NCBI GenBank assembly: GCA_024278175.1
Contig: JAJRTS010000100.1
Location: 1-64,000 of the forward strand
Reading direction: 5' to 3'
Length of the DNA: 64,000 nt
Source: Gemmatimonadales bacterium
Lineage (GTDB): Bacteria; Gemmatimonadota; Glassbacteria; GWA2-58-10
Of this stretch, positions 1-64,000 are shown in pieces. The position numbers were made by a program, and so were the translations under genes. Position 1 is the first letter of the stretch, and each line of letters starts with the position of its first letter. A model generated the notes under the pieces. The model searched no databases. It was not told the origin of the DNA and was given only the letters and a program-made list of their open reading frames with translations.

Positions 1-41
1 CTCAGGATCTTGTACTTGCGTTCAGTCGCGGTTTTGGCCAA
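1..41 (-). CDS. possible 5' end of a gene leaving the left edge
   Basis: On the minus strand a TTG at 41-39 is followed by an open frame to the window edge, reading MAKTATERKYKIL. An AAAGG stretch lies about 8 bases upstream as a possible ribosome binding site. TTG starts are common in this window, so a start here is plausible. Only about 13 residues are visible and no family can be named. The open frame could be chance. Confidence 0.2.
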   Translation of the reverse strand, partial: MAKTATERKYKIL

Positions 42-116
42 CGTTTCAGCCTTTCCATCCCGGGGAGAGCGGGGAAAATGTCCGCTTAATAAAAAAAGTT
101 GCGAAAAATCCTGAAA

Positions 117-329
117 GCGTGTTGAAAAATACGGAGAACGGGCATAACGGTTGTCAAGGGCCGTTCCCCGTTATCCTGTCCGAAAGTCGTCGTGAACAAT
201 GTAACTACTTGGTTTAACACAAATAAAAGCGATATAAAAAGGAACGTCTTGTCTTGCCCTTGGCAACCGACCAGGCAAAATATTTCATTCGAGGGCGTTG
301 AACGTGTTCTTTCAGCGCCCTCTTAAATC
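117..329. repeat. dispersed intergenic repeat, copy A
   Basis: This stretch of about 210 bases shares several blocks, in the same order, with 37753-37966: GCGTGTTGAAA at the left, TTGTCAAGGGCCGTT, CTTGCCCTTGG, and GAGGGCGTTGAACG at the right. The right end forms a hairpin (GAGGGCGTTGAA pairing with TTCAGCGCCCTC) that starts just after the stop codon of the glycosyltransferase-DUF218 gene. It could therefore also end the minus-strand operon. Apart from the faint gene start at the edge, I see nothing else in bases 1-322. Confidence 0.7.
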
Positions 330-2206
330 CAGTCTTTCCACCAGTAATCCAGGATCGCGGCGTATTCGTGCAACACAGCTCCCAGTTGCGCCAGCCGGTC
401 ACTGTCGCGGTGGAAGAAGATGCTTTCCGGCGGGGGGACCAGCCGGATCGAATCGATTGTGGCGCCGGGCAACCCGCTAGCGTTCAGTTGGGTCTCGAAC
501 AGTAGCCTGGTGCGCAGCGTGTTGTAGCGGCCGGTGACAACCACTGCGGAGCTGAAACCGCGCTGCTGCATTATCTCCAGGCAGTTGCGGACGTTTTCAT
601 AATTGTTGGCCGCCTGTTTTTCCAGGATCATGTCCCGGGCCGGGACCCCGTCGGCGGAGGCGACCCTTAGCATGTCTTCGGCATCGCGGCGGGAGAGCTG
701 CATGAAACCGCTGGAAAAGACAACCTTTCCGGCCACGCCCCGGTTGTAAAGCTCGGCGGCCCAGCCGGAACGCTCGAACGTGCTGCTGCCGGGCCGGCCG
801 GTTTCGCCCACTCCACCGCCGAACACCAGGATAACATCGCTGGCCGCGGGCGGAGTCTCCACTACCAGCGGTGCGCCCAGCCACTGCGCCGATGGCGCGG
901 CAAACAGCAGCAACCAGAGCACGGCTACAGCGGCCAGCGCCGCTAGCGGTCGCCTCCGCCCGCCGTGGCTGACAGCGCTCAGCCGTTCCAGCCAACTCGC
1001 CTCGTCGCCGGGCCGGACCTCGTCTATTCGCCGCTCGATAAGCTCGCACATTTCTTCCAGGTGCATGTCCCAGCCCGTTTTTTCCGCCAGTTCGATCCGC
1101 TGGCGGCGCAGTTCGCCTTCACTGTCGCCATGCAGGGTCTTCAGCCTGCGCTCCAGCAGCACGGCCAGCTCGTCGGCGCTGTGGCCCACATCCACCAGGC
1201 CGGGGTGTCTCTCCGCGAATGATTGCATCTCGCGGATTGGAGTGCTGAGGACCGGCAGGCCCATCGCCAGATACTCGTTGAGTTTGGTGGGATGCACGCA
1301 TTGGGTATAGTCGGTCACCAGGTACGGAATCAGCCCGATATCGAAGCCCTTGAGGTAGCGTGGCAGCTCCCCGTGAGCCCTGGCCCCGAGCAGATGGACA
1401 TTCGGCAGCTTGCGGAGGGCGTCCATTGGTTCCTGTTCCGGTCCGATCAGTACGAACTGCACAGCGGGAAGTTTACCCGCCAGCTCCGCAATCAACCCGC
1501 TATCAAGCCAGCGGTGAAGGCCGCCGATATAGCCGGCTTTAGGCCCCGGCAGCGACGCCAGGTCGGCTGGAACGGTGGCCGCGGGGTCTTCGCGCACGGT
1601 CTCGAAAGCGCCGTAGTCCACCGTGAACGGGAACTTGTGGACAGCCTCGTTATGGGCGCGGCAATGATCGGCCAGCCCGTCGCTGGTTACCAGCACCAGG
1701 TCGGCCCGGCGGATCATTGCCCGCTCGCTGGCCTCGATCCTGCCGGCGGCCGGGCTGGAGTGGCGGAAGCTGTCGATACAGTAGTAAATCAGCAGCTTAT
1801 GGGGGATCAGCTCGATAACATCCAGAGTCAGCCGGCTGGGCAGGAATGTCCAGATCAGCGGGTCGCTGAATCTTTGCGAGCGGAACCAGGAATTGAGCAC
1901 TCCGCCCATCAGGTGACGGTTGATCCAGCGTGCCGGGCGGCTGTGCGGAAACGGCAGAATCAAGGGGCTGAAGATATAGAGGTTTTCCGCCTGCCTGCGG
2001 AAACCGCGATAGCTGCGCCACCAGTTGGAGAGCCTGTTGCGCAGGCGCCGAAAGTCCGAGGGCCGGGGGGAGCGCACTCCGGTGTTTTCCACGTACAGGA
2101 CACGGTTGCCGGCGGCGGCCAGGCGCTGCATTATCTCCTGGTGTCCCTGCCAGTTGAAGTCCCAGTCGATCGAGGAAAAACAGATAATGTCCCGGCCTGT
2201 GAGCAT
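323..2206 (-). CDS. glycosyltransferase fused to a DUF218 (YdcF/SanA-like) domain
   Basis: This 627-residue protein has two parts. Residues 1-400 look like a GT-B glycosyltransferase of the GT4 type, with the nucleotide-sugar binding stretch PTKLNEYLAMGLPVLST at 306-322. After a basic linker, residues 421-439 form one membrane segment, and residues 457-600 resemble DUF218: the core VILVFGGGVGETGR, then VFSSG, and an NNYENV stretch where the family usually has an NTxEN-type motif. DUF218 proteins (ElyC, SanA, YdcF) are linked to envelope glycan metabolism, but their chemistry is poorly known. It is the last gene of the polysaccharide operon, 7 bases after the preceding gene. The fusion suggests a cytoplasmic transferase tethered to a domain on the far side of the membrane, which is inference. 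Confidence 0.8.
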   Translation of the reverse strand: MLTGRDIICFSSIDWDFNWQGHQEIMQRLAAAGNRVLYVENTGVRSPRPSDFRRLRNRLSNWWRSYRGFRRQAENLYIFSPLILPFPHSRPARWINRHLMGGVLNSWFRSQRFSDPLIWTFLPSRLTLDVIELIPHKLLIYYCIDSFRHSSPAAGRIEASERAMIRRADLVLVTSDGLADHCRAHNEAVHKFPFTVDYGAFETVREDPAATVPADLASLPGPKAGYIGGLHRWLDSGLIAELAGKLPAVQFVLIGPEQEPMDALRKLPNVHLLGARAHGELPRYLKGFDIGLIPYLVTDYTQCVHPTKLNEYLAMGLPVLSTPIREMQSFAERHPGLVDVGHSADELAVLLERRLKTLHGDSEGELRRQRIELAEKTGWDMHLEEMCELIERRIDEVRPGDEASWLERLSAVSHGGRRRPLAALAAVAVLWLLLFAAPSAQWLGAPLVVETPPAASDVILVFGGGVGETGRPGSSTFERSGWAAELYNRGVAGKVVFSSGFMQLSRRDAEDMLRVASADGVPARDMILEKQAANNYENVRNCLEIMQQRGFSSAVVVTGRYNTLRTRLLFETQLNASGLPGATIDSIRLVPPPESIFFHRDSDRLAQLGAVLHEYAAILDYWWKDWI

Positions 2207-2213
2207 CAGACTC

Positions 2214-2759
2214 TCATCGTTTCGAGATAAGTGTAAGCGATGTGGCCAGGATCAGCGCCAGCACCGGTCCGGCCGTCCAGCCCGCACGGTATTGCGCGGC
2301 GGGAATCCAGATCTGCACCAGTATCCTGAAAGCGTAATATACAGCGGTGAACAGGATGGCAAAGGCCATCGCCCGCCGTTTTGCGTCCGCCGCGTCGGCA
2401 CGGCCGATTTCGTGAAATTTCCCCAGCAACCCGCTCTCCGGCAGAGAAAGCAATCCCGGCACTGATCGCAGCCCGGCGGCCGAGCGCGCCAGAACATTAC
2501 GCAGCCTGGGCCAGATAACCGAGCCCTCCAGTGTGGCGGAATCTATCCGTAACGGGCGGTCGAGATAATCCCCCACGAGCAAGACGGGCCAGATACGGGT
2601 GCGCACGAAATTCAGAGTGTGGCTGCCGTTTACGACACCGGAGACTGTCGCGCCGCAACGAACCAGGATCAGGCGTAACATGCTGTGTTCGAATACAGTT
2701 GTCCACCAACCGTAGGCGAGCGAACCGGCAAAGATGTTTTTTGACGAAAGCGTATTCAC
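2214..2759 (-). CDS. small membrane protein of unknown function
   Basis: This 181-residue protein starts at GTG with a GAGG ribosome binding site 6 bases upstream. I recognise no family. The middle (roughly residues 30-75) has alternating hydrophobic and glycine residues and could be a beta-rich domain. Residues 128-178 contain two likely membrane helices, with a charged stretch rich in Asp, Ala and Arg before them. It sits 8 bases after the DUF4330-like gene and 7 bases before the glycosyltransferase-DUF218 gene, so it is cotranscribed with the polysaccharide locus and may help assembly or export. That role is inferred from position only. Confidence 0.65.
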   Translation of the reverse strand: MNTLSSKNIFAGSLAYGWWTTVFEHSMLRLILVRCGATVSGVVNGSHTLNFVRTRIWPVLLVGDYLDRPLRIDSATLEGSVIWPRLRNVLARSAAGLRSVPGLLSLPESGLLGKFHEIGRADAADAKRRAMAFAILFTAVYYAFRILVQIWIPAAQYRAGWTAGPVLALILATSLTLISKR

Positions 2760-2767
2760 GCCATGCC

Positions 2768-5326
2768 TCAGAACTCCGTCAGGGACGCGGAGAAACTCCA
2801 GCGCCGGGCGTTGAAAGTAATACGGGACCCGATTTTAAGCGGGTTGCCGTTGTAGAACAAGTCGTCACCGATTTTTGTCACCCGCAGGCTGACCAGGCAG
2901 CGGATATCCCTGAGCGTTGGATGGTCAGCCAGATGCGCCTGGCGCCCATCGGCGCCGGGGTACAGCACTTTCGCCGGCTCATTGGAGATCACACTTTCGA
3001 TTGTCCAGGTCGTGGGCTGGCCGGGCAGATACTCCTGTTCCCCCGCCTTGATCCAGGGGGCAATCTCCGGTGGAACGTTAGTGAACCGCAGCTGAATTTT
3101 CTCCCAGACCAGTTTTCCCGGGGGAGGCAGAGTGTCGCCGTGATAAGTCATCACGGTAAACGGGTGGCCCAGCAGAGCCAGGTTGAGGTTGCGGCCATAA
3201 TTGATTTGCTGGCCCAGGAAGGATAGCACGCCCTGGTTCGAGGTGCATTCCAGTTCCAGTTCCAGCAGCAGGCGGCGGAAATCGTTCCTGACTCCGCTCC
3301 GAGCGATCTCCGGCGTGGTGGTCTGGATTTCCAACGGGGCGATATCGAGAACGCGTTTGACCCTGCCGGCAACAACGTTGCCTTGGGAATTTGTAACTTT
3401 GACCCCACTGGTGAGCAGCGGAACCAGTTGGATGGGTACGTTATCGAGCATCACACTAACTGTCGCATTCAGATTAAGTTGGGCGGTGCCGAGGGGCGGC
3501 AGAGTTTCGCCGTAGTATGTTGTCGCGGTAAACGGGTGGCCCAGCAGGGTTAGTTTGAGGTTGCGGCCATAATCGATCCGCTGGCCCAGGAAATACAGCA
3601 CGCCATGCTTCGAGGTGCATTCTACTTCCAGTTCCAGCAGCAGGCGGCGAAAATTGCTCCCGGGTTCGCTCTGACCGCCCCCCGGCGTGGTGGTCAGGAT
3701 TTCCAGCGGGGCGTTATCGAGAACACGCTTAACTCTGCCGGCAATAAGATTGCCTTGGGAATTGCTAACCACCACGCCGCTGGTAAGCAGCGGAACCAGT
3801 TGGATGGGCACGTTATCGAGTATCACACGAACTGTAGCACTCAGGTCAGGCTGGGTAGGCAGGCGGTCGCGGTAGGATGTTGTCGCGGTAAACGGGTGGC
3901 CCAGCAGGGTCAAGTTGAGGTTGCTGCCATAATCGATCCGCTGGCCCAGGAAATACAGCACGCCGCGCTCCGAGGTGCATTCCAGCTCCAGTTCCAGCAG
4001 CAGGCGGCGGAAGTTGCTCTCGAGTTCGCTCTGACTGACCAGCGGGGCGTTATCGAGAACGCGTTTAACTCTGCCGGTAATAAGATTGCCCTTGGCGTTT
4101 GTGACTGCCACGCCGCTGGTGAGCAGCGGAACCAGGTGGGCCGGCACGTTATCGAGCACCACCCGCACTGTCGCTTTCATGTCAGGCTGGGTGGTACCGA
4201 GGATCCCACCCGTTATCCTGGAACCTCCCGGCCGAAAGGTGAGCAGGCGATCGGGTTCCAGGCGGGTCGTTCCAAAATAAAGCTCGCCGTCTTTCAGGCG
4301 GCTGACGAAACGCACTCGCGCTACCGAGAAAGCCGGAGAGCCGTCCCGGCTTGGGGGAACCGCGGCTGCGGGGAGCCATGGGTTGTCCACCTGGCCGAAA
4401 TTTTCCACCACGGTTGCGGTTGTCTGTTCGTCCTTGGAAGCCAGAGCCGCATCTTTTCCCAGCAGCTTGTTTTGCCCGTCAGCGTCAAGATAGAACAGCA
4501 TGTCCAGTTCGGTAAAAATATCGCCGAGCGCAACCGCCTTCAGCAAGGTATCCCGGCAGGACAACGAGATGGGAGACCCCAGGCCGGTCAACAGGTATTC
4601 CAGTTGCTCGAAAGAGGCGCTGACTTCCAGAGTGGCAAAGGCGAACACTTTTTCTCTTTGAGCCTCGGGCAGCTTGTCCATAATCCCGGCCGGGACATCC
4701 GGCTCGAACTCCGCCAGCGTCAGGCTCATCCCGTCGCGGCTTTCCAGCTGATCCCCCGCCTCCAGCCCGGGAGGACCTTCCCCGCCGGAAAGCAGCACAG
4801 TTTTCAGCTCAAGTTTCCATAAACACTTTGAGTCAAATACCGGTTTTTCTTCTATTACCATTTCCTCGGCTTCCTCGACGGCTTCCTCGGCGACAACCAG
4901 CTTTATCTTATTGTTTATAACCGTCTGCAGGGAACTGCGATGAAACACATCCATCACCTGCGCCTCCAGTTCCATGCTGTAGCTGCCGGCCGACAGGTCA
5001 GCGGGGACTGTAAATGCTGCCTGATCCCGGACTGCAGGATTAACCTTGCCATTGAGGGTGATGGTCTTTGCGCCCGGCTGGTCGGAAATAAGGTGCAGCC
5101 TGGCACTTGCAAGGTAGCGCTCGTTGCGCAGTTTAACCGTAATCTTGACCGGTTTGCCGGTAGTTACCCGCGCTGGTTTCAGTTCCAATAATGCCATTGG
5201 CTGCTGCCGCAGCGCCATCCAGGCGGACACTCCCACGAAGAGTGCGGCCAGTAAGCCGATAATTACCGCCAGGTCGAGCAGGTTGATGCGTCCGAACAGC
5301 CGGCCCTTGTCGTCGATCAGTTTCAC
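2768..5326 (-). CDS. DUF4330-like membrane-anchored protein with tandem repeat domains
   Basis: This 852-residue protein starts at GTG with AGGAG upstream. The N terminus (MKLIDDKGRLFGRINLLDLA) matches the conserved opening of DUF4330 proteins and leads into one membrane helix at residues 17-35. A beta-rich region follows, then an acidic stretch rich in Glu and Ala near 150-165. From about residue 390 to 755 there are three near-identical copies of a domain of about 120 residues, each with LDNVPxxLVPLLTSG, GRVKRVLD, FRRLLLELE, ECTS and LLGHPFT. A diverged further copy forms the C terminus, and an earlier diverged copy may lie near 230-380. Most of the protein is probably outside the cytoplasm. 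It lies among glycosyltransferase genes, where DUF4330 proteins are often found. Function unknown. Confidence 0.75.
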   Translation of the reverse strand: MKLIDDKGRLFGRINLLDLAVIIGLLAALFVGVSAWMALRQQPMALLELKPARVTTGKPVKITVKLRNERYLASARLHLISDQPGAKTITLNGKVNPAVRDQAAFTVPADLSAGSYSMELEAQVMDVFHRSSLQTVINNKIKLVVAEEAVEEAEEMVIEEKPVFDSKCLWKLELKTVLLSGGEGPPGLEAGDQLESRDGMSLTLAEFEPDVPAGIMDKLPEAQREKVFAFATLEVSASFEQLEYLLTGLGSPISLSCRDTLLKAVALGDIFTELDMLFYLDADGQNKLLGKDAALASKDEQTTATVVENFGQVDNPWLPAAAVPPSRDGSPAFSVARVRFVSRLKDGELYFGTTRLEPDRLLTFRPGGSRITGGILGTTQPDMKATVRVVLDNVPAHLVPLLTSGVAVTNAKGNLITGRVKRVLDNAPLVSQSELESNFRRLLLELELECTSERGVLYFLGQRIDYGSNLNLTLLGHPFTATTSYRDRLPTQPDLSATVRVILDNVPIQLVPLLTSGVVVSNSQGNLIAGRVKRVLDNAPLEILTTTPGGGQSEPGSNFRRLLLELEVECTSKHGVLYFLGQRIDYGRNLKLTLLGHPFTATTYYGETLPPLGTAQLNLNATVSVMLDNVPIQLVPLLTSGVKVTNSQGNVVAGRVKRVLDIAPLEIQTTTPEIARSGVRNDFRRLLLELELECTSNQGVLSFLGQQINYGRNLNLALLGHPFTVMTYHGDTLPPPGKLVWEKIQLRFTNVPPEIAPWIKAGEQEYLPGQPTTWTIESVISNEPAKVLYPGADGRQAHLADHPTLRDIRCLVSLRVTKIGDDLFYNGNPLKIGSRITFNARRWSFSASLTEF
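3115..4182 (-). repeat. three tandem coding repeats of about 355-375 bases
   Basis: Three copies of the same coding segment lie head to tail inside the DUF4330-like gene. The block AAACGGGTGGCCCAGCAG occurs near 3160, 3533 and 3890, and CACGTTATCGAG-type blocks near 3440, 3812 and 4146. The DNA itself is well conserved between copies, not only the protein, which points to recent duplication or gene conversion and makes copy number likely to vary between strains. Confidence 0.85.
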
Positions 5327-5383
5327 GATGCGGCTCTCCTGCTGGGTTTACTTAAGGCACGGCGCAACCCGCCGTCTATTGTT

Positions 5384-6466
5384 TTAATCGGAAATGGCCT
5401 CGCCGAGCATTCGCAAAAATCGGGGCCCGGCGGCTTTCAAGCTGTAAGCTTGTTCGATTTCATCCCGTCCCGCCGCGCCAACCTTGCGACGCAACCTGAG
5501 ATCACCGGCCAGCGCTACAATATTTTCAACCCACTGATCGTTGTCGCGGGGAAGATAGCCGTTGCGGCCGTGATCGATCAGTTCGCTGTTCATGCCCACC
5601 GGACTGCAAACAGCGGGCACGCCTGCGGCCATGTACTCTATTGCCTTGAAAGCGCATTTGCCGCGCGTCCAGGGATTGTCCGGCATCGGCATGATCCCGA
5701 TGTCGAATTTTTGCAGTTCCGCTATCTCGTCCTCCAGGCGCCAGGCCACGCACTGCACGCCCTCGGGCAGCGGCTGACTCAGCCGTCCGCCTACGATTCT
5801 CAGCACGGCTGCGGGGACCTGTTGTCTGATCCGGGGCCAGAGTTCCAGAAACGGCGTCAGAAATGCGATAGTTGTCGGGCTGCCGATCCAGCCGACAACC
5901 AGGGGTCCGCTTGCGTTTCTCCTCTGGGCCGGGCGAAACAGGTCGGTATCGACCACCGTGGGCAGAATTTCCACCCTGCGCGCTCCGGCTGAGCCGGCGT
6001 AGCGGGCCAGGTAGCCGTTGCCGGCGATTGTCAGGCTGCTCAGACGCACAACCGTCGCGGTCTTGCCCGGGCATTTAAGCCGTGCAAGCAGCCGGTTCGG
6101 CCAGGCCGCGTTGGGCAGGAACACGGCGTCGTCAAAGTCATAAACGTAGTGTTTGCCCAGCAGGCGAAGAGCCCTTTCGAACCAGGCCGGTCCCACCGGG
6201 AAACTCTCGCGGTGGATGAATACCATATCGTAGAACAATGCGCGCCACAAATCAAGCAGGCGGTTGGCCGCGCAGGCGGCCCCGAGCACGAATTTGCGCG
6301 GCAGATGCCCATCGCGATACAGGACACTCCATAAAGCGCGGCTGTAGAACGGCCTGACCCGCGTACGGACTCCCTGTTCATGCAGGGCGGGCAGAAACTG
6401 GAGCACGCGGAAACGATTGCTGGCTCCCTCCGGCGGGTAGGGAACGATAAACAGGATACTTTTCAT
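5384..6466 (-). CDS. glycosyltransferase, GT-B fold
   Basis: This is a 360-residue GT4-type transferase that probably adds one sugar to the lipid-linked repeat unit at the inner face of the membrane. The N terminus MKSILFIVPYPPEGASNRFR is the usual first beta strand and loop. The C-terminal half carries VVGWIGSPTT and the donor-binding stretch CAFKAIEYMAAGVPAVCSP. I chose the ATG at 6466 because it overlaps the stop of the upstream gene in an ATGA arrangement; longer in-frame extensions add a basic, non-family tail. Translational coupling to the upstream glycosyltransferase is likely. Acceptor and donor cannot be read from the sequence. Confidence 0.82.
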   Translation of the reverse strand: MKSILFIVPYPPEGASNRFRVLQFLPALHEQGVRTRVRPFYSRALWSVLYRDGHLPRKFVLGAACAANRLLDLWRALFYDMVFIHRESFPVGPAWFERALRLLGKHYVYDFDDAVFLPNAAWPNRLLARLKCPGKTATVVRLSSLTIAGNGYLARYAGSAGARRVEILPTVVDTDLFRPAQRRNASGPLVVGWIGSPTTIAFLTPFLELWPRIRQQVPAAVLRIVGGRLSQPLPEGVQCVAWRLEDEIAELQKFDIGIMPMPDNPWTRGKCAFKAIEYMAAGVPAVCSPVGMNSELIDHGRNGYLPRDNDQWVENIVALAGDLRLRRKVGAAGRDEIEQAYSLKAAGPRFLRMLGEAISD

Positions 6467-7689
6467 CGCCGCTCCCCCGCGGACAACCTGCTGTAAAGCG
6501 CACTGTATTTTCCCACTGCTCCGGCCAGGGAAAAACCCTGTTCGGCGGCGGCCCGGCAACGACCGGCGATTGCACTGTCGGAGAGCAGTGCAAGTAGCTC
6601 CGTGGCCGCTGCCGCGTACGACTGCCCGTCCAGCTTGTCCAGCACCACGCCGATCCCGCGGCCGCGCACGTGGCTGTCGTGGTCGCCCACCCCGGAGTTG
6701 ATCACCACGGGCACCCCACAGGCCAGGCTCTCGGCGAACTTGGTGGCGCAGGAGGCCTGCTTGCTGAAAGTGGGCCGGATAAAAAAGAGCGAACAGTCGG
6801 CCCCGGCCAACTCATCCGGCACCTGCTCGTGGGGGACCTTGCCCGTGCTGACGGCCGAGAGCGCATCCGCGTCCAGTCCGGCTGCTGAGGCTGCCCGGTC
6901 CACCATCCGGGGATCGGAGCCCGTAAGAATCCGCAGTGTGCTGCCGGGGGCTTGCCCCCGCAGCACGGCAAAAAAGGCCAGCATCGGCTCCAGCAGATAC
7001 CAACTGCCCAGACTGCCCAGGTAAAGGAGCTTAACGCCTCCCTCGCCGGCGTGATGCCTGCCCTGTGCCGGACGGAACAGTTCCAGGTCTGCACAGGTGG
7101 GGATAACCTCCAGCGGTGGAATGTCCCCGCGCACACCCGGCAAAAGATCCCGCACCAGAATATCCGCTCCCCGTTGTGTCAGCGAAACTATCCCGTCGGC
7201 CCCGGCCAGCAGTTTTCGCTCAATGCGTTTGAATGTTTTGTATAGCGCGCCGTTTTTGCTCCAGCTTCCGCCCTCCACCCGCTCATCGGGCCAGAAGCCG
7301 CGCATGTCGAACAGGAAGCTTGCCCCTGCTATGCGTTTAACCGCCAGCGCGATCATCCCGGCAATATAGCTGCGGGCGTGGACGATATCTATCCGTTCGC
7401 GCCGGGCGAGCTTTTTGGCAAGCCCAATTCCCCGCAGGATATCCCAGAGCGTGGCCGGGACCGTGGGGCGGCTGTGGTAGCGCAGAGCGTGCCACTCTAC
7501 TCCGGCGGCCTCAAGCTCGTCCCTGATTCGCCGGGTTGCCTGCGAGCCTGCCGGTTCCGGTTTCTCGAAACTGATTACCCGCATCCGGGCGCCCCGGCGG
7601 CCAAGCTCACGGATATAGGGCAGCACCTGGCTGCGGCCCAGGGGATCGAGCAGCCCGTCATAGGTAATATATAATACGCTGGCTTCCAT
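6463..7689 (-). CDS. glycosyltransferase family 4-like
   Basis: This 408-residue GT-B glycosyltransferase has an N-terminal domain opening VLYITYDGLLDPLGRSQ, a common start for GT4 enzymes of exopolysaccharide loci. It continues with DIVHARSYIAG and ends with a C-terminal donor-binding domain containing LLYLGSLG and FAESLACGVPVVINSGVGD. It lies 12 bases after the asparagine-synthetase-like gene and overlaps the next glycosyltransferase by 4 bases, so it belongs to the same operon. The likely role is assembly of a lipid-linked oligosaccharide or O-antigen unit. The sugar specificity is unknown. Confidence 0.85.
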   Translation of the reverse strand: MEASVLYITYDGLLDPLGRSQVLPYIRELGRRGARMRVISFEKPEPAGSQATRRIRDELEAAGVEWHALRYHSRPTVPATLWDILRGIGLAKKLARRERIDIVHARSYIAGMIALAVKRIAGASFLFDMRGFWPDERVEGGSWSKNGALYKTFKRIERKLLAGADGIVSLTQRGADILVRDLLPGVRGDIPPLEVIPTCADLELFRPAQGRHHAGEGGVKLLYLGSLGSWYLLEPMLAFFAVLRGQAPGSTLRILTGSDPRMVDRAASAAGLDADALSAVSTGKVPHEQVPDELAGADCSLFFIRPTFSKQASCATKFAESLACGVPVVINSGVGDHDSHVRGRGIGVVLDKLDGQSYAAAATELLALLSDSAIAGRCRAAAEQGFSLAGAVGKYSALYSRLSAGERR

Positions 7690-7701
7690 CGGCTCTACCG
7701 G

Positions 7702-9613
7702 TTAAAAAAATTCTCTTTGCCACAACTCGAACATCAGCAGGATCCACAGGTGATGGCTCCAGTCGCGTCGTCCCTCCCAGTGCTGCTCCAGCAGAGTTTG
7801 CACTTTATCGGGCTGGAAAAAACCACGATTGGCAAAAGAGTTGCCCAGCAGATGGTCGGCCACATACTCACGCATCTCGCCGCAGAACCAGCTCCCGATC
7901 GGCACGGCGAAACCCCACTTGGGCTTGGAGAGCACCTGGGGGGGCAGCCAGGGGGCCACCGCTTGCTTGAGGATCGCTTTAAGCTCGCGGCCGCGCAGTT
8001 TATAGCCCGCCGGCAGGGTGGCCGCCAGTTCCATCAGTTCGTGATCCAGCAGGGGGCTGCGGCCCTCCAGGCTGTTGGCCATCGTGGCGATATCCACCTT
8101 GACCAGCAGATCGTTGGGCAGGTAGAACATAGCGTCCACAAACGCGGCCGCGTCGGCTCCGTCAAGCTCCCGCGTCTGCTCGAACAACGGGCGCAGCAGG
8201 TCCACCGAATTGAGCGTGCCCACCCGCTCCAGTACGTTGGCGCTCAGCAGGCCCCGCTTGTCGTCCTCGCCGAAAAAGCCCATCCAGCGCGCGTAGCGCT
8301 CGGGGCGGGGAAGGTCGGCGGCCTCGGAAAACCGTCGCAGCCCCGCAGCCAGACCGGTGCGCTCGTAGGCGTGGGGGCTGGCCAGAGCAAGCAACGAACA
8401 GCCTGTTTTGCGCACCGGAGCCGGGAAGCGGTAAAAAAAAATCGGCCATGCGCATGGCGTAATGCCTGCGGTAGCCCGTGAAAGATTCGTCGCCGCCATC
8501 GCCGTTGAGCGCCACTGTCACATGACGGCGGGTCATTTGCGAGAGGTAGTAGGTCGGAATCGCCGAGCTGTCCGCGTAGGGCTCCCCGTAATGGCGCACC
8601 AGCTTCGGCAGGACTTCCAGGGCGTTGGGCCGGACCATGAACTCCTCGTGCTCGGTGCCGTAGGCCTGGGCCACCATCCGCGCGAACGGCAACTCGTTGA
8701 ATTTTTTTTCCTCGAACCCGATACTGAACGTACGCACCCGTCCGCCGCCGGCGCGGCTCATGGCGGCCACCACCGCGCTGGAGTCGATCCCACCGCTGAG
8801 GAACGCGCCCAGGGGCACCTCGCTCATCAGCCGCAGCCGCGTGGCCTCCAGCAGTTTTTCGCGGACAGCCTCGCAGGCCTCCTGGCGGCTGATTTTGAGC
8901 TTGGGGCCGCAGGGCAGCTCCCAGTAGCGCCCCGTTGTTATCTCGCCGTCGCGCCAGCTGAGCCAGTGGGCGGGCTCCAGCTTGCGTACGCCCTCGAACG
9001 CGGTCAGCGGCGAGGGTACGCACATGAACGTGAGGTAGTGATACACCGCACTCCAGTCGATCCGGCGCTCGATTCGCCGGTCGGCCAGCAGGGAGGCCAG
9101 TTCGCTGGAGAATGAAATCCGGCCATCGGCGCAGTGATAGACCAGCGGTTTCTGGCCCGCCCTGTCGCGGGCCAGGTGCAACTCGCCCCTGTTCTGGTCC
9201 CAGAGGGCGAACGCGAACATGCCGCGCAAGGCGCGGCAGGCTCCCTCGATCCCGTGGCTCTCGTAGAGGTGGATCACCGTCTCCGCGTCCGAGCGGGTGG
9301 CAAAAGTGTGTCCGGCGGCCCGAAGTTGTTCGGTGAGCTGAACGTAGTTGTATATCTCGCCGTTGAACACGAGCTGGACCGTACCGTCTTCGTTGTGCAG
9401 CGGCTGCCGCCCGCCGGAGAGGTCGATAATGCTCAGCCTTCTGAACGCCAGCGCCGCCGAACAGCCGCTGCCTGCCGCGCCTTGTGCGGCGGGGTTACGG
9501 TAAAAATCCTGGTCGTCCGGGCCGCGATGAGCCATCGCCTGGGCCATCGCCGCCAGCAGGTCCAATTGTATCGGCGCTCCGCCGCTGTCGGCTATGCCGG
9601 CGATGCCGCACAT
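7702..9613 (-). pseudogene. asnB: asparagine synthetase (glutamine-hydrolysing)-like amidotransferase, frameshifted
   Basis: The gene opens MCGIAG, so Cys2 is the glutaminase nucleophile. It continues with the N-terminal amidotransferase domain and then the ATP-pyrophosphatase motif LSGGIDSSAV of the synthetase domain. A run of nine A at 8433-8441 (T9 on the coding strand) breaks the frame. With T8 the reading ADFF joins smoothly to YRFPAPVRK, giving about 636 residues, a normal length for the family. As it stands, the first part ends in a foreign tail and the C-terminal 260 residues lie in another frame. In polysaccharide loci such proteins (for example WbpS) can amidate uronic acid sugars, and that is the likely role here. 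The break may be an assembly error, slippage or real decay. Confidence 0.85.
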
Positions 9614-9728
9614 GGGGCGCTCCGGAGTTTTTTTATCAAGGTAAAGAGCACAATGCAATCCATGATAAGTTGGCGCAGCTCACAGCCTTCACAATCAACC
9701 GGATAAAAATACCCTGCTGCAAAAATAC

Positions 9729-11033
9729 CTATCCGCCCCCGGCCAGCTCCCGGTAGATTTCCCCGTAGCGCCGCGCGTAGCGCTCCATAGCGAAATCCTC
9801 CCTGGCGGCGCGAATACAATTTTCCCGCCAGCGGGCGTGATTGGCACGCAGGATCTCGCCCAATTCGGTTCCATCGCTGCCGGGCTCCAGCACCGCACCT
9901 ACCTCGTAGCTGCGCACCAGCCCGGCAATCGAGCGGTTTTCCGGGCGGGTCAGCAGCGGCAGGCCCATCGCCAGGTACTCGGCGAACTTGATCGGGAACA
10001 CATATTCATCGCGCGGGGCGGCTCCGGGCGAGGGAATAAAGTCGGCCAGCACAAGCAGCGACCAATCGGCGGTGGCCAGATAGCGCGGTACATCCGCCGG
10101 AGCCGCGTTGAGCTTCAGCCAGGATTTTTTATCGTTGCGGCCAAGCTTCTCCAAACGTTCAAACAGCGGGGCGCAGCGCTTGTCATCCGAGGGCGAGAGC
10201 AGCAGGAAAAAGCTGTCCGGGCCCATCGCCCCGAAGAACCGCTCCACCGCCCCGGCCACCCTGTCGGCCGGGTAACGTCCGCCCAGGGTACCGGCGAACA
10301 CCAGCACCTCGCGTTTTTCGATCCCCAGTTCGCGGCGCATCTCGTTTCTGAGCTCCGGACTCGGCCGGAACGCTTTCAAGTCGGCGAAATTGGGGATTAT
10401 CTCCAGCCGCGCGGTTTTTTCCTCGTTCTTCAGACTGTCGGCCATCGCCTGCGATACCGCCACGGTAAGATCACTTGTGGCCAGTAGTTTGCGCTCGGTC
10501 CGTTTCCAGAAGCGAAAGCGGGCGCTATCGGCACTCCAGAGGCCGTTGACCACGCCTTGCTCTGGCAGCAGCGAGCGGACGTCGAATATTATTTTTACTC
10601 CGCCGGGCAGCAGTTTTTTCAGCCGGCGGGCCAGCGATGCGCTGTAGTAGTAGCGGCAATGGATAATATCCACTTTCCGCCGCGCCGCGACCCACCAAAG
10701 AACAGGCAATGAAGTAGCCACGAACCAGCCCAGCCAAAAAAATCCGATCCGGTTGAACGCAGCCGAGGGCACCAGCGCGGGGGCCACAACCAGTTCCAGT
10801 CCCTCGCGCGCCAGTTCGGCTTTCAAGTCCCGGAGCGCCCGGGCGTGCCTGCGGAAGTTGGAGTAAATCCCCCGGCGGGTGATTTCCAGCCAGGGCAGCA
10901 GGCAGAGGACAGTTACCCTGAACTCGCCGGGGTTATCGCGCTGGATTGCCGCCTGCATGGAGCGTACCTGGTTGTTGAAAATCGGGTTGTCCAGGATGTT
11001 TTCCAGGCTGATCAGGTACAGGATACGGACCAT
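9729..11033 (-). CDS. glycosyltransferase family 4-like
   Basis: This 434-residue GT-B transferase starts MVRILYLISLENI. The middle carries DIIHCRYYYSASLARR, and the C-terminal domain has VLVFAGTLGGRYP followed by the donor-binding stretch PIKFAEYLAMGLPLLTRPENRS. The length and order of motifs fit a complete GT4 enzyme. It lies between the acetyltransferase gene (with an inverted-repeat element in the 415-base gap) and the amidotransferase gene, and is probably part of the same glycan locus. A short hydrophobic stretch near residue 120 may bring it to the membrane. Donor and acceptor are unknown. Confidence 0.83.
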   Translation of the reverse strand: MVRILYLISLENILDNPIFNNQVRSMQAAIQRDNPGEFRVTVLCLLPWLEITRRGIYSNFRRHARALRDLKAELAREGLELVVAPALVPSAAFNRIGFFWLGWFVATSLPVLWWVAARRKVDIIHCRYYYSASLARRLKKLLPGGVKIIFDVRSLLPEQGVVNGLWSADSARFRFWKRTERKLLATSDLTVAVSQAMADSLKNEEKTARLEIIPNFADLKAFRPSPELRNEMRRELGIEKREVLVFAGTLGGRYPADRVAGAVERFFGAMGPDSFFLLLSPSDDKRCAPLFERLEKLGRNDKKSWLKLNAAPADVPRYLATADWSLLVLADFIPSPGAAPRDEYVFPIKFAEYLAMGLPLLTRPENRSIAGLVRSYEVGAVLEPGSDGTELGEILRANHARWRENCIRAAREDFAMERYARRYGEIYRELAGGG

Positions 11034-11172
11034 CGGGGCGTCCCATGTGTATCAGGTAGTTAGGGGCTGCTTAATAACAGCATGGCATCAAAACAGTCAC
11101 AAACTCAATTGGCAAAAAATCCTTTCCCAAAATGATGAAAAGAATATTTTACCCACCTGACCGCGGCTCACC

Positions 11173-11450
11173 AGAAGCTGTTTCATGACTGGAGTTTTAT
11201 TTTGACTTTCGCCTGTTGCCGGGTAGTCCCTTAAAACACAACCCCCTGTTTCCCCCTGCTAAGGGGGATTTTTATCGTGCCGGGCTTTTGTTCTTTTGCA
11301 GGCTTTGTTGCAAAGCCCCCGGCCGGTAAAAAAACTCTCGAATCACCTGCAGCGGCGGGAAAACCGGTGCTTAAACTCCCCCTTAGCAAAGGGGGTGCCT
11401 GCTGAAAGCAGGCGGGGGTTGTCCTGTCCTGAGGTTGTGAAACAGCTTCT
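11173..11450. mobile_element. MITE-like element with 13-base terminal inverted repeats
   Basis: The ends AGAAGCTGTTTCA (11173-11185) and TGAAACAGCTTCT (11438-11450) are exact inverted repeats. Inside are nested arms ACAACCCCC and GGGGGTTGT, and hairpins of the CCCCCTTAGCAAAGGGGG kind. There is no transposase. The right end reaches into the stop codon of the WbpD-like gene. It fills most of the 415-base gap between that gene and the glycosyltransferase. The inner motif recurs near 22427-22504. Confidence 0.65.
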
Positions 11451-12054
11451 ACGTCTTTCCGCTTTCACTTACGAGATGGCCCTTGCGGGTAAAGCGCCGC
11501 CCACAGTCTTCGCAGGCGGCCTGTTGCTCACCCTCCGGGTCCGTTCCCAGCTCAAGACGCACTCCGCAGGTGCAGACCCAGCCTTCCAGCCTGGCCGGAA
11601 CGCCGAACACCAGCGCGTGGTCGGGCACATCACGGGTGACCAGCGCGGCCGCGCCGACAAAAGCGTGAGCACCGATGGTGTTGCCGCAGAGGATCGTACA
11701 GTTGGCCCCGAGCGACGCGCCCCTTTTGACCAGGGTGCGCTGGTACTGGTCCCGCCTGGGGGTGTGGCTGCGGGGGTTGATCACGTTGGTGAACACCATC
11801 GACGGGCCGCAGAAAACATCGTCCTCGAGAATCACCCCATCGTAAAGCGAGACGTTGTTCTGGATCTTGACTCCATCGCCCACGACCACGGTGGAATGGA
11901 CCACCACGTTCTGGCCCAGGCTGCAACCACGGCCCAGACGCGCCCCGCTCATCACGTGGCAGAAGTGCCAGATTTTGCTGCCCTCGCCGATCTGCGCACC
12001 CTTGTCGATACAGGCGCTCTCATGGGCGAAATATTTTACCGTGTCATCGCTCAT
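11449..12054 (-). CDS. wbpD: WbpD/WlbB-like sugar N-acetyltransferase with C-terminal zinc-ribbon-like tail
   Basis: This 201-residue protein consists mainly of hexapeptide repeats (left-handed beta helix). Motifs such as [26 protein letters not shown] and [10 protein letters not shown] match WbpD/WlbB, which acetylates the 3-amino group of UDP-2-acetamido-3-amino-glucuronate using acetyl-CoA. The last 40 residues add CTCG and CEDCG pairs that look like a small zinc ribbon. The start overlaps the stop of the 2-epimerase gene in an ATGA, so the two are coupled. Product and epimerase together suggest synthesis of a UDP-diacetamido-mannuronic acid. The dehydrogenase, oxidase and aminotransferase steps needed before it are not in this window. 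Confidence 0.8.
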
Positions 12055-13244
12055 CGATCTGTCCCGCCCTGAGTGATGTTTGCGTCCACCTGGATCGCGG
12101 CCCGGTCCACCCGCTTATCGGGCGAGCTCATCAGCCACTCGCGGCGTTTTTCGAGGTCCTCGACAATCCGCTCGGCCACCCGTCCGTCCCAGAACTCCAG
12201 GTCGCCCCTGCTCTTGCCGTGGCCGTCAATGGCATCACGGGCAAGCCGCACGATCAGCTCGCGGTCGTGGCCGGCCAGGGTATTTGTACCCTCCAGGATA
12301 GTCTCGGGCCGTTCGGTGTTCTCGCGGATAGTGATACAGGGAATGCCGAGGAAGGTGGTTTCCTCCTGGATGACGCCGGAGTCGGAAATCGCCAGCCGGG
12401 CGGATTTCATCAGGCAGAGGATGTCCAGATAGCCCACCGGCTCGATCATGCGGATATTTTCAGCTTGCTCAAGTTTGGTTTCCAGGGCGAATTTGGTCAG
12501 CATTCCGGCCGTGCGCGGATGGACCGGGAACACCAGCGGCAGCCGGCGGCTGATCTCCAGCAGCGCCTCGACAATCCCGCAGAGAACTTCCCGGTTGTCC
12601 ACATTGGACGGCCGGTGCAGAGTGACCAGCCCATAGCCCTGCGGCGTCAACCCCAGTTCCGCCACAATCCTGCGCTCTCCGGCCTGCTCCAGGAACCCGA
12701 TCAGCGAGTCGATCATGATATTGCCCACCAGGCTGATTTTCTGCGGGGCCACGCCCTCGTTCAGCAGGTTGCTGTCGGCCAGACGGCTGGGAGTGTAAAG
12801 GATGTCGGAGAGCGCATCGGTAACGACCCGGTTGATCTCCTCGGGCATGCGGCGGTCGCGGCTGCGAAGGCCGGCTTCCACGTGGGCCACCGCGATGTCC
12901 AGCTTGGCAGCCACCAGCGCCGCCGCGATTGTGGAGTTGACATCGCCGAGCACCACCACCACATGGGGCGTGATCTCAGCCAGCGCTTTTTCGAATTCGA
13001 GCATAATCCGCGCGGTCTGCTGCGCCTGGCTGCCGGAGCCTACCCCCAGGTGAATGTCGGGAGTGGGGATGCCCAGCTCGCTGAAAAACACGTCGTTCAT
13101 CACTTTGTCGTAGTGCTGGCCGGTATGGACCAGCACGAACTCGAACCGCTCAGGCTGTTTGGCGAGTTCCCTGGCCAGCGGCGCGATTTTCATGAAATTG
13201 GGACGGGCGCCCACGACAGCCGCTATTTTCAGTTTGTGGCTCAA
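12051..13244 (-). CDS. wbpI: UDP-N-acetylglucosamine 2-epimerase, non-hydrolysing type
   Basis: This 397-residue enzyme inverts C2 of a UDP-GlcNAc-type sugar. Family motifs are all present: [12 protein letters not shown] at the N terminus, [47 protein letters not shown], and [10 protein letters not shown] followed by RENTERPE. I place the start at the TTG at 13244, 7 bases after an AAGGA ribosome binding site. This gives [17 protein letters not shown]; a longer TTG start at 13286 adds an unlikely leader. Coupling to a WbpD-like acetyltransferase suggests the diacetamido-glucuronate substrate (WbpI type), but plain UDP-GlcNAc (WecB type) cannot be excluded. Confidence 0.85.
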
Positions 13245-13360
13245 CAGACGATCCTTTCCGCCGCAATTGTCAACCTGGCCCAACAATCCGCTCTAAGTGC
13301 TTGTCAATGGCCGGAATATATATCATTCACTCACTGAATGAAAGAACGGCCCGTCACGGC

Positions 13361-14989
13361 TTATTTGAACGAAAAAGTTTGCCAGCCGCTTGCCAGCGAG
13401 GGCTTGCCGGCCGGCACAACCCGGAAGCGCCACGGGTTGTACTGGGGGAACGCCCGCCAGAACACGCGCGTGAACGGCCCGTAGGTCTGCCGGTTGCCCT
13501 GTACGATAAACGAGCCTGTAAGATGATACTTGCCCTCGCCCACCTCGTACTCGATCCGGTAAGCAGCCTCCGCTGGTCCGCTCCAGCGTACGGGGATCGA
13601 GCCGTCGTGGTCCGCGTGAGCCAGCGTATCGTCCGGCGCGGGAAAGATAATCCGTACCGGTTCGCTGAACGCCACCGCCGTGGTCTCGCCGGTTGTCTCG
13701 GCCAACTGGCTTTCCACCTGCCGCCGCGCCGCCTGGCCAGCGAATATGCGCCCGGCCAGCACTCCCTTGAGCCGGGCGAGCTCTTGTGGGTTGGAGCCTG
13801 CCACGTCAACAGTCTCGGCCGGGTCGGCGCGCAAGTCGTAAAGTTGGTAGCCCGGTTGCGCTCCCGGCTCGCGGCGCTGGACAAGCTTCCAGTTTTGCGT
13901 TCTCACGCCACGCAGCCAGGTCAGCTCCACACTGTCCGGGCACTGGTAGCCGCAGGTGCTGGTCTCGAAAAAGAGGTGTTCGCGCGGGGGGACATCAGCG
14001 CCGTCAACTACTCCGGGCAGCAGTTGGCCCTGCACGGGCGTTTCCGGCTCGATCCCCAGGTACTCGAACACGGTCGGGATAACATCCACTGTCTGCACCA
14101 GGCTCTCGATCCTGCGGCCCGCGCCCCGGCCGTCGGGCAAGCTGATAATCAGCGGAATCCGCACCAGCTCATCGAACAGCGTCCCGTCCAGACTGGTCGA
14201 GGCATGGCCCACCCAGCCGTGTTCGAACAGCTCCTCGCCGTGGTCGGCGGTGAGAATCACGATCGAATTTTCGAACAGGCCCAGGCTGTCGATCACCGCG
14301 AGCACCTCTCCGAGTTCCTCGTCCTGGGCGGCCACCTCGGCGTCGTAGAGCGCGCTGATTATCCGTTGCTGCTTGCTGCTGAACTCTGTTGCCCCGCGGG
14401 GCATCACGATATTACTGGCGATTCCGCCTACCGCCGAGGTATCCACCCCGCCGGGCAGGAACCTTCGCAGCCATTTTTCCGGCGGGTCGTAGGGCAGGTG
14501 CGGCCCGTGGAAATGATACCAGGCGAAAAACGTGGTGTCCGCGTACTCGGCCAGAAACTCCGGAAGGTTGAGGTGCTTATTTGGCGTAAACCCCAGGTTC
14601 ATATAGTTGGGCATCGGGAACATGTAGTTCACCTGGGGCATCAGCCAGCCGGCCTCGCGCAGTTGCCCGGTGGGCGTAACCAGCCCCGGCGGTACGCTCT
14701 GGCCCCGCCGCTGCACGCCGTGAACCGATGGATACAGCCCGGTGAGCAGACTGACCAGCGAGGCGTTGGTCCAGCTTGCCGTGCTGAACGTGTTGGTGAA
14801 TGTTATCCCGCGCGTGGCCAGCGTGTCGATATTGGGCGTAACCGCCCGGGCACAGCCGTAGCAGCCCAGCCTGTCAGGGCGGAAACTGTCTACGGTCAGC
14901 AGGATGATGTTCGGCCGTTGGGCCGTGGCTGCGGGTAGCGTGGTGCCTACGGCAACCAGCAACGCGATAATCACTAAAATAGTGCGCAA
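13361..14989 (-). CDS. sulfatase-fold (alkaline phosphatase superfamily) enzyme with Thr nucleophile position
   Basis: This 542-residue protein has a signal peptide at residues 1-23 and the sulfatase-family core: metal-site Asp34 in VDSFRPDRLGCYG, a second site in ADHGEELFEHGW, and a C-terminal strand-rich end. In the slot of the sulfatase motif CxPxRxxxxTG it reads TNASLVSLLTG (Thr74 to Gly84), so the formylglycine precursor Cys and the Arg are both missing. Threonine nucleophiles are known in superfamily members that move phospho-groups (EptA, LtaS), so a phosphatase or phosphotransferase acting on the glycan is as likely as a sulfatase. It lies inside the polysaccharide operon, before the 2-epimerase gene. 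Confidence 0.75.
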   Translation of the reverse strand: MRTILVIIALLVAVGTTLPAATAQRPNIILLTVDSFRPDRLGCYGCARAVTPNIDTLATRGITFTNTFSTASWTNASLVSLLTGLYPSVHGVQRRGQSVPPGLVTPTGQLREAGWLMPQVNYMFPMPNYMNLGFTPNKHLNLPEFLAEYADTTFFAWYHFHGPHLPYDPPEKWLRRFLPGGVDTSAVGGIASNIVMPRGATEFSSKQQRIISALYDAEVAAQDEELGEVLAVIDSLGLFENSIVILTADHGEELFEHGWVGHASTSLDGTLFDELVRIPLIISLPDGRGAGRRIESLVQTVDVIPTVFEYLGIEPETPVQGQLLPGVVDGADVPPREHLFFETSTCGYQCPDSVELTWLRGVRTQNWKLVQRREPGAQPGYQLYDLRADPAETVDVAGSNPQELARLKGVLAGRIFAGQAARRQVESQLAETTGETTAVAFSEPVRIIFPAPDDTLAHADHDGSIPVRWSGPAEAAYRIEYEVGEGKYHLTGSFIVQGNRQTYGPFTRVFWRAFPQYNPWRFRVVPAGKPSLASGWQTFSFK

Positions 14990-15002
14990 GGAAACGCGCC
15001 CC

Positions 15003-16619
15003 CTATTTTTTTACTGTGTCATATTTTGTGATCAAATCCGCTATCCGGGCGCTGTCCGGGGCGGCGGGACTGGCCGCGAAGTATTTGCGCAATCGCTCCA
15101 CTCCCCGCGCGTTCCGTCCCAGGCGAATATCCAGCAGCCCGGCTTCCTTGAGTACTTCCGGATGGGGTCCGGTCAGCTTCAGCAAGCGCTCCAGCATGGA
15201 CGAGGCCCGCTCCAACTGCCCCTGCTGTTGCAGGTAGTATGCCAGCTTCCACAGCGCCGCCCGGTCGGCGCTATGCGCTCGCAGCTTGCGTTGCATCACG
15301 TCCACCGCCTGCTCCCACTGCCCCCGCCGCTCGTGGACCAGGGCCAGGTTGTCCCAGTAATGGGGCTGGACAGTGCGGGGGTTGGTAATGATCATCGCCG
15401 CCGCCAGGACTGCGGCCAGAGCCGGGACCAGCACCGGTTCCAGCCGTTTTCCGTGCCGCCAGAGCTCCGCCGCCCGGTCCAGGCCAGCCGCGGTGAACAG
15501 AATCAGCATCGGCCACAGCGGCACCCGGAAGCGGCTGGTGACAAAGAACAGCACCAGCGTGCCGCCGTAGAGCAGAAGATAGCAGTACAGCGGAAAAAGT
15601 TGCCGCCGACGTTCACGGGTCAGGATCATCCCCGCCAGAGCGAAAACCATAAAAAATCCCCAGCAGAACACAATGCCGCCGGCCAGCCACGGGTTAGCGG
15701 GCTGAAGCTGATAGAAATTGACGTTGTTCGGTTGCTCGTAGTCCGCCACCAGTTTTTTTGCCTTCTTAACCTGTAATTTAATAAAATCAGCCGAGAGCAC
15801 CGGCACAAGCCCTTTTTGCGGGTAACCAAACCCCCCGGTTGAATCGTAACTGTTGCCGATTTTCCAGTTCTCGCTGAAGTTGGTGCTGATCAGCGCCCAT
15901 TGCCCGCCCGCGAGCCGGTTGTGCAACGTCACCGGGAAAATCACGACGGCCAGCGCCAGGGTCAGCGCGGCCACCGGCCTCATCGCCTGCCCGCGGCCCC
16001 GCGCCCCCAGCCAGACCCACGCCGCAGCCACCGGCCAGAGCACCAGCAGGTTGGCCCGCGCAAGCGCCCCGACTCCCAATATCGCCCCGGCCACGGCCGA
16101 GCTCCGCAGCGGCCGCGCCTGGTCGAAGTGAAACAGCGCCAGCAGAAACAGCAGGTTCAGCACTGTCACCAGCGTGGCGCGCAGCAGGAAAATTTCGTAG
16201 AATGGGAAGATGGGTGTGATTGCCGTCAACGCGGCGGCCAGGATGCCGGCCCGCCGGCCAAAAAGCCGGCACCCCAGCAGGTAGACCAGCAGGACGGTTA
16301 TCGAGCCCAGAAAGGCCTGAAACAGCTTGGCGGTCAGTACACTCGGGCCGGTAAGCGCGTACAACGCGCCCAGCAGGTAGGGATACAGCGGGGCCTGGTA
16401 AAACGCCCGGCCGTCGGAAAGCGCGCCCTCGGATATCCGCACCGCCCACTGGTGGAACACTGTCATGTCGTAGCCGGGCAGCAAGGGCTCGAACAGCGGA
16501 TGAGCGCGCATCGCCAGCACGAACCACACCCGCAGCACCAGCGCCAGGCCGGATATCAGCAAGCCCCAGCGGTGGCGCACCGGCCATGTTCCTTGTTCGT
16601 TGCCAATCCCGGCGCTCAA
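15003..16619 (-). CDS. GT39/PMT-like membrane glycosyltransferase with C-terminal TPRs
   Basis: This 538-residue protein has about ten membrane helices over residues 20-410. The first extracytoplasmic loop carries LLPGYDMTVFHQWA, which holds the Asp expected of GT-C enzymes, and AFYQAPLYPYLLG follows. Such enzymes use polyprenyl-phosphate sugars outside the membrane. The last 115 residues are soluble TPR-like repeats (YWDNLALVHERRGQWEQAV and similar). The start is TTG, 6 bases after AAGGAGG. It is the first gene of the minus-strand polysaccharide locus, directly after the promoter at 16662-16690. The acceptor could be a lipid or a protein. Confidence 0.78.
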   Translation of the reverse strand: MSAGIGNEQGTWPVRHRWGLLISGLALVLRVWFVLAMRAHPLFEPLLPGYDMTVFHQWAVRISEGALSDGRAFYQAPLYPYLLGALYALTGPSVLTAKLFQAFLGSITVLLVYLLGCRLFGRRAGILAAALTAITPIFPFYEIFLLRATLVTVLNLLFLLALFHFDQARPLRSSAVAGAILGVGALARANLLVLWPVAAAWVWLGARGRGQAMRPVAALTLALAVVIFPVTLHNRLAGGQWALISTNFSENWKIGNSYDSTGGFGYPQKGLVPVLSADFIKLQVKKAKKLVADYEQPNNVNFYQLQPANPWLAGGIVFCWGFFMVFALAGMILTRERRRQLFPLYCYLLLYGGTLVLFFVTSRFRVPLWPMLILFTAAGLDRAAELWRHGKRLEPVLVPALAAVLAAAMIITNPRTVQPHYWDNLALVHERRGQWEQAVDVMQRKLRAHSADRAALWKLAYYLQQQGQLERASSMLERLLKLTGPHPEVLKEAGLLDIRLGRNARGVERLRKYFAASPAAPDSARIADLITKYDTVKK

Positions 16620-16661
16620 ACCTGCCTCCTTAAGTACGGAGTGATGTAAAAATTCTGCTCA

Positions 16662-16690
16662 AATATACGACTATCGAAAGCTTAGCTCAA
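16662..16690 (-). promoter_or_regulatory. sigma-70 type promoter for the polysaccharide operon
   Basis: On the minus strand TTGAGC (16690-16685) and TATATT (16667-16662) are 17 bases apart, close to the sigma-70 consensus. It points at the TTG start at 16619, leaving a short leader with a strong AAGGAGG site. It may drive the whole minus-strand locus, although internal promoters are not excluded. Confidence 0.55.
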
Positions 16691-16781
16691 TCCATCTCTT
16701 GCAACCCCATACCGGCTGATTTAACTTAAGAGTCTGCCCTAACGGAAAATATTGGTATCCACAGCTTGACGGAGCTTTAGA

Positions 16782-19136
16782 TTGAGAATATACATCTTCC
16801 TCAAACCAGTCTTACTGACATGCATGGCCGCTGTTCTGTTTTCAACCGGTTGCGCCCTTCTGCGCAGGGGCGATCCGGCGGGCTACGAGGGCCGTGGGCT
16901 GAGCTACGATGGAGTGGATTTCTCCGTGCTTGAGGGCGCGGTGATCGTGCTCGATCCCGGCCACGGCGGCAGGTACAGCGGCGCTGTCGGACGTGGCGGT
17001 TTGAGCGAAAAAGAGGTCAACCTGGCCGTGGCCCGGATCCTTCAGCGGCTGCTGGAGGGCTACGGGGCCAGGGTGATCATGACCCGCACCGGGGACGTGG
17101 ACCTGCTGCCGGAGACCGGCGGCAACCTTCACACCGACCTTGCCGCGCGCGTGGCCGTGGCCGACAGTATCGAATCAAGCGCGATATTCATCTCGATCCA
17201 CCATAATAATCTCGGCGTTCCCGACTCCAGGTTCAACCAGAGCGAGACCTACTACAAGATGGGCGACCTGGGACCCTCGCTGGACCTGGCGCGCTACATC
17301 AACCGTCAGATGACCCGGAGCGTGGGCCTGCCGCGTTCCTACATCCGTCCGGGCAACTACTACGTCCTGCGCAACAACACTCACCCGGCGGTGCTTGGCG
17401 AGGCCAGCTACCTCAGCCATCCCGGCGTGGAGAAAAAACTCTCCGGCCAGGCTGCGCGCCAGCTCGAGGCCTACGCCTACCTGCTGGGGATTGTCGATTA
17501 CCTCTCCGGCGGTGTGCCCGTGGTGGACAGCCTGATGCTCGAGGGTACCAGCCCCGTGCAGGACCCCTGGCCGCAACTGGTGGCCCGTGTTTACGACCAG
17601 CCCACTGGCGCCGGTATCGACCCGCAGCGCGTGGAGGTGGAGCTTGATGGCAACGTGGTGCCGTCCGACTACGACATCCGCACCGGCGCTGTTCGTTTTC
17701 GGCCCACACGGCCACTTTCCAACGGCAGGCACCGGGCGGTTGTGCGTGCGCGTAACGTGCGCGGCAACGCCGCCAGTGGGGCGGAGCTCGAGTTCCACGT
17801 CTCGGTTCCGCCGGGCTGGATCAGGCTGACTTCGAGTCTCAGCAGCGCCCCGCTCGATGGTCTCACGCCGCTACGGATCACTGCCGTGGTGGGTGACCTC
17901 TGGGGCCGGCCCGTGGCAGAGGGCACGGAAGTCCTGTTCGTTTTCTCCGACCCCAACGTACCCACCCGCGCGGTTCCGGTGCGCGGCGGGCAGGCGTCGC
18001 TTGTTGTCACCCCGGCGGCCAACAACGATTTTTCGGTGGAAGTCTCCTGCGGAGACCTGAGTGAAAAACTGACTGTTCCGCTGGGGGAATCCCGGCGGAC
18101 GGTGCTGGTGCTGCGGGTGACCGGCGGTTCCAGCGGCGAAGCCCTTGGTGGTGTGAGTTTGCGCCTGCCACGGGCCGGCGTGTACACCACCTCGGCGGAT
18201 GGCTACCTGAGCATTGAGGGCCTGGACGCCGGTGAGCTGGAGCTTGCGCTGGGCCGCGACGGCTACGCACCTCGTAGCGAAACTGTTATGATCACCCCCG
18301 GTCGGACCAGTTTGGTTCAAGTTTCGATGGAGCCGGTGCTCGGCGGGATCCTTCATGGTCGCAAAATCGTGCTCGACCCCGCCGGTGGGCTCGCCGATCC
18401 GGGCGTCACCGGGCCCGACGGCACCCGTGAGGCCGACGTCAACCTGGCGGTGGCCGAACTGCTGGCCGATTACCTTCGCCGCGCCGGGGCCGCCCCCGTG
18501 CTCACCCGCGGGGGCGAGGACTCGCCCGGAGCCTGGGAGCGGGCCTGGAGAGCGGAAAGCCAGGGCGGCGAGATCCTGATCTCGATCAACCACGGGGGCA
18601 AGCCCGGCAAGCAGACCGTGCCCCCGACAGTTGTCCACCATTATCCCGGCAGCACGAACGGCAAAAGACTGGCCGGGGAAATCGCCTCTTCGCTCAAGGG
18701 TTTCGCCGGACGTCCCTGGCGAGGGGCCACCCAGGGCTACGAGCGGATTATCCAGCAGGTGTCCTCGCCCGCGGTCTGGGTCCGGGCGGCGTCCGTGGCC
18801 GATCCCTCGGCGGAGCGGCTGCTGGCAACCCCCGCGGGGCAGCGCACCGAGGCGCTGGCCGTTTTTGAGGCGCTGGTGCGTTATTTCGGCGCTCCGAGCG
18901 CGCCCGCGGGCGTGATCGCCGGGCGGGTCAGCGATGGCCGGGGCGGGGTGGTTGCCGGCGCGCTGGTGCTTGCCGACGGCTGGTTGCCCGCCCAGACCGA
19001 CCATACCGGCAGATTCGCGTTTACCTCGCTGACTGCGGGAACCCATAGTATCGAGGTCCACTACCAGGGTGATAGCTGGAAGTCCGGCCCTCTCGAGTGT
19101 GACCGCAAGCTGGAGGTCGTGCTCGAAATGCAATGA
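16782..19136 (+). CDS. N-acetylmuramoyl-L-alanine amidase lipoprotein with two amidase-type domains
   Basis: This 784-residue protein starts at TTG, 8 bases after GGAG. The lipobox STGC gives acylated Cys24. Residues 52-240 form an Amidase_3 domain: LDPGHGG with zinc ligand His61, then GLSEKEVNLA, then SIHHNN. It should cut the amide between MurNAc and the stem peptide. Residues 260-500 hold beta-sandwich and carboxypeptidase-regulatory-like modules. Residues 520-700 repeat the amidase pattern (KIVLDPAGG, READVNLAVAELL, SINHGG), but the first zinc His is absent, so this copy is probably inactive and may bind glycan. A final regulatory-like domain ends the protein. The start lies only about 160 bases from the divergent GT39-like gene. 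A GH20 gene follows 24 bases later. Confidence 0.83.
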   Translation: MRIYIFLKPVLLTCMAAVLFSTGCALLRRGDPAGYEGRGLSYDGVDFSVLEGAVIVLDPGHGGRYSGAVGRGGLSEKEVNLAVARILQRLLEGYGARVIMTRTGDVDLLPETGGNLHTDLAARVAVADSIESSAIFISIHHNNLGVPDSRFNQSETYYKMGDLGPSLDLARYINRQMTRSVGLPRSYIRPGNYYVLRNNTHPAVLGEASYLSHPGVEKKLSGQAARQLEAYAYLLGIVDYLSGGVPVVDSLMLEGTSPVQDPWPQLVARVYDQPTGAGIDPQRVEVELDGNVVPSDYDIRTGAVRFRPTRPLSNGRHRAVVRARNVRGNAASGAELEFHVSVPPGWIRLTSSLSSAPLDGLTPLRITAVVGDLWGRPVAEGTEVLFVFSDPNVPTRAVPVRGGQASLVVTPAANNDFSVEVSCGDLSEKLTVPLGESRRTVLVLRVTGGSSGEALGGVSLRLPRAGVYTTSADGYLSIEGLDAGELELALGRDGYAPRSETVMITPGRTSLVQVSMEPVLGGILHGRKIVLDPAGGLADPGVTGPDGTREADVNLAVAELLADYLRRAGAAPVLTRGGEDSPGAWERAWRAESQGGEILISINHGGKPGKQTVPPTVVHHYPGSTNGKRLAGEIASSLKGFAGRPWRGATQGYERIIQQVSSPAVWVRAASVADPSAERLLATPAGQRTEALAVFEALVRYFGAPSAPAGVIAGRVSDGRGGVVAGALVLADGWLPAQTDHTGRFAFTSLTAGTHSIEVHYQGDSWKSGPLECDRKLEVVLEMQ

Positions 19137-19160
19137 ACTTTTTACAGGAGGACACCCGTC

Positions 19161-21287
19161 ATGGCCAGAAATTTTTACTGTTTCGTAATCATACTACTCT
19201 TGCTCACCGCGATGTCAGTTCCCTCCCGCGCCTCATCCACCGAACTCTGGCAGAGCGGAATCCCGCTGATCCCATACCCGCAGCAAGTCGAAACCGGCGG
19301 GGCTGATTTCATGTTCGGAAAACAGATTTCCGTGGCCGTGGATGACAACGCCGGCAGCCGGGTAAAATTTGCAGCCGACGAGCTCTCGCGTATTCTCGGG
19401 GATGAATTCGGCGTGGAAACCGCAACTATCAGCGGTGCGCCGACGGTGCGCCTTACATCCTCCGGCGTACCTGCCGGGGTTGGCGAGCAGGGCTACGTGC
19501 TGGAGACTTTCGCGGACAGCGTGGTTATCCGGGCCGCCACGCCACAGGGCCTGTTTTACGGTGTGCAGACCCTGGTACAGCTTGTCCAGCCCCACCGCGG
19601 GGGCCTGGTGGTGCGCGGAGTCAAAATAACCGATTGGCCGAATATCAAACTCAGGGCGGTACATTACGACACCAAGCATTTCCAGGAAAAAGCGGACTAC
19701 GTCCGTAATTTTATCCGCACCCTGGCCCGCTATAAAATCAACATGCTTATCTGGGAGTGGGAAGACAAGTTCGCCTACGAAAGCCACCCGGAGGTCGGCG
19801 CGCCCGGAGCGTTTACCAAACAGGAGATGCAGGAGCTTACCCGCTACGCGCAAAAATACCATATCCAGATCGTCCCGCTGGTGCAGGGCCTGGGCCATGT
19901 CAGTTTTATCCTCAAGCATCCCGAGAACAAGTCCCTTCGCGAGGTGCCGTCCAACAACTGGGGTTTTTGCCCCCTGCGCGAAGGCACCTACGAGCTGGAG
20001 TTCGATCTGATCAAAGAGGCGATCGAGGCCACGCCCGGATCGGAGTATTTCCATATCGGTTGTGATGAGACCTATGTGCTGGGCAAGGGTGTGGAGTGCG
20101 GCTGCAAAGCTAAAATGGAAGAGATCGGCCGCTACGGGCTTACGCAGATTTATGTCAACCGGATCGCCGCCTATGTTAAAAAACTGGGCCGTAAGCCCAT
20201 CTCATGGGCCGGGGGCTATCAGCCAGGGGAAAAGACGGAACCCGTTGCGGGATTGATGACCTGGGGCGGATACGATGAGCAGCGGGACAAGGAAGCGCTG
20301 GCAAAAGGCTATCCACTGTTTATCTACGACCCGAACCCGGGGATCGAGCACCTGTTCCTGCCTTATTTCTATCGCGAGACAGAATACAACCAGTACGGCT
20401 CTCATCTTCAGAGGTCGTACAGACGGCTCGCCCCCGCGGCGCTCTCCGGGAAATTCGAGGGGATGATCTCCACGTCCTGGAACTGCTCCGGCGTGCATAA
20501 CCAGGGCTGGATGCTGCGCTACATTATCGCCGCCGAATACTCCTGGAGCGGGGCCAATCCAAGCCTGGCGGAGTTTACGGACAAGTTTTTCGTCAACTAC
20601 TACGGCCCCCGCAGCCGGGACGTACGCGAACTCTACGAGTTGCTCAACCGCGCCAGCTACTTCTACATGAACTCGTTCGAGCGCAAGGTCTGGCACTGGG
20701 GTGAAATCGGTAAAACGCACCTGCCCGACCTTCCCCGCGACGATATCGAGTACGACCCCTACTGTAACACCGAGTACGCGGACCGTCTGGCGGCCAGCCG
20801 CAAGATTATCCCGAAAATGCAGCGAGCCCGGGAAATCTGCCGGACAAACCTGGCCCTGGGTGCGGGAAACGCCTACGATTTCGAGCTGTTCGGCCGCATG
20901 GCGGAACTGTTCGAGCACACGGCCAACACCTATCTGGCTCTCGGCAGGCTGGAAAACTCGATCACCGCGGCCCACCGGGCGCATTTCGATAATCCGCAGG
21001 GGGCCTACGCCGCACTGGGCAGGGCGGCGGAAATTGTTGAAGAAAATCTGGCCGAGCGGAGCCGGGTGTTCAAGGAGATCGTCACCACCTGGGAGAAATC
21101 ACAACTGCCGCGCGGGATGTCCACGCCGGATAAAAAGTATGTCCACGGACGCGATCAGCAGCGCAATTTCGCCAACCGTCGCCCGGACCTGTCGTTCATG
21201 ATCTGCGATGAGCAAATGCTGGGTCTGGAGGACTACCTGGCGGACTTGAAGAAATACATGGCGTGGTACAAGGAAAAATACCTGTGA
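19161..21287 (+). CDS. GH20 beta-N-acetylhexosaminidase
   Basis: This 708-residue exported enzyme has a signal peptide of about 25 residues, then a GH20b-like domain (IPLIPYPQQVETGG to TPQGLFYGVQTLVQLV), then the catalytic TIM barrel. The pair Asp302-Glu303 in HIGCDETY is the hallmark of GH20: the Asp orients the substrate acetamido group and the Glu is the acid/base. The last 200 residues are mostly helical. The ribosome binding site AGGAGG is strong. It follows the amidase lipoprotein by 24 bases and overlaps the next lipoprotein by 4, so the three form an operon likely acting on GlcNAc or GalNAc in peptidoglycan or other glycans. Confidence 0.87.
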   Translation: MARNFYCFVIILLLLTAMSVPSRASSTELWQSGIPLIPYPQQVETGGADFMFGKQISVAVDDNAGSRVKFAADELSRILGDEFGVETATISGAPTVRLTSSGVPAGVGEQGYVLETFADSVVIRAATPQGLFYGVQTLVQLVQPHRGGLVVRGVKITDWPNIKLRAVHYDTKHFQEKADYVRNFIRTLARYKINMLIWEWEDKFAYESHPEVGAPGAFTKQEMQELTRYAQKYHIQIVPLVQGLGHVSFILKHPENKSLREVPSNNWGFCPLREGTYELEFDLIKEAIEATPGSEYFHIGCDETYVLGKGVECGCKAKMEEIGRYGLTQIYVNRIAAYVKKLGRKPISWAGGYQPGEKTEPVAGLMTWGGYDEQRDKEALAKGYPLFIYDPNPGIEHLFLPYFYRETEYNQYGSHLQRSYRRLAPAALSGKFEGMISTSWNCSGVHNQGWMLRYIIAAEYSWSGANPSLAEFTDKFFVNYYGPRSRDVRELYELLNRASYFYMNSFERKVWHWGEIGKTHLPDLPRDDIEYDPYCNTEYADRLAASRKIIPKMQRAREICRTNLALGAGNAYDFELFGRMAELFEHTANTYLALGRLENSITAAHRAHFDNPQGAYAALGRAAEIVEENLAERSRVFKEIVTTWEKSQLPRGMSTPDKKYVHGRDQQRNFANRRPDLSFMICDEQMLGLEDYLADLKKYMAWYKEKYL

Positions 21288-22369
21288 GATTTTTTATCGT
21301 GGTCGCTATCGTGCTCTCGGCAGGCTCATGCGGCTTGTCCGGGCCCCGGAACATGCCGCCTGCCCGGGAGGCCGGGCCGCGGCCGGAGGCTTTCCCGCAG
21401 CGTATCTGGGCCGCGTGCGATTTCGAGCTGCTGCGTAAGGATGTTGTCTGGGGGGCGCGAACGGAGCGGGATAATATCCCCGCATACCCGGCCAACCGGT
21501 TCGCCGCGGCCGCGCGGGAAACAGCGCCGGGGGTGAGTGCGCTGAACGTGATTTTCACCAGCTACCCCCGTGCCGAGGCCGGCAGCAAACTTTACTTCCG
21601 CTATTATCTGAGCGGTGAGGGCCGGCTTGAAATACGCCTCTTTAACCAGAGCCGTCAGGCCTGGCATCGGCTGAGTGTGACCGGCCTTGTGCGTGGCCGC
21701 TGGGCGGAGGCCACGGTGGATTTTGGCGCGGTGGGCGATGACAACGGCGGTGGGCCGTTGGAGCCGGGCGAACGGGTGAGCGAGGCGATGCTGGTGCTGC
21801 ACGGGCCGGGTGATTTTCTGATGGACGATCTGATCTGTTTCGCCGGGGAAGTGCGTGACGGCGAACTGGAAAAATTCCCGCGAAGAGTGATCGCCGTGTG
21901 GAGTTTCGATCCGGTGGAGTACTATCACCCCTGGACTCACACGGATTTCCGGGTTAACCGCAAACATCCCTCGCTCCCGCGCGACTGGGGCGCGGCCGAG
22001 GGTCTGGACACGGCCGGCAAGGGAGTCAAACGGATCAGGCTGATTATCGACCCGCAGCAGCAGGTGGGCAGCCACACCCGTATGCGCTACAACTACTGGC
22101 TGGACAACGTGCGGCGGCTCCAGCCGATGATTTTCGATCTGACCGCCAGTGACAACCGTCACGTGGGTCTGGAACAGCAACCCCAGCACCGGTGGCTGAC
22201 CGGGACGATAGATTTCACGCGCGACGGGATCAAGAACGATGGGAACCAGACGCCGTTCGAGGCGGGCAGCCTGGTGGACGATATTTTTTACCTGGCCTGG
22301 CCGGAAGCCAGCGGCGTAGAATTCACTCTGATGGTGGACGATGTGGTCCTCTACGATGCGTACGAGTAA
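21284..22369 (+). CDS. lipoprotein of unknown function, galactose-binding-like folds
   Basis: This 361-residue protein starts at a GTG that overlaps the GH20 stop in GTGA, with AAGGA 9 bases upstream. The leader VRFFIVVAIVLSAGSC gives a plausible lipobox, with lipidation at the Cys of AGSC. Two beta-rich segments follow (roughly residues 45-180 and 190-360), each ending in a pattern like FLMDDLICF or LMVDDVVLYDAYE. That pattern is typical of the last strands of carbohydrate-binding jelly rolls. I cannot assign a family. As the third gene of an amidase/GH20 operon it may bind the glycan substrate at the outer membrane or cell surface. Confidence 0.7.
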   Translation: MRFFIVVAIVLSAGSCGLSGPRNMPPAREAGPRPEAFPQRIWAACDFELLRKDVVWGARTERDNIPAYPANRFAAAARETAPGVSALNVIFTSYPRAEAGSKLYFRYYLSGEGRLEIRLFNQSRQAWHRLSVTGLVRGRWAEATVDFGAVGDDNGGGPLEPGERVSEAMLVLHGPGDFLMDDLICFAGEVRDGELEKFPRRVIAVWSFDPVEYYHPWTHTDFRVNRKHPSLPRDWGAAEGLDTAGKGVKRIRLIIDPQQQVGSHTRMRYNYWLDNVRRLQPMIFDLTASDNRHVGLEQQPQHRWLTGTIDFTRDGIKNDGNQTPFEAGSLVDDIFYLAWPEASGVEFTLMVDDVVLYDAYE

Positions 22370-22426
22370 GCCGGCTGATTGACAGTGTGCCGGTTACGGC
22401 GTAAGCTTTGGCAGGGCCGGAAAGGA

Positions 22427-22504
22427 GAAATCCCCCTCGATCCCTCTTTTTCAAGGGGGAGGCGCATTCCCCCCCTTTAGCAAAGGAGGCAGGGGGGATT
22501 TACT
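22427..22504. repeat. C/G-tract inverted repeat element
   Basis: The stretch starts AAATCCCCCTC and ends GGGGGGATTTA, with an inner TTTAGCAAAGGAGG motif. It can fold into a long hairpin. The same word family occurs inside the MITE-like element at 11173-11450. It lies in the 224-base gap before the TIM-barrel gene. Confidence 0.55.
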
Positions 22505-22593
22505 TGCAAACCTTTCGGATCAAAATTGATCAGAAATCAGGAATTAGAGAATAAAAAAAGAATTAACAGGATGAATCGAGCAGGAGGCAGGCA

Positions 22594-23394
22594 ATGGACT
22601 ACGTGAATATCGGCGGCAAGCAGGTGAGCCGGATGATTCTGGGCACCAACCAGTTCAGCGGTTTCAGCCATCAGGGTTTGGACAGGGACCGCGAAATGAT
22701 AAGGTTCTACACGTCAAGAAGAGTGTTGGACACCATGCACGAGGCGCAGCGGCAGGGGATCAATACCATAATCGCCCGCACGGATAACTTTGTGATGCGG
22801 ATGCTGATGGAGTTCGAGCAGGAGGGCGGGGAGCTGATGTGGTTCGCCCAGACCTGCCCGGAGGTGGGGCCGCAGGAGATGTGTATCGAACGGGCGGCGA
22901 GTATGGGCGCCCCCGCCTGCCACCTTCACGGCGGAGTGGCCGACAACCTGTACCTAAGCGGCCGCCTCGATGAGTTCAAGCCGCTGGTGGCGCTGATCAG
23001 GGAGAAGGGGATGCTGGCCGCTATCGCCGCCCACCGGCCCGAGGTGTTCGAGTGGGCCGTGGATAACCTGGAGCTGGACTACTACATGTGCTCCTACTAC
23101 AACCCGATCCCGCGCGATGATGACCCCCAGCATGTGGCCGGGCAGGAAGAGGTTTACGACCAGGCGGACCGGGCGCGGATGACAGAGCTGATCCAGGGCC
23201 TGCCCGCCCCGGCGATCCACTACAAGGTGCTGGCCGCCGGGCGCAACGACCCTGCCGAGGCTTTTCGCTTCGTGGCCGGTAAGCTGCGCCCAAACGATCC
23301 GGTCTGCGTGGGAGTCTATACGGGGGACAAGCCGGGGATGATCGCCGAGAATATCGACCTGCTGGATGCCGCGATGGGCGCGGTGGTGGGGTAG
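22594..23394 (+). CDS. TIM-barrel protein resembling aldo/keto reductases, function unknown
   Basis: This 266-residue protein starts at ATG after GGAGG. The opening NIGGKQVSRMILGTNQFSG resembles the first strands of aldo/keto reductases, and alternating strands and helices continue (GINTIIARTD, ACHLHGGVADN, LELDYYMCSYYNP, IHYKVLAAGR, VCVGVYTGDKPGM), as in a TIM barrel. I do not see the Asp/Tyr/Lys/His tetrad in its usual spacing, so oxidoreductase activity is doubtful. It is well formed and has a good start. It stands alone between two repeat-bearing gaps, and might belong to the carbohydrate genes upstream, but nothing ties it to them. Confidence 0.7.
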   Translation: MDYVNIGGKQVSRMILGTNQFSGFSHQGLDRDREMIRFYTSRRVLDTMHEAQRQGINTIIARTDNFVMRMLMEFEQEGGELMWFAQTCPEVGPQEMCIERAASMGAPACHLHGGVADNLYLSGRLDEFKPLVALIREKGMLAAIAAHRPEVFEWAVDNLELDYYMCSYYNPIPRDDDPQHVAGQEEVYDQADRARMTELIQGLPAPAIHYKVLAAGRNDPAEAFRFVAGKLRPNDPVCVGVYTGDKPGMIAENIDLLDAAMGAVVG

Positions 23395-23423
23395 GGAGCG
23401 GTACGAAATTCAATGGGGAAAAA

Positions 23424-23858
23424 TGCAAGGGCGACGCACGCGTCGCCACTTTTCTGTTTCGTAGCAAGCAGGCGGGCGAACACAAGGTTCGCGACGGTCG
23501 GGCTCGTTATCGGGTTGATATATTCGGGTCACTCCGGGACCAGGGTTTTTCCGGGGCCGCGCATGTTTGAGCCAGTGGGCGGGCAGCGTGTAATTGAGCC
23601 GGATCCCACCAGAGTTGGCAGAAGAATCATTGCCCGGCGTGCGATTCGCCTGTGGCGTGCCACGCACGGCGGAGCGGTTTTTGCCGATTGCACTCCCGAG
23701 CCAACAACTGAGAATGAGTTAATGCGAGTTCGCGGCCCCAAATGGTTTTGCTGCTTTTGCCGAAACAAAAGCAGAAATGGAATTGAATATTGTTGGTCGG
23801 ATAGGATACGGTTGATCTTAGAGTGACAAAAAAGGGCGACGCATGCGTCGCCCCTGCA
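23424..23858. mobile_element. element bounded by inverted palindromic repeats
   Basis: Two arms of about 33 bases, TGCAAGGGCGACGCACGCG... at 23424-23457 and its near inverse at 23826-23858, bound 435 bases. Each arm is itself almost a perfect palindrome around GGCGACGCAtGCGTCGCC. The inside has no convincing gene: an open frame exists but its composition is unlike its neighbours. It accounts for most of the 522-base gap between 23395 and 23916. A C10 tract follows at 23892-23901. Confidence 0.6.
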
Positions 23859-23916
23859 CGGTTTAGCGCTAATCTCTGTCCTGTCGGCAATTCCCCCCCC
23901 CCGTACTCTGGCGGCT

Positions 23917-25491
23917 TTATTCGGCGATGATACCGCTGTCCGCGTGCGAGAGGTGATAAGTCGTATACACCGTCATGCTGAATGCGGGCAGCTTGTCCGA
24001 AAAAACCCTCTGCCCGGGCCCCAGGAGATATTCCCCGACAGGGTCTATCCTCAGTTTCGCATTGTCCCGCTGGGTAAAAGCGACCTGGTATTTGTACAGC
24101 GATCTTTTTGTTTTCAAGCCACTGAGCGAATATTCAGCCTGCCATCCTGATTTCGCATCGTTGACCACCAGCAGGGTAAGCTCCCCCCCGGGGCTTCTCA
24201 GCGAGGCGGCGAATACGCGGGATGTGCTGTCCAGTTCTCCCCCGGTCACGGAGGTTGCCAGGGTCCGGGAATGTTTCGCGCTGAAACGGGACACGAGACC
24301 GTAGACAAAATAGCTGTTGGGTTTGGGTGTGAATTTTTCCAGGAGCTCGCCGCGTTCGGGGTCCCAGGTATCGAGCATCTGCCATTGGCCGTCAAGGTCG
24401 CCCCGGTTGTTGAAACTCCACTTGTTGAACCCATCGACCCGCGCGTTCAGCCCCCGCACCACCAGCTCCGCATCCTTGAGCGCCGCCTCGAAAGTGTTCG
24501 GCCCGTTGTGCCTGCCCTGCCAGCCGAACACCATGCTGCCCAGCTCGGTAAGAAAAAACGGTTTGCCCCGCTCGTGCGCCCAGTCCGCCCAATCGCCCAG
24601 GCGTTTTACCACCAGGGAAAGAGGGAGATCAACGGGCAGGTCATCTTTCTCCGTCCAATCATATCTGGAGTAGTAGGAATGGATATCGTAGGCCCCGATA
24701 AAGGGGTCGAAATCTATCTTCGCCGGCTCGAGCGGAGGCGAATCCGTCCAGTCCGGAGCCGCCAGGGGCGTGGCGATACCACGGCGGTCGAGTTCCTCGC
24801 GAACCGCTTTCAGTGCCGGGGTCACCGGGTCCGGCGAAGTCGGCGGCCGCTGCCACCAGGACCAGGAATGTCCGGGCTCGTTGGTGATCGATAACCACTT
24901 GATACAACTATAACCTTTCTTGCGGACCAGATGTTCCACCAACTCGGCAAATCCGCCGGCAAACTCACCCAGCGAAAGCGGGGCGCTGTGCAGCCGCTTT
25001 ACCGGATCGCCGCGGAACTCGGGGTAAGAGTTCCAGTCCACGTTACTCCACATCTGCTGGAGAAAAACATCAACCCCTTGCGCCTGGCACCAATCGAGGA
25101 TGCGGTACAGGATGCGCATCTCGCGGTTGTCCCAATCGAACCGGTCTTTTTCCGGCTGATACATGCGTTGTTCAAGCTCCACCCGGCAGAAATCGAGCCC
25201 CAGCCAGCCGGCGTGACGGTAGATTTCCTGCCAGGCTTGTTCGTTACCGGGCGGTGGATTCCCGCCCCATGCGCTCCCGCCGTGACTCTCTTCGCCCACT
25301 ACCGGGAGAGAGTCCTCGATGGCGTGCCAAGAGGCGCCGATCCCGCCCCGCATCAGCTGCAGAGTGGAATCGAGTTTAACGCTGATGTTGACTGTCCCGT
25401 CCTGCGCTCCCCGCGCCCTGGCCGGGACTGAGAGGACAATCAGACCGGCTGCCAGGAGAAATAAACAACATGGTATCCTGAGAATCTGCAT
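23917..25491 (-). CDS. exported clan GH-A glycoside hydrolase
   Basis: This 524-residue protein has a hydrophobic signal peptide ending near ARA. The body is a clan-A (beta/alpha)8 hydrolase: Asn204-Glu205 in LSITNEPGHSW is the acid/base pair and Glu316 in FFLTELGS is the likely nucleophile. The final 130 residues are a beta-sandwich with LTLLVVNDAKSG, as often seen after GH5, GH30 or GH39-type barrels. I chose the ATG at 25491 because the signal peptide starts there; in-frame ATGs at 25542 and 25530 add a charged leader, and the ribosome binding site here is weak. The substrate is unknown. It is not tightly linked to its neighbours. Confidence 0.75.
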   Translation of the reverse strand: MQILRIPCCLFLLAAGLIVLSVPARARGAQDGTVNISVKLDSTLQLMRGGIGASWHAIEDSLPVVGEESHGGSAWGGNPPPGNEQAWQEIYRHAGWLGLDFCRVELEQRMYQPEKDRFDWDNREMRILYRILDWCQAQGVDVFLQQMWSNVDWNSYPEFRGDPVKRLHSAPLSLGEFAGGFAELVEHLVRKKGYSCIKWLSITNEPGHSWSWWQRPPTSPDPVTPALKAVREELDRRGIATPLAAPDWTDSPPLEPAKIDFDPFIGAYDIHSYYSRYDWTEKDDLPVDLPLSLVVKRLGDWADWAHERGKPFFLTELGSMVFGWQGRHNGPNTFEAALKDAELVVRGLNARVDGFNKWSFNNRGDLDGQWQMLDTWDPERGELLEKFTPKPNSYFVYGLVSRFSAKHSRTLATSVTGGELDSTSRVFAASLRSPGGELTLLVVNDAKSGWQAEYSLSGLKTKRSLYKYQVAFTQRDNAKLRIDPVGEYLLGPGQRVFSDKLPAFSMTVYTTYHLSHADSGIIAE

Positions 25492-25748
25492 GACGATACC
25501 CCGCAGGTAGAATGAATCAGGAGTAGACATTCTCTTGAGCATCGGAAGAATCTGACAAGCGTGTTGAAAGAGTCATTTTTGCCGCTGGAATTATAAGCGC
25601 GGGGGCGAGGTATGCGTCATCCCCGCGCAAGGCCCCACAAGTGTGTGGGCACCCGTATTGTCTCCTGTTCCAGCCATAAACTACAAATGACAGCTTGCCG
25701 CAGGGACACGCTTCCGGGGCCGTGCGTACGAGCAAAACTGTAAAAAAA

Positions 25749-27128
25749 CTACTGCATAACCGGCCCGAACGCTCCCAGCTCTCCGGCGATACTGGCGCTG
25801 TCGCCCACCACCACAATCGTCATCTGCTGGTCGCGGATGTAGTTTTTTGCAGCCGCCTGTACCTGCTCCGGGGTGATCTTCATCACGTTTTCCGTATAGT
25901 TCTCCAGGTAGCTTATGGGCAGGCCGTGCAAATCAAGATAGGCCAGCATACCGATAATCCCGGCGCGCGAGGAATTCTGCAGCACGAACCGTCCGGCCGC
26001 ATAGTTCTGCACGCCCTGGAGTTCCCCGGCAGGGGGCGGCTCGCCTTGCAGGCGGTCGATCTCGAAAAAGATTTCCTTGAGCGCCGCGCCGGTGAACTCG
26101 GTGGTCACATCGGCTCGCTGCGCCCAGTAGGCGTCGCCGCGCCGTACCGATATGCTGCTGCGCGGGCTGTAGGTGTAGCCCTTGTCCTCGCGGATGTTGG
26201 CGGTGATCCGCGAGGCGAACATCCCGCCCAGCAGGAAATTGGTCACGTTCAGCGCCAGCCAGTCCGGATTGGTGGGGCCGATAGTGGGCAGGCCCATGTA
26301 GATCGACGACTGGATGGCGCCGGGGCGGCTGACCAGGTACACCTCGCGCCTGGATTCGGGCGCGGGGAGGTTGGCCGATGGGGCCGGGCCGTCGGCCCAG
26401 CCGGAGAACGACTGGCGGATAGAGGCCTCCATCGCCTCCTGATCGAATACTCCCGCTACGTAGAGCCGGGCGCGGGCCGCGCCGAAGTTATTATCGTAAA
26501 AGTCTTTTACATCCCGCAGAGTGAACGCCTGCAAAATACCCTCCGCGGGGAACACGCGGCCGTAGGGGTGGTCGCCGTAGAGTACCTCGCGGAATTTTTC
26601 CAGGGCCTGGGTCTGGGCGCGGCTGCTCTGGATACTGGCCCGACGGATCAGGTCGTTCTTGAGCCGCTCGATTTCGCTCCCGGGCAGCATGGGAGCGCGC
26701 ACCACCTCGGAGAGAATCGCTACCGCTTCCGGTCCGAACTCGGCGAGCACATCGGCGCTGAGCGTGGTCTGGTCCGGTCCCACGCCCACATCCAACTGGC
26801 CGCCCATGCCCGCCAGCTTCCGCGCTATCTGCTCGCTGCTCATGCCGGCGGCGCCCTCTTCGAGCATCATCCCGGTCAGGTCCGCCAGCCAGACCTGGCT
26901 GGCGCTTTCGTCGATGTTCCCGGCGGCGATTACCAGCTCCACAGCCACCTTGGGCGTACCGCCGAACGGCACCAGCGTAACAGCGAGGCCGTTATCGAGC
27001 GTGAACGTGCGCCGGGGCGGCAGTTCGAATTTTTTCGGCTGGCCCCCCGCTGGGGGTGTTTCCCCGGGGAGCGCATAGACCGCCATCGCGCACAGGGCGG
27101 TAACAGCGAGTATGATGAGCTTGTACAT
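25749..27128 (-). CDS. M16 family peptidase-like protein, non-catalytic partner
   Basis: This 459-residue exported protein has a signal peptide (first 19 residues) and the two-lobed M16 fold: FTLDNGLAVTLVPFGG, then LTGMMLEEGAAGMS at the place of the zinc site, and SSIYMGLPTIGPTNPDW and SPRSSISVRRGDAYW further on. The HxxEH motif is replaced by WLADL, so this subunit should not bind zinc. Such subunits pair with a catalytic M16 protein in a heterodimer, as in bacterial and mitochondrial processing peptidase relatives. The catalytic partner is the next gene upstream, 23 bases away. The likely place of action is the periplasm. Confidence 0.82.
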   Translation of the reverse strand: MYKLIILAVTALCAMAVYALPGETPPAGGQPKKFELPPRRTFTLDNGLAVTLVPFGGTPKVAVELVIAAGNIDESASQVWLADLTGMMLEEGAAGMSSEQIARKLAGMGGQLDVGVGPDQTTLSADVLAEFGPEAVAILSEVVRAPMLPGSEIERLKNDLIRRASIQSSRAQTQALEKFREVLYGDHPYGRVFPAEGILQAFTLRDVKDFYDNNFGAARARLYVAGVFDQEAMEASIRQSFSGWADGPAPSANLPAPESRREVYLVSRPGAIQSSIYMGLPTIGPTNPDWLALNVTNFLLGGMFASRITANIREDKGYTYSPRSSISVRRGDAYWAQRADVTTEFTGAALKEIFFEIDRLQGEPPPAGELQGVQNYAAGRFVLQNSSRAGIIGMLAYLDLHGLPISYLENYTENVMKITPEQVQAAAKNYIRDQQMTIVVVGDSASIAGELGAFGPVMQ

Positions 27129-27151
27129 TTGAAGTAGTTCCCCTTTTCCGG

Positions 27152-28573
27152 TTATTGGCTTGCGGATTGCCGGCCGGGTTGAAGTTCCAGCACGGTGCGC
27201 CGGGAGCTGTCAAGGTATTTTAGCGCGGTCTGTTGCAATAGTTCGGGTGTAACCTGCAAAAAACCTTCCTCGATCCGGTTGATCATCCCCGGATCGTCGT
27301 CGAACAGGGCGAAACAGGCCAGCAGGTCAGCCTTACCCATCCCGTTGTAGTATTCCAGGTAGTCGTAGAGTTCCGAGCGGATTTTGATCAGCGCCCGGCC
27401 CAGTTCCTCGTCGCTTACCAGCGAGTCGCGCACCCTGGCTATTTCGGTGTCCACCGCGGCCAGGATCGAATCCGCCGCGGTTTCGTTGTCGTGGAACAGG
27501 GAGACTGTCCAGAGCATCGGGCCGTTATAGTTATACTTGTTGCCCAGCCCGTTGTTGATCCCGCCGCTCACCGAACCGGTCAGCCCGGTGCGCTTGACCA
27601 GCGCGTTGTGCAGGTAGCTGTCCTCGCCCTGGACCAATATCTGGTCCAGCAGGCCGAACGCGTACCACTGCGGGCTCAGGCGCTCGGGCACCCGGTAGGA
27701 GAACGCCAGGGCCGGGCGGCTGGCCAGCGTGTCGATACGGCTGAAGCGCTGTTCTTCGCTCTGGGGCGGCTCGCTCAGATCGGGCCGGGCGGGCAGCTCG
27801 GCCGAGGGGATCGGGCCGAAATACTTCTCTGCCAGCGCCAGGGCCTCGGCAGGCACGATATCGCCGGCGATCACCAGCGCGGCGTTGTTGGGCGAGTAGA
27901 ACGTGTCGAAAAAGCTCCGGACGTCATCGAGATTGGCGGCCTCGATGTCGCCCAGCTCACCGTAGAAGTTGTGGCTGTTGTACCAGTTCTTGAACGCATA
28001 CTGGGGCATGTCGAGCCAGGGGAATCCGCCGTAGGGCGTGTTGAGCACGTTGACCTTGACCTCGTTGATCACCACCGCCTGCTGGTTGCTCAGGTTGTCC
28101 CTGGTGATCGCCAGGCCGCTCATGCGGTCGGCCTCGGCCCAGAGGATAGTCTCCAGCTTGTGGCTGGGGACAATCTCGAAGTAGTTGGTGAAATCGAACC
28201 GGGTGGAGCCGTTGAGCGTGCCGCCGTTGGTCTGGATCAGCCGGATGAACTCCATCTTGCCCAGGTTCCGCGACCCCTGGAACATCATGTGCTCGAACAG
28301 GTGGGCGAACCCGGTGCGCTCTCGCGGCTCGATCCGGAAGCCGATGTTGTAGTAGACCGCCACGGTTACGATGGGTACGGTGCGGTCCTGGCTGAGCACC
28401 ACTTTGAGGCCGTTGGCCAGCTTGTGATATTCGATCGGGACGGAGAAAGCGGCGCCGGATTTTTTTCCGTTGCTTTTTACCCCACCGCCGCCCGAGCAGG
28501 CGGCCAGCATGGCGGCGGCCCCCAGGGCGGCTATCAGCAGGGGTTTGCCCGCGTGAAGCATGAAACCGGTCAT
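27152..28573 (-). CDS. M16 zinc metallopeptidase, catalytic subunit, lipoprotein
   Basis: This 473-residue protein starts at ATG after AAGGAG. The lipobox LAAC predicts lipidation at Cys26. The inverted zinc motif His91-x-x-Glu94-His95 sits in FAHLFEHMMFQGS, and the third ligand is expected in the stretch VVINEVKVNVLN. A second M16 lobe follows from about residue 230 (SYRVPERLSPQWYAFGLL). It should cut short unfolded peptides outside the cytoplasm. It is followed at 23 bases by a non-catalytic M16 gene, so the pair is probably made together as a heterodimer. A TATAAT at about 28656-28661 (minus strand) could be its promoter, but no good -35 is visible. Confidence 0.87.
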   Translation of the reverse strand: MTGFMLHAGKPLLIAALGAAAMLAACSGGGGVKSNGKKSGAAFSVPIEYHKLANGLKVVLSQDRTVPIVTVAVYYNIGFRIEPRERTGFAHLFEHMMFQGSRNLGKMEFIRLIQTNGGTLNGSTRFDFTNYFEIVPSHKLETILWAEADRMSGLAITRDNLSNQQAVVINEVKVNVLNTPYGGFPWLDMPQYAFKNWYNSHNFYGELGDIEAANLDDVRSFFDTFYSPNNAALVIAGDIVPAEALALAEKYFGPIPSAELPARPDLSEPPQSEEQRFSRIDTLASRPALAFSYRVPERLSPQWYAFGLLDQILVQGEDSYLHNALVKRTGLTGSVSGGINNGLGNKYNYNGPMLWTVSLFHDNETAADSILAAVDTEIARVRDSLVSDEELGRALIKIRSELYDYLEYYNGMGKADLLACFALFDDDPGMINRIEEGFLQVTPELLQQTALKYLDSSRRTVLELQPGRQSASQ

Positions 28574-28718
28574 GGCAGCTCCTTGAGTATACTGAAATTG
28601 AACTACCGGCGCAGCAGAGCTGCGAGGTAGCTGAAAAATTCCCCGTTTGATTATATTGTAAGAAATTTCTTCTCGTCTCCCCTTGTCAAAGAGGTAAGGA
28701 CAGTGGCTAATCCTCAGG

Positions 28719-29939
28719 CTAAAGCATGGCGGGGTCCGATCCGGCCCAGAGGCGCTTAAGGCCTTCGTATATCCCCCCGGCCAGCAGTTTTTCGCCCTCG
28801 CAGGTGCGATGAATTATGTCGGTGAACAGGTTCTCTCCGGCGGCCCTGTGCTGGTCGAACTCCGCGAGCAGCTCGATCACGGGCACGCCCATCCGCCGGC
28901 AAATATCACTCTGGACGCGGTTGATCAGCCGCTGGTTGATTCCCCGCACCATCGCGATCAGCGCCCTGTCGCCGGGCGACTCTTTCGCGCGGGCGTAGTA
29001 CTGATCGGCCAGGCGGCGCAGAGTAGCTTCGTCGTTCAGGTCGGCGCTGTCTTCGGCCAGCAGCGGCAGGTTGACCGGCTGGGTAACGTAGATGAACTCG
29101 ACTCCCGCCGCCCGGCAGTCCCCGATAGTCTTGATGAAGCATTCGGTGCTCGGCTCTTCTTGGTAATAGGCGATCTGGTTCTCGCGCCGGCTGTAGTAAT
29201 ATTTTTCGATCAGGTAGGTGTAGAGCATCGACCTCAGGTATAAACGTTTTTGCAGCCAGCCGATCAGCGGCTTATCTGCCAGCGCCAGCATCAGTTGCTC
29301 CACCTGGAAAAACGCCAGCGCCTCCACCTGCTCGTTGAACGCCTCGACATAGAGCAGGATGTCCGGATTGAAAATCAGCATCTTGGTATTGAGCAGCTGG
29401 TTGATCCGGGCGCAGTCGTAGGCGGTATGTCCGGTATTGATCACCTCGAATCTTTTATCGAGACCTTTGTCGTCATTGAGTAAAGCATTCAGGTGGGTGG
29501 TTGCCAGGTCGTCGTCGGGAAGGTACACGTTTTCCATGGTCGAGCCCCCGGCCACCATGATCCTGACCGTGCCCGCGGGTTTTTCCACCGCTATCTCCGG
29601 TGCGCGCCAGCAGAAGGAGTTATAGCTTACGGGCAGATAGTCGTCCAGGCAGGCGGAATATGCCATTTTGTCAAGGCAGGGCCTGTCGTACCCGGTGTTG
29701 GCCCAGGCGGGGTAATCGCGGACAGCCACGCCGTACTTGTCCGCCACGCTGTCGGGCAGGAACAGCCCATGCTCGTTCTTGTGGGTCTGGCTGACTTTCA
29801 GCAGCGGAGTGACCATGTAAAAAACATCCTTGCCGTGCAGCCGGAAATATTTGACCCGGCAGGCGATTTCGCCGGCGAAAATCACGGCTGCCAAGGCCAG
29901 TAGCGTAAACAGCGTTTTTTTAAAGAATCGTCTGGTCAT
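28719..29939 (-). CDS. SGNH-fold hydrolase, membrane anchored
   Basis: This 406-residue protein has an N-terminal membrane anchor (residues 8-24). The SGNH block I is GGSTME, and the catalytic Asp-His end is TDIIHRTCEG near the C terminus. Block II could be NTGHTAYDCA and block III EAFNEQ. Such proteins near an MBOAT gene act with it in O-acetylation of extracellular polysaccharides (AlgJ/AlgX or DltD-like logic). The gene is divergent from the MBOAT gene at 30160 across a 220-base gap, which favours a shared function. The exact acyl acceptor is unknown. Confidence 0.75.
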   Translation of the reverse strand: MTRRFFKKTLFTLLALAAVIFAGEIACRVKYFRLHGKDVFYMVTPLLKVSQTHKNEHGLFLPDSVADKYGVAVRDYPAWANTGYDRPCLDKMAYSACLDDYLPVSYNSFCWRAPEIAVEKPAGTVRIMVAGGSTMENVYLPDDDLATTHLNALLNDDKGLDKRFEVINTGHTAYDCARINQLLNTKMLIFNPDILLYVEAFNEQVEALAFFQVEQLMLALADKPLIGWLQKRLYLRSMLYTYLIEKYYYSRRENQIAYYQEEPSTECFIKTIGDCRAAGVEFIYVTQPVNLPLLAEDSADLNDEATLRRLADQYYARAKESPGDRALIAMVRGINQRLINRVQSDICRRMGVPVIELLAEFDQHRAAGENLFTDIIHRTCEGEKLLAGGIYEGLKRLWAGSDPAML

Positions 29940-30079
29940 TTAAGGAATCCTGACTCCCGGCTCCAGGGTTATTTTACTGTTCCCAACTATCAACGGCCGG
30001 TCAGTAACTGCTTTAAATCTCGAAACAGCTTAGCGGCGAACAGGAATTGCCTGTCCGTGAGCGCTGCCCCACGAGCTTC

Positions 30080-30108
30080 TTGACTGAGGATTTGCCAACA
30101 CATATCTT
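30080..30108 (+). promoter_or_regulatory. sigma-70 type promoter of the MBOAT gene
   Basis: TTGACT (30080-30085) and TATCTT (30103-30108) are 17 bases apart, pointing to the MBOAT start at 30160 with a leader of about 45 bases. Confidence 0.5.
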
Positions 30109-30159
30109 CGCTTGGAATCCAGCCTTAAATTAGCAACAATTTTGCAAAAAGGCACGAAA

Positions 30160-31644
30160 TTGCTTTTCAACTCCCTCCAGTTTCTAATCTTTTTCCCCAT
30201 CGTGGTCGTCCTCTATTTCAACATGCCCTACCGGTGGCGGGTCTATTTTCTGCTGCTGGCCAGCTATTATTTCTATATGTGCTGGCGGGCCAGCTACATC
30301 CTGTTGATCCTGGCCTCGACCCTGATCGATTATTTCTGCGCGCTGGCGATGGAGCAGGAGACCGGCAGGCAGGGCAGGAGAAAGTTCCTGATTGTCAGCC
30401 TGGCCGCCAACCTGGGTCTGCTGTTTTCATTCAAATATTTCAACTTCTTTATCGGCTCGGCGGAGCAGGTGCTGGGCGTTTTTAATATTTTCTACCATTT
30501 CCCCTCGCTCAAGGTGTTGCTGCCGGTTGGCATCTCGTTCTACACGTTCCAGACCCTGAGCTACTCAATCGAGGTTTACCGGGGCAAGATAGTCCCCGAG
30601 CGCAACCTGTCCCGTTTCGCCCTCTACGTGGCCTTTTTCCCCCAGCTCGTGGCCGGCCCGATTGAGCGGGCCGACAGGCTGCTGCCCCAGATCGGGCGTG
30701 ACTACGACTACGACCACGGCCGCACGCTGGAGGGGTTGAGGCAGGTGATCTGGGGGTTCTTCAAGAAAGTGGTTATCGCCGACCGGCTGGCCCTGCTGGT
30801 GAACCACGTTTACTCCGATCCATCCTCGCAATCCTCACCGGCGCTGCTGCTGGCCACCTACTTTTTCGCCTTTCAGATCTACTGCGATTTCTCTGGCTAC
30901 TCGGATATCGCCATCGGCACGGCCCGGATCATGGGGATCGACCTGATGAAAAATTTCGACAGGCCCTATCACTCCAAATCAATCCACGAGTTCTGGTCGC
31001 GCTGGCACATTTCGCTCTCCACCTGGTTCCGCGATTACCTCTATATCCCGCTGGGCGGCAACCGCGTGGCCAGAAGCCGCTGGTACGCCAATGTGATGAT
31101 CGTGTTTCTGGTCAGCGGGCTCTGGCACGGGGCCAACTGGACTTTCGTGGTCTGGGGGATGCTGCACGGGCTTTACATGCTGGTCGGCGAGTTGACCGGC
31201 AAGCTGAGGGAAACACTCTGCCGCGCCGTGGGACTGGCCAGGCTGCCCGGCGTGCATAAAACGCTGCGGATACTGATCACGTTCCACCTGGTGCTGCTCT
31301 CCTGGATATTTTTCAGGGCGCAGACAATTTCCGAAGCCCTGGATATCATCGGCCGGATTTGCCGCTTCGAGGGAGCGGGAGAGTTCTGGACCGCGATCAC
31401 CACCCAGGGCAAAGCGGCGTTCATCCTCGGCATGGGCCGCTACGAGCTTACCGTGGCCGTGCTCTCGATTGTGGCGATGGAGCTTGTGCATCTGTTCGAG
31501 CGAAAGCGGGACAAGCGGGAGAAGATTTCCCTGACGCGGGAAGTCCCGCTCTGGCGAAAATACGTGGTGAGCTACCTGCTGATTCTGATCATCCTGGTGT
31601 TCGGCGAATTCAGTTCCAACGAGTTTATCTACTTCCAGTTCTGA
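30160..31644 (+). CDS. MBOAT O-acyltransferase, AlgI-like
   Basis: This 494-residue protein has about ten membrane helices. I place the start at the TTG at 30160, with AAGG 7 bases upstream, because it gives MLFNSLQFLIFFPIVV, the usual opening of AlgI-like proteins; a TTG at 30112 would add 16 untypical residues. Family motifs are FPQLVAGPIERADRLLPQ, YCDFSGYSDIAIG, FWSRWHISLSTWFRDYLYIPLGGN and SGLWHGANWTFVVWG, whose His is the catalytic one. It moves acyl groups, usually acetyl, across the membrane onto surface glycans. The SGNH gene lies divergently upstream. The 3' end overlaps by 16 bases a short converging frame. Confidence 0.87.
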   Translation: MLFNSLQFLIFFPIVVVLYFNMPYRWRVYFLLLASYYFYMCWRASYILLILASTLIDYFCALAMEQETGRQGRRKFLIVSLAANLGLLFSFKYFNFFIGSAEQVLGVFNIFYHFPSLKVLLPVGISFYTFQTLSYSIEVYRGKIVPERNLSRFALYVAFFPQLVAGPIERADRLLPQIGRDYDYDHGRTLEGLRQVIWGFFKKVVIADRLALLVNHVYSDPSSQSSPALLLATYFFAFQIYCDFSGYSDIAIGTARIMGIDLMKNFDRPYHSKSIHEFWSRWHISLSTWFRDYLYIPLGGNRVARSRWYANVMIVFLVSGLWHGANWTFVVWGMLHGLYMLVGELTGKLRETLCRAVGLARLPGVHKTLRILITFHLVLLSWIFFRAQTISEALDIIGRICRFEGAGEFWTAITTQGKAAFILGMGRYELTVAVLSIVAMELVHLFERKRDKREKISLTREVPLWRKYVVSYLLILIILVFGEFSSNEFIYFQF

Positions 31645-31775
31645 TGGCTTCGTAAAAAGACCGCTCCGCGGGGGAGGTTGATCAGCTCCCACTCCCGCCA
31701 GTAGGCCGAGTCGATCTCGTGGCAGATCAGGATTGCCGCGTTGGTCAGGTAAAGCCAGAACAGAAGATCGCTCAT
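31629..31775 (-). CDS. 48-residue remnant-like membrane protein with HEID motif
   Basis: The frame opens MSDLLFWLYLTNAAILICHE, continues IDSAYWREWELINLPRG and ends after RSHQNWK. The HEIDSAYWREWEL pattern recalls small multi-pass membrane proteins of unknown function (DUF6713-like, from memory). Those are about twice as long with more membrane helices. Here the frame stops inside the 3' end of the converging MBOAT gene, so the rest appears lost. It starts 4 bases after the stop of the GH88-like gene, as if translated with it. It is probably a truncated gene. Confidence 0.45.
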   Translation of the reverse strand: MSDLLFWLYLTNAAILICHEIDSAYWREWELINLPRGAVFLRSHQNWK

Positions 31776-31779
31776 CGGG

Positions 31780-33012
31780 CTAACTCCTTCCCTCCAGCCA
31801 GAAACCGGGTTCCAGCCAGCGCAGCAGGGCCTCCAGATAGTAGAAATCTCCCCAGATATTGGCCTGGTCGATACTGCCGCCGACAGCGAAAAAGTAGGTG
31901 CCGCCGGTCAGCACGCCCTGTGGAGCGCCGGGAAGGCCCCGGGTGAGATAATTGACCGTCAGCGAGGCCAGGATTTTCCCGGCAGCCTCACGGTAGTGCT
32001 TTGCCTCTGCCGGGTCGTCGAGTAACCCGGCAAGCTCCAGCATCCCGGCGGCGGCCATCGAACCGGCGCTGCTGTCGCGGGGGTGGTCTTCGCCGGGGGG
32101 AAGGTCAAAGTCCCAGTAGGGAACCTGGTCTCCCGGCAGGTGCTCTAAGAACCAGTCGGACATTTTTTTCGCCGTTTCCAGAAACGCGGGGTCGCCGGTG
32201 TTGCGGTATGCGCGGGTGAACCCGTAGATTCCCCAGGCCTGGCCGCGGCTCCAGGTGGTTTCATCGCCCAGGCCCTGCTTGCCGAACCCGCGGATCATCT
32301 CACCGGTTTGCGGATTTAACTCTACCACCTGATAGCTGGAGAAGTCATCGCGCACGTGGGCCGCGCGGGAGCGATGGGCATGCGAGCTGGCGGCCTGGGC
32401 GAAAGAACTGTCGCCGGTCTGCTCTGCGGCCCAGAACATGTGGTCCAGGTTGATCAGGCAGTCGATAATGACGAACCCCAGTTGCTCCCGGTCGCCCAGA
32501 CGGCCCCAGTTCTGGAAGTAGCCGCCGGAGGGAATGTAACGCCGCATCATCGTGCGGGCGGCGGTAAGGCCCACCTGCCGCAGGGCCTCATCACCCGTAA
32601 GCGTGTAGCCCAGATCGAACGAGGGCCAGCTCAGGATGCAGATGTCGCTGTTGTCGGCGTCGTCCTTGTGACGCTCCAGCAGCCAGGTGTATTTCTCAGC
32701 CTTCTCCCGCCAGAATTTTTTACCTGTATGTTGATACATCATCCATAACATTCCAGCGTAGTATCCCCCGGTCCAGCCGTCGTGGCCCAGTTCCCAGACT
32801 CCGTCCTCGGTGGAGATCGGGAATTTTTCGCCGGTTATTTCAAGAGTTCTCCGCAGACTTGTGTCCACCCAGGCCAGGCCCCGCAGGGCGAGTTTTTTTG
32901 TAAGTTGGAGTTCGTCGGCTGGCTTTGGCGGTGAAGATTCCGGCGTGGGTGCGCCGCAGGAGAAAAGAGCGGCGGCCAGAGTGAGAAGCAAGAGCGTGGT
33001 CAGGCGTTTCAT
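31780..33012 (-). CDS. GH88-like unsaturated glucuronyl hydrolase, lipoprotein
   Basis: This 410-residue protein starts at ATG after GGAG. The leader MKRLTTLLLLTLAAALFSCG gives a lipobox with Cys19. The rest is an (alpha/alpha)6 barrel with GH88/GH105-type stretches: GHDGWTGGYYAGMLW, ICILSWPSFDLGY, TTWSRGQAWGIYGF, PYWDFDLP and RDSSAGSMAA. Enzymes of this family remove the unsaturated uronic acid that polysaccharide lyases leave on the non-reducing end. The neighbouring upstream gene encodes a possible lyase or binding protein with a beta-propeller, 59 bases away, which fits a uronic-acid glycan degradation pair. Confidence 0.83.
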   Translation of the reverse strand: MKRLTTLLLLTLAAALFSCGAPTPESSPPKPADELQLTKKLALRGLAWVDTSLRRTLEITGEKFPISTEDGVWELGHDGWTGGYYAGMLWMMYQHTGKKFWREKAEKYTWLLERHKDDADNSDICILSWPSFDLGYTLTGDEALRQVGLTAARTMMRRYIPSGGYFQNWGRLGDREQLGFVIIDCLINLDHMFWAAEQTGDSSFAQAASSHAHRSRAAHVRDDFSSYQVVELNPQTGEMIRGFGKQGLGDETTWSRGQAWGIYGFTRAYRNTGDPAFLETAKKMSDWFLEHLPGDQVPYWDFDLPPGEDHPRDSSAGSMAAAGMLELAGLLDDPAEAKHYREAAGKILASLTVNYLTRGLPGAPQGVLTGGTYFFAVGGSIDQANIWGDFYYLEALLRWLEPGFWLEGRS

Positions 33013-33071
33013 GGGACGGCTCCGGTATATGAGGTAAAATCTTTCGTAATCTCCTTACAGCGGCATTTTGG

Positions 33072-35150
33072 TCAACCAGAGACCGGCACGGCCACGTACA
33101 TCTGGTAGTTGCTGCGGCTGTGCAGCGGCATTTTCTTCAGCGGTACGATCTGCTCCGGCGGCGGCACGCTGCCGTCCTGGGTGTAGATCCAGAGCTGGTC
33201 GCGATCCCAGAGCAGAATCTCGTCGCGGCTGTCGCCGGTAAGGTCGATCGCATCGCAGCATAGCTCCGGGTGGCCGGGTTCGCTGAACCTTACCACCTGG
33301 CGTCCGTACCCGTCGATCATCCCGCCGAGCCGCTCGTTGCCGGAGATCAGCAGCAGCGCGGTCCCATCGCCCACCCAGTCCACGGCGCAGAGCGTGGAGC
33401 CGATATAGTGGGGCTGGTACTCGTCCAGCTTGCGGCCGTCGGCGGCGTGGATCGTGATAATGTTGTGCTCGCCCCAGTAAGTGACAGTGGCGAACTCGCA
33501 GCCCGGCAGCTCCGGGCGGAAATCGCCGATCGCGGCGCGCTGGGCGTGGCCGAGAATCTCATTGTAACGTACCTTGCCGCTCAAATCCGATACGATCACG
33601 CCTTCCTCACCGGCGCAGAAATAGGCGTGAAGGCCGGGGAAGTCCGCGCCGCCCACGGCGCCGATAAAACCGGCGTCGGAGTGGTCCTGGAAGCCCAGAT
33701 CGAAAATAATCGAGCCGTCGTGGTCGAACAGTGTGTAGCCCTGCAGCACCTCGTCGCGGCCGTCGCCGTCCAGGTCCTCCACGTAGGGGTAGTGCCCGGC
33801 GTTGAGGCAGGCGGTCCAGAGCTGTTCAAAATTGCGGTCATAGGCCCAGATGTTGTTGTAGTCGTCCTTGATCAGGAAATCGCCCACGCTGCCCGCGCCG
33901 GTAAGATCGGCAAAATGCAGCGCGCCGGCGGGAATACGCTCCCACTTGTCCTCCGGGTAGAAACTGTCCGGGTGCTTGGGGCCGTGCAGGGGGGTGGGCA
34001 CACTCTTTTTCAGCTCGCCGGTAAGCCCGTCCAGTATTTCTATCTTAAAGTCGTGGCTGAACACCACTTCGCACTTGCTGTCGCCGTCGAGGTCCACAAC
34101 CTGGTAGGGCAGGTCGGTGGCGAACAGCTCGGGGATCGTGTCGTTCTCGCCCCACTGCCAGAGGATTTCGCCATCGAGGTTAAACGCGGTGAGTCCGGCG
34201 ATATTCCTTCGCAGCAGGCCCTGTGCATCAAAATGACGCCGGGCGATCACGAATTCCAACCGCCCGTCGCCGTCCAGGTCGCCCCAGCGCATCTGCCTGC
34301 CGTTGACAGCCAGCTTTTGCAGGTCGATTTTTTTCCAAAGCTTGGGCTGCGGGTATTTTGCGGATTCCCGCTGCTGCTCATCGCGCCAGGCGGCCTTGCG
34401 GGCCTTGAATTTTTGGTAGGCGCTGTTGCTCATAATCACGCGCACGCGGCGGTATTCTACGGGGCTGTTGGCGATCAGGCCGATCTTGCCGGCCGGGTGG
34501 TTATGGTCGCGGCGGGTGATATCGATTTGCTCTCCGTTAATATAGAAGCTGTGGTTGACTCCCTGCACTTCCACCCGGAAGGTAACGGGTTTTCCCGGCT
34601 CGTAGGGCACGTTGCGCATTTTCGACTTGACCCAGGCGTCGTGCCGGCGGCGGATCCAGAACCACTTGTGGCCCTCGCCCAGGGCCAGCATGAAAAAGTT
34701 ACGGCTGTTCTGCACGCGGTAGACTATGCCCACGGGGTGCTCGCTGGAGAGCGGGACAAACTCCACCTCGTAGGCGTAGTCGGTCCAGAGCTCGTCACCG
34801 GCCACCACGATTGCGTTCTTGTCCTCCTCGATAATCTCCTGTTTCTGCCGGAGCACTTTTTTGCCCGCCGTCTCCCTGATATGCCATGCCAGGCCGTCAT
34901 CGATCGGCCAGAAGCCCCAGTAGGTGGCCTCGGCCCAGGGGCCCCACTCCGGTTTTTTGGGGGTCCAGTGGTATTCCTGGACCGCGGTGTATTTCTCGCT
35001 CAGCGCGCCCACCGGGAAGGTGGAGAAGTCGTCCTCGAACACCACCACCGAGTCCGGCCCCACGGGAGCCCAGGGCCGGGCGGCATGTGCAGCGGCGGGT
35101 ACAGTAAGCAGCAGGGCAACTGCGAAAAAAAGCAGGCAACAGCGGTACAT
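33072..35150 (-). CDS. exported jelly-roll plus FG-GAP/beta-propeller protein
   Basis: This 692-residue protein starts at ATG after GGAG and has a signal peptide cut after AHA. Residues 35-250 form a concanavalin-like (LamG or DUF1080-type) beta sandwich. Residues 285-690 have repeated Asp-rich turns such as GDLDGDGRLEFV, VDLDGDSKCEVVF, EDLDGDGRDEVLQGY and IDLTGDSRDEILLWD. These are calcium-binding loops typical of FG-GAP propellers and of PL11-like rhamnogalacturonan lyases. The stretch DYNNIWAYDRNFEQLW resembles the lyase type. Catalysis is uncertain and it may be a glycan-binding protein. The GH88-like gene lies 59 bases downstream, so the two probably act on one substrate. Confidence 0.7.
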   Translation of the reverse strand: MYRCCLLFFAVALLLTVPAAAHAARPWAPVGPDSVVVFEDDFSTFPVGALSEKYTAVQEYHWTPKKPEWGPWAEATYWGFWPIDDGLAWHIRETAGKKVLRQKQEIIEEDKNAIVVAGDELWTDYAYEVEFVPLSSEHPVGIVYRVQNSRNFFMLALGEGHKWFWIRRRHDAWVKSKMRNVPYEPGKPVTFRVEVQGVNHSFYINGEQIDITRRDHNHPAGKIGLIANSPVEYRRVRVIMSNSAYQKFKARKAAWRDEQQRESAKYPQPKLWKKIDLQKLAVNGRQMRWGDLDGDGRLEFVIARRHFDAQGLLRRNIAGLTAFNLDGEILWQWGENDTIPELFATDLPYQVVDLDGDSKCEVVFSHDFKIEILDGLTGELKKSVPTPLHGPKHPDSFYPEDKWERIPAGALHFADLTGAGSVGDFLIKDDYNNIWAYDRNFEQLWTACLNAGHYPYVEDLDGDGRDEVLQGYTLFDHDGSIIFDLGFQDHSDAGFIGAVGGADFPGLHAYFCAGEEGVIVSDLSGKVRYNEILGHAQRAAIGDFRPELPGCEFATVTYWGEHNIITIHAADGRKLDEYQPHYIGSTLCAVDWVGDGTALLLISGNERLGGMIDGYGRQVVRFSEPGHPELCCDAIDLTGDSRDEILLWDRDQLWIYTQDGSVPPPEQIVPLKKMPLHSRSNYQMYVAVPVSG

Positions 35151-35407
35151 GGCATCACTCCGGAGAAAGGCGGTAGCTGAGATTTGCGATGATGGAGTTA
35201 TTCAATCTGCACGTCCGTGGGAGCAATGGCAAGAGGGAGGGGGAAGGGCGTTATGCGATCAATTCAACAAATACAGATCAGAATCAGGGTTTGCAGCGGG
35301 CAAAGAGGAACGGCCCGGGTGACGCACGCGCCGCCCCCGCGGCAAGGATTGCTCCCCTGGCGGGAAACGCGCTATTACCTTGGGACAGCAGATAAATCGC
35401 CCGTTCC

Positions 35408-36457
35408 CTACCCCCCCACCCGCACCATCACTTTCAGCACGTCAGTCGGCTCCTTGTTCACCAGCTCGAACGCTTCGGCTGTGTCAGCCAGTTCATACTC
35501 GGCCGAAAGCATTACGGATGTGTCGAACCGCCCGGCCGCCATCGCCGCGATAACCCGCGGGAACTCGCCCCTGCTCACCCGGCTGGTACGGATAGTCGCC
35601 TCTTTCCAGACCAGCGTTTTCCAGTGGGCTCCGTAGCAGTGCGGCCCCTGGCCCAGCAACGTTATCCGCCCGCCGCTGCGGATCATCTCCACCGCCTGGG
35701 CCACCGGCGCCTTTTCGCCGATTACGTCCAGCTCGGCCTCGCCCACCGCCTCCAGCACCAGGTCGGCCCCGTCGCCGCCGGTCCATTCTTTTACTGTTTC
35801 AACCGCATCGGTTTTTGTGGAGTTGATCGTAATATCGGCCCCCACTTTTTCGGCCAGCGAGAGCTTGTAATCGCTCACGTCCACAACGGCCACCTTGCCG
35901 GCCGCCGTCAGCAGAATATTCTGCAGCACGGCCATGCCCACCCGGCCCGCGCCGAGCACCACCACGGTGTCGCCCGGCTCAACCGCGCTCACGGTTGTGG
36001 AGTGCATGCCGATACTGTAGAGCTCCACCAGCGCCCCGTCGCACTCATCGATATTCTCCGGCAGCTTGAAACACTGACCCGCATCGGCCACGGCCAGCTC
36101 CGCCAGTCCGCCGTCCAGGTCGATTCCCCGCAGGCGAAGGTTGCGGCAGGCGTTGTACTGCCCCTTGCGGCAGGCCGGGCAATCGTGGCAGGAGATAATC
36201 GGGTCGATGCAAACCCTCTCGCCCACGGCCAGGCCGCTCACTTCCGGGCCCACTTGCGCCACCCGCCCGGCGAACTCGTGGCCCTGGGTGCGCGGATAGA
36301 TCACCCGGCCCGCGAACTCGCCGCGGAAGGCGTGGATGTCGCTGCCGCAGATGCCCACGTACGACGGGGAGATCAGCACCTGGCCCGCTCCCGGCGTGGG
36401 GTCGCTGATTTCACGGTACTCGATTTTTTCCGTTGCTGTTGTCTGGGCCGCTTTCAT
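35408..36457 (-). CDS. zinc-dependent medium-chain dehydrogenase
   Basis: This 349-residue enzyme of the alcohol/polyol dehydrogenase class has GICGSDIHAFRG and TQGHEFAG with the catalytic zinc ligands, CHDCPACRKGQYNAC with the four Cys of the structural zinc, and VVVLGAGRVGMAVLQ for NAD(P) binding. The start at 36457 has GAGGA 9 bases upstream; an earlier in-frame ATG at 36499 adds 14 polar residues. Members oxidise sugars or sugar alcohols (L-threonine, sorbitol, galactitol and others). Its place near the GH88-like and propeller genes suggests a role in sugar breakdown. A gap of 256 bases before the next minus-strand gene shows nothing clear. Confidence 0.83.
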   Translation of the reverse strand: MKAAQTTATEKIEYREISDPTPGAGQVLISPSYVGICGSDIHAFRGEFAGRVIYPRTQGHEFAGRVAQVGPEVSGLAVGERVCIDPIISCHDCPACRKGQYNACRNLRLRGIDLDGGLAELAVADAGQCFKLPENIDECDGALVELYSIGMHSTTVSAVEPGDTVVVLGAGRVGMAVLQNILLTAAGKVAVVDVSDYKLSLAEKVGADITINSTKTDAVETVKEWTGGDGADLVLEAVGEAELDVIGEKAPVAQAVEMIRSGGRITLLGQGPHCYGAHWKTLVWKEATIRTSRVSRGEFPRVIAAMAAGRFDTSVMLSAEYELADTAEAFELVNKEPTDVLKVMVRVGG

Positions 36458-36686
36458 CTTTATTTGTCCTCTGATTTGTGTTTTCTCAGGGGTAGTCATT
36501 CCGTGGCAAGATACCCCGCATCACCCGCGCGCGCAAGACAGCCGCCGGGGCGGCGAGGCGCGATAAACAGGTTTTAACTTGCAATTCAGCGGGCCTGAGT
36601 GTAAGATTTGTGGCGATCTTTCTCACGATGATTGCCCCTGACACACACCCGCGCCGGAGCCGCCCGGCGGATTTCAGGTAAAGACC

Positions 36687-37670
36687 ATGGACAAGGCAAG
36701 GGCACAGAAAGTACTCGAAGAGCTTCAGATCGTCACCCGGATTATCTACTCCGGCCAGGTGCCGGATATCAAGCCCAGCGCCACGCTGCTGATCCGCAAC
36801 GTGAAGCCCTCGGATGAGCGGCCGTTTATCCGCAAGGACTCCTCGGGCCAGGCCCTGTTCTACATTGTCGAGGGCGAGGCCGGGGTCGATATCGGCCAGC
36901 CGGAGCGGATCATGGTGAGCAAAAACAACACGGTGGGCGAGATGAGCATGGTCAGCACGGTGCTCAACGCGCTCGACGACACGGTCAATATCGGGAGCCG
37001 TACGGCCGATGTCTATGCCGAGGAGCAGATGAAGCTGATCGTGTTCAACTACTCGGCGCTGGTGGATATCCTCAAGGACCCCGCCCCGGAACTGCGCGGC
37101 GTGCGCGGGCAGGTGATGATCAGCCTGAACCGGATCATGTTCAAGAAGCTGATGGAGGTCAACGACAACTTCCTGCACATCCTCACCGGCTACGGGTTGG
37201 AGCAGGGCGCCGAGGAGACGCAGTATCCGGCGCAGTTGCTCGATGCGTTGAACCTTTTCATGAAGAAAATGCGCGCTATTCCAAAACTCAGCATCGTGCC
37301 CCACGAGTTGCGGGGCATCCTGATTCGCGAAGGTGAGCCGAACTCGGATATCATCTTCATGCAGGATGGCATGGTCAAGATCAGCAGGGAAGTTGAGGAT
37401 CAGCTCACCGAGCAGAAAGAGCGGATCGAGCTCAACATTATCTCCGCCCCGGCCGTGCTGGGCGAGTCCTCGATCCTCAACTTCGGCTCGATCAGCACCA
37501 CCCAGGCCGAGGTGATCGATAAGGTGTTCGGTTACAGGATTGCCGTGCAGAGCCTGCTGCGCCACCTTCAGCGCTACCCCGACATGTTCACTCAGTTTTT
37601 CCTGCTGCTGCTGGAGTTGAACTATTTCCGCACGGTCAATATGATGAAAAAGACCTCCGCGCTTGGCTGA
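36687..37670 (+). CDS. protein with two cyclic-nucleotide-binding-like folds
   Basis: This 327-residue cytoplasmic protein has two cNMP-binding-like beta rolls. The first covers about residues 25-145 (LFYIVEGEAGVDIG, then NTVGEMSMVSTVL). The second covers about 205-310 (GILIREGEPNSDIIFMQDGMVKIS, then APAVLGESSILN). The VGEMS and LGESS stretches stand where the phosphate-binding cassette lies, but the conserved Arg and second part are not clear, so nucleotide binding is uncertain. There is no helix-turn-helix or kinase domain; a helical segment links the rolls. The ribosome binding site is weak (AGGTAAAG). It stands alone, followed by a 310-base gap with a repeat. Role unknown, perhaps a regulator that binds a partner. 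Confidence 0.75.
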   Translation: MDKARAQKVLEELQIVTRIIYSGQVPDIKPSATLLIRNVKPSDERPFIRKDSSGQALFYIVEGEAGVDIGQPERIMVSKNNTVGEMSMVSTVLNALDDTVNIGSRTADVYAEEQMKLIVFNYSALVDILKDPAPELRGVRGQVMISLNRIMFKKLMEVNDNFLHILTGYGLEQGAEETQYPAQLLDALNLFMKKMRAIPKLSIVPHELRGILIREGEPNSDIIFMQDGMVKISREVEDQLTEQKERIELNIISAPAVLGESSILNFGSISTTQAEVIDKVFGYRIAVQSLLRHLQRYPDMFTQFFLLLLELNYFRTVNMMKKTSALG

Positions 37671-37752
37671 GCTTTACGGCCGCGTCGTTTGTCCCGCTTA
37701 CTTCCCCGCCGGCAGGCCCTTTCCTGCGCCTGCCAGTAACCACCGCTTGGCA

Positions 37753-37966
37753 GCGTGTTGAAATATTCGAAAGTATGGGTATTATGTTGTCAAGGGCCGT
37801 TTCTCGCCAGGCCAGCTCAAAACGGAGCGAGCGATGCAACAGCTTGGTAAAAGATAAGTAACAGGATCAGTAAAAGAAATGGCTTGCCTTGCCCTTGGGC
37901 GCCCCAAACAAACGAAATATTTCACTTGAGGGCGTTGAACGCTTTTATTTCAACGCCCCTTTAACC
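37753..37966. repeat. dispersed intergenic repeat, copy B
   Basis: Second copy of the element at 117-329, in the same orientation. The left block GCGTGTTGAAATATT and the right block TATTTCAACGCC are inverted relative to each other, and the right side forms the hairpin GGGCGTTGAA / TTCAACGCCC. It fills most of the gap between 37671 and 37980 and ends 14 bases before the start codon of the first sulfatase-fold/TPR gene. Confidence 0.7.
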
Positions 37967-37980
37967 CGCTGGTGATTTCG

Positions 37981-40299
37981 ATGAGCAAGCTGGCCCTGAT
38001 ACGAGCTGTCGCCCTGCCTGCGGCGCTGCTGTTTGCCGCCTGCTCCACTGCGCCGGAGTTCAACCTGCTGCTGATCACGCTGGACACCACCCGCGCCGAC
38101 CGCCTGGGTTGTTACGGCTACCGGCTTGGCCATACCCCCACGCTGGACAGCCTGGCCGAGAGCGGCGTGCTGTTCGAGAACGCTTTCACTCCCGCGCCTG
38201 TTACCCTGCCGGCCCACGCCAGCCTGCTCACCGGACTCTATCCGCCCGTGCACGGTGTGCGCGACAACGGGATCTACCGTCTGGAGGACGAGGCGGTTAC
38301 CCTGGCCGAGTTGCTCGGCCGGGCCGGGATGAACACCGCGGCCGCGATCTCCGCTTACGTGCTCGCCTCGCGGTTTGGGCTGGCCCAGGGGTTCGCCCAC
38401 TACGACGAGCGGCTCAAGGAAGCGCCGGGCCAGAAAGCGGCGTTCTATGTGGAACGGTCCGCCGAAGAGGTTACAAACGCCGCCCTGCAATGGCTGGAAG
38501 GACGCGACAGGCGTAAACCGTTTTTTCTCTGGGTCCATTATTTCGACCCCCACTCGCCCTACGCCCCCCCCGCCCCGTTCGACTCGCTCTGCCCGGGGCG
38601 TCCGTACGATGGCGAGATCGCCTATATGGACAGCCAGCTCTGCCGCTTGCTGAGCGCGCTGCGACAGGGCGGGCAGTACGGGCGCACGCTGGTTGCAGTG
38701 GCGGGCGACCACGGCGAGGCCCTGGGCGAGCACGGTGAGCCGACCCACGGAATCTTCCTCTACAACTCCACTGTCCGCGTACCGCTGATCGTCAAATTCC
38801 CCGGCGGCGAGCACGCCGGCGGCAGGGTTGACGCCAATGTCAGCCTGGTCGATGTGTTTCCCACGGTGCTTGAGCGCGCCGGACTGAGTATCCCCGCCGG
38901 CATCCAGGGCCGCAGCCTGCTCCCGCTGCTGCCCGGCGCGCGCCGGGCCGTGCCGGGAGCCTCCCGCACGATCTATCTGGAAACGCTGATGCCCGAGCAG
39001 ACGTTCGGCTGGCACCGCCTGGAGGGGATGGTCCACGATAATCTCAAATATATCGCCGCGCCGCTTCCCGAACTCTACGACATTACCGCCGACCCGGGCG
39101 AAAGCAGGAATTTGGTTGAGCATGACGCGGAAGCGGCCCGGCGCTCGGCCTCGCGGCTGGCCAACCTGCAACGCGAGCTTGCCCGCCTGGCCAGGCCGCT
39201 CTCCGGCCGGGTGACGCTCGATGGCGAGTCCGCCCGGCGGCTGCGGGCGCTGGGTTATCTCTCCGGGGCAGAGGCCGCGGTTTCCGGTGAATCGCTGCCG
39301 GACCCCAAGCTGATGGTCCGCTCGCTGGGCCGCTTCATGGACGGCGTGATGGCCGAGGCCGGAGGCGAATACGAGGCCGCCCTGGCCGCGTTCGACTCCG
39401 TGCTGGCCGGGGACCCCGACAATCTTTACGCCATTCGCTACAAGGGTTTTGTGCTGATGGAGCAGGGTAGCGTGCGGCGGGCTATCGCTCAGTTCACCCG
39501 CGCGGTGGAGCTTCAGCCCGGGGGGGCGGCTAATTTTATGCTGGCGCTCGCCTGGTACCGGCTTGACTCGCTCGCCGCCGCCCGGACGTGGCTTGAGCGC
39601 ACTGTGGAAGTCCAGCCCGGCCACGCGCGCGCCCACGCTCTGCTGGCCGATATCCTGCTCGAAAGCGGTGAGGACAAACAGGCTGTAGCTCACATGCTGA
39701 CCGCCCGGAAGCTGGCCCCCCAGGACAAGGAAGTGCTCAACGACCTGGGCCGCCTGCTGCTGGGGCGTGGCGATCCGGCCGGGGCGGCGGAGTGTTTCGA
39801 GCAGGCCCTGGCGGTGGATCCTCACTATCCGCTGGCACTCTACAACCTAGGGATCGCGCTCTACCAAACGGGCGAGTACGGGAAGGCTGAAGAAGCTTTG
39901 GCCCTGGTGGCCGCAAAATATCCGGGGGATGAGAAAGTGCAGAACAACCTGGGAGTGGTGCGCGCCGCCCGCGGCGATCCGGATGGCGCACAGCGGGCCT
40001 ACCGGGCCGCGCTCAATGCTGACAGCACGTTCGCCCCGGCCTGGAACAACCTGGGTAATATCCTCGCCGCCCACGGACCCACGGACCGGGCAAAAATTTG
40101 TTACAAAACGGCTATCGCGTACGACAGCAACTATGCCCAGGCGTGGTTTAACCTCGGACGGTTATTGCTCAACAGCAGTAACGACGAGCCAGGGAAAGCA
40201 CAGGCGGCAAAAAACCTGCGGCGCGCCCTGAAACTGGCCCCCTCGGCCCCGTGGGCGGAGTCCGCCCGCAAGATGCTGGCACGGGCGGGAGGGGAGTGA
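37981..40299 (+). CDS. sulfatase-fold lipoprotein with TPR domain, Thr nucleophile position
   Basis: This 772-residue protein has lipobox FAAC with Cys21. Residues 25-390 form the sulfatase/alkaline-phosphatase core: Asp35 and Asp40 in LDTTRADRLGCYGY, then TLPAHASLLTG with Thr75 in the place of the formylglycine Cys and His79 in place of the Arg, then AGDHGEALGEHGE. From about residue 440 to 770 TPR units repeat (YNLGIALYQTGEYGKAEEAL, WNNLGNIL). I chose the ATG at 37981; a GTG at 37972 lacks a ribosome binding site. A closely similar gene follows after 2 bases. Without the Cys it is unlikely to be a classic sulfatase, and a phospho-group transferase or phosphatase is possible. The TPRs suggest a protein partner. 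Confidence 0.8.
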   Translation: MSKLALIRAVALPAALLFAACSTAPEFNLLLITLDTTRADRLGCYGYRLGHTPTLDSLAESGVLFENAFTPAPVTLPAHASLLTGLYPPVHGVRDNGIYRLEDEAVTLAELLGRAGMNTAAAISAYVLASRFGLAQGFAHYDERLKEAPGQKAAFYVERSAEEVTNAALQWLEGRDRRKPFFLWVHYFDPHSPYAPPAPFDSLCPGRPYDGEIAYMDSQLCRLLSALRQGGQYGRTLVAVAGDHGEALGEHGEPTHGIFLYNSTVRVPLIVKFPGGEHAGGRVDANVSLVDVFPTVLERAGLSIPAGIQGRSLLPLLPGARRAVPGASRTIYLETLMPEQTFGWHRLEGMVHDNLKYIAAPLPELYDITADPGESRNLVEHDAEAARRSASRLANLQRELARLARPLSGRVTLDGESARRLRALGYLSGAEAAVSGESLPDPKLMVRSLGRFMDGVMAEAGGEYEAALAAFDSVLAGDPDNLYAIRYKGFVLMEQGSVRRAIAQFTRAVELQPGGAANFMLALAWYRLDSLAAARTWLERTVEVQPGHARAHALLADILLESGEDKQAVAHMLTARKLAPQDKEVLNDLGRLLLGRGDPAGAAECFEQALAVDPHYPLALYNLGIALYQTGEYGKAEEALALVAAKYPGDEKVQNNLGVVRAARGDPDGAQRAYRAALNADSTFAPAWNNLGNILAAHGPTDRAKICYKTAIAYDSNYAQAWFNLGRLLLNSSNDEPGKAQAAKNLRRALKLAPSAPWAESARKMLARAGGE

Positions 40300-40301
40300 G
40301 C

Positions 40302-42622
40302 ATGGCCCCCATCAAGCGTAAAACCGCAGTGCCGGGGATACTCCTGTTGGCGTGCCTGCTCTGGCTCTCCTGCCTCGGGCCGCGGCCGTCTGGCTTCAAT
40401 CTCCTGCTGGTCAGTTTCGACACCACCCGCGCCGACCGGCTGGGCTGCTACGGCTACGGACGGCCCACCACCCCCAATCTCGATTTTTTGCCGAGCACTC
40501 TGTTCGTTTTGAACGCGCTTACACTCCTACGCCGATCACCCTGCCCGCCCACGCCAGTCTTTTTACCGGGGCCTATCCGACAAGCCACGGGGTGCGCTCC
40601 AACGGGATTTTCAGTCTTGGCGGGGATCTGCCCACCCTGGCCGGGTCGTTCCGCGAGGCCGGCTACCAAACGGCCGCGTTTGTCGGCTCGTTCGTGATGG
40701 ACTCCCGCTACGGACTGGCCCGCGGGTTTGACCATTACGACGACGACCTGGCTGCGGGGGGACGCCGCAGCTGAGTGCTGAACCAGCGCGAGCGCACGGC
40801 CGGGGCGGTGACCGACGCCGCATTGAAATGGCTGACAGCCCACGATAAAAAACCGTTTTTCGCCTTCGTCCACTATTACGACCCTCATCGTCCGTTCGAG
40901 GCTCCCGAGCGGTTCGCCCGCCGGTTCGAGGACCCCTACGACGCCGAGATCGCCTATGCCGACAGCCAGTTCGGCCGCCTTGTGGCCGCGCTCGATTCGC
41001 TGGGCCTGGCGCGCGGCACGGTGATCGCCGTGGTGGCCGATCACGGCGAGGGCCTGGGAGACCACGGCGAGGACACCCACGCTCTGTTCCTCTATAACTC
41101 CACGGTCCGCGTGCCGGTTGTGATCCACGTTCCGGGCCGGCCCGCGCTGGCGGGGACTGTCAGCAACCGGGAGGTCAGCCTGGTGGATATCGCCCCCACG
41201 CTGGCCTCGCTCTGCGCGGTGGTAACGCCGGATGGGTCGCAGGGACGGGTGCTGCTGGCCGGGGATGGAACGGGGCCACCACCCGGCGGCCCGCCCCTGT
41301 ATCTCGAAAGTTACTATCCCTACTACAGCCACGGCTGGAGTCCGCTGGAGGGGGTTATCGATGGGCGGATGAAGTATGTTCGCGCCCCGCGGCCGGAGCT
41401 ATACGACCTGGCCGCCGATCCCGCCGAACTGGTAAACCTGTACGGAGCTGACCCTGAACGTGATGAAAAATTCGAGCGCGTGCTGGCCAACGTTCGCCGC
41501 GCTGTCACGCCGCGCGCTCAGGCTGTCGCCGCCCGCGCTCCGCTCGGCGAGGAAAGCCAACGGCTGCGCTCGCTGGGCTACGTGGCGGGCAATCTGTCGC
41601 CTCCGCCCGGGGATTTCTCCGGCCTGCCGGACCCCAAGCTGATGGCCCCCACCCTGAGCGCCTACATGCTGGGGGTGAGCTACATGTCCGACGGCCGTCT
41701 GGACCTGGCGGCCAGGGAGTTCGAGCGAGTGCTGGAAGGCGATTCGACCAATTACGCGGTTTGGGAATTTCTCTCGGAAACCGAACTTCTGCTGGGAAAT
41801 CCGCAGGCGGCCGAACGCGCCGCCCGCAAGGCCGCCGAAGCCCCCGAGCCGGGCGTGCGCACGTGGTTCTGCCTGGGGATGAGCCTGCTGGAGCAGGCCG
41901 ATACGGCTGGGGCCGTGAAGATGTTAGAACGTACACTGCAAAAAAACCCGCTCTACGGCCCGGCGCTGGCTGTGACTGCCCGGATCGAGGACGCGCGCGG
42001 CATGCGGAAGCAGGCCCTGGAGTATTACTCGCGGGCCTTGGAGGCGATGCCCGCCAACGCGGAACTGCTGACCGATTACGGCTCCTGTCTGCTGGCGGCG
42101 GGGAGACCATCGGAGGCCGAGGGATACTTGCGTCAGGCGGTAAAAATTCCCGGTGCACCCTGGCGCACCTGGTTCAACCTGGGTGTGGCCTGTCAGCGGC
42201 AGGGGAAGCCCGCCGAGGCGCTGGCTGCTTACCGCAGCGCGGCGCGAGACACGCTGGCCGCGCCGCGGGTGTTTAACAATCTGGGGATCTGCCTGTTCTC
42301 GCTGGCGGAGTACGGGGAGTCGGAAAAAGCGTACCGCGCCGCGCTGGCGCTCGATGATACCTACGCCGAGGCCTGGAACAACCTGGGCGGTTCTCTGGCC
42401 GCGCAGGGGGAAATAGCCGGGGCGGCGCAAGCATACGCCCGTGCGTTGGAAATTCAGCCCCGCTACCCGGACGCGTGTTTCAACTATGCCCTGCTGCTGG
42501 CCGAGCGGCTGGACCAGCCGGACTCGGCGGCGACGCTGATCGCCCGGGGGATCAGCGTGGAACCGGATTCACCGCGGGCGCGCGCGATGGCGGATTTCGC
42601 CGGTAAACTTCGCGCTCCGTAG
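40302..42622 (+). pseudogene. second sulfatase-fold/TPR lipoprotein, disrupted by three single-base indels
   Basis: This is a paralogue of the preceding gene, starting at ATG after GGAGGGGAG, with lipoprotein leader LLACLLWLSC. The frame shifts near 40484-40489 (T6, where T7 would give LDFFAEHSVRFERAY). It shifts again at 40756-40761 (G6, where G7 gives GGTPQLSAE), and back at 40783-40784 (CC, where C gives AEQRERTAG). An in-frame TGA at 40772-40774 results. Correcting all three gives 773 residues, one more than the intact paralogue. The core keeps TLPAHASLFTG (Thr nucleophile place) and ADHGEGLGDHGE, and the C-terminal half is TPRs. The GTG at 40775 could start a shortened 615-residue product. 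Either real decay or assembly error. Confidence 0.82.
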
Positions 42623-42721
42623 ACCCTCGGTTTATTGACACAATTGTAGCCCGCCCCCATATTGCTGACACGACTTAAAGCTCCATATTGAAGGGAAACC
42701 AAGCTCATAGCGAGGAGATAA

Positions 42722-43888
42722 ATGGATAAGCACTCTCACCCCCACGGGGCCGGACATCCCGGCGGCGGACACCCCGGCTCAATGCCGACCAGCGGCGGCG
42801 GTGGCCCGGAGCCGCTGGGCAACGCTCTTCGGCTTGTATTCTGGGAAACGACAGCGGGCTGCAACCTGACCTGCCGGCACTGCCGCAGGTTGGATCTGGC
42901 CCAGGACGGCCTGGCCCCCGGCGACATGAACACCGAAGCCTCCCTGCGCCTTATCGACAGCATAGTCAAGTTCGCCAGGCCGATTCTGGTACTCTCGGGC
43001 GGGGAGCCGATGATCCGGCCGGACATATTGGAGCTGGCCCGTTACGCCTCGGACAGGGAGTTGCCCGTGGCGCTGGCCACCAACGGGACGATGATTGACG
43101 GCGAGGTGGCCGACAGGATCGTGGCCTCCGGCGTGCGGCGGGTCTCGATCAGTTTCGACGGTTCCGACGCGGCGGTGCATGACCTGTTCCGCGGGCTGCC
43201 CGGTTCGTTCGACAAGGCGGCGGCGGGGTTCAGGGCGCTGCGCGAGCGCGGAATGAGCATGCAGGTCAACTGCACGGTGGCCCGCCACAACGACCATCAG
43301 TTGGACGAAATAGTGGCCCTGGCCAGGAAGCTGGACGCCGACGCGCTGCACTTTTTCATGCTGGTGCCCGTGGGCTGCGGCGTGGAGTTGAGCAAGAAGC
43401 AGCAACTCAGCCCCCAGCGCTACGAAGAAGTGCTCAACTGGGTGTACGACAAGACGCTGGAAAACCCGGACATTCAGATCAAGGCCACCTGCGCGCCCCA
43501 TTATTTCCGGATTATTCTTCAGCGCGGCGGCAAGGAAATGCTGACCAGGGGGCACGGCCACGGCACCATGCACACGATGACCCGTGGCTGCCTGGCGGGC
43601 ACGGCGGTCTGTTTCGTCAGCCACACGGGCGAGGTGTTTCCCTGCGGCTACCTGCCCGTGAGCGCGGGCAACGTGAAAGAAACCGCGTTCGAGGAGATCT
43701 GGAACGAGTCGGACCTGTTCGGGGAGCTCCGGGATCCGGGCAACCTGACAGGCAAGTGCGGCCTCTGCGAGTACAAGAACGTTTGCCTGGGCTGCCGCGC
43801 GCGCTCGTTCGGTGAGCTGGGCGACTACCTGGCCGAGGAACCGTACTGCACCTACGAGCCAGTGCGGGTCAAGCGCCGGCGGACCTGA
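42722..43888 (+). CDS. radical SAM/SPASM enzyme, AhbD/NirJ-like
   Basis: This 388-residue protein starts at ATG after GAGGAG. The N-terminal 25 residues are rich in His and Gly (KHSHPHGAGHPGGGHPG) and may hold metal. The radical SAM cluster is Cys47-x3-Cys51-x2-Cys54 in GCNLTCRHC, followed by LSGGEPMIRPD. The C-terminal SPASM-type end has CLAGTAVCFVSHTGEVFPCGYLP, then GKCGLCEYKNVCLGCRAR, Cys patterns very like heme b synthase AhbD and NirJ. AhbD decarboxylates Fe-coproporphyrin III in the siroheme-dependent heme route. No other heme genes are nearby, so the exact substrate is open. TTGACA at 42636-42641 may belong to a weak promoter. Confidence 0.75.
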   Translation: MDKHSHPHGAGHPGGGHPGSMPTSGGGGPEPLGNALRLVFWETTAGCNLTCRHCRRLDLAQDGLAPGDMNTEASLRLIDSIVKFARPILVLSGGEPMIRPDILELARYASDRELPVALATNGTMIDGEVADRIVASGVRRVSISFDGSDAAVHDLFRGLPGSFDKAAAGFRALRERGMSMQVNCTVARHNDHQLDEIVALARKLDADALHFFMLVPVGCGVELSKKQQLSPQRYEEVLNWVYDKTLENPDIQIKATCAPHYFRIILQRGGKEMLTRGHGHGTMHTMTRGCLAGTAVCFVSHTGEVFPCGYLPVSAGNVKETAFEEIWNESDLFGELRDPGNLTGKCGLCEYKNVCLGCRARSFGELGDYLAEEPYCTYEPVRVKRRRT

Positions 43889-44067
43889 GCGCAGGCGGGC
43901 CGCAGCGTGGCCTCGGTGGATTCACCGCTTTCTTTTGGAAACAGTGTGTGAAACCGCAAAGGCTAAACCGCCAAAGTGTTCAGTTTCGAACAAACTTAAA
44001 GCGCCCTGAGAAGTACCTCAAAAGTCAACTTATTGATTTGCAAGGCTGTACCAGGATGGCCTCTCTC

Positions 44068-44083
44068 TGGCACGGATAATGCT
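44068..44083 (+). promoter_or_regulatory. sigma-54 type promoter
   Basis: TGGCACGGATAATGCT matches the sigma-54 consensus TGGCACG-N4-TTGCT at all but one position, with GG and GC exactly 10 bases apart (the -24 and -12 elements). It lies 59 bases before the start codon of the 61-residue gene. A tandem repeat GCACGATTGACA / GCACGATCGACA follows in the leader at about 44107-44130. No neighbouring activator gene is visible. The 180 bases before it, back to 43889, show no gene. Confidence 0.6.
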
Positions 44084-44141
44084 TTTCTTCCGGACAGCAG
44101 GATCGAGCACGATTGACAGCACGATCGACACGGAGGAAAAA

Positions 44142-44327
44142 ATGAGGCTTACGATGATGGCGATGGCCACGGACAGGCTGGGGTGTCAGTTCGATAGAGG
44201 GATTAAGTGGGAAATGGTGCTGGTGGAGGTGAAGGTGAGTGATGGCGGCGCCGCGCGGCCGGAGGAGAGCGGATATATTATCCGTATCCCGGCGATTGCC
44301 GGCATCGGGAAAATTGGTCCCAACTAA
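44142..44327 (+). CDS. 61-residue protein of unknown function behind a sigma-54 promoter
   Basis: A small gene starts at ATG (44142) just after the strong ribosome binding site GGAGG with a run of A between. The product opens MRLTMMAMATDRLGCQFDRG, has a beta-strand-like middle (WEMVLVEVKVSDGG) and ends in a Gly/Ile-rich stretch (IIRIPAIAGIGKIGPN). There is no signal peptide and one Cys. Promoter, ribosome binding site, frame and terminator all fit one short transcription unit of about 310 bases, which makes a real gene likely despite the lack of any family match that I know. A longer frame from 44079 would begin inside the promoter and is unlikely. Confidence 0.6.
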   Translation: MRLTMMAMATDRLGCQFDRGIKWEMVLVEVKVSDGGAARPEESGYIIRIPAIAGIGKIGPN

Positions 44328-44373
44328 CGGCGGTTTTACGGTATCATATGGATCCCCCCAGTGCTGCAAACGC

Positions 44374-44405
44374 GGGGCGCGCCGCAGGCGCGTCCCGTTT
44401 TTGTT
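44374..44405 (+). terminator. Rho-independent terminator
   Basis: GGGGCGCGCC pairs with GGCGCGTCCC (10 pairs, one G-T) around a GCA loop and is followed by GTTTTTGTTTTT. It lies 47 bases after the stop of the 61-residue gene. Confidence 0.8.
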
Positions 44406-44543
44406 TTTCAGCTGAGAGCCGACTGTGAACATGGCGGAATAGCAGAGTTGGAGCAGCGGGCTGAGCTAGTTATATTCACATTTTGTTTTTCAGTGGTAAC
44501 ATCTATCAAGTAAGGCGTATCGGAAAGTGGAGGAGCACCGGTG

Positions 44544-45698
44544 ATGAGCAGGGAACTGGCGGCAAGGGCGCGGATGCTGCGGCAGTCGGAGATCAGGGCG
44601 ATGACGATCCGGGCGACAGAAAACGGCGGAGTGAACCTTTCGCAGGGGCTGTGCGAGCTGCCCACGCCCGCTGCGGTCAAGGCCGCCGCCTGCCGGGCTA
44701 TCGAGCAGGACTGCAATACGTACGCACCGCTCAACGGCAAACCGGACCTTCGCGCCGGGATCGCCGCGAGGATCAGGAAATTCAACGGGATCGAGGCCGA
44801 CCCCGCCACCGAGATCACCCTGACCAGCGGAGCCACCGGGGCCTATACCTGCGCGCTGATGTCCCTGCTGGAAGCGGGCGAGCGGGTGCTCACGTTCGAG
44901 CCGTTCTACGGCTACCATGTCAATCTGGTGCGCGTGCTGGGTTTCGAGCCGGTGTTCAGCCGCCTGAGGCAGCCGGGTTGGGAAGTGGACTACGACGCTC
45001 TGGAGCGGATGCTGGCCGACGGGGTGCGGGTGCTGGTGCTCAATACGCCCTCGAACCCCTGCGGCAAGGTTTTCTCGCGCGAGGAGTTGGAGAAAATCAG
45101 CGAGCTGTGCGTGGCCCATGACGCCTGGATGATCACGGACGAGATCTACGAGTATATCACGTTTGACGGCCATGAGCATGTCAGCCCGGCCTCGCTGCCG
45201 GGGATGTTCGAGCGCACGGTCACGATCTCCGGTTTCAGCAAAGCGCTGGCGATGACCGGCTGGCGGTTGGGCTGGGCCTCGGGGCCGGCGGAAGTGATCG
45301 AAAAGATGGCCCTGATCTCCGACCTGCTCTATATCTGCGCCCCGCACCCGCTACAGGAGGGAGTCTCCCGGGCGCTGGACGAGTTGGGTGACGGGTATTT
45401 CACTGCCCTGGCCCCGATGTACGACGCCAAGCGCGGGCAGTTGGCGGACGCGTTGAGCGCAAAAGGCTTTCGGCCCCTGCCGCAGCAGGGAACTTATTTC
45501 ATGCTGGCCGATTACAGAGATTTGTACGGCGATATCGGTTCGTTGGCGGCGATGGAGCGTCTGTTCGAGGAGTGCAGGATAGCAAGCGTGCCGGCGGCGA
45601 GTTTTTTCTCCGGCGGCCACGATGAGAGCTGGCTGCGGCTGTGCTTTGCCGTGCGCGAGGAGAACCTGCAGCGGGCCGTGGAGCTGCTGGGGGAGTAG
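44544..45698 (+). CDS. class I/II PLP-dependent aminotransferase
   Basis: This 384-residue fold-type I aminotransferase has the PLP-binding Lys233 in ISGFSKALAMTGWRLGW, NTPSNPCGKV with the conserved Asn, DEIYEY with the Asp-x-x-Tyr pair, and TSGATGA for the phosphate. It opens with the usual N-terminal helix and NLSQGLCELPTP. The ATG at 44544 is 8 bases after AGGAG; a GTG directly before it at 44541 is a weaker option. Substrate cannot be fixed; aspartate, aromatic or kynurenine-type amino donors are all possible in this group. It forms its own transcription unit with a hairpin 17 bases after the stop. Confidence 0.86.
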   Translation: MSRELAARARMLRQSEIRAMTIRATENGGVNLSQGLCELPTPAAVKAAACRAIEQDCNTYAPLNGKPDLRAGIAARIRKFNGIEADPATEITLTSGATGAYTCALMSLLEAGERVLTFEPFYGYHVNLVRVLGFEPVFSRLRQPGWEVDYDALERMLADGVRVLVLNTPSNPCGKVFSREELEKISELCVAHDAWMITDEIYEYITFDGHEHVSPASLPGMFERTVTISGFSKALAMTGWRLGWASGPAEVIEKMALISDLLYICAPHPLQEGVSRALDELGDGYFTALAPMYDAKRGQLADALSAKGFRPLPQQGTYFMLADYRDLYGDIGSLAAMERLFEECRIASVPAASFFSGGHDESWLRLCFAVREENLQRAVELLGE

Positions 45699-45714
45699 TT
45701 GAGAGCTGGTACTT

Positions 45715-45745
45715 ACGCCCGTTTGAATTCATTCAACCGGGCGTT
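45715..45745. repeat. hairpin after the aminotransferase gene
   Basis: ACGCCCG...GTTTGAA and TTCAAC...CGGGCGT pair over 13-14 bases around a short loop. It has no T-run after it, so it is either an RNA-stabilising hairpin or a repeat rather than a standard terminator. Confidence 0.45.
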
Positions 45746-45764
45746 ATGGCCAATGTATGAATAT

Positions 45765-45867
45765 GAGACCTTTGATTTAGTGAGGGGGAGAGAAAAGAAC
45801 TTTTTTTAAAAGGTTTTGTCTCTCCCCCTCACCATTCTTTCAATTCTCTGATTAAATCAAAGGTCTC
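45765..45867. repeat. nested long inverted repeat
   Basis: Outer arms GAGACCTTTGATTTA and TAAATCAAAGGTCTC (15 bases, exact) enclose inner arms GTGAGGGGGAGA and TCTCCCCCTCAC (12 bases, exact). A T7 and AAAA tract lies at the tip. The whole forms a hairpin of about 100 bases in the gap between the converging aminotransferase and ferredoxin genes. It may be a two-way terminator or a MITE. Confidence 0.65.
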
Positions 45868-45925
45868 TTATTGTAAAGCACGCTGTTCTTGAGTTTCGCA
45901 TCCGGCACGCCGTCCGGTAAAACAA

Positions 45926-45960
45926 AAAGGGGACCGCCGTGGATACAGGCGCTCCCCTTT
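45926..45960 (-). terminator. Rho-independent terminator of the ferredoxin gene
   Basis: On the minus strand GGGGAGCGCC pairs with GGCGGTCCCC and is followed by TTTTTGTTTT. It lies 29 bases after the ferredoxin stop codon. Confidence 0.75.
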
Positions 45961-45988
45961 GCTGTCGAAAATGCTTTCAAGACCGTGT

Positions 45989-46186
45989 TCAGTCTTCCTC
46001 GTAATGGATGACCTCTACCGGGCAGCTTTCGGCGGCGTTGACGATGTCTTCCTCGTTGCCGGCCAGAACCGCGTCCTCCTTAACCACCGCCGTGTCGTCA
46101 TCGAGTTCGAAAACGGCCGGGCACTCTTCTTCGCAAAGACCGCAGAGGGTGCACCCTTCTTCAATCCACACTTTCGTGATCGCCAT
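45989..46186 (-). CDS. small ferredoxin
   Basis: This 65-residue acidic protein carries CTLCGLCEEECP near the N terminus (Cys12, 15, 18, 22) and a final CP at residue 55. This fits a single [4Fe-4S] (or 3Fe-4S) cluster ferredoxin with Cys12, 15, 18 and 55 as ligands. It has a strong GAGAGGAG ribosome binding site and its own terminator. It would carry electrons to an unknown partner; the AhbD-like radical SAM enzyme 2 kb away needs a low-potential donor, but a link is only inferred. The N-terminal ITKVWIEEGCTLCGLCEEEC pattern is common in short ferredoxins of anaerobes and others. Confidence 0.87.
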   Translation of the reverse strand: MAITKVWIEEGCTLCGLCEEECPAVFELDDDTAVVKEDAVLAGNEEDIVNAAESCPVEVIHYEED

Positions 46187-46300
46187 GATTAAAACTCCTC
46201 TCTTCGAGTTCTACCGATTGTTGGCTTAGCGGGCGGAACGATCGGCTCCGCCATTTTTACGTAGCGTAATATATAGAATGTTCTCAAAGGGTCAATTGTT

Positions 46301-46936
46301 TCACAATAGTTTTTGTCCTTCGCGTTCCAGTTCCAGCGCCTCCTCCATCGCCAGCCAGGCATCGGCCGGATTGTCGGCCCCTGCCACGGCGCCGATCCCG
46401 CTCACCCCCCAAGCGCCTGAGCGCACCGGCTGCGTGCAGTTTTCCACGGTGATCCCGGCGATAGCGAACACGGGAATTTTTACCGCGTGCGTTACCGAGC
46501 TCAGTCCCTCGAGTCCAATCAGCCGCGTGTCGTGTTTGTGGGCGGTGGGGAAAACGGCTCCCACGCCCAGGTAATTCGCGCCAGCGCGCTGGGCCGCCAA
46601 CGCGGCGTCCGGCTCACGGGCGGTGGCCCCGATAATGAATGTATCGCCGGTGAGCTGGCGGGCCCGGGCCACGGGAAGATCGTTTTCGCCCAGGTGCACA
46701 CCGGCCGCGCCCGCGGCCAGGGCCACATCGAGCCGATCGTTGACCACCACCCGGCAGTGAGCGCCGGCGGCATCGATCACCTGGCTGGCGAACTGAAAAT
46801 ATTGCGCGCCGGTGGCGTTTTTCGCCCGGACCTGGATCATCGAGCAGCCGGCCCCGCCCAGCGCCCCGGCCAGCCGGACAGCCCCCCGCGGGCCGGCGAA
46901 ATCGAGATCGACAATCGGGTAGCACCTGTGTAACAT
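46301..46936 (-). CDS. thiE: thiamine-phosphate synthase
   Basis: This 211-residue TIM-barrel enzyme joins hydroxymethylpyrimidine diphosphate and thiazole phosphate to form thiamine phosphate. Motifs: MIQVRAKN (family form QlReK), VVVNDRLDVALAAGAAGVHLGENDLP, IIGATAREPDAALAAQRAGANYLGVGAVFPT and FAIAGITVEN. The family's second helix and phosphate loops are present. It stands alone and no other thiamine genes are nearby. I looked for a TPP riboswitch in the upstream 150 bases and saw none. The start ATG at 46936 lacks a strong ribosome binding site. Confidence 0.85.
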   Translation of the reverse strand: MLHRCYPIVDLDFAGPRGAVRLAGALGGAGCSMIQVRAKNATGAQYFQFASQVIDAAGAHCRVVVNDRLDVALAAGAAGVHLGENDLPVARARQLTGDTFIIGATAREPDAALAAQRAGANYLGVGAVFPTAHKHDTRLIGLEGLSSVTHAVKIPVFAIAGITVENCTQPVRSGAWGVSGIGAVAGADNPADAWLAMEEALELEREGQKLL

Positions 46937-47086
46937 GATGTAAACCGGTCAGTTGCGGGTTAATGAGCGCTCAGCGGCCCGCCCGACGGTTTTCCCGTAA
47001 GCGGTGACCACAAGAGTATATAAAGGGCAGGAAAATTAGCAAGGGAAAAATCCTGGGACTCCTTCAGAAAAAGGGGTGTGAAACGC

Positions 47087-47115
47087 TTGACATTACCGAG
47101 CGGATTTTGTATATT
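47087..47115 (+). promoter_or_regulatory. rRNA operon promoter P1
   Basis: TTGACA (47087-47092) and TATATT (47110-47115) with a 17-base spacer: nearly perfect sigma-70 consensus, about 380 bases before the 16S gene. The 150 bases before it, back to the thiE start, contain no clear gene. Confidence 0.75.
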
Positions 47116-47184
47116 ACCTTTCCCCCCGCGAATGGGGCTGAAAACGAGTTCCGGCGAGGGTTTAGGAAAAACAGAAGAAAAGCA

Positions 47185-47213
47185 TTGACAGGTTGGCCGG
47201 TTCAGGTTAATTT
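47185..47213 (+). promoter_or_regulatory. rRNA operon promoter P2
   Basis: TTGACA (47185-47190) and TAATTT (47208-47213), 17-base spacer. It lies within a stretch starting AGAAAAGCATTGACAGGTTG that is copied at P3. Confidence 0.65.
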
Positions 47214-47311
47214 GTCGCTCCCTTACGCGACGGACCCGCTGCGGCAAGGAATTGGCAAGAGGCGTCGAAGCGTGATCTGGTGAGGGTTTGAAAAAGAAAA
47301 GAAGAAAAGCA

Positions 47312-47341
47312 TTGACAGGTTGACCGGTTGTAGGTTAACTT
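47312..47341 (+). promoter_or_regulatory. rRNA operon promoter P3
   Basis: TTGACA (47312-47317) and TTAACT or TAACTT (from 47335), with spacers of 17 or 18 bases. The surrounding 50 bases are a near copy of the P2 region (GTCGCTCCCT follows both). Confidence 0.65.
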
Positions 47342-47350
47342 GTCGCTCCC

Positions 47351-47380
47351 TCGACCCAAGTCGAGTCTGCTCTTTGAAAA
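47351..47380 (+). promoter_or_regulatory. rRNA antitermination site (boxB-like hairpin and boxA)
   Basis: TCGACCCAAGTCGA (47351-47364) is a short hairpin and TGCTCTTTGAAAA (47368-47380) closely matches boxA (TGCTCTTTAACAA), the NusB/S10 binding site. Confidence 0.7.
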
Positions 47381-47492
47381 TAATGGTGTATGTGCTGTGC
47401 GAAAACCGCGTTATAGCCGGGTCTCGCAAGAGACCTAACACAGTAATGTAATCCGAACGCGAAAGCGATCGAAATAGAGTCTGATTGAAACT

Positions 47493-49060
<1,568 letters not shown>

Positions 49061-49283
49061 GGCCACTAAAGGTCTTGCACGGCATCAACACAGAAGGAAT
49101 GGCAGAAGGAAAACTGCCGCTCTTTCGGTGCAAAGCATGACCAGTGGTACTCACCATGGACGGTTATGACGAGCGCACAGCCTTACACCATTATTAATAA
49201 ATCTGTCAAACGTTATGGCAACCATGCAAAAGGCGCGTCAGGTTTGAAATCAACTCTGACGTGCATTTTTATGGGTGCCGAGC

Positions 49284-49360
<77 letters not shown>

Positions 49361-49453
49361 AAGAAGGCCATCTGCTGCGGTAAGCGGCGGTTAGCTCGAG
49401 AAGATAAAACGGTCGCTTGCGCTTAAAAGGCAAAAGCGGCTACACGGACAGAT

Positions 49454-49529
49454 GGGGATATAGCTCAAATGGGAGAGCGCCGGCTTTGCAAGCCGGAGGC
49501 TACCGGTTCGATCCCGGTTATCTCCACCA
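49454..49529 (+). tRNA. alaT: tRNA-Ala (TGC)
   Basis: 76 bases with encoded CCA. GGGGATA pairs with TATCTCC (one G-T), anticodon TGC at 49497-49499, and TTCGATCC in the T arm. Second tRNA of the 16S-23S spacer. Confidence 0.95.
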
Positions 49530-49565
49530 TCTGACAGATTGCAGTGCCGACACAGTTTCGGCAAA

Positions 49566-49578
49566 TGTTCTTTGAAAA
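49566..49578 (+). promoter_or_regulatory. second boxA before the 23S gene
   Basis: TGTTCTTTGAAAA is close to the leader boxA at 47368. It sits just before the RNase III stem, as in other rRNA operons. Confidence 0.6.
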
Positions 49579-49596
49579 TCGATTGTCTTGTCAAGA
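49577..49596. repeat. 23S processing stem, left arm
   Basis: These 20 bases (AATCGATTGTCTTGTCAAGA) are exactly complementary to 52696-52715 on the far side of the 23S gene. Further partly paired bases continue inward. This is the stem cut by RNase III. Confidence 0.85.
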
Positions 49597-49624
49597 TACG
49601 AGCCCTAGGTGACCGAGTTTTTCA

Positions 49625-52664
<3,040 letters not shown>

Positions 52665-52695
52665 ATATTCCTTCTTTGTCACTTAGGCGCTCGTG

Positions 52696-52715
52696 TCTTG
52701 ACAAGACAATCGATT
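52696..52715. repeat. 23S processing stem, right arm
   Basis: Exact complement of 49577-49596. Together they bring the ends of the 23S precursor into one stem. Confidence 0.85.
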
Positions 52716-52728
52716 TTCAATTCATCTT

Positions 52729-52846
52729 TGCCGGTGACTACAGCGAAGGGGAAACACCCGTTACCATTCCGAACACGGCAGTTAAGCCCTTCTGCGCTGA
52801 TGGTACTGCGCGGGTAACCGCGTGGGAGAGTAGGTCGTTGCCGGCT
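52729..52846 (+). rRNA. rrf: 5S ribosomal RNA
   Basis: About 118 bases. It has TGCCGGTGAC at the start pairing with GTTGCCGGC at the end, and the conserved CCGTTACCATTCCGAACACGG and GTGGGAGAGTAGG regions. Ends are approximate. Confidence 0.94.
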
Positions 52847-52854
52847 TTTTACTT

Positions 52855-52889
52855 AAAGCCCCGTCCTTACTAAAGGATGGGGCTTTTTG
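52855..52889 (+). terminator. rRNA operon terminator
   Basis: AAAGCCCCGTCCTT pairs with AAGGATGGGGCTTT around a short loop, followed by TTG. It ends the rRNA operon 9 bases after the 5S gene. Confidence 0.85.
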
Positions 52890-52992
52890 TTTATATCTGC
52901 CAGACTCGTCTGGCGCAAATAAACGCAAGTAGTTATTTTGTTCAGTTCATGTAATCAATTGTTAACTGGTTGACCGTATTGGGGAGAGACAG

Positions 52993-54189
52993 ATGGTTGC
53001 CGGCGGGGAGAATAACTACGACTACCTCATCATCGGCGGCGGCATTGTCGGCTCCTCCATCGCCCGTGAGTTGGCCGCACGCGGCGCGGGCAGCGTGGCC
53101 GTGCTGGACAAGGAACCCCGGCTGGGGCTGCACGCCTCCGGGCGCAACAGCGGCGTGCTCCACTCCGGGATCAACCAGAAACCCGGTTCGCTCAAGGCGC
53201 GGATGGCCGTGGAGGGCAACCGGTTCGCGCGCGAGTTCTGCAAAGAACACAACGTACGCATGCAAGAGTGCGGCACGCTCGTGGTCAGCCGCAACGAACG
53301 TGAACTGGCCGTGCTGAATACGCTGCTGGAGATGGGCAAGGCGGCCGGGGTCGAAGGCCTGAGAATAATCGGCCGCGATGAACTCTCGGAGCGGGAACCC
53401 TCGGCCGTGGGCGATAACGCCCTGCTCAGCCCCAACGGCGCGATAGTCGACAGCGAGGCGTTCGTGCGTGCGGTGGCCGGTGACGCTCAGGCAAAGGGCG
53501 CGCGGTTCGTGATGAACGCGGAAGTCACTGCAATCCGCGAACGAACTGTGATCAGCAAGGCAGAAAATTTCGAGGCGGGCCACGTTATCAACTGCGCGGG
53601 TCTCTATTCGGACAGGATTGCGGCGATGATGGGCGCGGGCAAGGGCTGCCGGATTATCCCCTTCCGTGGCGAGTACATGGAAATCACCGGGCTGCCCGTG
53701 AACTCGATGATCTACCAGGCGCCGGATCTTCGCTACCCGTTTCTCGGCGTGCATTTTACCAGAACGGTTGATGGCCGGGTGCTGGCCGGGCCCACGGCAA
53801 TGCTCTCTTTCGGCCGCGAGGCCTACGACAAGCGGATCGTTCCCGGCGAGAGCATCGGCATGATCGCCAGTGTTAACTTCTGGCGCCTGGTCTTAAGCGG
53901 CGAGTTTCTGCGTCTGGTCTGGCACAACGGCAAAATATCGTTCTCCGACCGCGCATTCCTGGCCGAGATCCGCACACTCGCGCCGGACGTGGAAATGAGC
54001 CGGCTTAAACCCTACCGCTCGGGAATCCGGGCCCAGATGGTCGACCGCCGCGGCAGGATGGTTAATGACATGGTTGTCGAGTACCTGCCCGCCGGCAGCA
54101 CGCATATCCTCAACGCCGTCTCACCGGGCATGACCGCCGCCCTGGCGTTCGCCGCTCACGTGGTGGATCGGATCGTCGCTTCGCCGTAG
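52993..54189 (+). CDS. lhgO: L-2-hydroxyglutarate oxidase
   Basis: This 398-residue FAD enzyme oxidises L-2-hydroxyglutarate to 2-oxoglutarate, passing electrons to the quinone pool. The FAD-binding stretch is DYLIIGGGIVGSSIARELA, and ASGRNSGVLHSGINQKPGSL is the family signature. The inner part carries VINCAGLYSDRIA and ends RSGIRAQMVDRRGRMVND and AVSPGMTAALAFA. Length is close to the usual 400-420. The ATG at 52993 follows GGGGAGAG. It stands alone after the rRNA operon. It has no signal peptide and is probably bound at the inner face of the membrane. Confidence 0.86.
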   Translation: MVAGGENNYDYLIIGGGIVGSSIARELAARGAGSVAVLDKEPRLGLHASGRNSGVLHSGINQKPGSLKARMAVEGNRFAREFCKEHNVRMQECGTLVVSRNERELAVLNTLLEMGKAAGVEGLRIIGRDELSEREPSAVGDNALLSPNGAIVDSEAFVRAVAGDAQAKGARFVMNAEVTAIRERTVISKAENFEAGHVINCAGLYSDRIAAMMGAGKGCRIIPFRGEYMEITGLPVNSMIYQAPDLRYPFLGVHFTRTVDGRVLAGPTAMLSFGREAYDKRIVPGESIGMIASVNFWRLVLSGEFLRLVWHNGKISFSDRAFLAEIRTLAPDVEMSRLKPYRSGIRAQMVDRRGRMVNDMVVEYLPAGSTHILNAVSPGMTAALAFAAHVVDRIVASP

Positions 54190-54218
54190 CAGTGTCAGCT
54201 TGCGCGCGGTGAACCGCT

Positions 54219-55508
54219 TTACCGCGCCGCTTCCCCCCGCCGTTCCCCGCTAGCCTCGTACGGTCCGTGGACGGATTTCACCCGGCAGATGGCGTCCGAG
54301 TCGTCGAGCACGATCACCCGGTAGCTGCCGCCGCCGGGGGCGACCCGCACCACGATGTGCCCCTGGCTGCTGGCGAAATTTTCCGTGGCGTAGCCCATCA
54401 CGATCCGCGTGGCATCCATGAAGTTGGTGATAAACAGCTCCCGCGGCCCCGGATACAGCTTCCGCGAGACCAGCCGCCGGTAAACGCCGGGGGCGGGATG
54501 GCCGGGCGACCATGACTGGATGATATGGACCCGGGGCCTGAGCGTGCGCAGGAAAAATTCGTTTGCCGCATCGACAAAACCGTGATGGTCGAGCACGTGA
54601 ACATCCACCGCCCCGACCGCTTTCGCCACCGGAGTTTCCAGGTCTCCCCACGCCGGCGCTCCCGGCCACTGGTAGCCCGGCAGGTCGCCGCCGGTATAAT
54701 AATCGAATTTCCCGTAGCTTAATTTCAGCACCGTGGAAAACATGTTTTCGTTGAGTTGGTCCTCCCAGTCGGCATCTTCCGGAATATCCCCGGCCGCTGG
54801 AAGATGGTTTTTTGTCCCGGCCCCCTCGCCGGTCCAGACATGGCCGTTGACCGCGATGTTGCGCACACTGAACTTCGGGTAGCTCCCGCGGTCGTGGACG
54901 AGCACGATCTGGTCGTCCCGCCCGGCGGTGAACCTTTCGGCCACCAGGGCGTTGCGGCTGATCTGCCAGTCGAGAAATTTCCTGTAGTTGGCCACCATCT
55001 CGTTATCAAGCGGCAGGGGATAGTTGTAATCCGGCCAGCCACGATCGAGAATTTTGTTGATTTTTATGTTCTCGCCCACCTCGGTAATCCCGCTGAGCAG
55101 ATAACCGCCCGCCGCTGAAACGGCTGAGTTCGCCCCCGGCTGGCCCATGTGGTCGCCGTGGAAATGGGTTATCAGCGCGTAGTCGAGCAGCGGCTCGTCC
55201 CGCTGTTTCAGCACCCGCCTGATATATTCCGCTATCCAGCGCCCGGGAGTGCGGGAACTGTCCGGTTTCTGCGCGCACACTCTCGGACCTGTCCTGGCGG
55301 TAGCCCCGGCGTCGACAAGCATGGTCGTGCCGTCGGGAAGCACGAGCAGGGCGGCTTCTCCCCTGCCGGTGTTGATATGATGAATGTCGAGTGTCCCCGC
55401 GCTCCAGTCCGGCAACGGCTCGCCCACCTCCTGGGCCGGAGCGGGGTGCGCAAACAGAAAAACAGCCAGCCAGAGCACCGCCGTCACCGACCGGACAGAA
55501 TCACGCAT
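54219..55508 (-). CDS. exported metallo-beta-lactamase-fold hydrolase
   Basis: This 429-residue protein has a signal peptide (cut near AHPAPAQ) and a metallo-beta-lactamase domain related to the ComEC/Rec2 C-terminal domain: LDIHHINTGRGEAALLVLPDGTTMLVDAG, then the metal site HFHGDHMG, and VDVHVLDHHGFVDA further on. Residues 330-429 form a beta-rich end. I chose the ATG at 55508, 6 bases after GGAGG, where the signal peptide begins. It probably acts outside the cytoplasm; phosphodiesters or other esters are possible substrates. The gene is not linked to an operon. Confidence 0.78.
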   Translation of the reverse strand: MRDSVRSVTAVLWLAVFLFAHPAPAQEVGEPLPDWSAGTLDIHHINTGRGEAALLVLPDGTTMLVDAGATARTGPRVCAQKPDSSRTPGRWIAEYIRRVLKQRDEPLLDYALITHFHGDHMGQPGANSAVSAAGGYLLSGITEVGENIKINKILDRGWPDYNYPLPLDNEMVANYRKFLDWQISRNALVAERFTAGRDDQIVLVHDRGSYPKFSVRNIAVNGHVWTGEGAGTKNHLPAAGDIPEDADWEDQLNENMFSTVLKLSYGKFDYYTGGDLPGYQWPGAPAWGDLETPVAKAVGAVDVHVLDHHGFVDAANEFFLRTLRPRVHIIQSWSPGHPAPGVYRRLVSRKLYPGPRELFITNFMDATRIVMGYATENFASSQGHIVVRVAPGGGSYRVIVLDDSDAICRVKSVHGPYEASGERRGEAAR

Positions 55509-55869
55509 GGAAGGCCTCCACTGGTGTAACCCGTTATCAGGCAGGATAAATGAAACCGGATCAGTCACAGACAATCTGCTATAAAGTCCGGCCAAAAGCA
55601 AGCAGCCGGGCCGGTGCGCTCCCGCCGCGGTTTAGCCCGTGCGGAACAGCCTGTGGCGGTTCAGGAATTTCATTTCCCCTTGTAGTATTGCGCATTTTTA
55701 AAACACTGAGTGCGTATCCGCACGGCCCGTCCGCACGGACTGAAATTTTCCTGCGCCCATAACCGTAAGCCAATAGTTCAGTTACGCCGTATGGTTGTGT
55801 TCCCGGCACGGTGGCACAGAATATGAATACACAATAGAAAGGCACACATTTTTCCTCAAGGGGCCCCCA
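55509..55869. other. intergenic region with two short palindromes
   Basis: This 360-base gap lies between divergent genes. GTGCGTATCCGCAC (55710-55723) and GTCCGCACGGAC (55729-55740) are adjacent palindromes that could be operators or hairpins in the leader of the response regulator gene. There is no credible gene. A sequence near 55808 (GGTGGCAC) recalls a sigma-54 -24 box but lacks the -12 GC. Confidence 0.4.
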
Positions 55870-56373
55870 ATGCACCTGATGATAATAGAAGATGACAAGG
55901 CTGCGGCTTACAGCCTTAAGGAATATTTCGGTCGGGTCGGCTACGAGAGCGACGTGTTTACCAATCCACGCGAGGGAGTGCGGGCTTTTAAGCTGGGCGG
56001 CTACGATACCGTGCTGACCGATATTAAAATGCCGGGACTCAACGGTCTGGAAGTTCTCGAGGAGGTTCGCTCGCAGGACCCGGCGGCCCGCGTGATTATC
56101 ATGACCGGTTACGCGGATCTCGAAATCGCGATTGCCGCGGTCAATTCCGGCGCCTATGCATTTTTCCGCAAGCCCCTGGAATTGGACAAGGTGAAAGAGT
56201 GCCTGCAGAAAATCAACAGGCAAAAAGAGCGGGAGCGACATACAAAGGACCTGGGTAACGAGCTGATGAAACTTTGCATGGAACTCAAGGAATTTGAAAA
56301 AGCCATCGGTTCCCCGCGTGGTCTTGAAGGCGGGACTGCTCATGGTAAGGGTGCCAATCGTGCTGATATCTGA
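55870..56373 (+). CDS. single-domain response regulator (CheY-like)
   Basis: This 167-residue protein has a receiver domain at residues 1-120: acidic pocket EDD near the N terminus, phospho-acceptor Asp in VLTDIKMPG, Thr in IIMTGYAD and Lys in FFRKPLELDKV. The tail of about 45 residues is charged and helical with no DNA-binding or enzyme domain. It lies 23 bases before a CheW gene and probably forms an operon with CheW and CheR. No kinase gene is seen nearby. The first long frame could start at 55795, but the ATG at 55870 gives a standard receiver opening MHLMIIEDD. Confidence 0.84.
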   Translation: MHLMIIEDDKAAAYSLKEYFGRVGYESDVFTNPREGVRAFKLGGYDTVLTDIKMPGLNGLEVLEEVRSQDPAARVIIMTGYADLEIAIAAVNSGAYAFFRKPLELDKVKECLQKINRQKERERHTKDLGNELMKLCMELKEFEKAIGSPRGLEGGTAHGKGANRADI

Positions 56374-56396
56374 ACTGCTCGACAGGAGGCTTTATA

Positions 56397-56936
56397 ATGT
56401 CGGATGAGCAAAAGATAGAAGAACTGAACAAGCAAATGGCCCAGCAGGAAGCTCTCGTTTCCAAAATTGCAGAGGGCGAAACAACCACGGACGGAAAGTA
56501 CCTTACTTTCAAGCTGGCCAATGAAGTCTACGGCTTGGAAATTCTCAGAGTGCGCGAGATTATCGGTGTGCTGCCGATTACCCGCGTACCCCGGATGCCG
56601 GAGCATGTCCGCGGCGTGATAAACCTGCGCGGCAAGGTCATTCCGGTTATTGACCTGCGGGCCAAGTTCAGCATGGAGATCGCCGAGGAAACCAGCGAGA
56701 CCTGCATCATTGTTGTCGATGCCGAGGATGGCAACGGGGATGTGCTGATCGGGATCCTGGTCGACAGTGTCAGCGAGGTGCTGGATATCAGCGAAAAGAA
56801 TATCGAGGAGACGCCCGAGATGGGTTCGGCAATCGATACCGGCTATATCTCCGGGATCGGTAAGGCGGCGGGAAAGGTGGTTATTCTATTGAATATCGGA
56901 CGTGTGCTGGATACCAGGGAAGTCACGATTCAGTAA
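56397..56936 (+). CDS. cheW: chemotaxis coupling protein CheW
   Basis: This 179-residue protein starts at ATG after AGGAGG. An N-terminal helix of about 30 residues comes before the CheW SH3-like fold: YLTFKLANEVYGLEILRVREII, then GVINLRGKVIPVIDLRAKF, GILVDSVSEVLDI and VVILLNIGRVL. CheW normally couples CheA kinase to receptors. Neither CheA nor a receptor is in this window, so the array must be encoded elsewhere. It lies between the receiver gene and cheR with short gaps. Confidence 0.9.
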   Translation: MSDEQKIEELNKQMAQQEALVSKIAEGETTTDGKYLTFKLANEVYGLEILRVREIIGVLPITRVPRMPEHVRGVINLRGKVIPVIDLRAKFSMEIAEETSETCIIVVDAEDGNGDVLIGILVDSVSEVLDISEKNIEETPEMGSAIDTGYISGIGKAAGKVVILLNIGRVLDTREVTIQ

Positions 56937-56998
56937 GCAGAGTATTTTACAGGTAAACGGATTCAAGGCCTTTGTCTCAACCGCCCAGGGAAAAAGAG

Positions 56999-57808
56999 AT
57001 GGTCAGCATGGAAAAGCGGATTTTCGACAAGCTCCGTAAGCTGGTTTATCAGAAAAGCGGAATATCTCTGGGCGTTCACAAGGAAGCGCTTGTCACCTCC
57101 AGGGTGGGCAAGCGCATGCGCAAGCTGGGCATGGATGATTTCGAGAGTTATCTGGAGCACCTGGTCGCCGATCAAAGCGGCCAGGAGGTAGTGCAGTTGC
57201 TCGATGTGATCTCTACCAACGTGACCCATTTTTTCCGCGAGGCCCGGCATTTCGATGTGCTGGCCGATTTACTCCGGCACTGGTCCGGCCAGGGCCAGAG
57301 CCGCTTCCGGCTCTGGTGCTCCGCGGCTTCCAGCGGCGAGGAACCCTACACTATCGCGATGATCATGCGTGAGGTGCTCGACAACGGCGCCGATGCAAAG
57401 TTACTGGCTACGGATATCTCTACCCGGGTCCTGGAGGAGGCCAGGGCAGGCGTTTACGAGGACGGGCACATGGAAAAAATTCCGCAGCAACTGCTGAAAA
57501 AATATTTCAACAAGCGCGGAGGAACCGGCAAGGGGCTGTGGGAAGTGCGCCAGACACTCAAGCAACTGATCACGTTCGGCAGGCTCAATCTCTCGGTGTT
57601 TCCCTATGCGCTCAAGGGACCGCTGGACGTCATTTTCTGCCGGAACGTGATGATCTATTTCGACAATGACATGCGCAGCCGCGTACTTGCCAACATGCAC
57701 AAACTTCTCAAACCAGGCGGATACCTGATAGTCGGCCATGCGGAAAGCCTGACCGGCCTTGTAAGCGAGTTCGAGCACGTCAGTCCGTCCGTGTATGTAA
57801 AAGCATAA
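56999..57808 (+). CDS. cheR: chemotaxis protein methyltransferase CheR
   Basis: This 269-residue enzyme methylates glutamates of chemoreceptors with S-adenosylmethionine. The N-terminal helical domain covers residues 1-75 (FDKLRKLVYQKSGISLG). The SAM-binding domain follows with LWCSAASSGEEPYTIAM, LLATDISTRVLEEARAGVY, DVIFCRNVMIYFD and YLIVGHAESL. I chose the ATG at 56999 with AGGG upstream; a TTG at 56972 or ATG at 57008 are options. It is the third gene of the chemosensory operon. There is no TPR extension. Confidence 0.88.
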   Translation: MVSMEKRIFDKLRKLVYQKSGISLGVHKEALVTSRVGKRMRKLGMDDFESYLEHLVADQSGQEVVQLLDVISTNVTHFFREARHFDVLADLLRHWSGQGQSRFRLWCSAASSGEEPYTIAMIMREVLDNGADAKLLATDISTRVLEEARAGVYEDGHMEKIPQQLLKKYFNKRGGTGKGLWEVRQTLKQLITFGRLNLSVFPYALKGPLDVIFCRNVMIYFDNDMRSRVLANMHKLLKPGGYLIVGHAESLTGLVSEFEHVSPSVYVKA

Positions 57809-58600
57809 AACCCGCTTACTTTCCCGGTGCGCTCACTGCGGCCGGGGAATCAAGCCCGGCCCTGGCGGGCGGCAATATTTTTACCGGTGTCGAATTTCTG
57901 CACATCCTCAATGAATCTGCCCGGCAGTTCGTTGCCGAAGCCCTCCACCGCCGTGGCGGCCAGCCTGCTCTGCATTTCCCCCCCTGCTCTCAATCAGCGC
58001 CTCAAGCGTGAAGAGAGCCGGTCGCGCCCGGACCAGGGGATCAAATGTCAATATATAAATTTAAATTTGACGAAACTGATGGAATACAACAATATGCGCA
58101 ATAAAGGAATACCGTGTCAAATTAGGTTGACATTTCTCCTGCTCACCGCGATATTGGAACTTCAGCTTAAGTTATTGTAAACAAAGCATTAGGCGGCTCA
58201 ACTTCTTTCGGGCGCATTTTTCCTGATAATCCCTGCCGGGAACCAGGGGGGGCCCCATGATCTGTACCATTGGTCAGAGGGGAAAAAATGAATGGAAAAC
58301 GGTTGTTGACAACCTGGGATGAGCGGTAAATCCAGTCGATAGTAAGAACGTATCCGGCAGGCTCGAAAGCCTCGGTGCTTCAGAATCGTGCAAAAGACCT
58401 GCGCGCCGTTGAAGCTTGAGAGTGTCGTTGTTGAGGCCGCTGCCCGTACGAGCCAGGTCCTCGGCCAGGATTGTACTGATCGAGATTGTTTACATATCGT
58501 GCTTCAGAATAGGCTGTCTGGAACAGACCGCAACTCTTCCATGCCGGATCGGCCATGGCGAAACGGTTCAGGTGGTCACCGTGTGGCAAAGGGAGTAATT
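57809..58600. other. long gap before the HD-domain gene
   Basis: This gap of about 790 bases is less GC-rich near 58050-58190. The left part (57850-58046) holds a minus-strand gene remnant, listed separately. The right part contains two copies of GTGCTTCAGAAT (near 58376 and 58500) and a TTGACA near 58306, but no clear promoter. I see no convincing gene on the right side; an upstream in-frame extension of the HD-domain gene (from 58388) does not look like protein of its family. Confidence 0.4.
57850..58046 (-). pseudogene. possible 3' remnant of an unknown gene
   Basis: Read on the minus strand, a coding-like stretch DPLVRARPALFTLEALIES runs into SRLAATAVEGFGNELPGRF and FIEDVQKFDTGK, ending at a TGA at 57850-57852, provided one base is removed from the seven C at about 57978-57984. 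Residue composition looks protein-like, but no start is visible and the upstream part is not coding. I recognise no family. It may be the end of a deleted gene. Confidence 0.3.
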
Positions 58601-59839
58601 TTGCTTCTTTATGTTGATGATATCATGCCGGGAATGCAGCTTGAGAGCGCGATCGCGCTCAAGGCCGGCAGTTATCTGATTACGCCTAAAGAAGCCCCTG
58701 ATGGGCTGAATGAGAAGTTCATCGATTCGATCCGGCGTTTTTCGAAGCAGCTTACGCCGCTGCCGGATTTCGTCAACATCATCGAGAACGAAAGCACGCT
58801 CGCCAAGCTTCACGAGGTGCTGTCCGCCGATATTGCCAGGGTGGCCGAAGCGGTCAAGGCCGGCGGCGATACGCCGAATTTTCTCTCCGATGGTGAACTG
58901 GAGGAAAAAGTGTCGCGGGTTGTGGACAAGGTCCTGGCCAACCCGGACGTAATCCGCGAGGTCTATCAGTTCAAAAACGCTTTCCGCGAGGGCGCCGACA
59001 GCAAAACCGCCCTGCTGGACCACACGTTTCGGGTTACACTGCTGGCGGCCGCCACGGGAGTGAAACTTCGCATGTCCGTGGTTTCGATGATCAATCTGGT
59101 AATCGCCTCGCTGATGCATGATATGGGTATCCTGCGCTCAGAGCAGTATCCGGCCCTGCAGGTGCTGGACGAGTTTAATGACGACCAGCTTCAGGATTTT
59201 GTGGATGAGCACACAGGACATTCGGTCGAGACTTTCAAGAATGCCGGGATGTCGATGCTGCCCCAGACCAGGTTGGACATTGCGCGGACGATTGAACTGC
59301 ACCACAGGATAGACCTGGCTACCGAGAAACCACGCTCGCCGGCGGTGGTGCTGCACCTGGCCGATCTGGTCGACGAGGTGATCGGGCCGCAGCCCCATAA
59401 GCTGCGCTACAATTTCTCGCGGGAACAACTCCGCATACTCGGAACCGGCATGGCCAAGCGCAACGGGACCAACCGCGTAATACTCGCCCTGGTGAAGCTT
59501 TACCGCAAGGTGCCCGTGGCCTGGGATACCGTGGTCGCGATCACCGAGTTGTTCGGCCAGCAGGAGCTGACAATCGAGAACTACGAGGAAAAGCTGAAAG
59601 ATATTCTCGATATCTGCCCCCATGCCAAGCAGAAGCCGTACCCCTCGCTCAGCGGCGGCAAGGTGCCGCGGATGGTCTATTGCAACGACCTCGAGCAGAA
59701 GTATCAATGCGAACATCGCGGCCAGAGCCAGGTGGCCATCCAGATGCCCTCGGGCAAGATGGTCCAGTTTTTCAAGTGCGGCACCATGACCAACCGCCTG
59801 GTCAAGCTCAACCGCGAGAGCAAGCCCAACGGAGATTGA
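58601..59839 (+). CDS. HD-domain (HD-GYP-like) regulatory protein
   Basis: This 412-residue protein opens MLLYVDDIMPGMQLESAI, a pattern like the N-terminal domain of HD-GYP proteins. The HD part follows: LLDHTFRVTLLAA, SLMHDMGILR with the His-Asp pair, EHTGHSVETFK and IELHHRIDL. There is no GYP motif, so c-di-GMP hydrolysis is uncertain. The last 100 residues contain Cys-rich ICPHAKQKPYP and MVYCNDLEQKYQCEHRG, perhaps a metal site. I chose the TTG at 58601, 5 bases after GGGAG. It lies downstream of the chemosensory genes after a long gap and has its own terminator at 59881. Likely a signalling protein. Confidence 0.75.
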   Translation: MLLYVDDIMPGMQLESAIALKAGSYLITPKEAPDGLNEKFIDSIRRFSKQLTPLPDFVNIIENESTLAKLHEVLSADIARVAEAVKAGGDTPNFLSDGELEEKVSRVVDKVLANPDVIREVYQFKNAFREGADSKTALLDHTFRVTLLAAATGVKLRMSVVSMINLVIASLMHDMGILRSEQYPALQVLDEFNDDQLQDFVDEHTGHSVETFKNAGMSMLPQTRLDIARTIELHHRIDLATEKPRSPAVVLHLADLVDEVIGPQPHKLRYNFSREQLRILGTGMAKRNGTNRVILALVKLYRKVPVAWDTVVAITELFGQQELTIENYEEKLKDILDICPHAKQKPYPSLSGGKVPRMVYCNDLEQKYQCEHRGQSQVAIQMPSGKMVQFFKCGTMTNRLVKLNRESKPNGD

Positions 59840-59880
59840 TTTTTACGCGCCCCCCGCTACGGATTTTGCAACCTCTGTCC

Positions 59881-59919
59881 CCCTAGGGCCGGATACATTA
59901 CCGGCTGGAGGGTTTTTTT
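59881..59919 (+). terminator. Rho-independent terminator after the HD-domain gene
   Basis: CCCT...GCCGG pairs with CCGGC...AGGG with an inner mismatch, followed by seven T. It lies 42 bases after the stop. Confidence 0.65.
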
Positions 59920-60033
59920 ATTGTGCCGGGCCGGGTAAGGTGTGGCGCAATTGCAGTTGAGGGGGGTAATTTGGAATAGGTAAAGACTATCGTTGTTTAA
60001 GTATAATAGTAAGTGTCTAATACAGGAGCACGT

Positions 60034-61011
60034 ATGTTTGATTATTATCCGAAATGTATTTTTTGTTTTTGTGAATTGCCGAAAGACAGAAAAGGAGTTG
60101 GTGAACACGTTTATCCAAAGAGCATATATGGATGCTGGAGAATATACGATGTTTGCGACAATTGTATGAAATTCTTTGGGGATGAAGTAGATCAATTAGC
60201 AACAAAAAATCCGCAAATCATTAAGGCAATGGAAAAACTTGGTATTGGCAAGCCTGAGAAGTACTACGAGCAAATACCATTTGTAGGTGAAGATACAAAT
60301 GATGGAAGAGCTATACAGATGGTTTATCGAGAGGGGAATTTAAGAACTAAAACTACGAAAAAAGAGGATAAGTTTATTGAGTGTCCTGAGAAAGATTGGG
60401 AAAATATAGGCGTTGCATGGTTGCGAAAAGCTATTGGCAAGAAGTTGAGCGAGGAAGAACTAAATAAAGAAATAGATGTATTGCGTGAGTCATACAAACA
60501 GCTAACACCTGGTGAAGAATTATATTCTGCTAAATTGGGATATCGCACAAGGAAGAGGCAAGTCAAGAATCCCCGAATAGATAGTGATACTTTACCAAGC
60601 ATTTCTCCGCTAGTTGCCAAAATAGCATACAGTTTTCTAATATATGTTGATCCTTTAATGTTTGAAGAAGATGATATATTAAGACGCCATGCACGATATG
60701 GTGAATTATTGCCTGAGTATACAATTAACTGGTGTTCTGATGCCGACCACAGTGATAAAGTCGATAGATTCCACCGTATAGTAATTTATGCAGGACTGCT
60801 TGGTACTTTGTTGGATGTTACATTTTTTGGGTCAATAACTTGGAGAGTGGTATTTAAGAAAAGTATCAGTTATGAATTGAAAGGATTTAACAATATTAAG
60901 GCCACACATGTTGCATTAGTTATAGATTTTTCAGATATAAATTCAAAAACGAAATGGTTGGGCATCCAGGAAGAAAATAGAAAGATGGAGTATCGGGAGT
61001 TAATAATATAG
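60034..61011 (+). CDS. AT-rich gene for an HNH-like protein
   Basis: This 325-residue protein is encoded in DNA far richer in A and T than its neighbours. The N terminus has Cys8-x2-Cys11, then GEHVYPKSIYG with Glu24-His25, then VCDNCMKFF with Cys41 and Cys44. This is the zinc-finger/HNH layout of restriction-like endonucleases, though Met45 stands where Asn is usual. Residues 50-200 are charged and probably helical. Residues 205-300 include hydrophobic stretches (AKIAYSFLIYVDPLMF, IVIYAGLLGTLLDVTFFG) and end in strands. The ATG at 60034 follows AGGAG; a TATAAT lies at 60002-60007. The composition signals recent transfer. It may belong to a defence or mobile function, but this is unproven. 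Confidence 0.65.
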   Translation: MFDYYPKCIFCFCELPKDRKGVGEHVYPKSIYGCWRIYDVCDNCMKFFGDEVDQLATKNPQIIKAMEKLGIGKPEKYYEQIPFVGEDTNDGRAIQMVYREGNLRTKTTKKEDKFIECPEKDWENIGVAWLRKAIGKKLSEEELNKEIDVLRESYKQLTPGEELYSAKLGYRTRKRQVKNPRIDSDTLPSISPLVAKIAYSFLIYVDPLMFEEDDILRRHARYGELLPEYTINWCSDADHSDKVDRFHRIVIYAGLLGTLLDVTFFGSITWRVVFKKSISYELKGFNNIKATHVALVIDFSDINSKTKWLGIQEENRKMEYRELII

Positions 61012-61024
61012 GCAGGAGCACCCC

Positions 61025-61597
61025 ATGAAAACCACCTGCGCCTGGGTTCCGGCCGGCGACCCTCTATATAAAGCTTACCACGACACCGAGTGGGGTGTGC
61101 CGGTCCACGACGACCGCACCATCTTCGAGTTTCTCACCCTGGAGAGCGCCCAGGCGGGCCTGAGCTGGATCACGGTGCTGCGCAAGCGCAAGAACTACCG
61201 CGCCGCGTTCGATAATTTCGACCCGTGTAAAGTGGCCCGCTACGACCAGGCAAAGTACAACGAGCTGATGGCCAATCCGGGGCTGATCCGCAACAAGCTC
61301 AAAATCCGCGCGGCGATCAGCAACGCGGCCCGGTTCCTGGAAGTAGCCGAACAGTTCGGCTCGTTCGACAAGTATATCTGGGGGTTCGTGGGTGGAAAAC
61401 CGATTGTCAACGCCTGGAAGACACTCCGGGAGCTGCCGGTATATACTCCCGGGGCCGAGGCCCTGAGCAGGGACCTCAAGCAGCGCGGGTTCAAGTTCGT
61501 GGGGCCCACGGTGGTCTACTCCCACATGCAGGCCACCGGGATGGTGCTGGATCACACCACGGACTGTTTCCGCTACCGGGAGCTGCTGCCGAAATAA
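61025..61597 (+). CDS. tag: DNA-3-methyladenine glycosylase I
   Basis: This 190-residue enzyme removes 3-methyladenine from alkylated DNA. The zinc-holding residues are Cys5, His19, His177 and Cys181, as in E. coli Tag, with YHDTEWGVPVHDD and the long helix-hairpin-helix part (FLTLESAQAGLSWITVLRKR, AYxxAF-like repeats). Length matches the family (about 187). The ATG follows AGGAG. It lies 13 bases after the AT-rich gene, whose own start region carries a similar CAGGAGCAC leader. GC content returns to the level of the genome here. Confidence 0.93.
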   Translation: MKTTCAWVPAGDPLYKAYHDTEWGVPVHDDRTIFEFLTLESAQAGLSWITVLRKRKNYRAAFDNFDPCKVARYDQAKYNELMANPGLIRNKLKIRAAISNAARFLEVAEQFGSFDKYIWGFVGGKPIVNAWKTLRELPVYTPGAEALSRDLKQRGFKFVGPTVVYSHMQATGMVLDHTTDCFRYRELLPK

Positions 61598-61652
61598 AGC
61601 CTGGATTTAATTGCAGGGCTGTCGAAAGCAAACCGGGATGGGCTGCCATGCC

Positions 61653-61961
61653 TTAGCGCCCCCTGCGCCGGCGGGCTTTTCTGGCGCAGGGCGTGTCCTT
61701 GCGGCGGGGTACCGGCCGGGCGCTGACTACCTTGCGTCTGCCGGCCGTAAGGAGCAGCGAGTCGCCGTGCTCCTCCACGGCCAGCACGTCGTAGCCGGCC
61801 ATGCGAAGGCTCTCGGCCAGGTCCAGGCCCACCGGCCCGACCTCCACAAGCGCGGCCAGCGGCACTCCCGGCGCGGTGCGGTCGAGCGCGGCCTTGATCC
61901 GGACGAAATTCAGCGGGCAGGGCGTGCCCACCAGGTCCAGCGTATTTTGTTCCGCGGCCAT
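61653..61961 (-). CDS. TusA/SirA-like sulfur carrier with basic C-terminal tail
   Basis: This 102-residue protein opens MAAEQNTLDLVGTPCPLNFV, with Cys15 in the CPxP-like motif of TusA/YeeD/SirA folds, here CPLN. The fold continues with VRIKAALDRTAPGVPLAALVEVG and ESLRMAGYDVLAVEE. The tail of about 20 residues is strongly basic and contains another Cys (KDTPCARKARRRRG). TusA-type proteins pass persulfide sulfur, or act on thiol oxidation. It starts 8 bases after the stop of the large hydrolase gene, so the two are probably cotranscribed. Function is inferred from the fold. Confidence 0.75.
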   Translation of the reverse strand: MAAEQNTLDLVGTPCPLNFVRIKAALDRTAPGVPLAALVEVGPVGLDLAESLRMAGYDVLAVEEHGDSLLLTAGRRKVVSARPVPRRKDTPCARKARRRRGR

Positions 61962-61969
61962 CGCGACGC

Positions 61970-64000
61970 TCAGCGTTTGAATGCCATCTTGGCCCAGCCG
62001 GACATGATCGAGGCCAGCTCGGCGGGGTCGTTGTATACTCCAGTGTAAAATTTCTTCCCCGCCCTGGCCCTGTCGAAAGTGTCCATGCTCCAGCGGTAAG
62101 TCTCCCGCACCTCGCGCCTGTCCACCAGTTTCTTTTCCGCATCCAGTGCATTGAAGACCCACACCGGCCGGGGAGCCAGTATGCCCGCAAGTTGCGGCAG
62201 GTCGTGGCTGGTGAGCGCGCGCGGCAGGAAATCCTGGAAATGCCAGCTGTAGAGCTTGGCCCGCGCCAGCTCGCTCCACGACACCAGGCTGGAGTCGGCC
62301 AGCACACCGGCGACCTCCGGGTCGACGGCGGCGGCGTAGAGTGCGTGAAGACCGCAACTGTTGCGGCCGGCCACCGCGATATTACGGGGGTCGATATCCT
62401 CTCGCGTGCGAAGGTACTCCACGGCGCGGCCGATATCGAACACGCGCATGGCGAAAATCGAGCGCCCCAGCTTCAGCCCGTCGTAGGCCACCCCGGCCAT
62501 CACGCCCAGGACCTGGGCCTCGTACCCGCCCGCGCGGTCGCGGTTGCTACGGCGGGTGATTTCTGTCTCTCCGTAGCCGCGCAAGTCCACCGCCAGCACG
62601 GCGTAACCCTGCGCCGCCAGTGAGCGCGCCAGCTCGATATCGGCGGCGGAGCGGCCCCTGGAGTCGGCCAGCACAATCGCGGCGGCCTTTCCATCCCCTT
62701 CGGGCTTAAACAGCAAAGCAGGCAGGTAGATGTCGTCCTCGGAGTAGATCGCCAGTTTCTCCACCACGGGAGATTGTCCTTCCACCTCGCCCAGGCTGAC
62801 CGCCACGGGGGGAGAGTCGGGGGAGGGATTGGCCAGCAGATTTTTGAGTTGGCCGCGAAGAGTGTCCCGCAGGGCGACGAGGTTGTCTTTACGCCGGGGC
62901 GGTTTGCGCGTGGGGAGGATTTTGTCCAGTTGCTGAGCGGCCCATTTCCAGAGCGGAACGCCGGTCTCGTTGAGGATCTGCCCGCTGCTGGAAACCAGCA
63001 GGCTGTCCTCGGGTTCCACGTGCAGGGGCGGCTCGGCCCCGTCGTTTTCGCGACCGTAAAACCAGCGGCCGAACCACTGGTAGGTGGGCTCGCGCATCTC
63101 GCGGAAAAAGCCGTGGGGCTGCTCGCTTTCCACCCAGCTCATTTTCTCCGGCGCGCCCAGGGTTTTATAAAGCCACCGGGATTGCGCCCACGAGCGCAGA
63201 CTGGAGCGATGGACTCCCCCGGCCGACTCCTTGATCAGCCGGTAGGGTCGGGGCCAGGCCGCGGCCATCAGGTCCGCGTGGGTAATCTTAAACGGGACCA
63301 GCCGCGGCAGGTTCTGCTCCCCGTCGCCGATCCCCCCCGAGCCCAGCGCCATCTCCGGCCCTGTCACGGTGCCCACCGGCACTGCCACCTTGATTCTCTC
63401 TTCCAACGGCGTAAGGTGCAGCGTCACAGTGCCGCCGCCGCTGTTGCCCGTGATCCCGATCCGGGTGGTGTCCACCTCGCTTCGTGAGCAGAGGTAATCG
63501 ATCCCCCGGATGCCGTCCCAGAGGCGAAGAGCCATCAGGTGTTTGCCCATCAGGAACAGCGGGTTTGCGCTCATACTGTGCTCGCGGGTGGGGCTGGGCA
63601 GGATTTTCTGTCCGTCATCGGTAAGGTACTGGTAGCGCTCACCCTGGCCGAACGGGTCGTAGATCAGCACCACGTAGCCCTTCTGCACCAGGCCCAGGCA
63701 CACCGAGTGATACTTCTCGTAGGCCTTGCCGTTCTCGCTGTGGCCGCAGGACACCAGGATTCCCGGCCACGGACCGGGGCCGCTGTTCTGGGGAACGTAC
63801 AGGTTGGCGGTCACCGGAATCCCCGGCTGAGATTCGAACAGCACGTTCTCGATCCGGTAACTTTGCCGGTCCAGTATGCGGACGGTTCTGGCGTTCAGGG
63901 GAGTCCTCTCCGGGAACGGCAGACCCAGCGCCGTGCGATAGTTTCGCAGCAGTTTTGCCCGGTAGCTCTGCCAGTCCGATTCGTTTTCGATGCGGGCGAA
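61970..64000 (-). CDS. two-domain alpha/beta hydrolase (acetyl-esterase-like), partial at window edge
   Basis: The frame is open from the right edge to a stop at 61970, 676 residues visible. The start is beyond the window; an internal GTG at 63844 is not the true start because the upstream frame is open and protein-like (RTPLNARTVRILDRQSYRIE). The first alpha/beta hydrolase domain has SCGHSENGKAYEKYHS and GITGNSGGGTV with the nucleophile Ser. A second one has IVLADSRGRSAADIELARSL, VDLRGYGETE and VAGRNSCGLHALYAA, with a Ser in a changed elbow. A linker of about 100 residues lies between. Such doublets act as carbohydrate acetyl esterases or peptidase-like enzymes. The substrate is unknown. The TusA-like gene follows. 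Confidence 0.8.
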   Translation of the reverse strand, partial: FARIENESDWQSYRAKLLRNYRTALGLPFPERTPLNARTVRILDRQSYRIENVLFESQPGIPVTANLYVPQNSGPGPWPGILVSCGHSENGKAYEKYHSVCLGLVQKGYVVLIYDPFGQGERYQYLTDDGQKILPSPTREHSMSANPLFLMGKHLMALRLWDGIRGIDYLCSRSEVDTTRIGITGNSGGGTVTLHLTPLEERIKVAVPVGTVTGPEMALGSGGIGDGEQNLPRLVPFKITHADLMAAAWPRPYRLIKESAGGVHRSSLRSWAQSRWLYKTLGAPEKMSWVESEQPHGFFREMREPTYQWFGRWFYGRENDGAEPPLHVEPEDSLLVSSSGQILNETGVPLWKWAAQQLDKILPTRKPPRRKDNLVALRDTLRGQLKNLLANPSPDSPPVAVSLGEVEGQSPVVEKLAIYSEDDIYLPALLFKPEGDGKAAAIVLADSRGRSAADIELARSLAAQGYAVLAVDLRGYGETEITRRSNRDRAGGYEAQVLGVMAGVAYDGLKLGRSIFAMRVFDIGRAVEYLRTREDIDPRNIAVAGRNSCGLHALYAAAVDPEVAGVLADSSLVSWSELARAKLYSWHFQDFLPRALTSHDLPQLAGILAPRPVWVFNALDAEKKLVDRREVRETYRWSMDTFDRARAGKKFYTGVYNDPAELASIMSGWAKMAFKR

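What the first reader, a model, noticed from the sequence alone, without database searches (positions are those of the whole stretch)
44068..44405. Self-contained sigma-54 unit for a 61-residue unknown protein
In 340 bases there is a near-consensus -24/-12 promoter, a leader with a 12-base tandem repeat, a strong ribosome binding site, a 61-codon frame and a strong terminator. Such tight packing of signals is rare by chance, and the product matches nothing I know. It may be a stress- or nitrogen-regulated small protein, or an RNA with a coding part.
Basis: partly seen in the sequence, partly recalled or inferred. Interest (0 to 1): 0.65.

Follow-up and report, generated by a model that had tools for sequence, protein, structure and literature searches.

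The report
Genus-specific sigma-54 small-protein gene
In an uncultured bacterium of the Candidatus Glassbacteria lineage, an activator-dependent promoter drives its own small gene for a 61-residue protein of no known family; a sister species keeps the same unit under selection, but it was found nowhere else, so it is a real yet narrowly distributed gene.

Summary
At 44068-44405 there is a -24/-12 element (TGGCACGGATAATGCT, 11 of 12 consensus positions), a GGAGG, a 61-codon frame and a strong terminator. The promoter motif alone is not rare (about 0.8 expected per window by chance); comparison makes the case. A same-genus genome (G001) has the unit upstream of the orthologous aminotransferase: promoter core letter-identical for 20 bases, protein 52% identical, frame under purifying selection (pN/pS 0.50, shuffle p=0.001), terminator conserved in form, while leader and flanks have drifted. 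rpoN is present. An IHF-like site and, more weakly, a palindrome lie at matching offsets upstream in both. The leader tandem repeat is not conserved and is probably incidental. A C-rich block (ATGGMTCCCCCCA) between stop codon and terminator is conserved beyond chance, leaving open a second, RNA-level role. Nothing similar in Pfam, NCBIfam, PHROGs, PDB sequences, phages, plasmids, viral contigs, GTDB-species contigs, or 393 other genomes of the phylum. Best explanation: a genuine, genus-restricted, sigma-54-dependent monocistronic gene for a small soluble protein, switched on by an unknown signal; its molecular function is inference only.

The parts
43977..43992 (+). candidate upstream activator site, palindrome TGTTC-N6-GAACA
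   Evidence: At -91 from the -24 element; a similar sequence TGTTCGGTTTTATAACA lies at the same offset in G001; the joint pattern occurs once in each of these two genomes and in none of five others. Local similarity by itself not beyond shuffles: weak.
44026..44038 (-). IHF-like site AATCAATAAGTTG
   Evidence: 13/13 match to WATCAANNNNTTR at -42 from the -24 element; G001 has a one-mismatch version at the same offset; similarity of the zone alone not beyond shuffles.
44068..44083 (+). sigma-54 -24/-12 promoter TGGCACGGATAATGCT
   Evidence: 11 of 12 consensus positions, best in the window; TCTCTGGCACGGATAATGCT identical in G001 while neighbours diverge; rpoN in the genome.
44094..44094 (+). predicted transcription start
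   Evidence: 12 bases after the C of the -12 GC; inference, not mapped.
44106..44129 (+). 12-base tandem repeat in the leader (AGCACGATYGAC x2)
   Evidence: Present, not conserved in G001: probably incidental.
44132..44136 (+). ribosome binding site GGAGG
   Evidence: 5 bases before ATG; CGGAGG kept in G001.
44142..44327 (+). 61-codon gene MRLTMMAMATDRLGCQFDRGIKWEMVLVEVKVSDGGAARPEESGYIIRIPAIAGIGKIGPN
   Evidence: 52% identical ortholog of 60 aa in G001; pN/pS 0.50 against 0.94 in shuffles, p=0.0012, lowest of six frames; no known family.
44348..44360 (+). conserved C-rich block ATGGATCCCCCCA in the 3'UTR
   Evidence: 12 of 13 bases identical in G001 at the same distance from stop and terminator; 0 of 400 shuffles reach this; in G001 it folds as a hairpin with loop CUCCCC.
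44367..44405 (+). intrinsic terminator
   Evidence: 12-pair stem, 3-base loop, T run; G001 has a terminator hairpin with changed sequence (6-pair core CGTGCG-ATT-CGCACG, then CCTCTTTT) at the same place.

Best explanation
A genuine, monocistronic, sigma-54-dependent gene for a 60-61-residue soluble protein, restricted to one genus of the Ca. Glassbacteria lineage. Shown: the promoter core, RBS, reading frame and terminator form are conserved in two species and the frame is under purifying selection. Inferred mechanism: a signal-responsive AAA+ enhancer-binding protein binds upstream (candidate palindrome 43977-43992), IHF or HU bends the DNA at 44026-44038, and sigma-54 RNA polymerase held at 44068-44083 is activated, giving a ~310-nt mRNA from about 44094 to about 44403 that is translated from the strong GGAGG. 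The product has no helix-forming membrane segment in its sequence and is predicted, at low confidence, to carry a beta-hairpin; most likely it is a small adaptor or regulator of a partner protein made on demand under one condition (stress, surface or nutrient state). The partner and the signal are unknown; this last step is inference.
For: Ortholog in G001 upstream of the orthologous aminotransferase; identical 20-base promoter core amid diverged sequence; pN/pS 0.50, p=0.0012 and the lowest of six frames; RBS and terminator kept with changed sequence; rpoN in all seven genomes looked at; IHF-like site at the same offset in both. Elsewhere in the same genome sigma-54-type sites precede an Hsp20 gene (site also in G001 and G002), a prepilin-like gene, an AMIN/TPR-type gene (site also in G001 and G002) and two other short frames of 53 and 66 aa, so small on-demand proteins fit this regulon.
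Against: Only two species carry it, so the conservation rests on one pairwise comparison. No transcript or protein data. The promoter motif alone is expected by chance about once per window. The activator site is weakly supported and no regulator is assigned. Function of the protein rests on nothing but size and a low-confidence fold (pLDDT 53 and 40).
Confidence: 0.8

Rival explanations
1. Dual-function RNA: the sigma-54 mRNA encodes the small protein and also releases, or itself acts as, a C-rich regulatory RNA; the UCCCCCC tract beside the terminator pairs with G-rich ribosome binding sites of other mRNAs.
For: The 3'UTR block ATGGMTCCCCCCA is 12/13 conserved at the same place, 0 of 400 shuffles; loop CUCCCC in G001. 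Precedents: UCCC loops of RNAIII and Rsa RNAs pair with SD sequences (PMC3861533); GlnZ is released from the 3'UTR of glnA mRNA (PMC9731577); ccaF1 is a small-protein gene co-transcribed with CcsR sRNAs (PMC10253847).
Against: In the window's own sequence the block is not an apical loop in the minimum-energy fold; whole-transcript folding is no better than shuffles; no Rfam match; two sequences only. The coding signal shows that the protein matters in any case.
Confidence: 0.2
2. RiPP-like precursor peptide modified by the radical SAM/SPASM protein encoded just upstream (42722-43888).
For: A short frame next to a SPASM-domain radical SAM gene.
Against: The enzyme scores best as AhbD-type haem synthase, TIGR04545 453.8 bits, a little under the cut-off of 500; in G001 the gene upstream of the unit is a multihaem-cytochrome-like protein on the other strand; no leader/core pattern.
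Confidence: 0.02
3. Truncated HicB-like antitoxin or a decaying remnant of one (similarity by eye of GYIIRIPAIAG to the HicB strand).
For: Recalled resemblance only; predicted beta-hairpin 21-30/45-55 at low confidence.
Against: No Pfam, NCBIfam or PHROG hit at E<=5-10; no toxin frame beside it; the frame is under selection, not decaying.
Confidence: 0.04
4. Chance collection of signals without function.
For: A -24/-12 match of this quality is expected about 0.8 times per window.
Against: Conservation of promoter, RBS, frame and terminator form in G001, and purifying selection on the frame.
Confidence: 0.03

Closest known systems
Sigma-54-dependent genes with -24/-12 promoter, IHF site and upstream activator site (nifH, glnA, pspA type)
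   Same: GG-N10-GC core with near-consensus TGGCACG-N5-TGCT; IHF-like site between promoter and a candidate activator site; rpoN in the genome.
   Different: The product is an orphan small protein; activator and signal unknown; dependence on rpoN not tested.
Sigma-54-driven Hsp20 gene of the same genomes (G000:C6:9119, G001:C19:49953, G002:C13:17491)
   Same: Same promoter class in the same genomes.
   Different: Its upstream region carries repeated TGCCAN4TGGCA-like palindromes that the unit lacks, so probably another activator.
GlnZ (sRNA from the 3'UTR of glnA mRNA; PMC9731577)
   Same: Works-like lead only: protein-coding mRNA whose conserved 3'UTR block beside the terminator may act as RNA.
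   Different: No processing or target evidence here; protein and sequence unrelated.
ccaF1-CcsR operon of Rhodobacter (PMC10253847)
   Same: Small-protein gene followed, on the same transcript, by an RNA element and a terminator.
   Different: CcaF1 is a DUF1127 protein under RpoH control followed by four CcsR RNAs; here there is no DUF1127 match, one C-rich block and a sigma-54 promoter.

Membership tests
sigma-54-dependent transcription unit | -24/-12 element with GG-N10-GC close to TGGCACGN4TTGCW | tested here: met
   11/12 at 44068-44083; identical in G001
sigma-54-dependent transcription unit | rpoN encoded in the genome | tested here: met
   PF04552 over cut-off, one copy in each of 7 genomes
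sigma-54-dependent transcription unit | upstream activator site and IHF site | tested here: inconclusive
   IHF 13/13 and palindrome at matching offsets, but similarity of these zones is not beyond shuffles
sigma-54-dependent transcription unit | expression lost without rpoN | not testable with these tools
   no expression data
small-protein gene | frame conserved and under purifying selection | tested here: met
   52% identity, pN/pS 0.50, p=0.0012; one pair of species only
dual-function C-rich sRNA (RNAIII/Rsa type) | conserved accessible UCCC motif | tested here: inconclusive
   block conserved; accessible loop in G001 only
dual-function C-rich sRNA (RNAIII/Rsa type) | base-pairing to target mRNA ribosome binding sites | not tested
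   no target search made
HicB antitoxin | match to HicB family models, HicA toxin beside it | tested here: not met
   no family hit at E<=10; no short toxin-like frame between its neighbours
RiPP precursor with radical SAM maturase | conserved linkage to a peptide-maturing radical SAM enzyme | tested here: not met
   neighbour is AhbD-like and not linked in G001

The most novel reading that the evidence does not exclude
A sigma-54-controlled dual-function RNA: one transcript that encodes an orphan small protein and carries a conserved C-rich 3'UTR element that regulates other mRNAs, in a phylum branch with no described small RNAs of this kind.
Probability: 0.15. Interest if true: 0.6.

Novelty: new member of a known kind. 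Interest (0 to 1): 0.36.

Why it matters
It adds a new protein family, so far two members, to the short list of sigma-54-controlled small proteins and shows that such a unit can be found from raw sequence in an uncultured lineage. If the 3'UTR block proves active it would be a sigma-54 dual-function RNA. With Hsp20, a prepilin-like gene and two other short frames it outlines a sigma-54 regulon for Ca. Glassbacteria, where nothing has been tested experimentally to my knowledge.

Tried and rejected
Searches for relatives: genome contigs and viral-contig scans with the two-member alignment, phages, plasmids, 393 other genomes of the phylum, Pfam, NCBIfam, PHROGs, PDB sequences: none. The 3'UTR block as a recurrent element of the clade: GGMTCCCCCCA occurs 0-3 times per genome, mostly inside genes; one copy 13 bases after a sigma-54 site in G002 (L131/L151) looked promising but stands alone. 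The leader repeat as a functional element: not conserved. AlphaFold2 models too weak (pLDDT 53 and 40) for a fold search, which was therefore not run. Whole-transcript folding: no better than shuffles. RiPP, HicB and chance readings rejected as in the rivals. First script timed out.

Full report
What is there. The -24/-12 element at 44068-44083 is TGGCACGGATAATGCT: 11 of 12 informative positions of TGGCACGN4TTGCW, GG and GC ten bases apart, the best site on either strand of the window. A first-order Markov null gives 0.8 sites of this score per window, so the promoter alone proves nothing. The predicted start is 44094, the leader about 48 bases, GGAGG ends five bases before ATG 44142, the frame has 61 codons, the stop is 44325-44327 and a 12-pair hairpin with a T run ends the unit.

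Comparison. A DNA search with 43889-44545 finds G001 (E 2e-7), and the protein finds a 60-residue ortholog, 52% identical, E 2e-13. In G001 it lies about 370 bases upstream of the orthologous aminotransferase (77% identical), as here about 210 bases. The gene upstream differs: an AhbD-like radical SAM protein here, a multihaem-cytochrome-like protein on the opposite strand there. TCTCTGGCACGGATAATGCT is identical in both, in surroundings that hardly align. The leader with its tandem repeat is not conserved, the RBS is. The terminator of G001 has a different stem sequence at the same place.

Coding. In the codon alignment of 60 codons the differences fall 21, 18, 29 on the three positions; pN/pS is 0.50 against 0.94 when columns are shuffled (p=0.0012), and the lowest of six frames. 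The start at 44142 is supported because identity begins there; an upstream in-frame ATG at 44079 lies inside the promoter. So the frame is a gene, on the evidence of one species pair.

Control region. At -42 from the -24 element lies AATCAATAAGTTG on the minus strand, a full match to the IHF consensus, with a one-mismatch version at the same offset in G001; at -91 and -93 lie TGTTCAGTTTCGAACA and TGTTCGGTTTTATAACA. The joint pattern of the latter occurs once in G000 and once in G001 and in none of five other genomes, though by local similarity alone neither zone exceeds shuffles. Each genome searched encodes one sigma-54. Other sigma-54-type sites precede Hsp20 (in three genomes), a prepilin-like gene, an AMIN/TPR-type gene (in three genomes) and two further short frames of 53 and 66 aa. 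The Hsp20 promoters carry TGCCAN4TGGCA-like palindromes that this unit lacks, so the activator is probably another one. Many other matches of the motif lie inside genes and are chance.

3'UTR. ATGGATCCCCCCA (44348-44360) and ATGGCTCCCCCCA are 12/13 identical at the same place between stop and terminator; 0 of 400 shuffles of the two 3'UTRs reach this. In G001 the tract is the loop of a six-pair hairpin; in the window it is not in the best fold. C-rich accessible motifs are a known signature of RNAs that pair with ribosome binding sites (PMC3861533), and mRNAs may release sRNAs from their 3'UTR (GlnZ, PMC9731577), also next to a small-protein gene (ccaF1-CcsR, PMC10253847). This is a lead, not a finding; the block might equally be an RNA-processing or terminator-assisting element.

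Distribution. No relative in 393 other genomes of the phylum, in the contigs of GTDB species genomes by conserved-peptide scan, viral contigs, phages and plasmids, Pfam, NCBIfam, PHROGs or PDB sequences. The pattern-based scans reach only close relatives. In G004 the aminotransferase ortholog has no such unit upstream; in G003 the contig ends 427 bases upstream without it. The gene is thus restricted to the genus as far as can be seen.

What it does. The sequence has no membrane segment or signal peptide by eye; two low-confidence models suggest a beta-hairpin at most. My commitment is a small soluble adaptor or regulator made on demand when a sigma-54 activator is switched on; for this molecular role I would give about 0.3, for the gene and promoter as such 0.8. 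Novelty: a new family in an ordinary kind of unit.

Noticed in passing
L166:1286-1503 (-) (G000:C113, sigma-54 site 29049-29064) and L134 (G001:C8:60407-60635): A sigma-54-type promoter precedes a 154-base block 86% identical without gaps between the two species, with diverged sequence after it; it ends in CCAGC-TAC-GCTGG plus a T run, its two ends (GACCCA/TGGGTC) can pair, no shared start codon, no Rfam match, and it is absent from 99 other genomes. Candidate new sigma-54-dependent small RNA, perhaps more interesting than the finding itself.
   Followed up: partly
L162:1283-1441 (-) and L164:1594-1791 (+): Two further short frames (53 and 66 aa, no Pfam match) directly after sigma-54-type sites in the own genome.
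   Followed up: partly
L022, L139, L119, upstream of the sigma-54 site: Hsp20 gene under a conserved sigma-54-type promoter in three genomes, with repeated TGCCAN4TGGCA-like palindromes about 100-150 bases upstream, probably the activator site.
   Followed up: partly
window 42722-43888: Radical SAM/SPASM protein of the AhbD (haem b synthase) type, 453.8 bits against a cut-off of 500, with a His/Gly-rich N-terminus MDKHSHPHGAGHPGGGHPG.
   Followed up: no
window 47493-52846: Complete rRNA operon 16S, two tRNAs, 23S, 5S.
   Followed up: no
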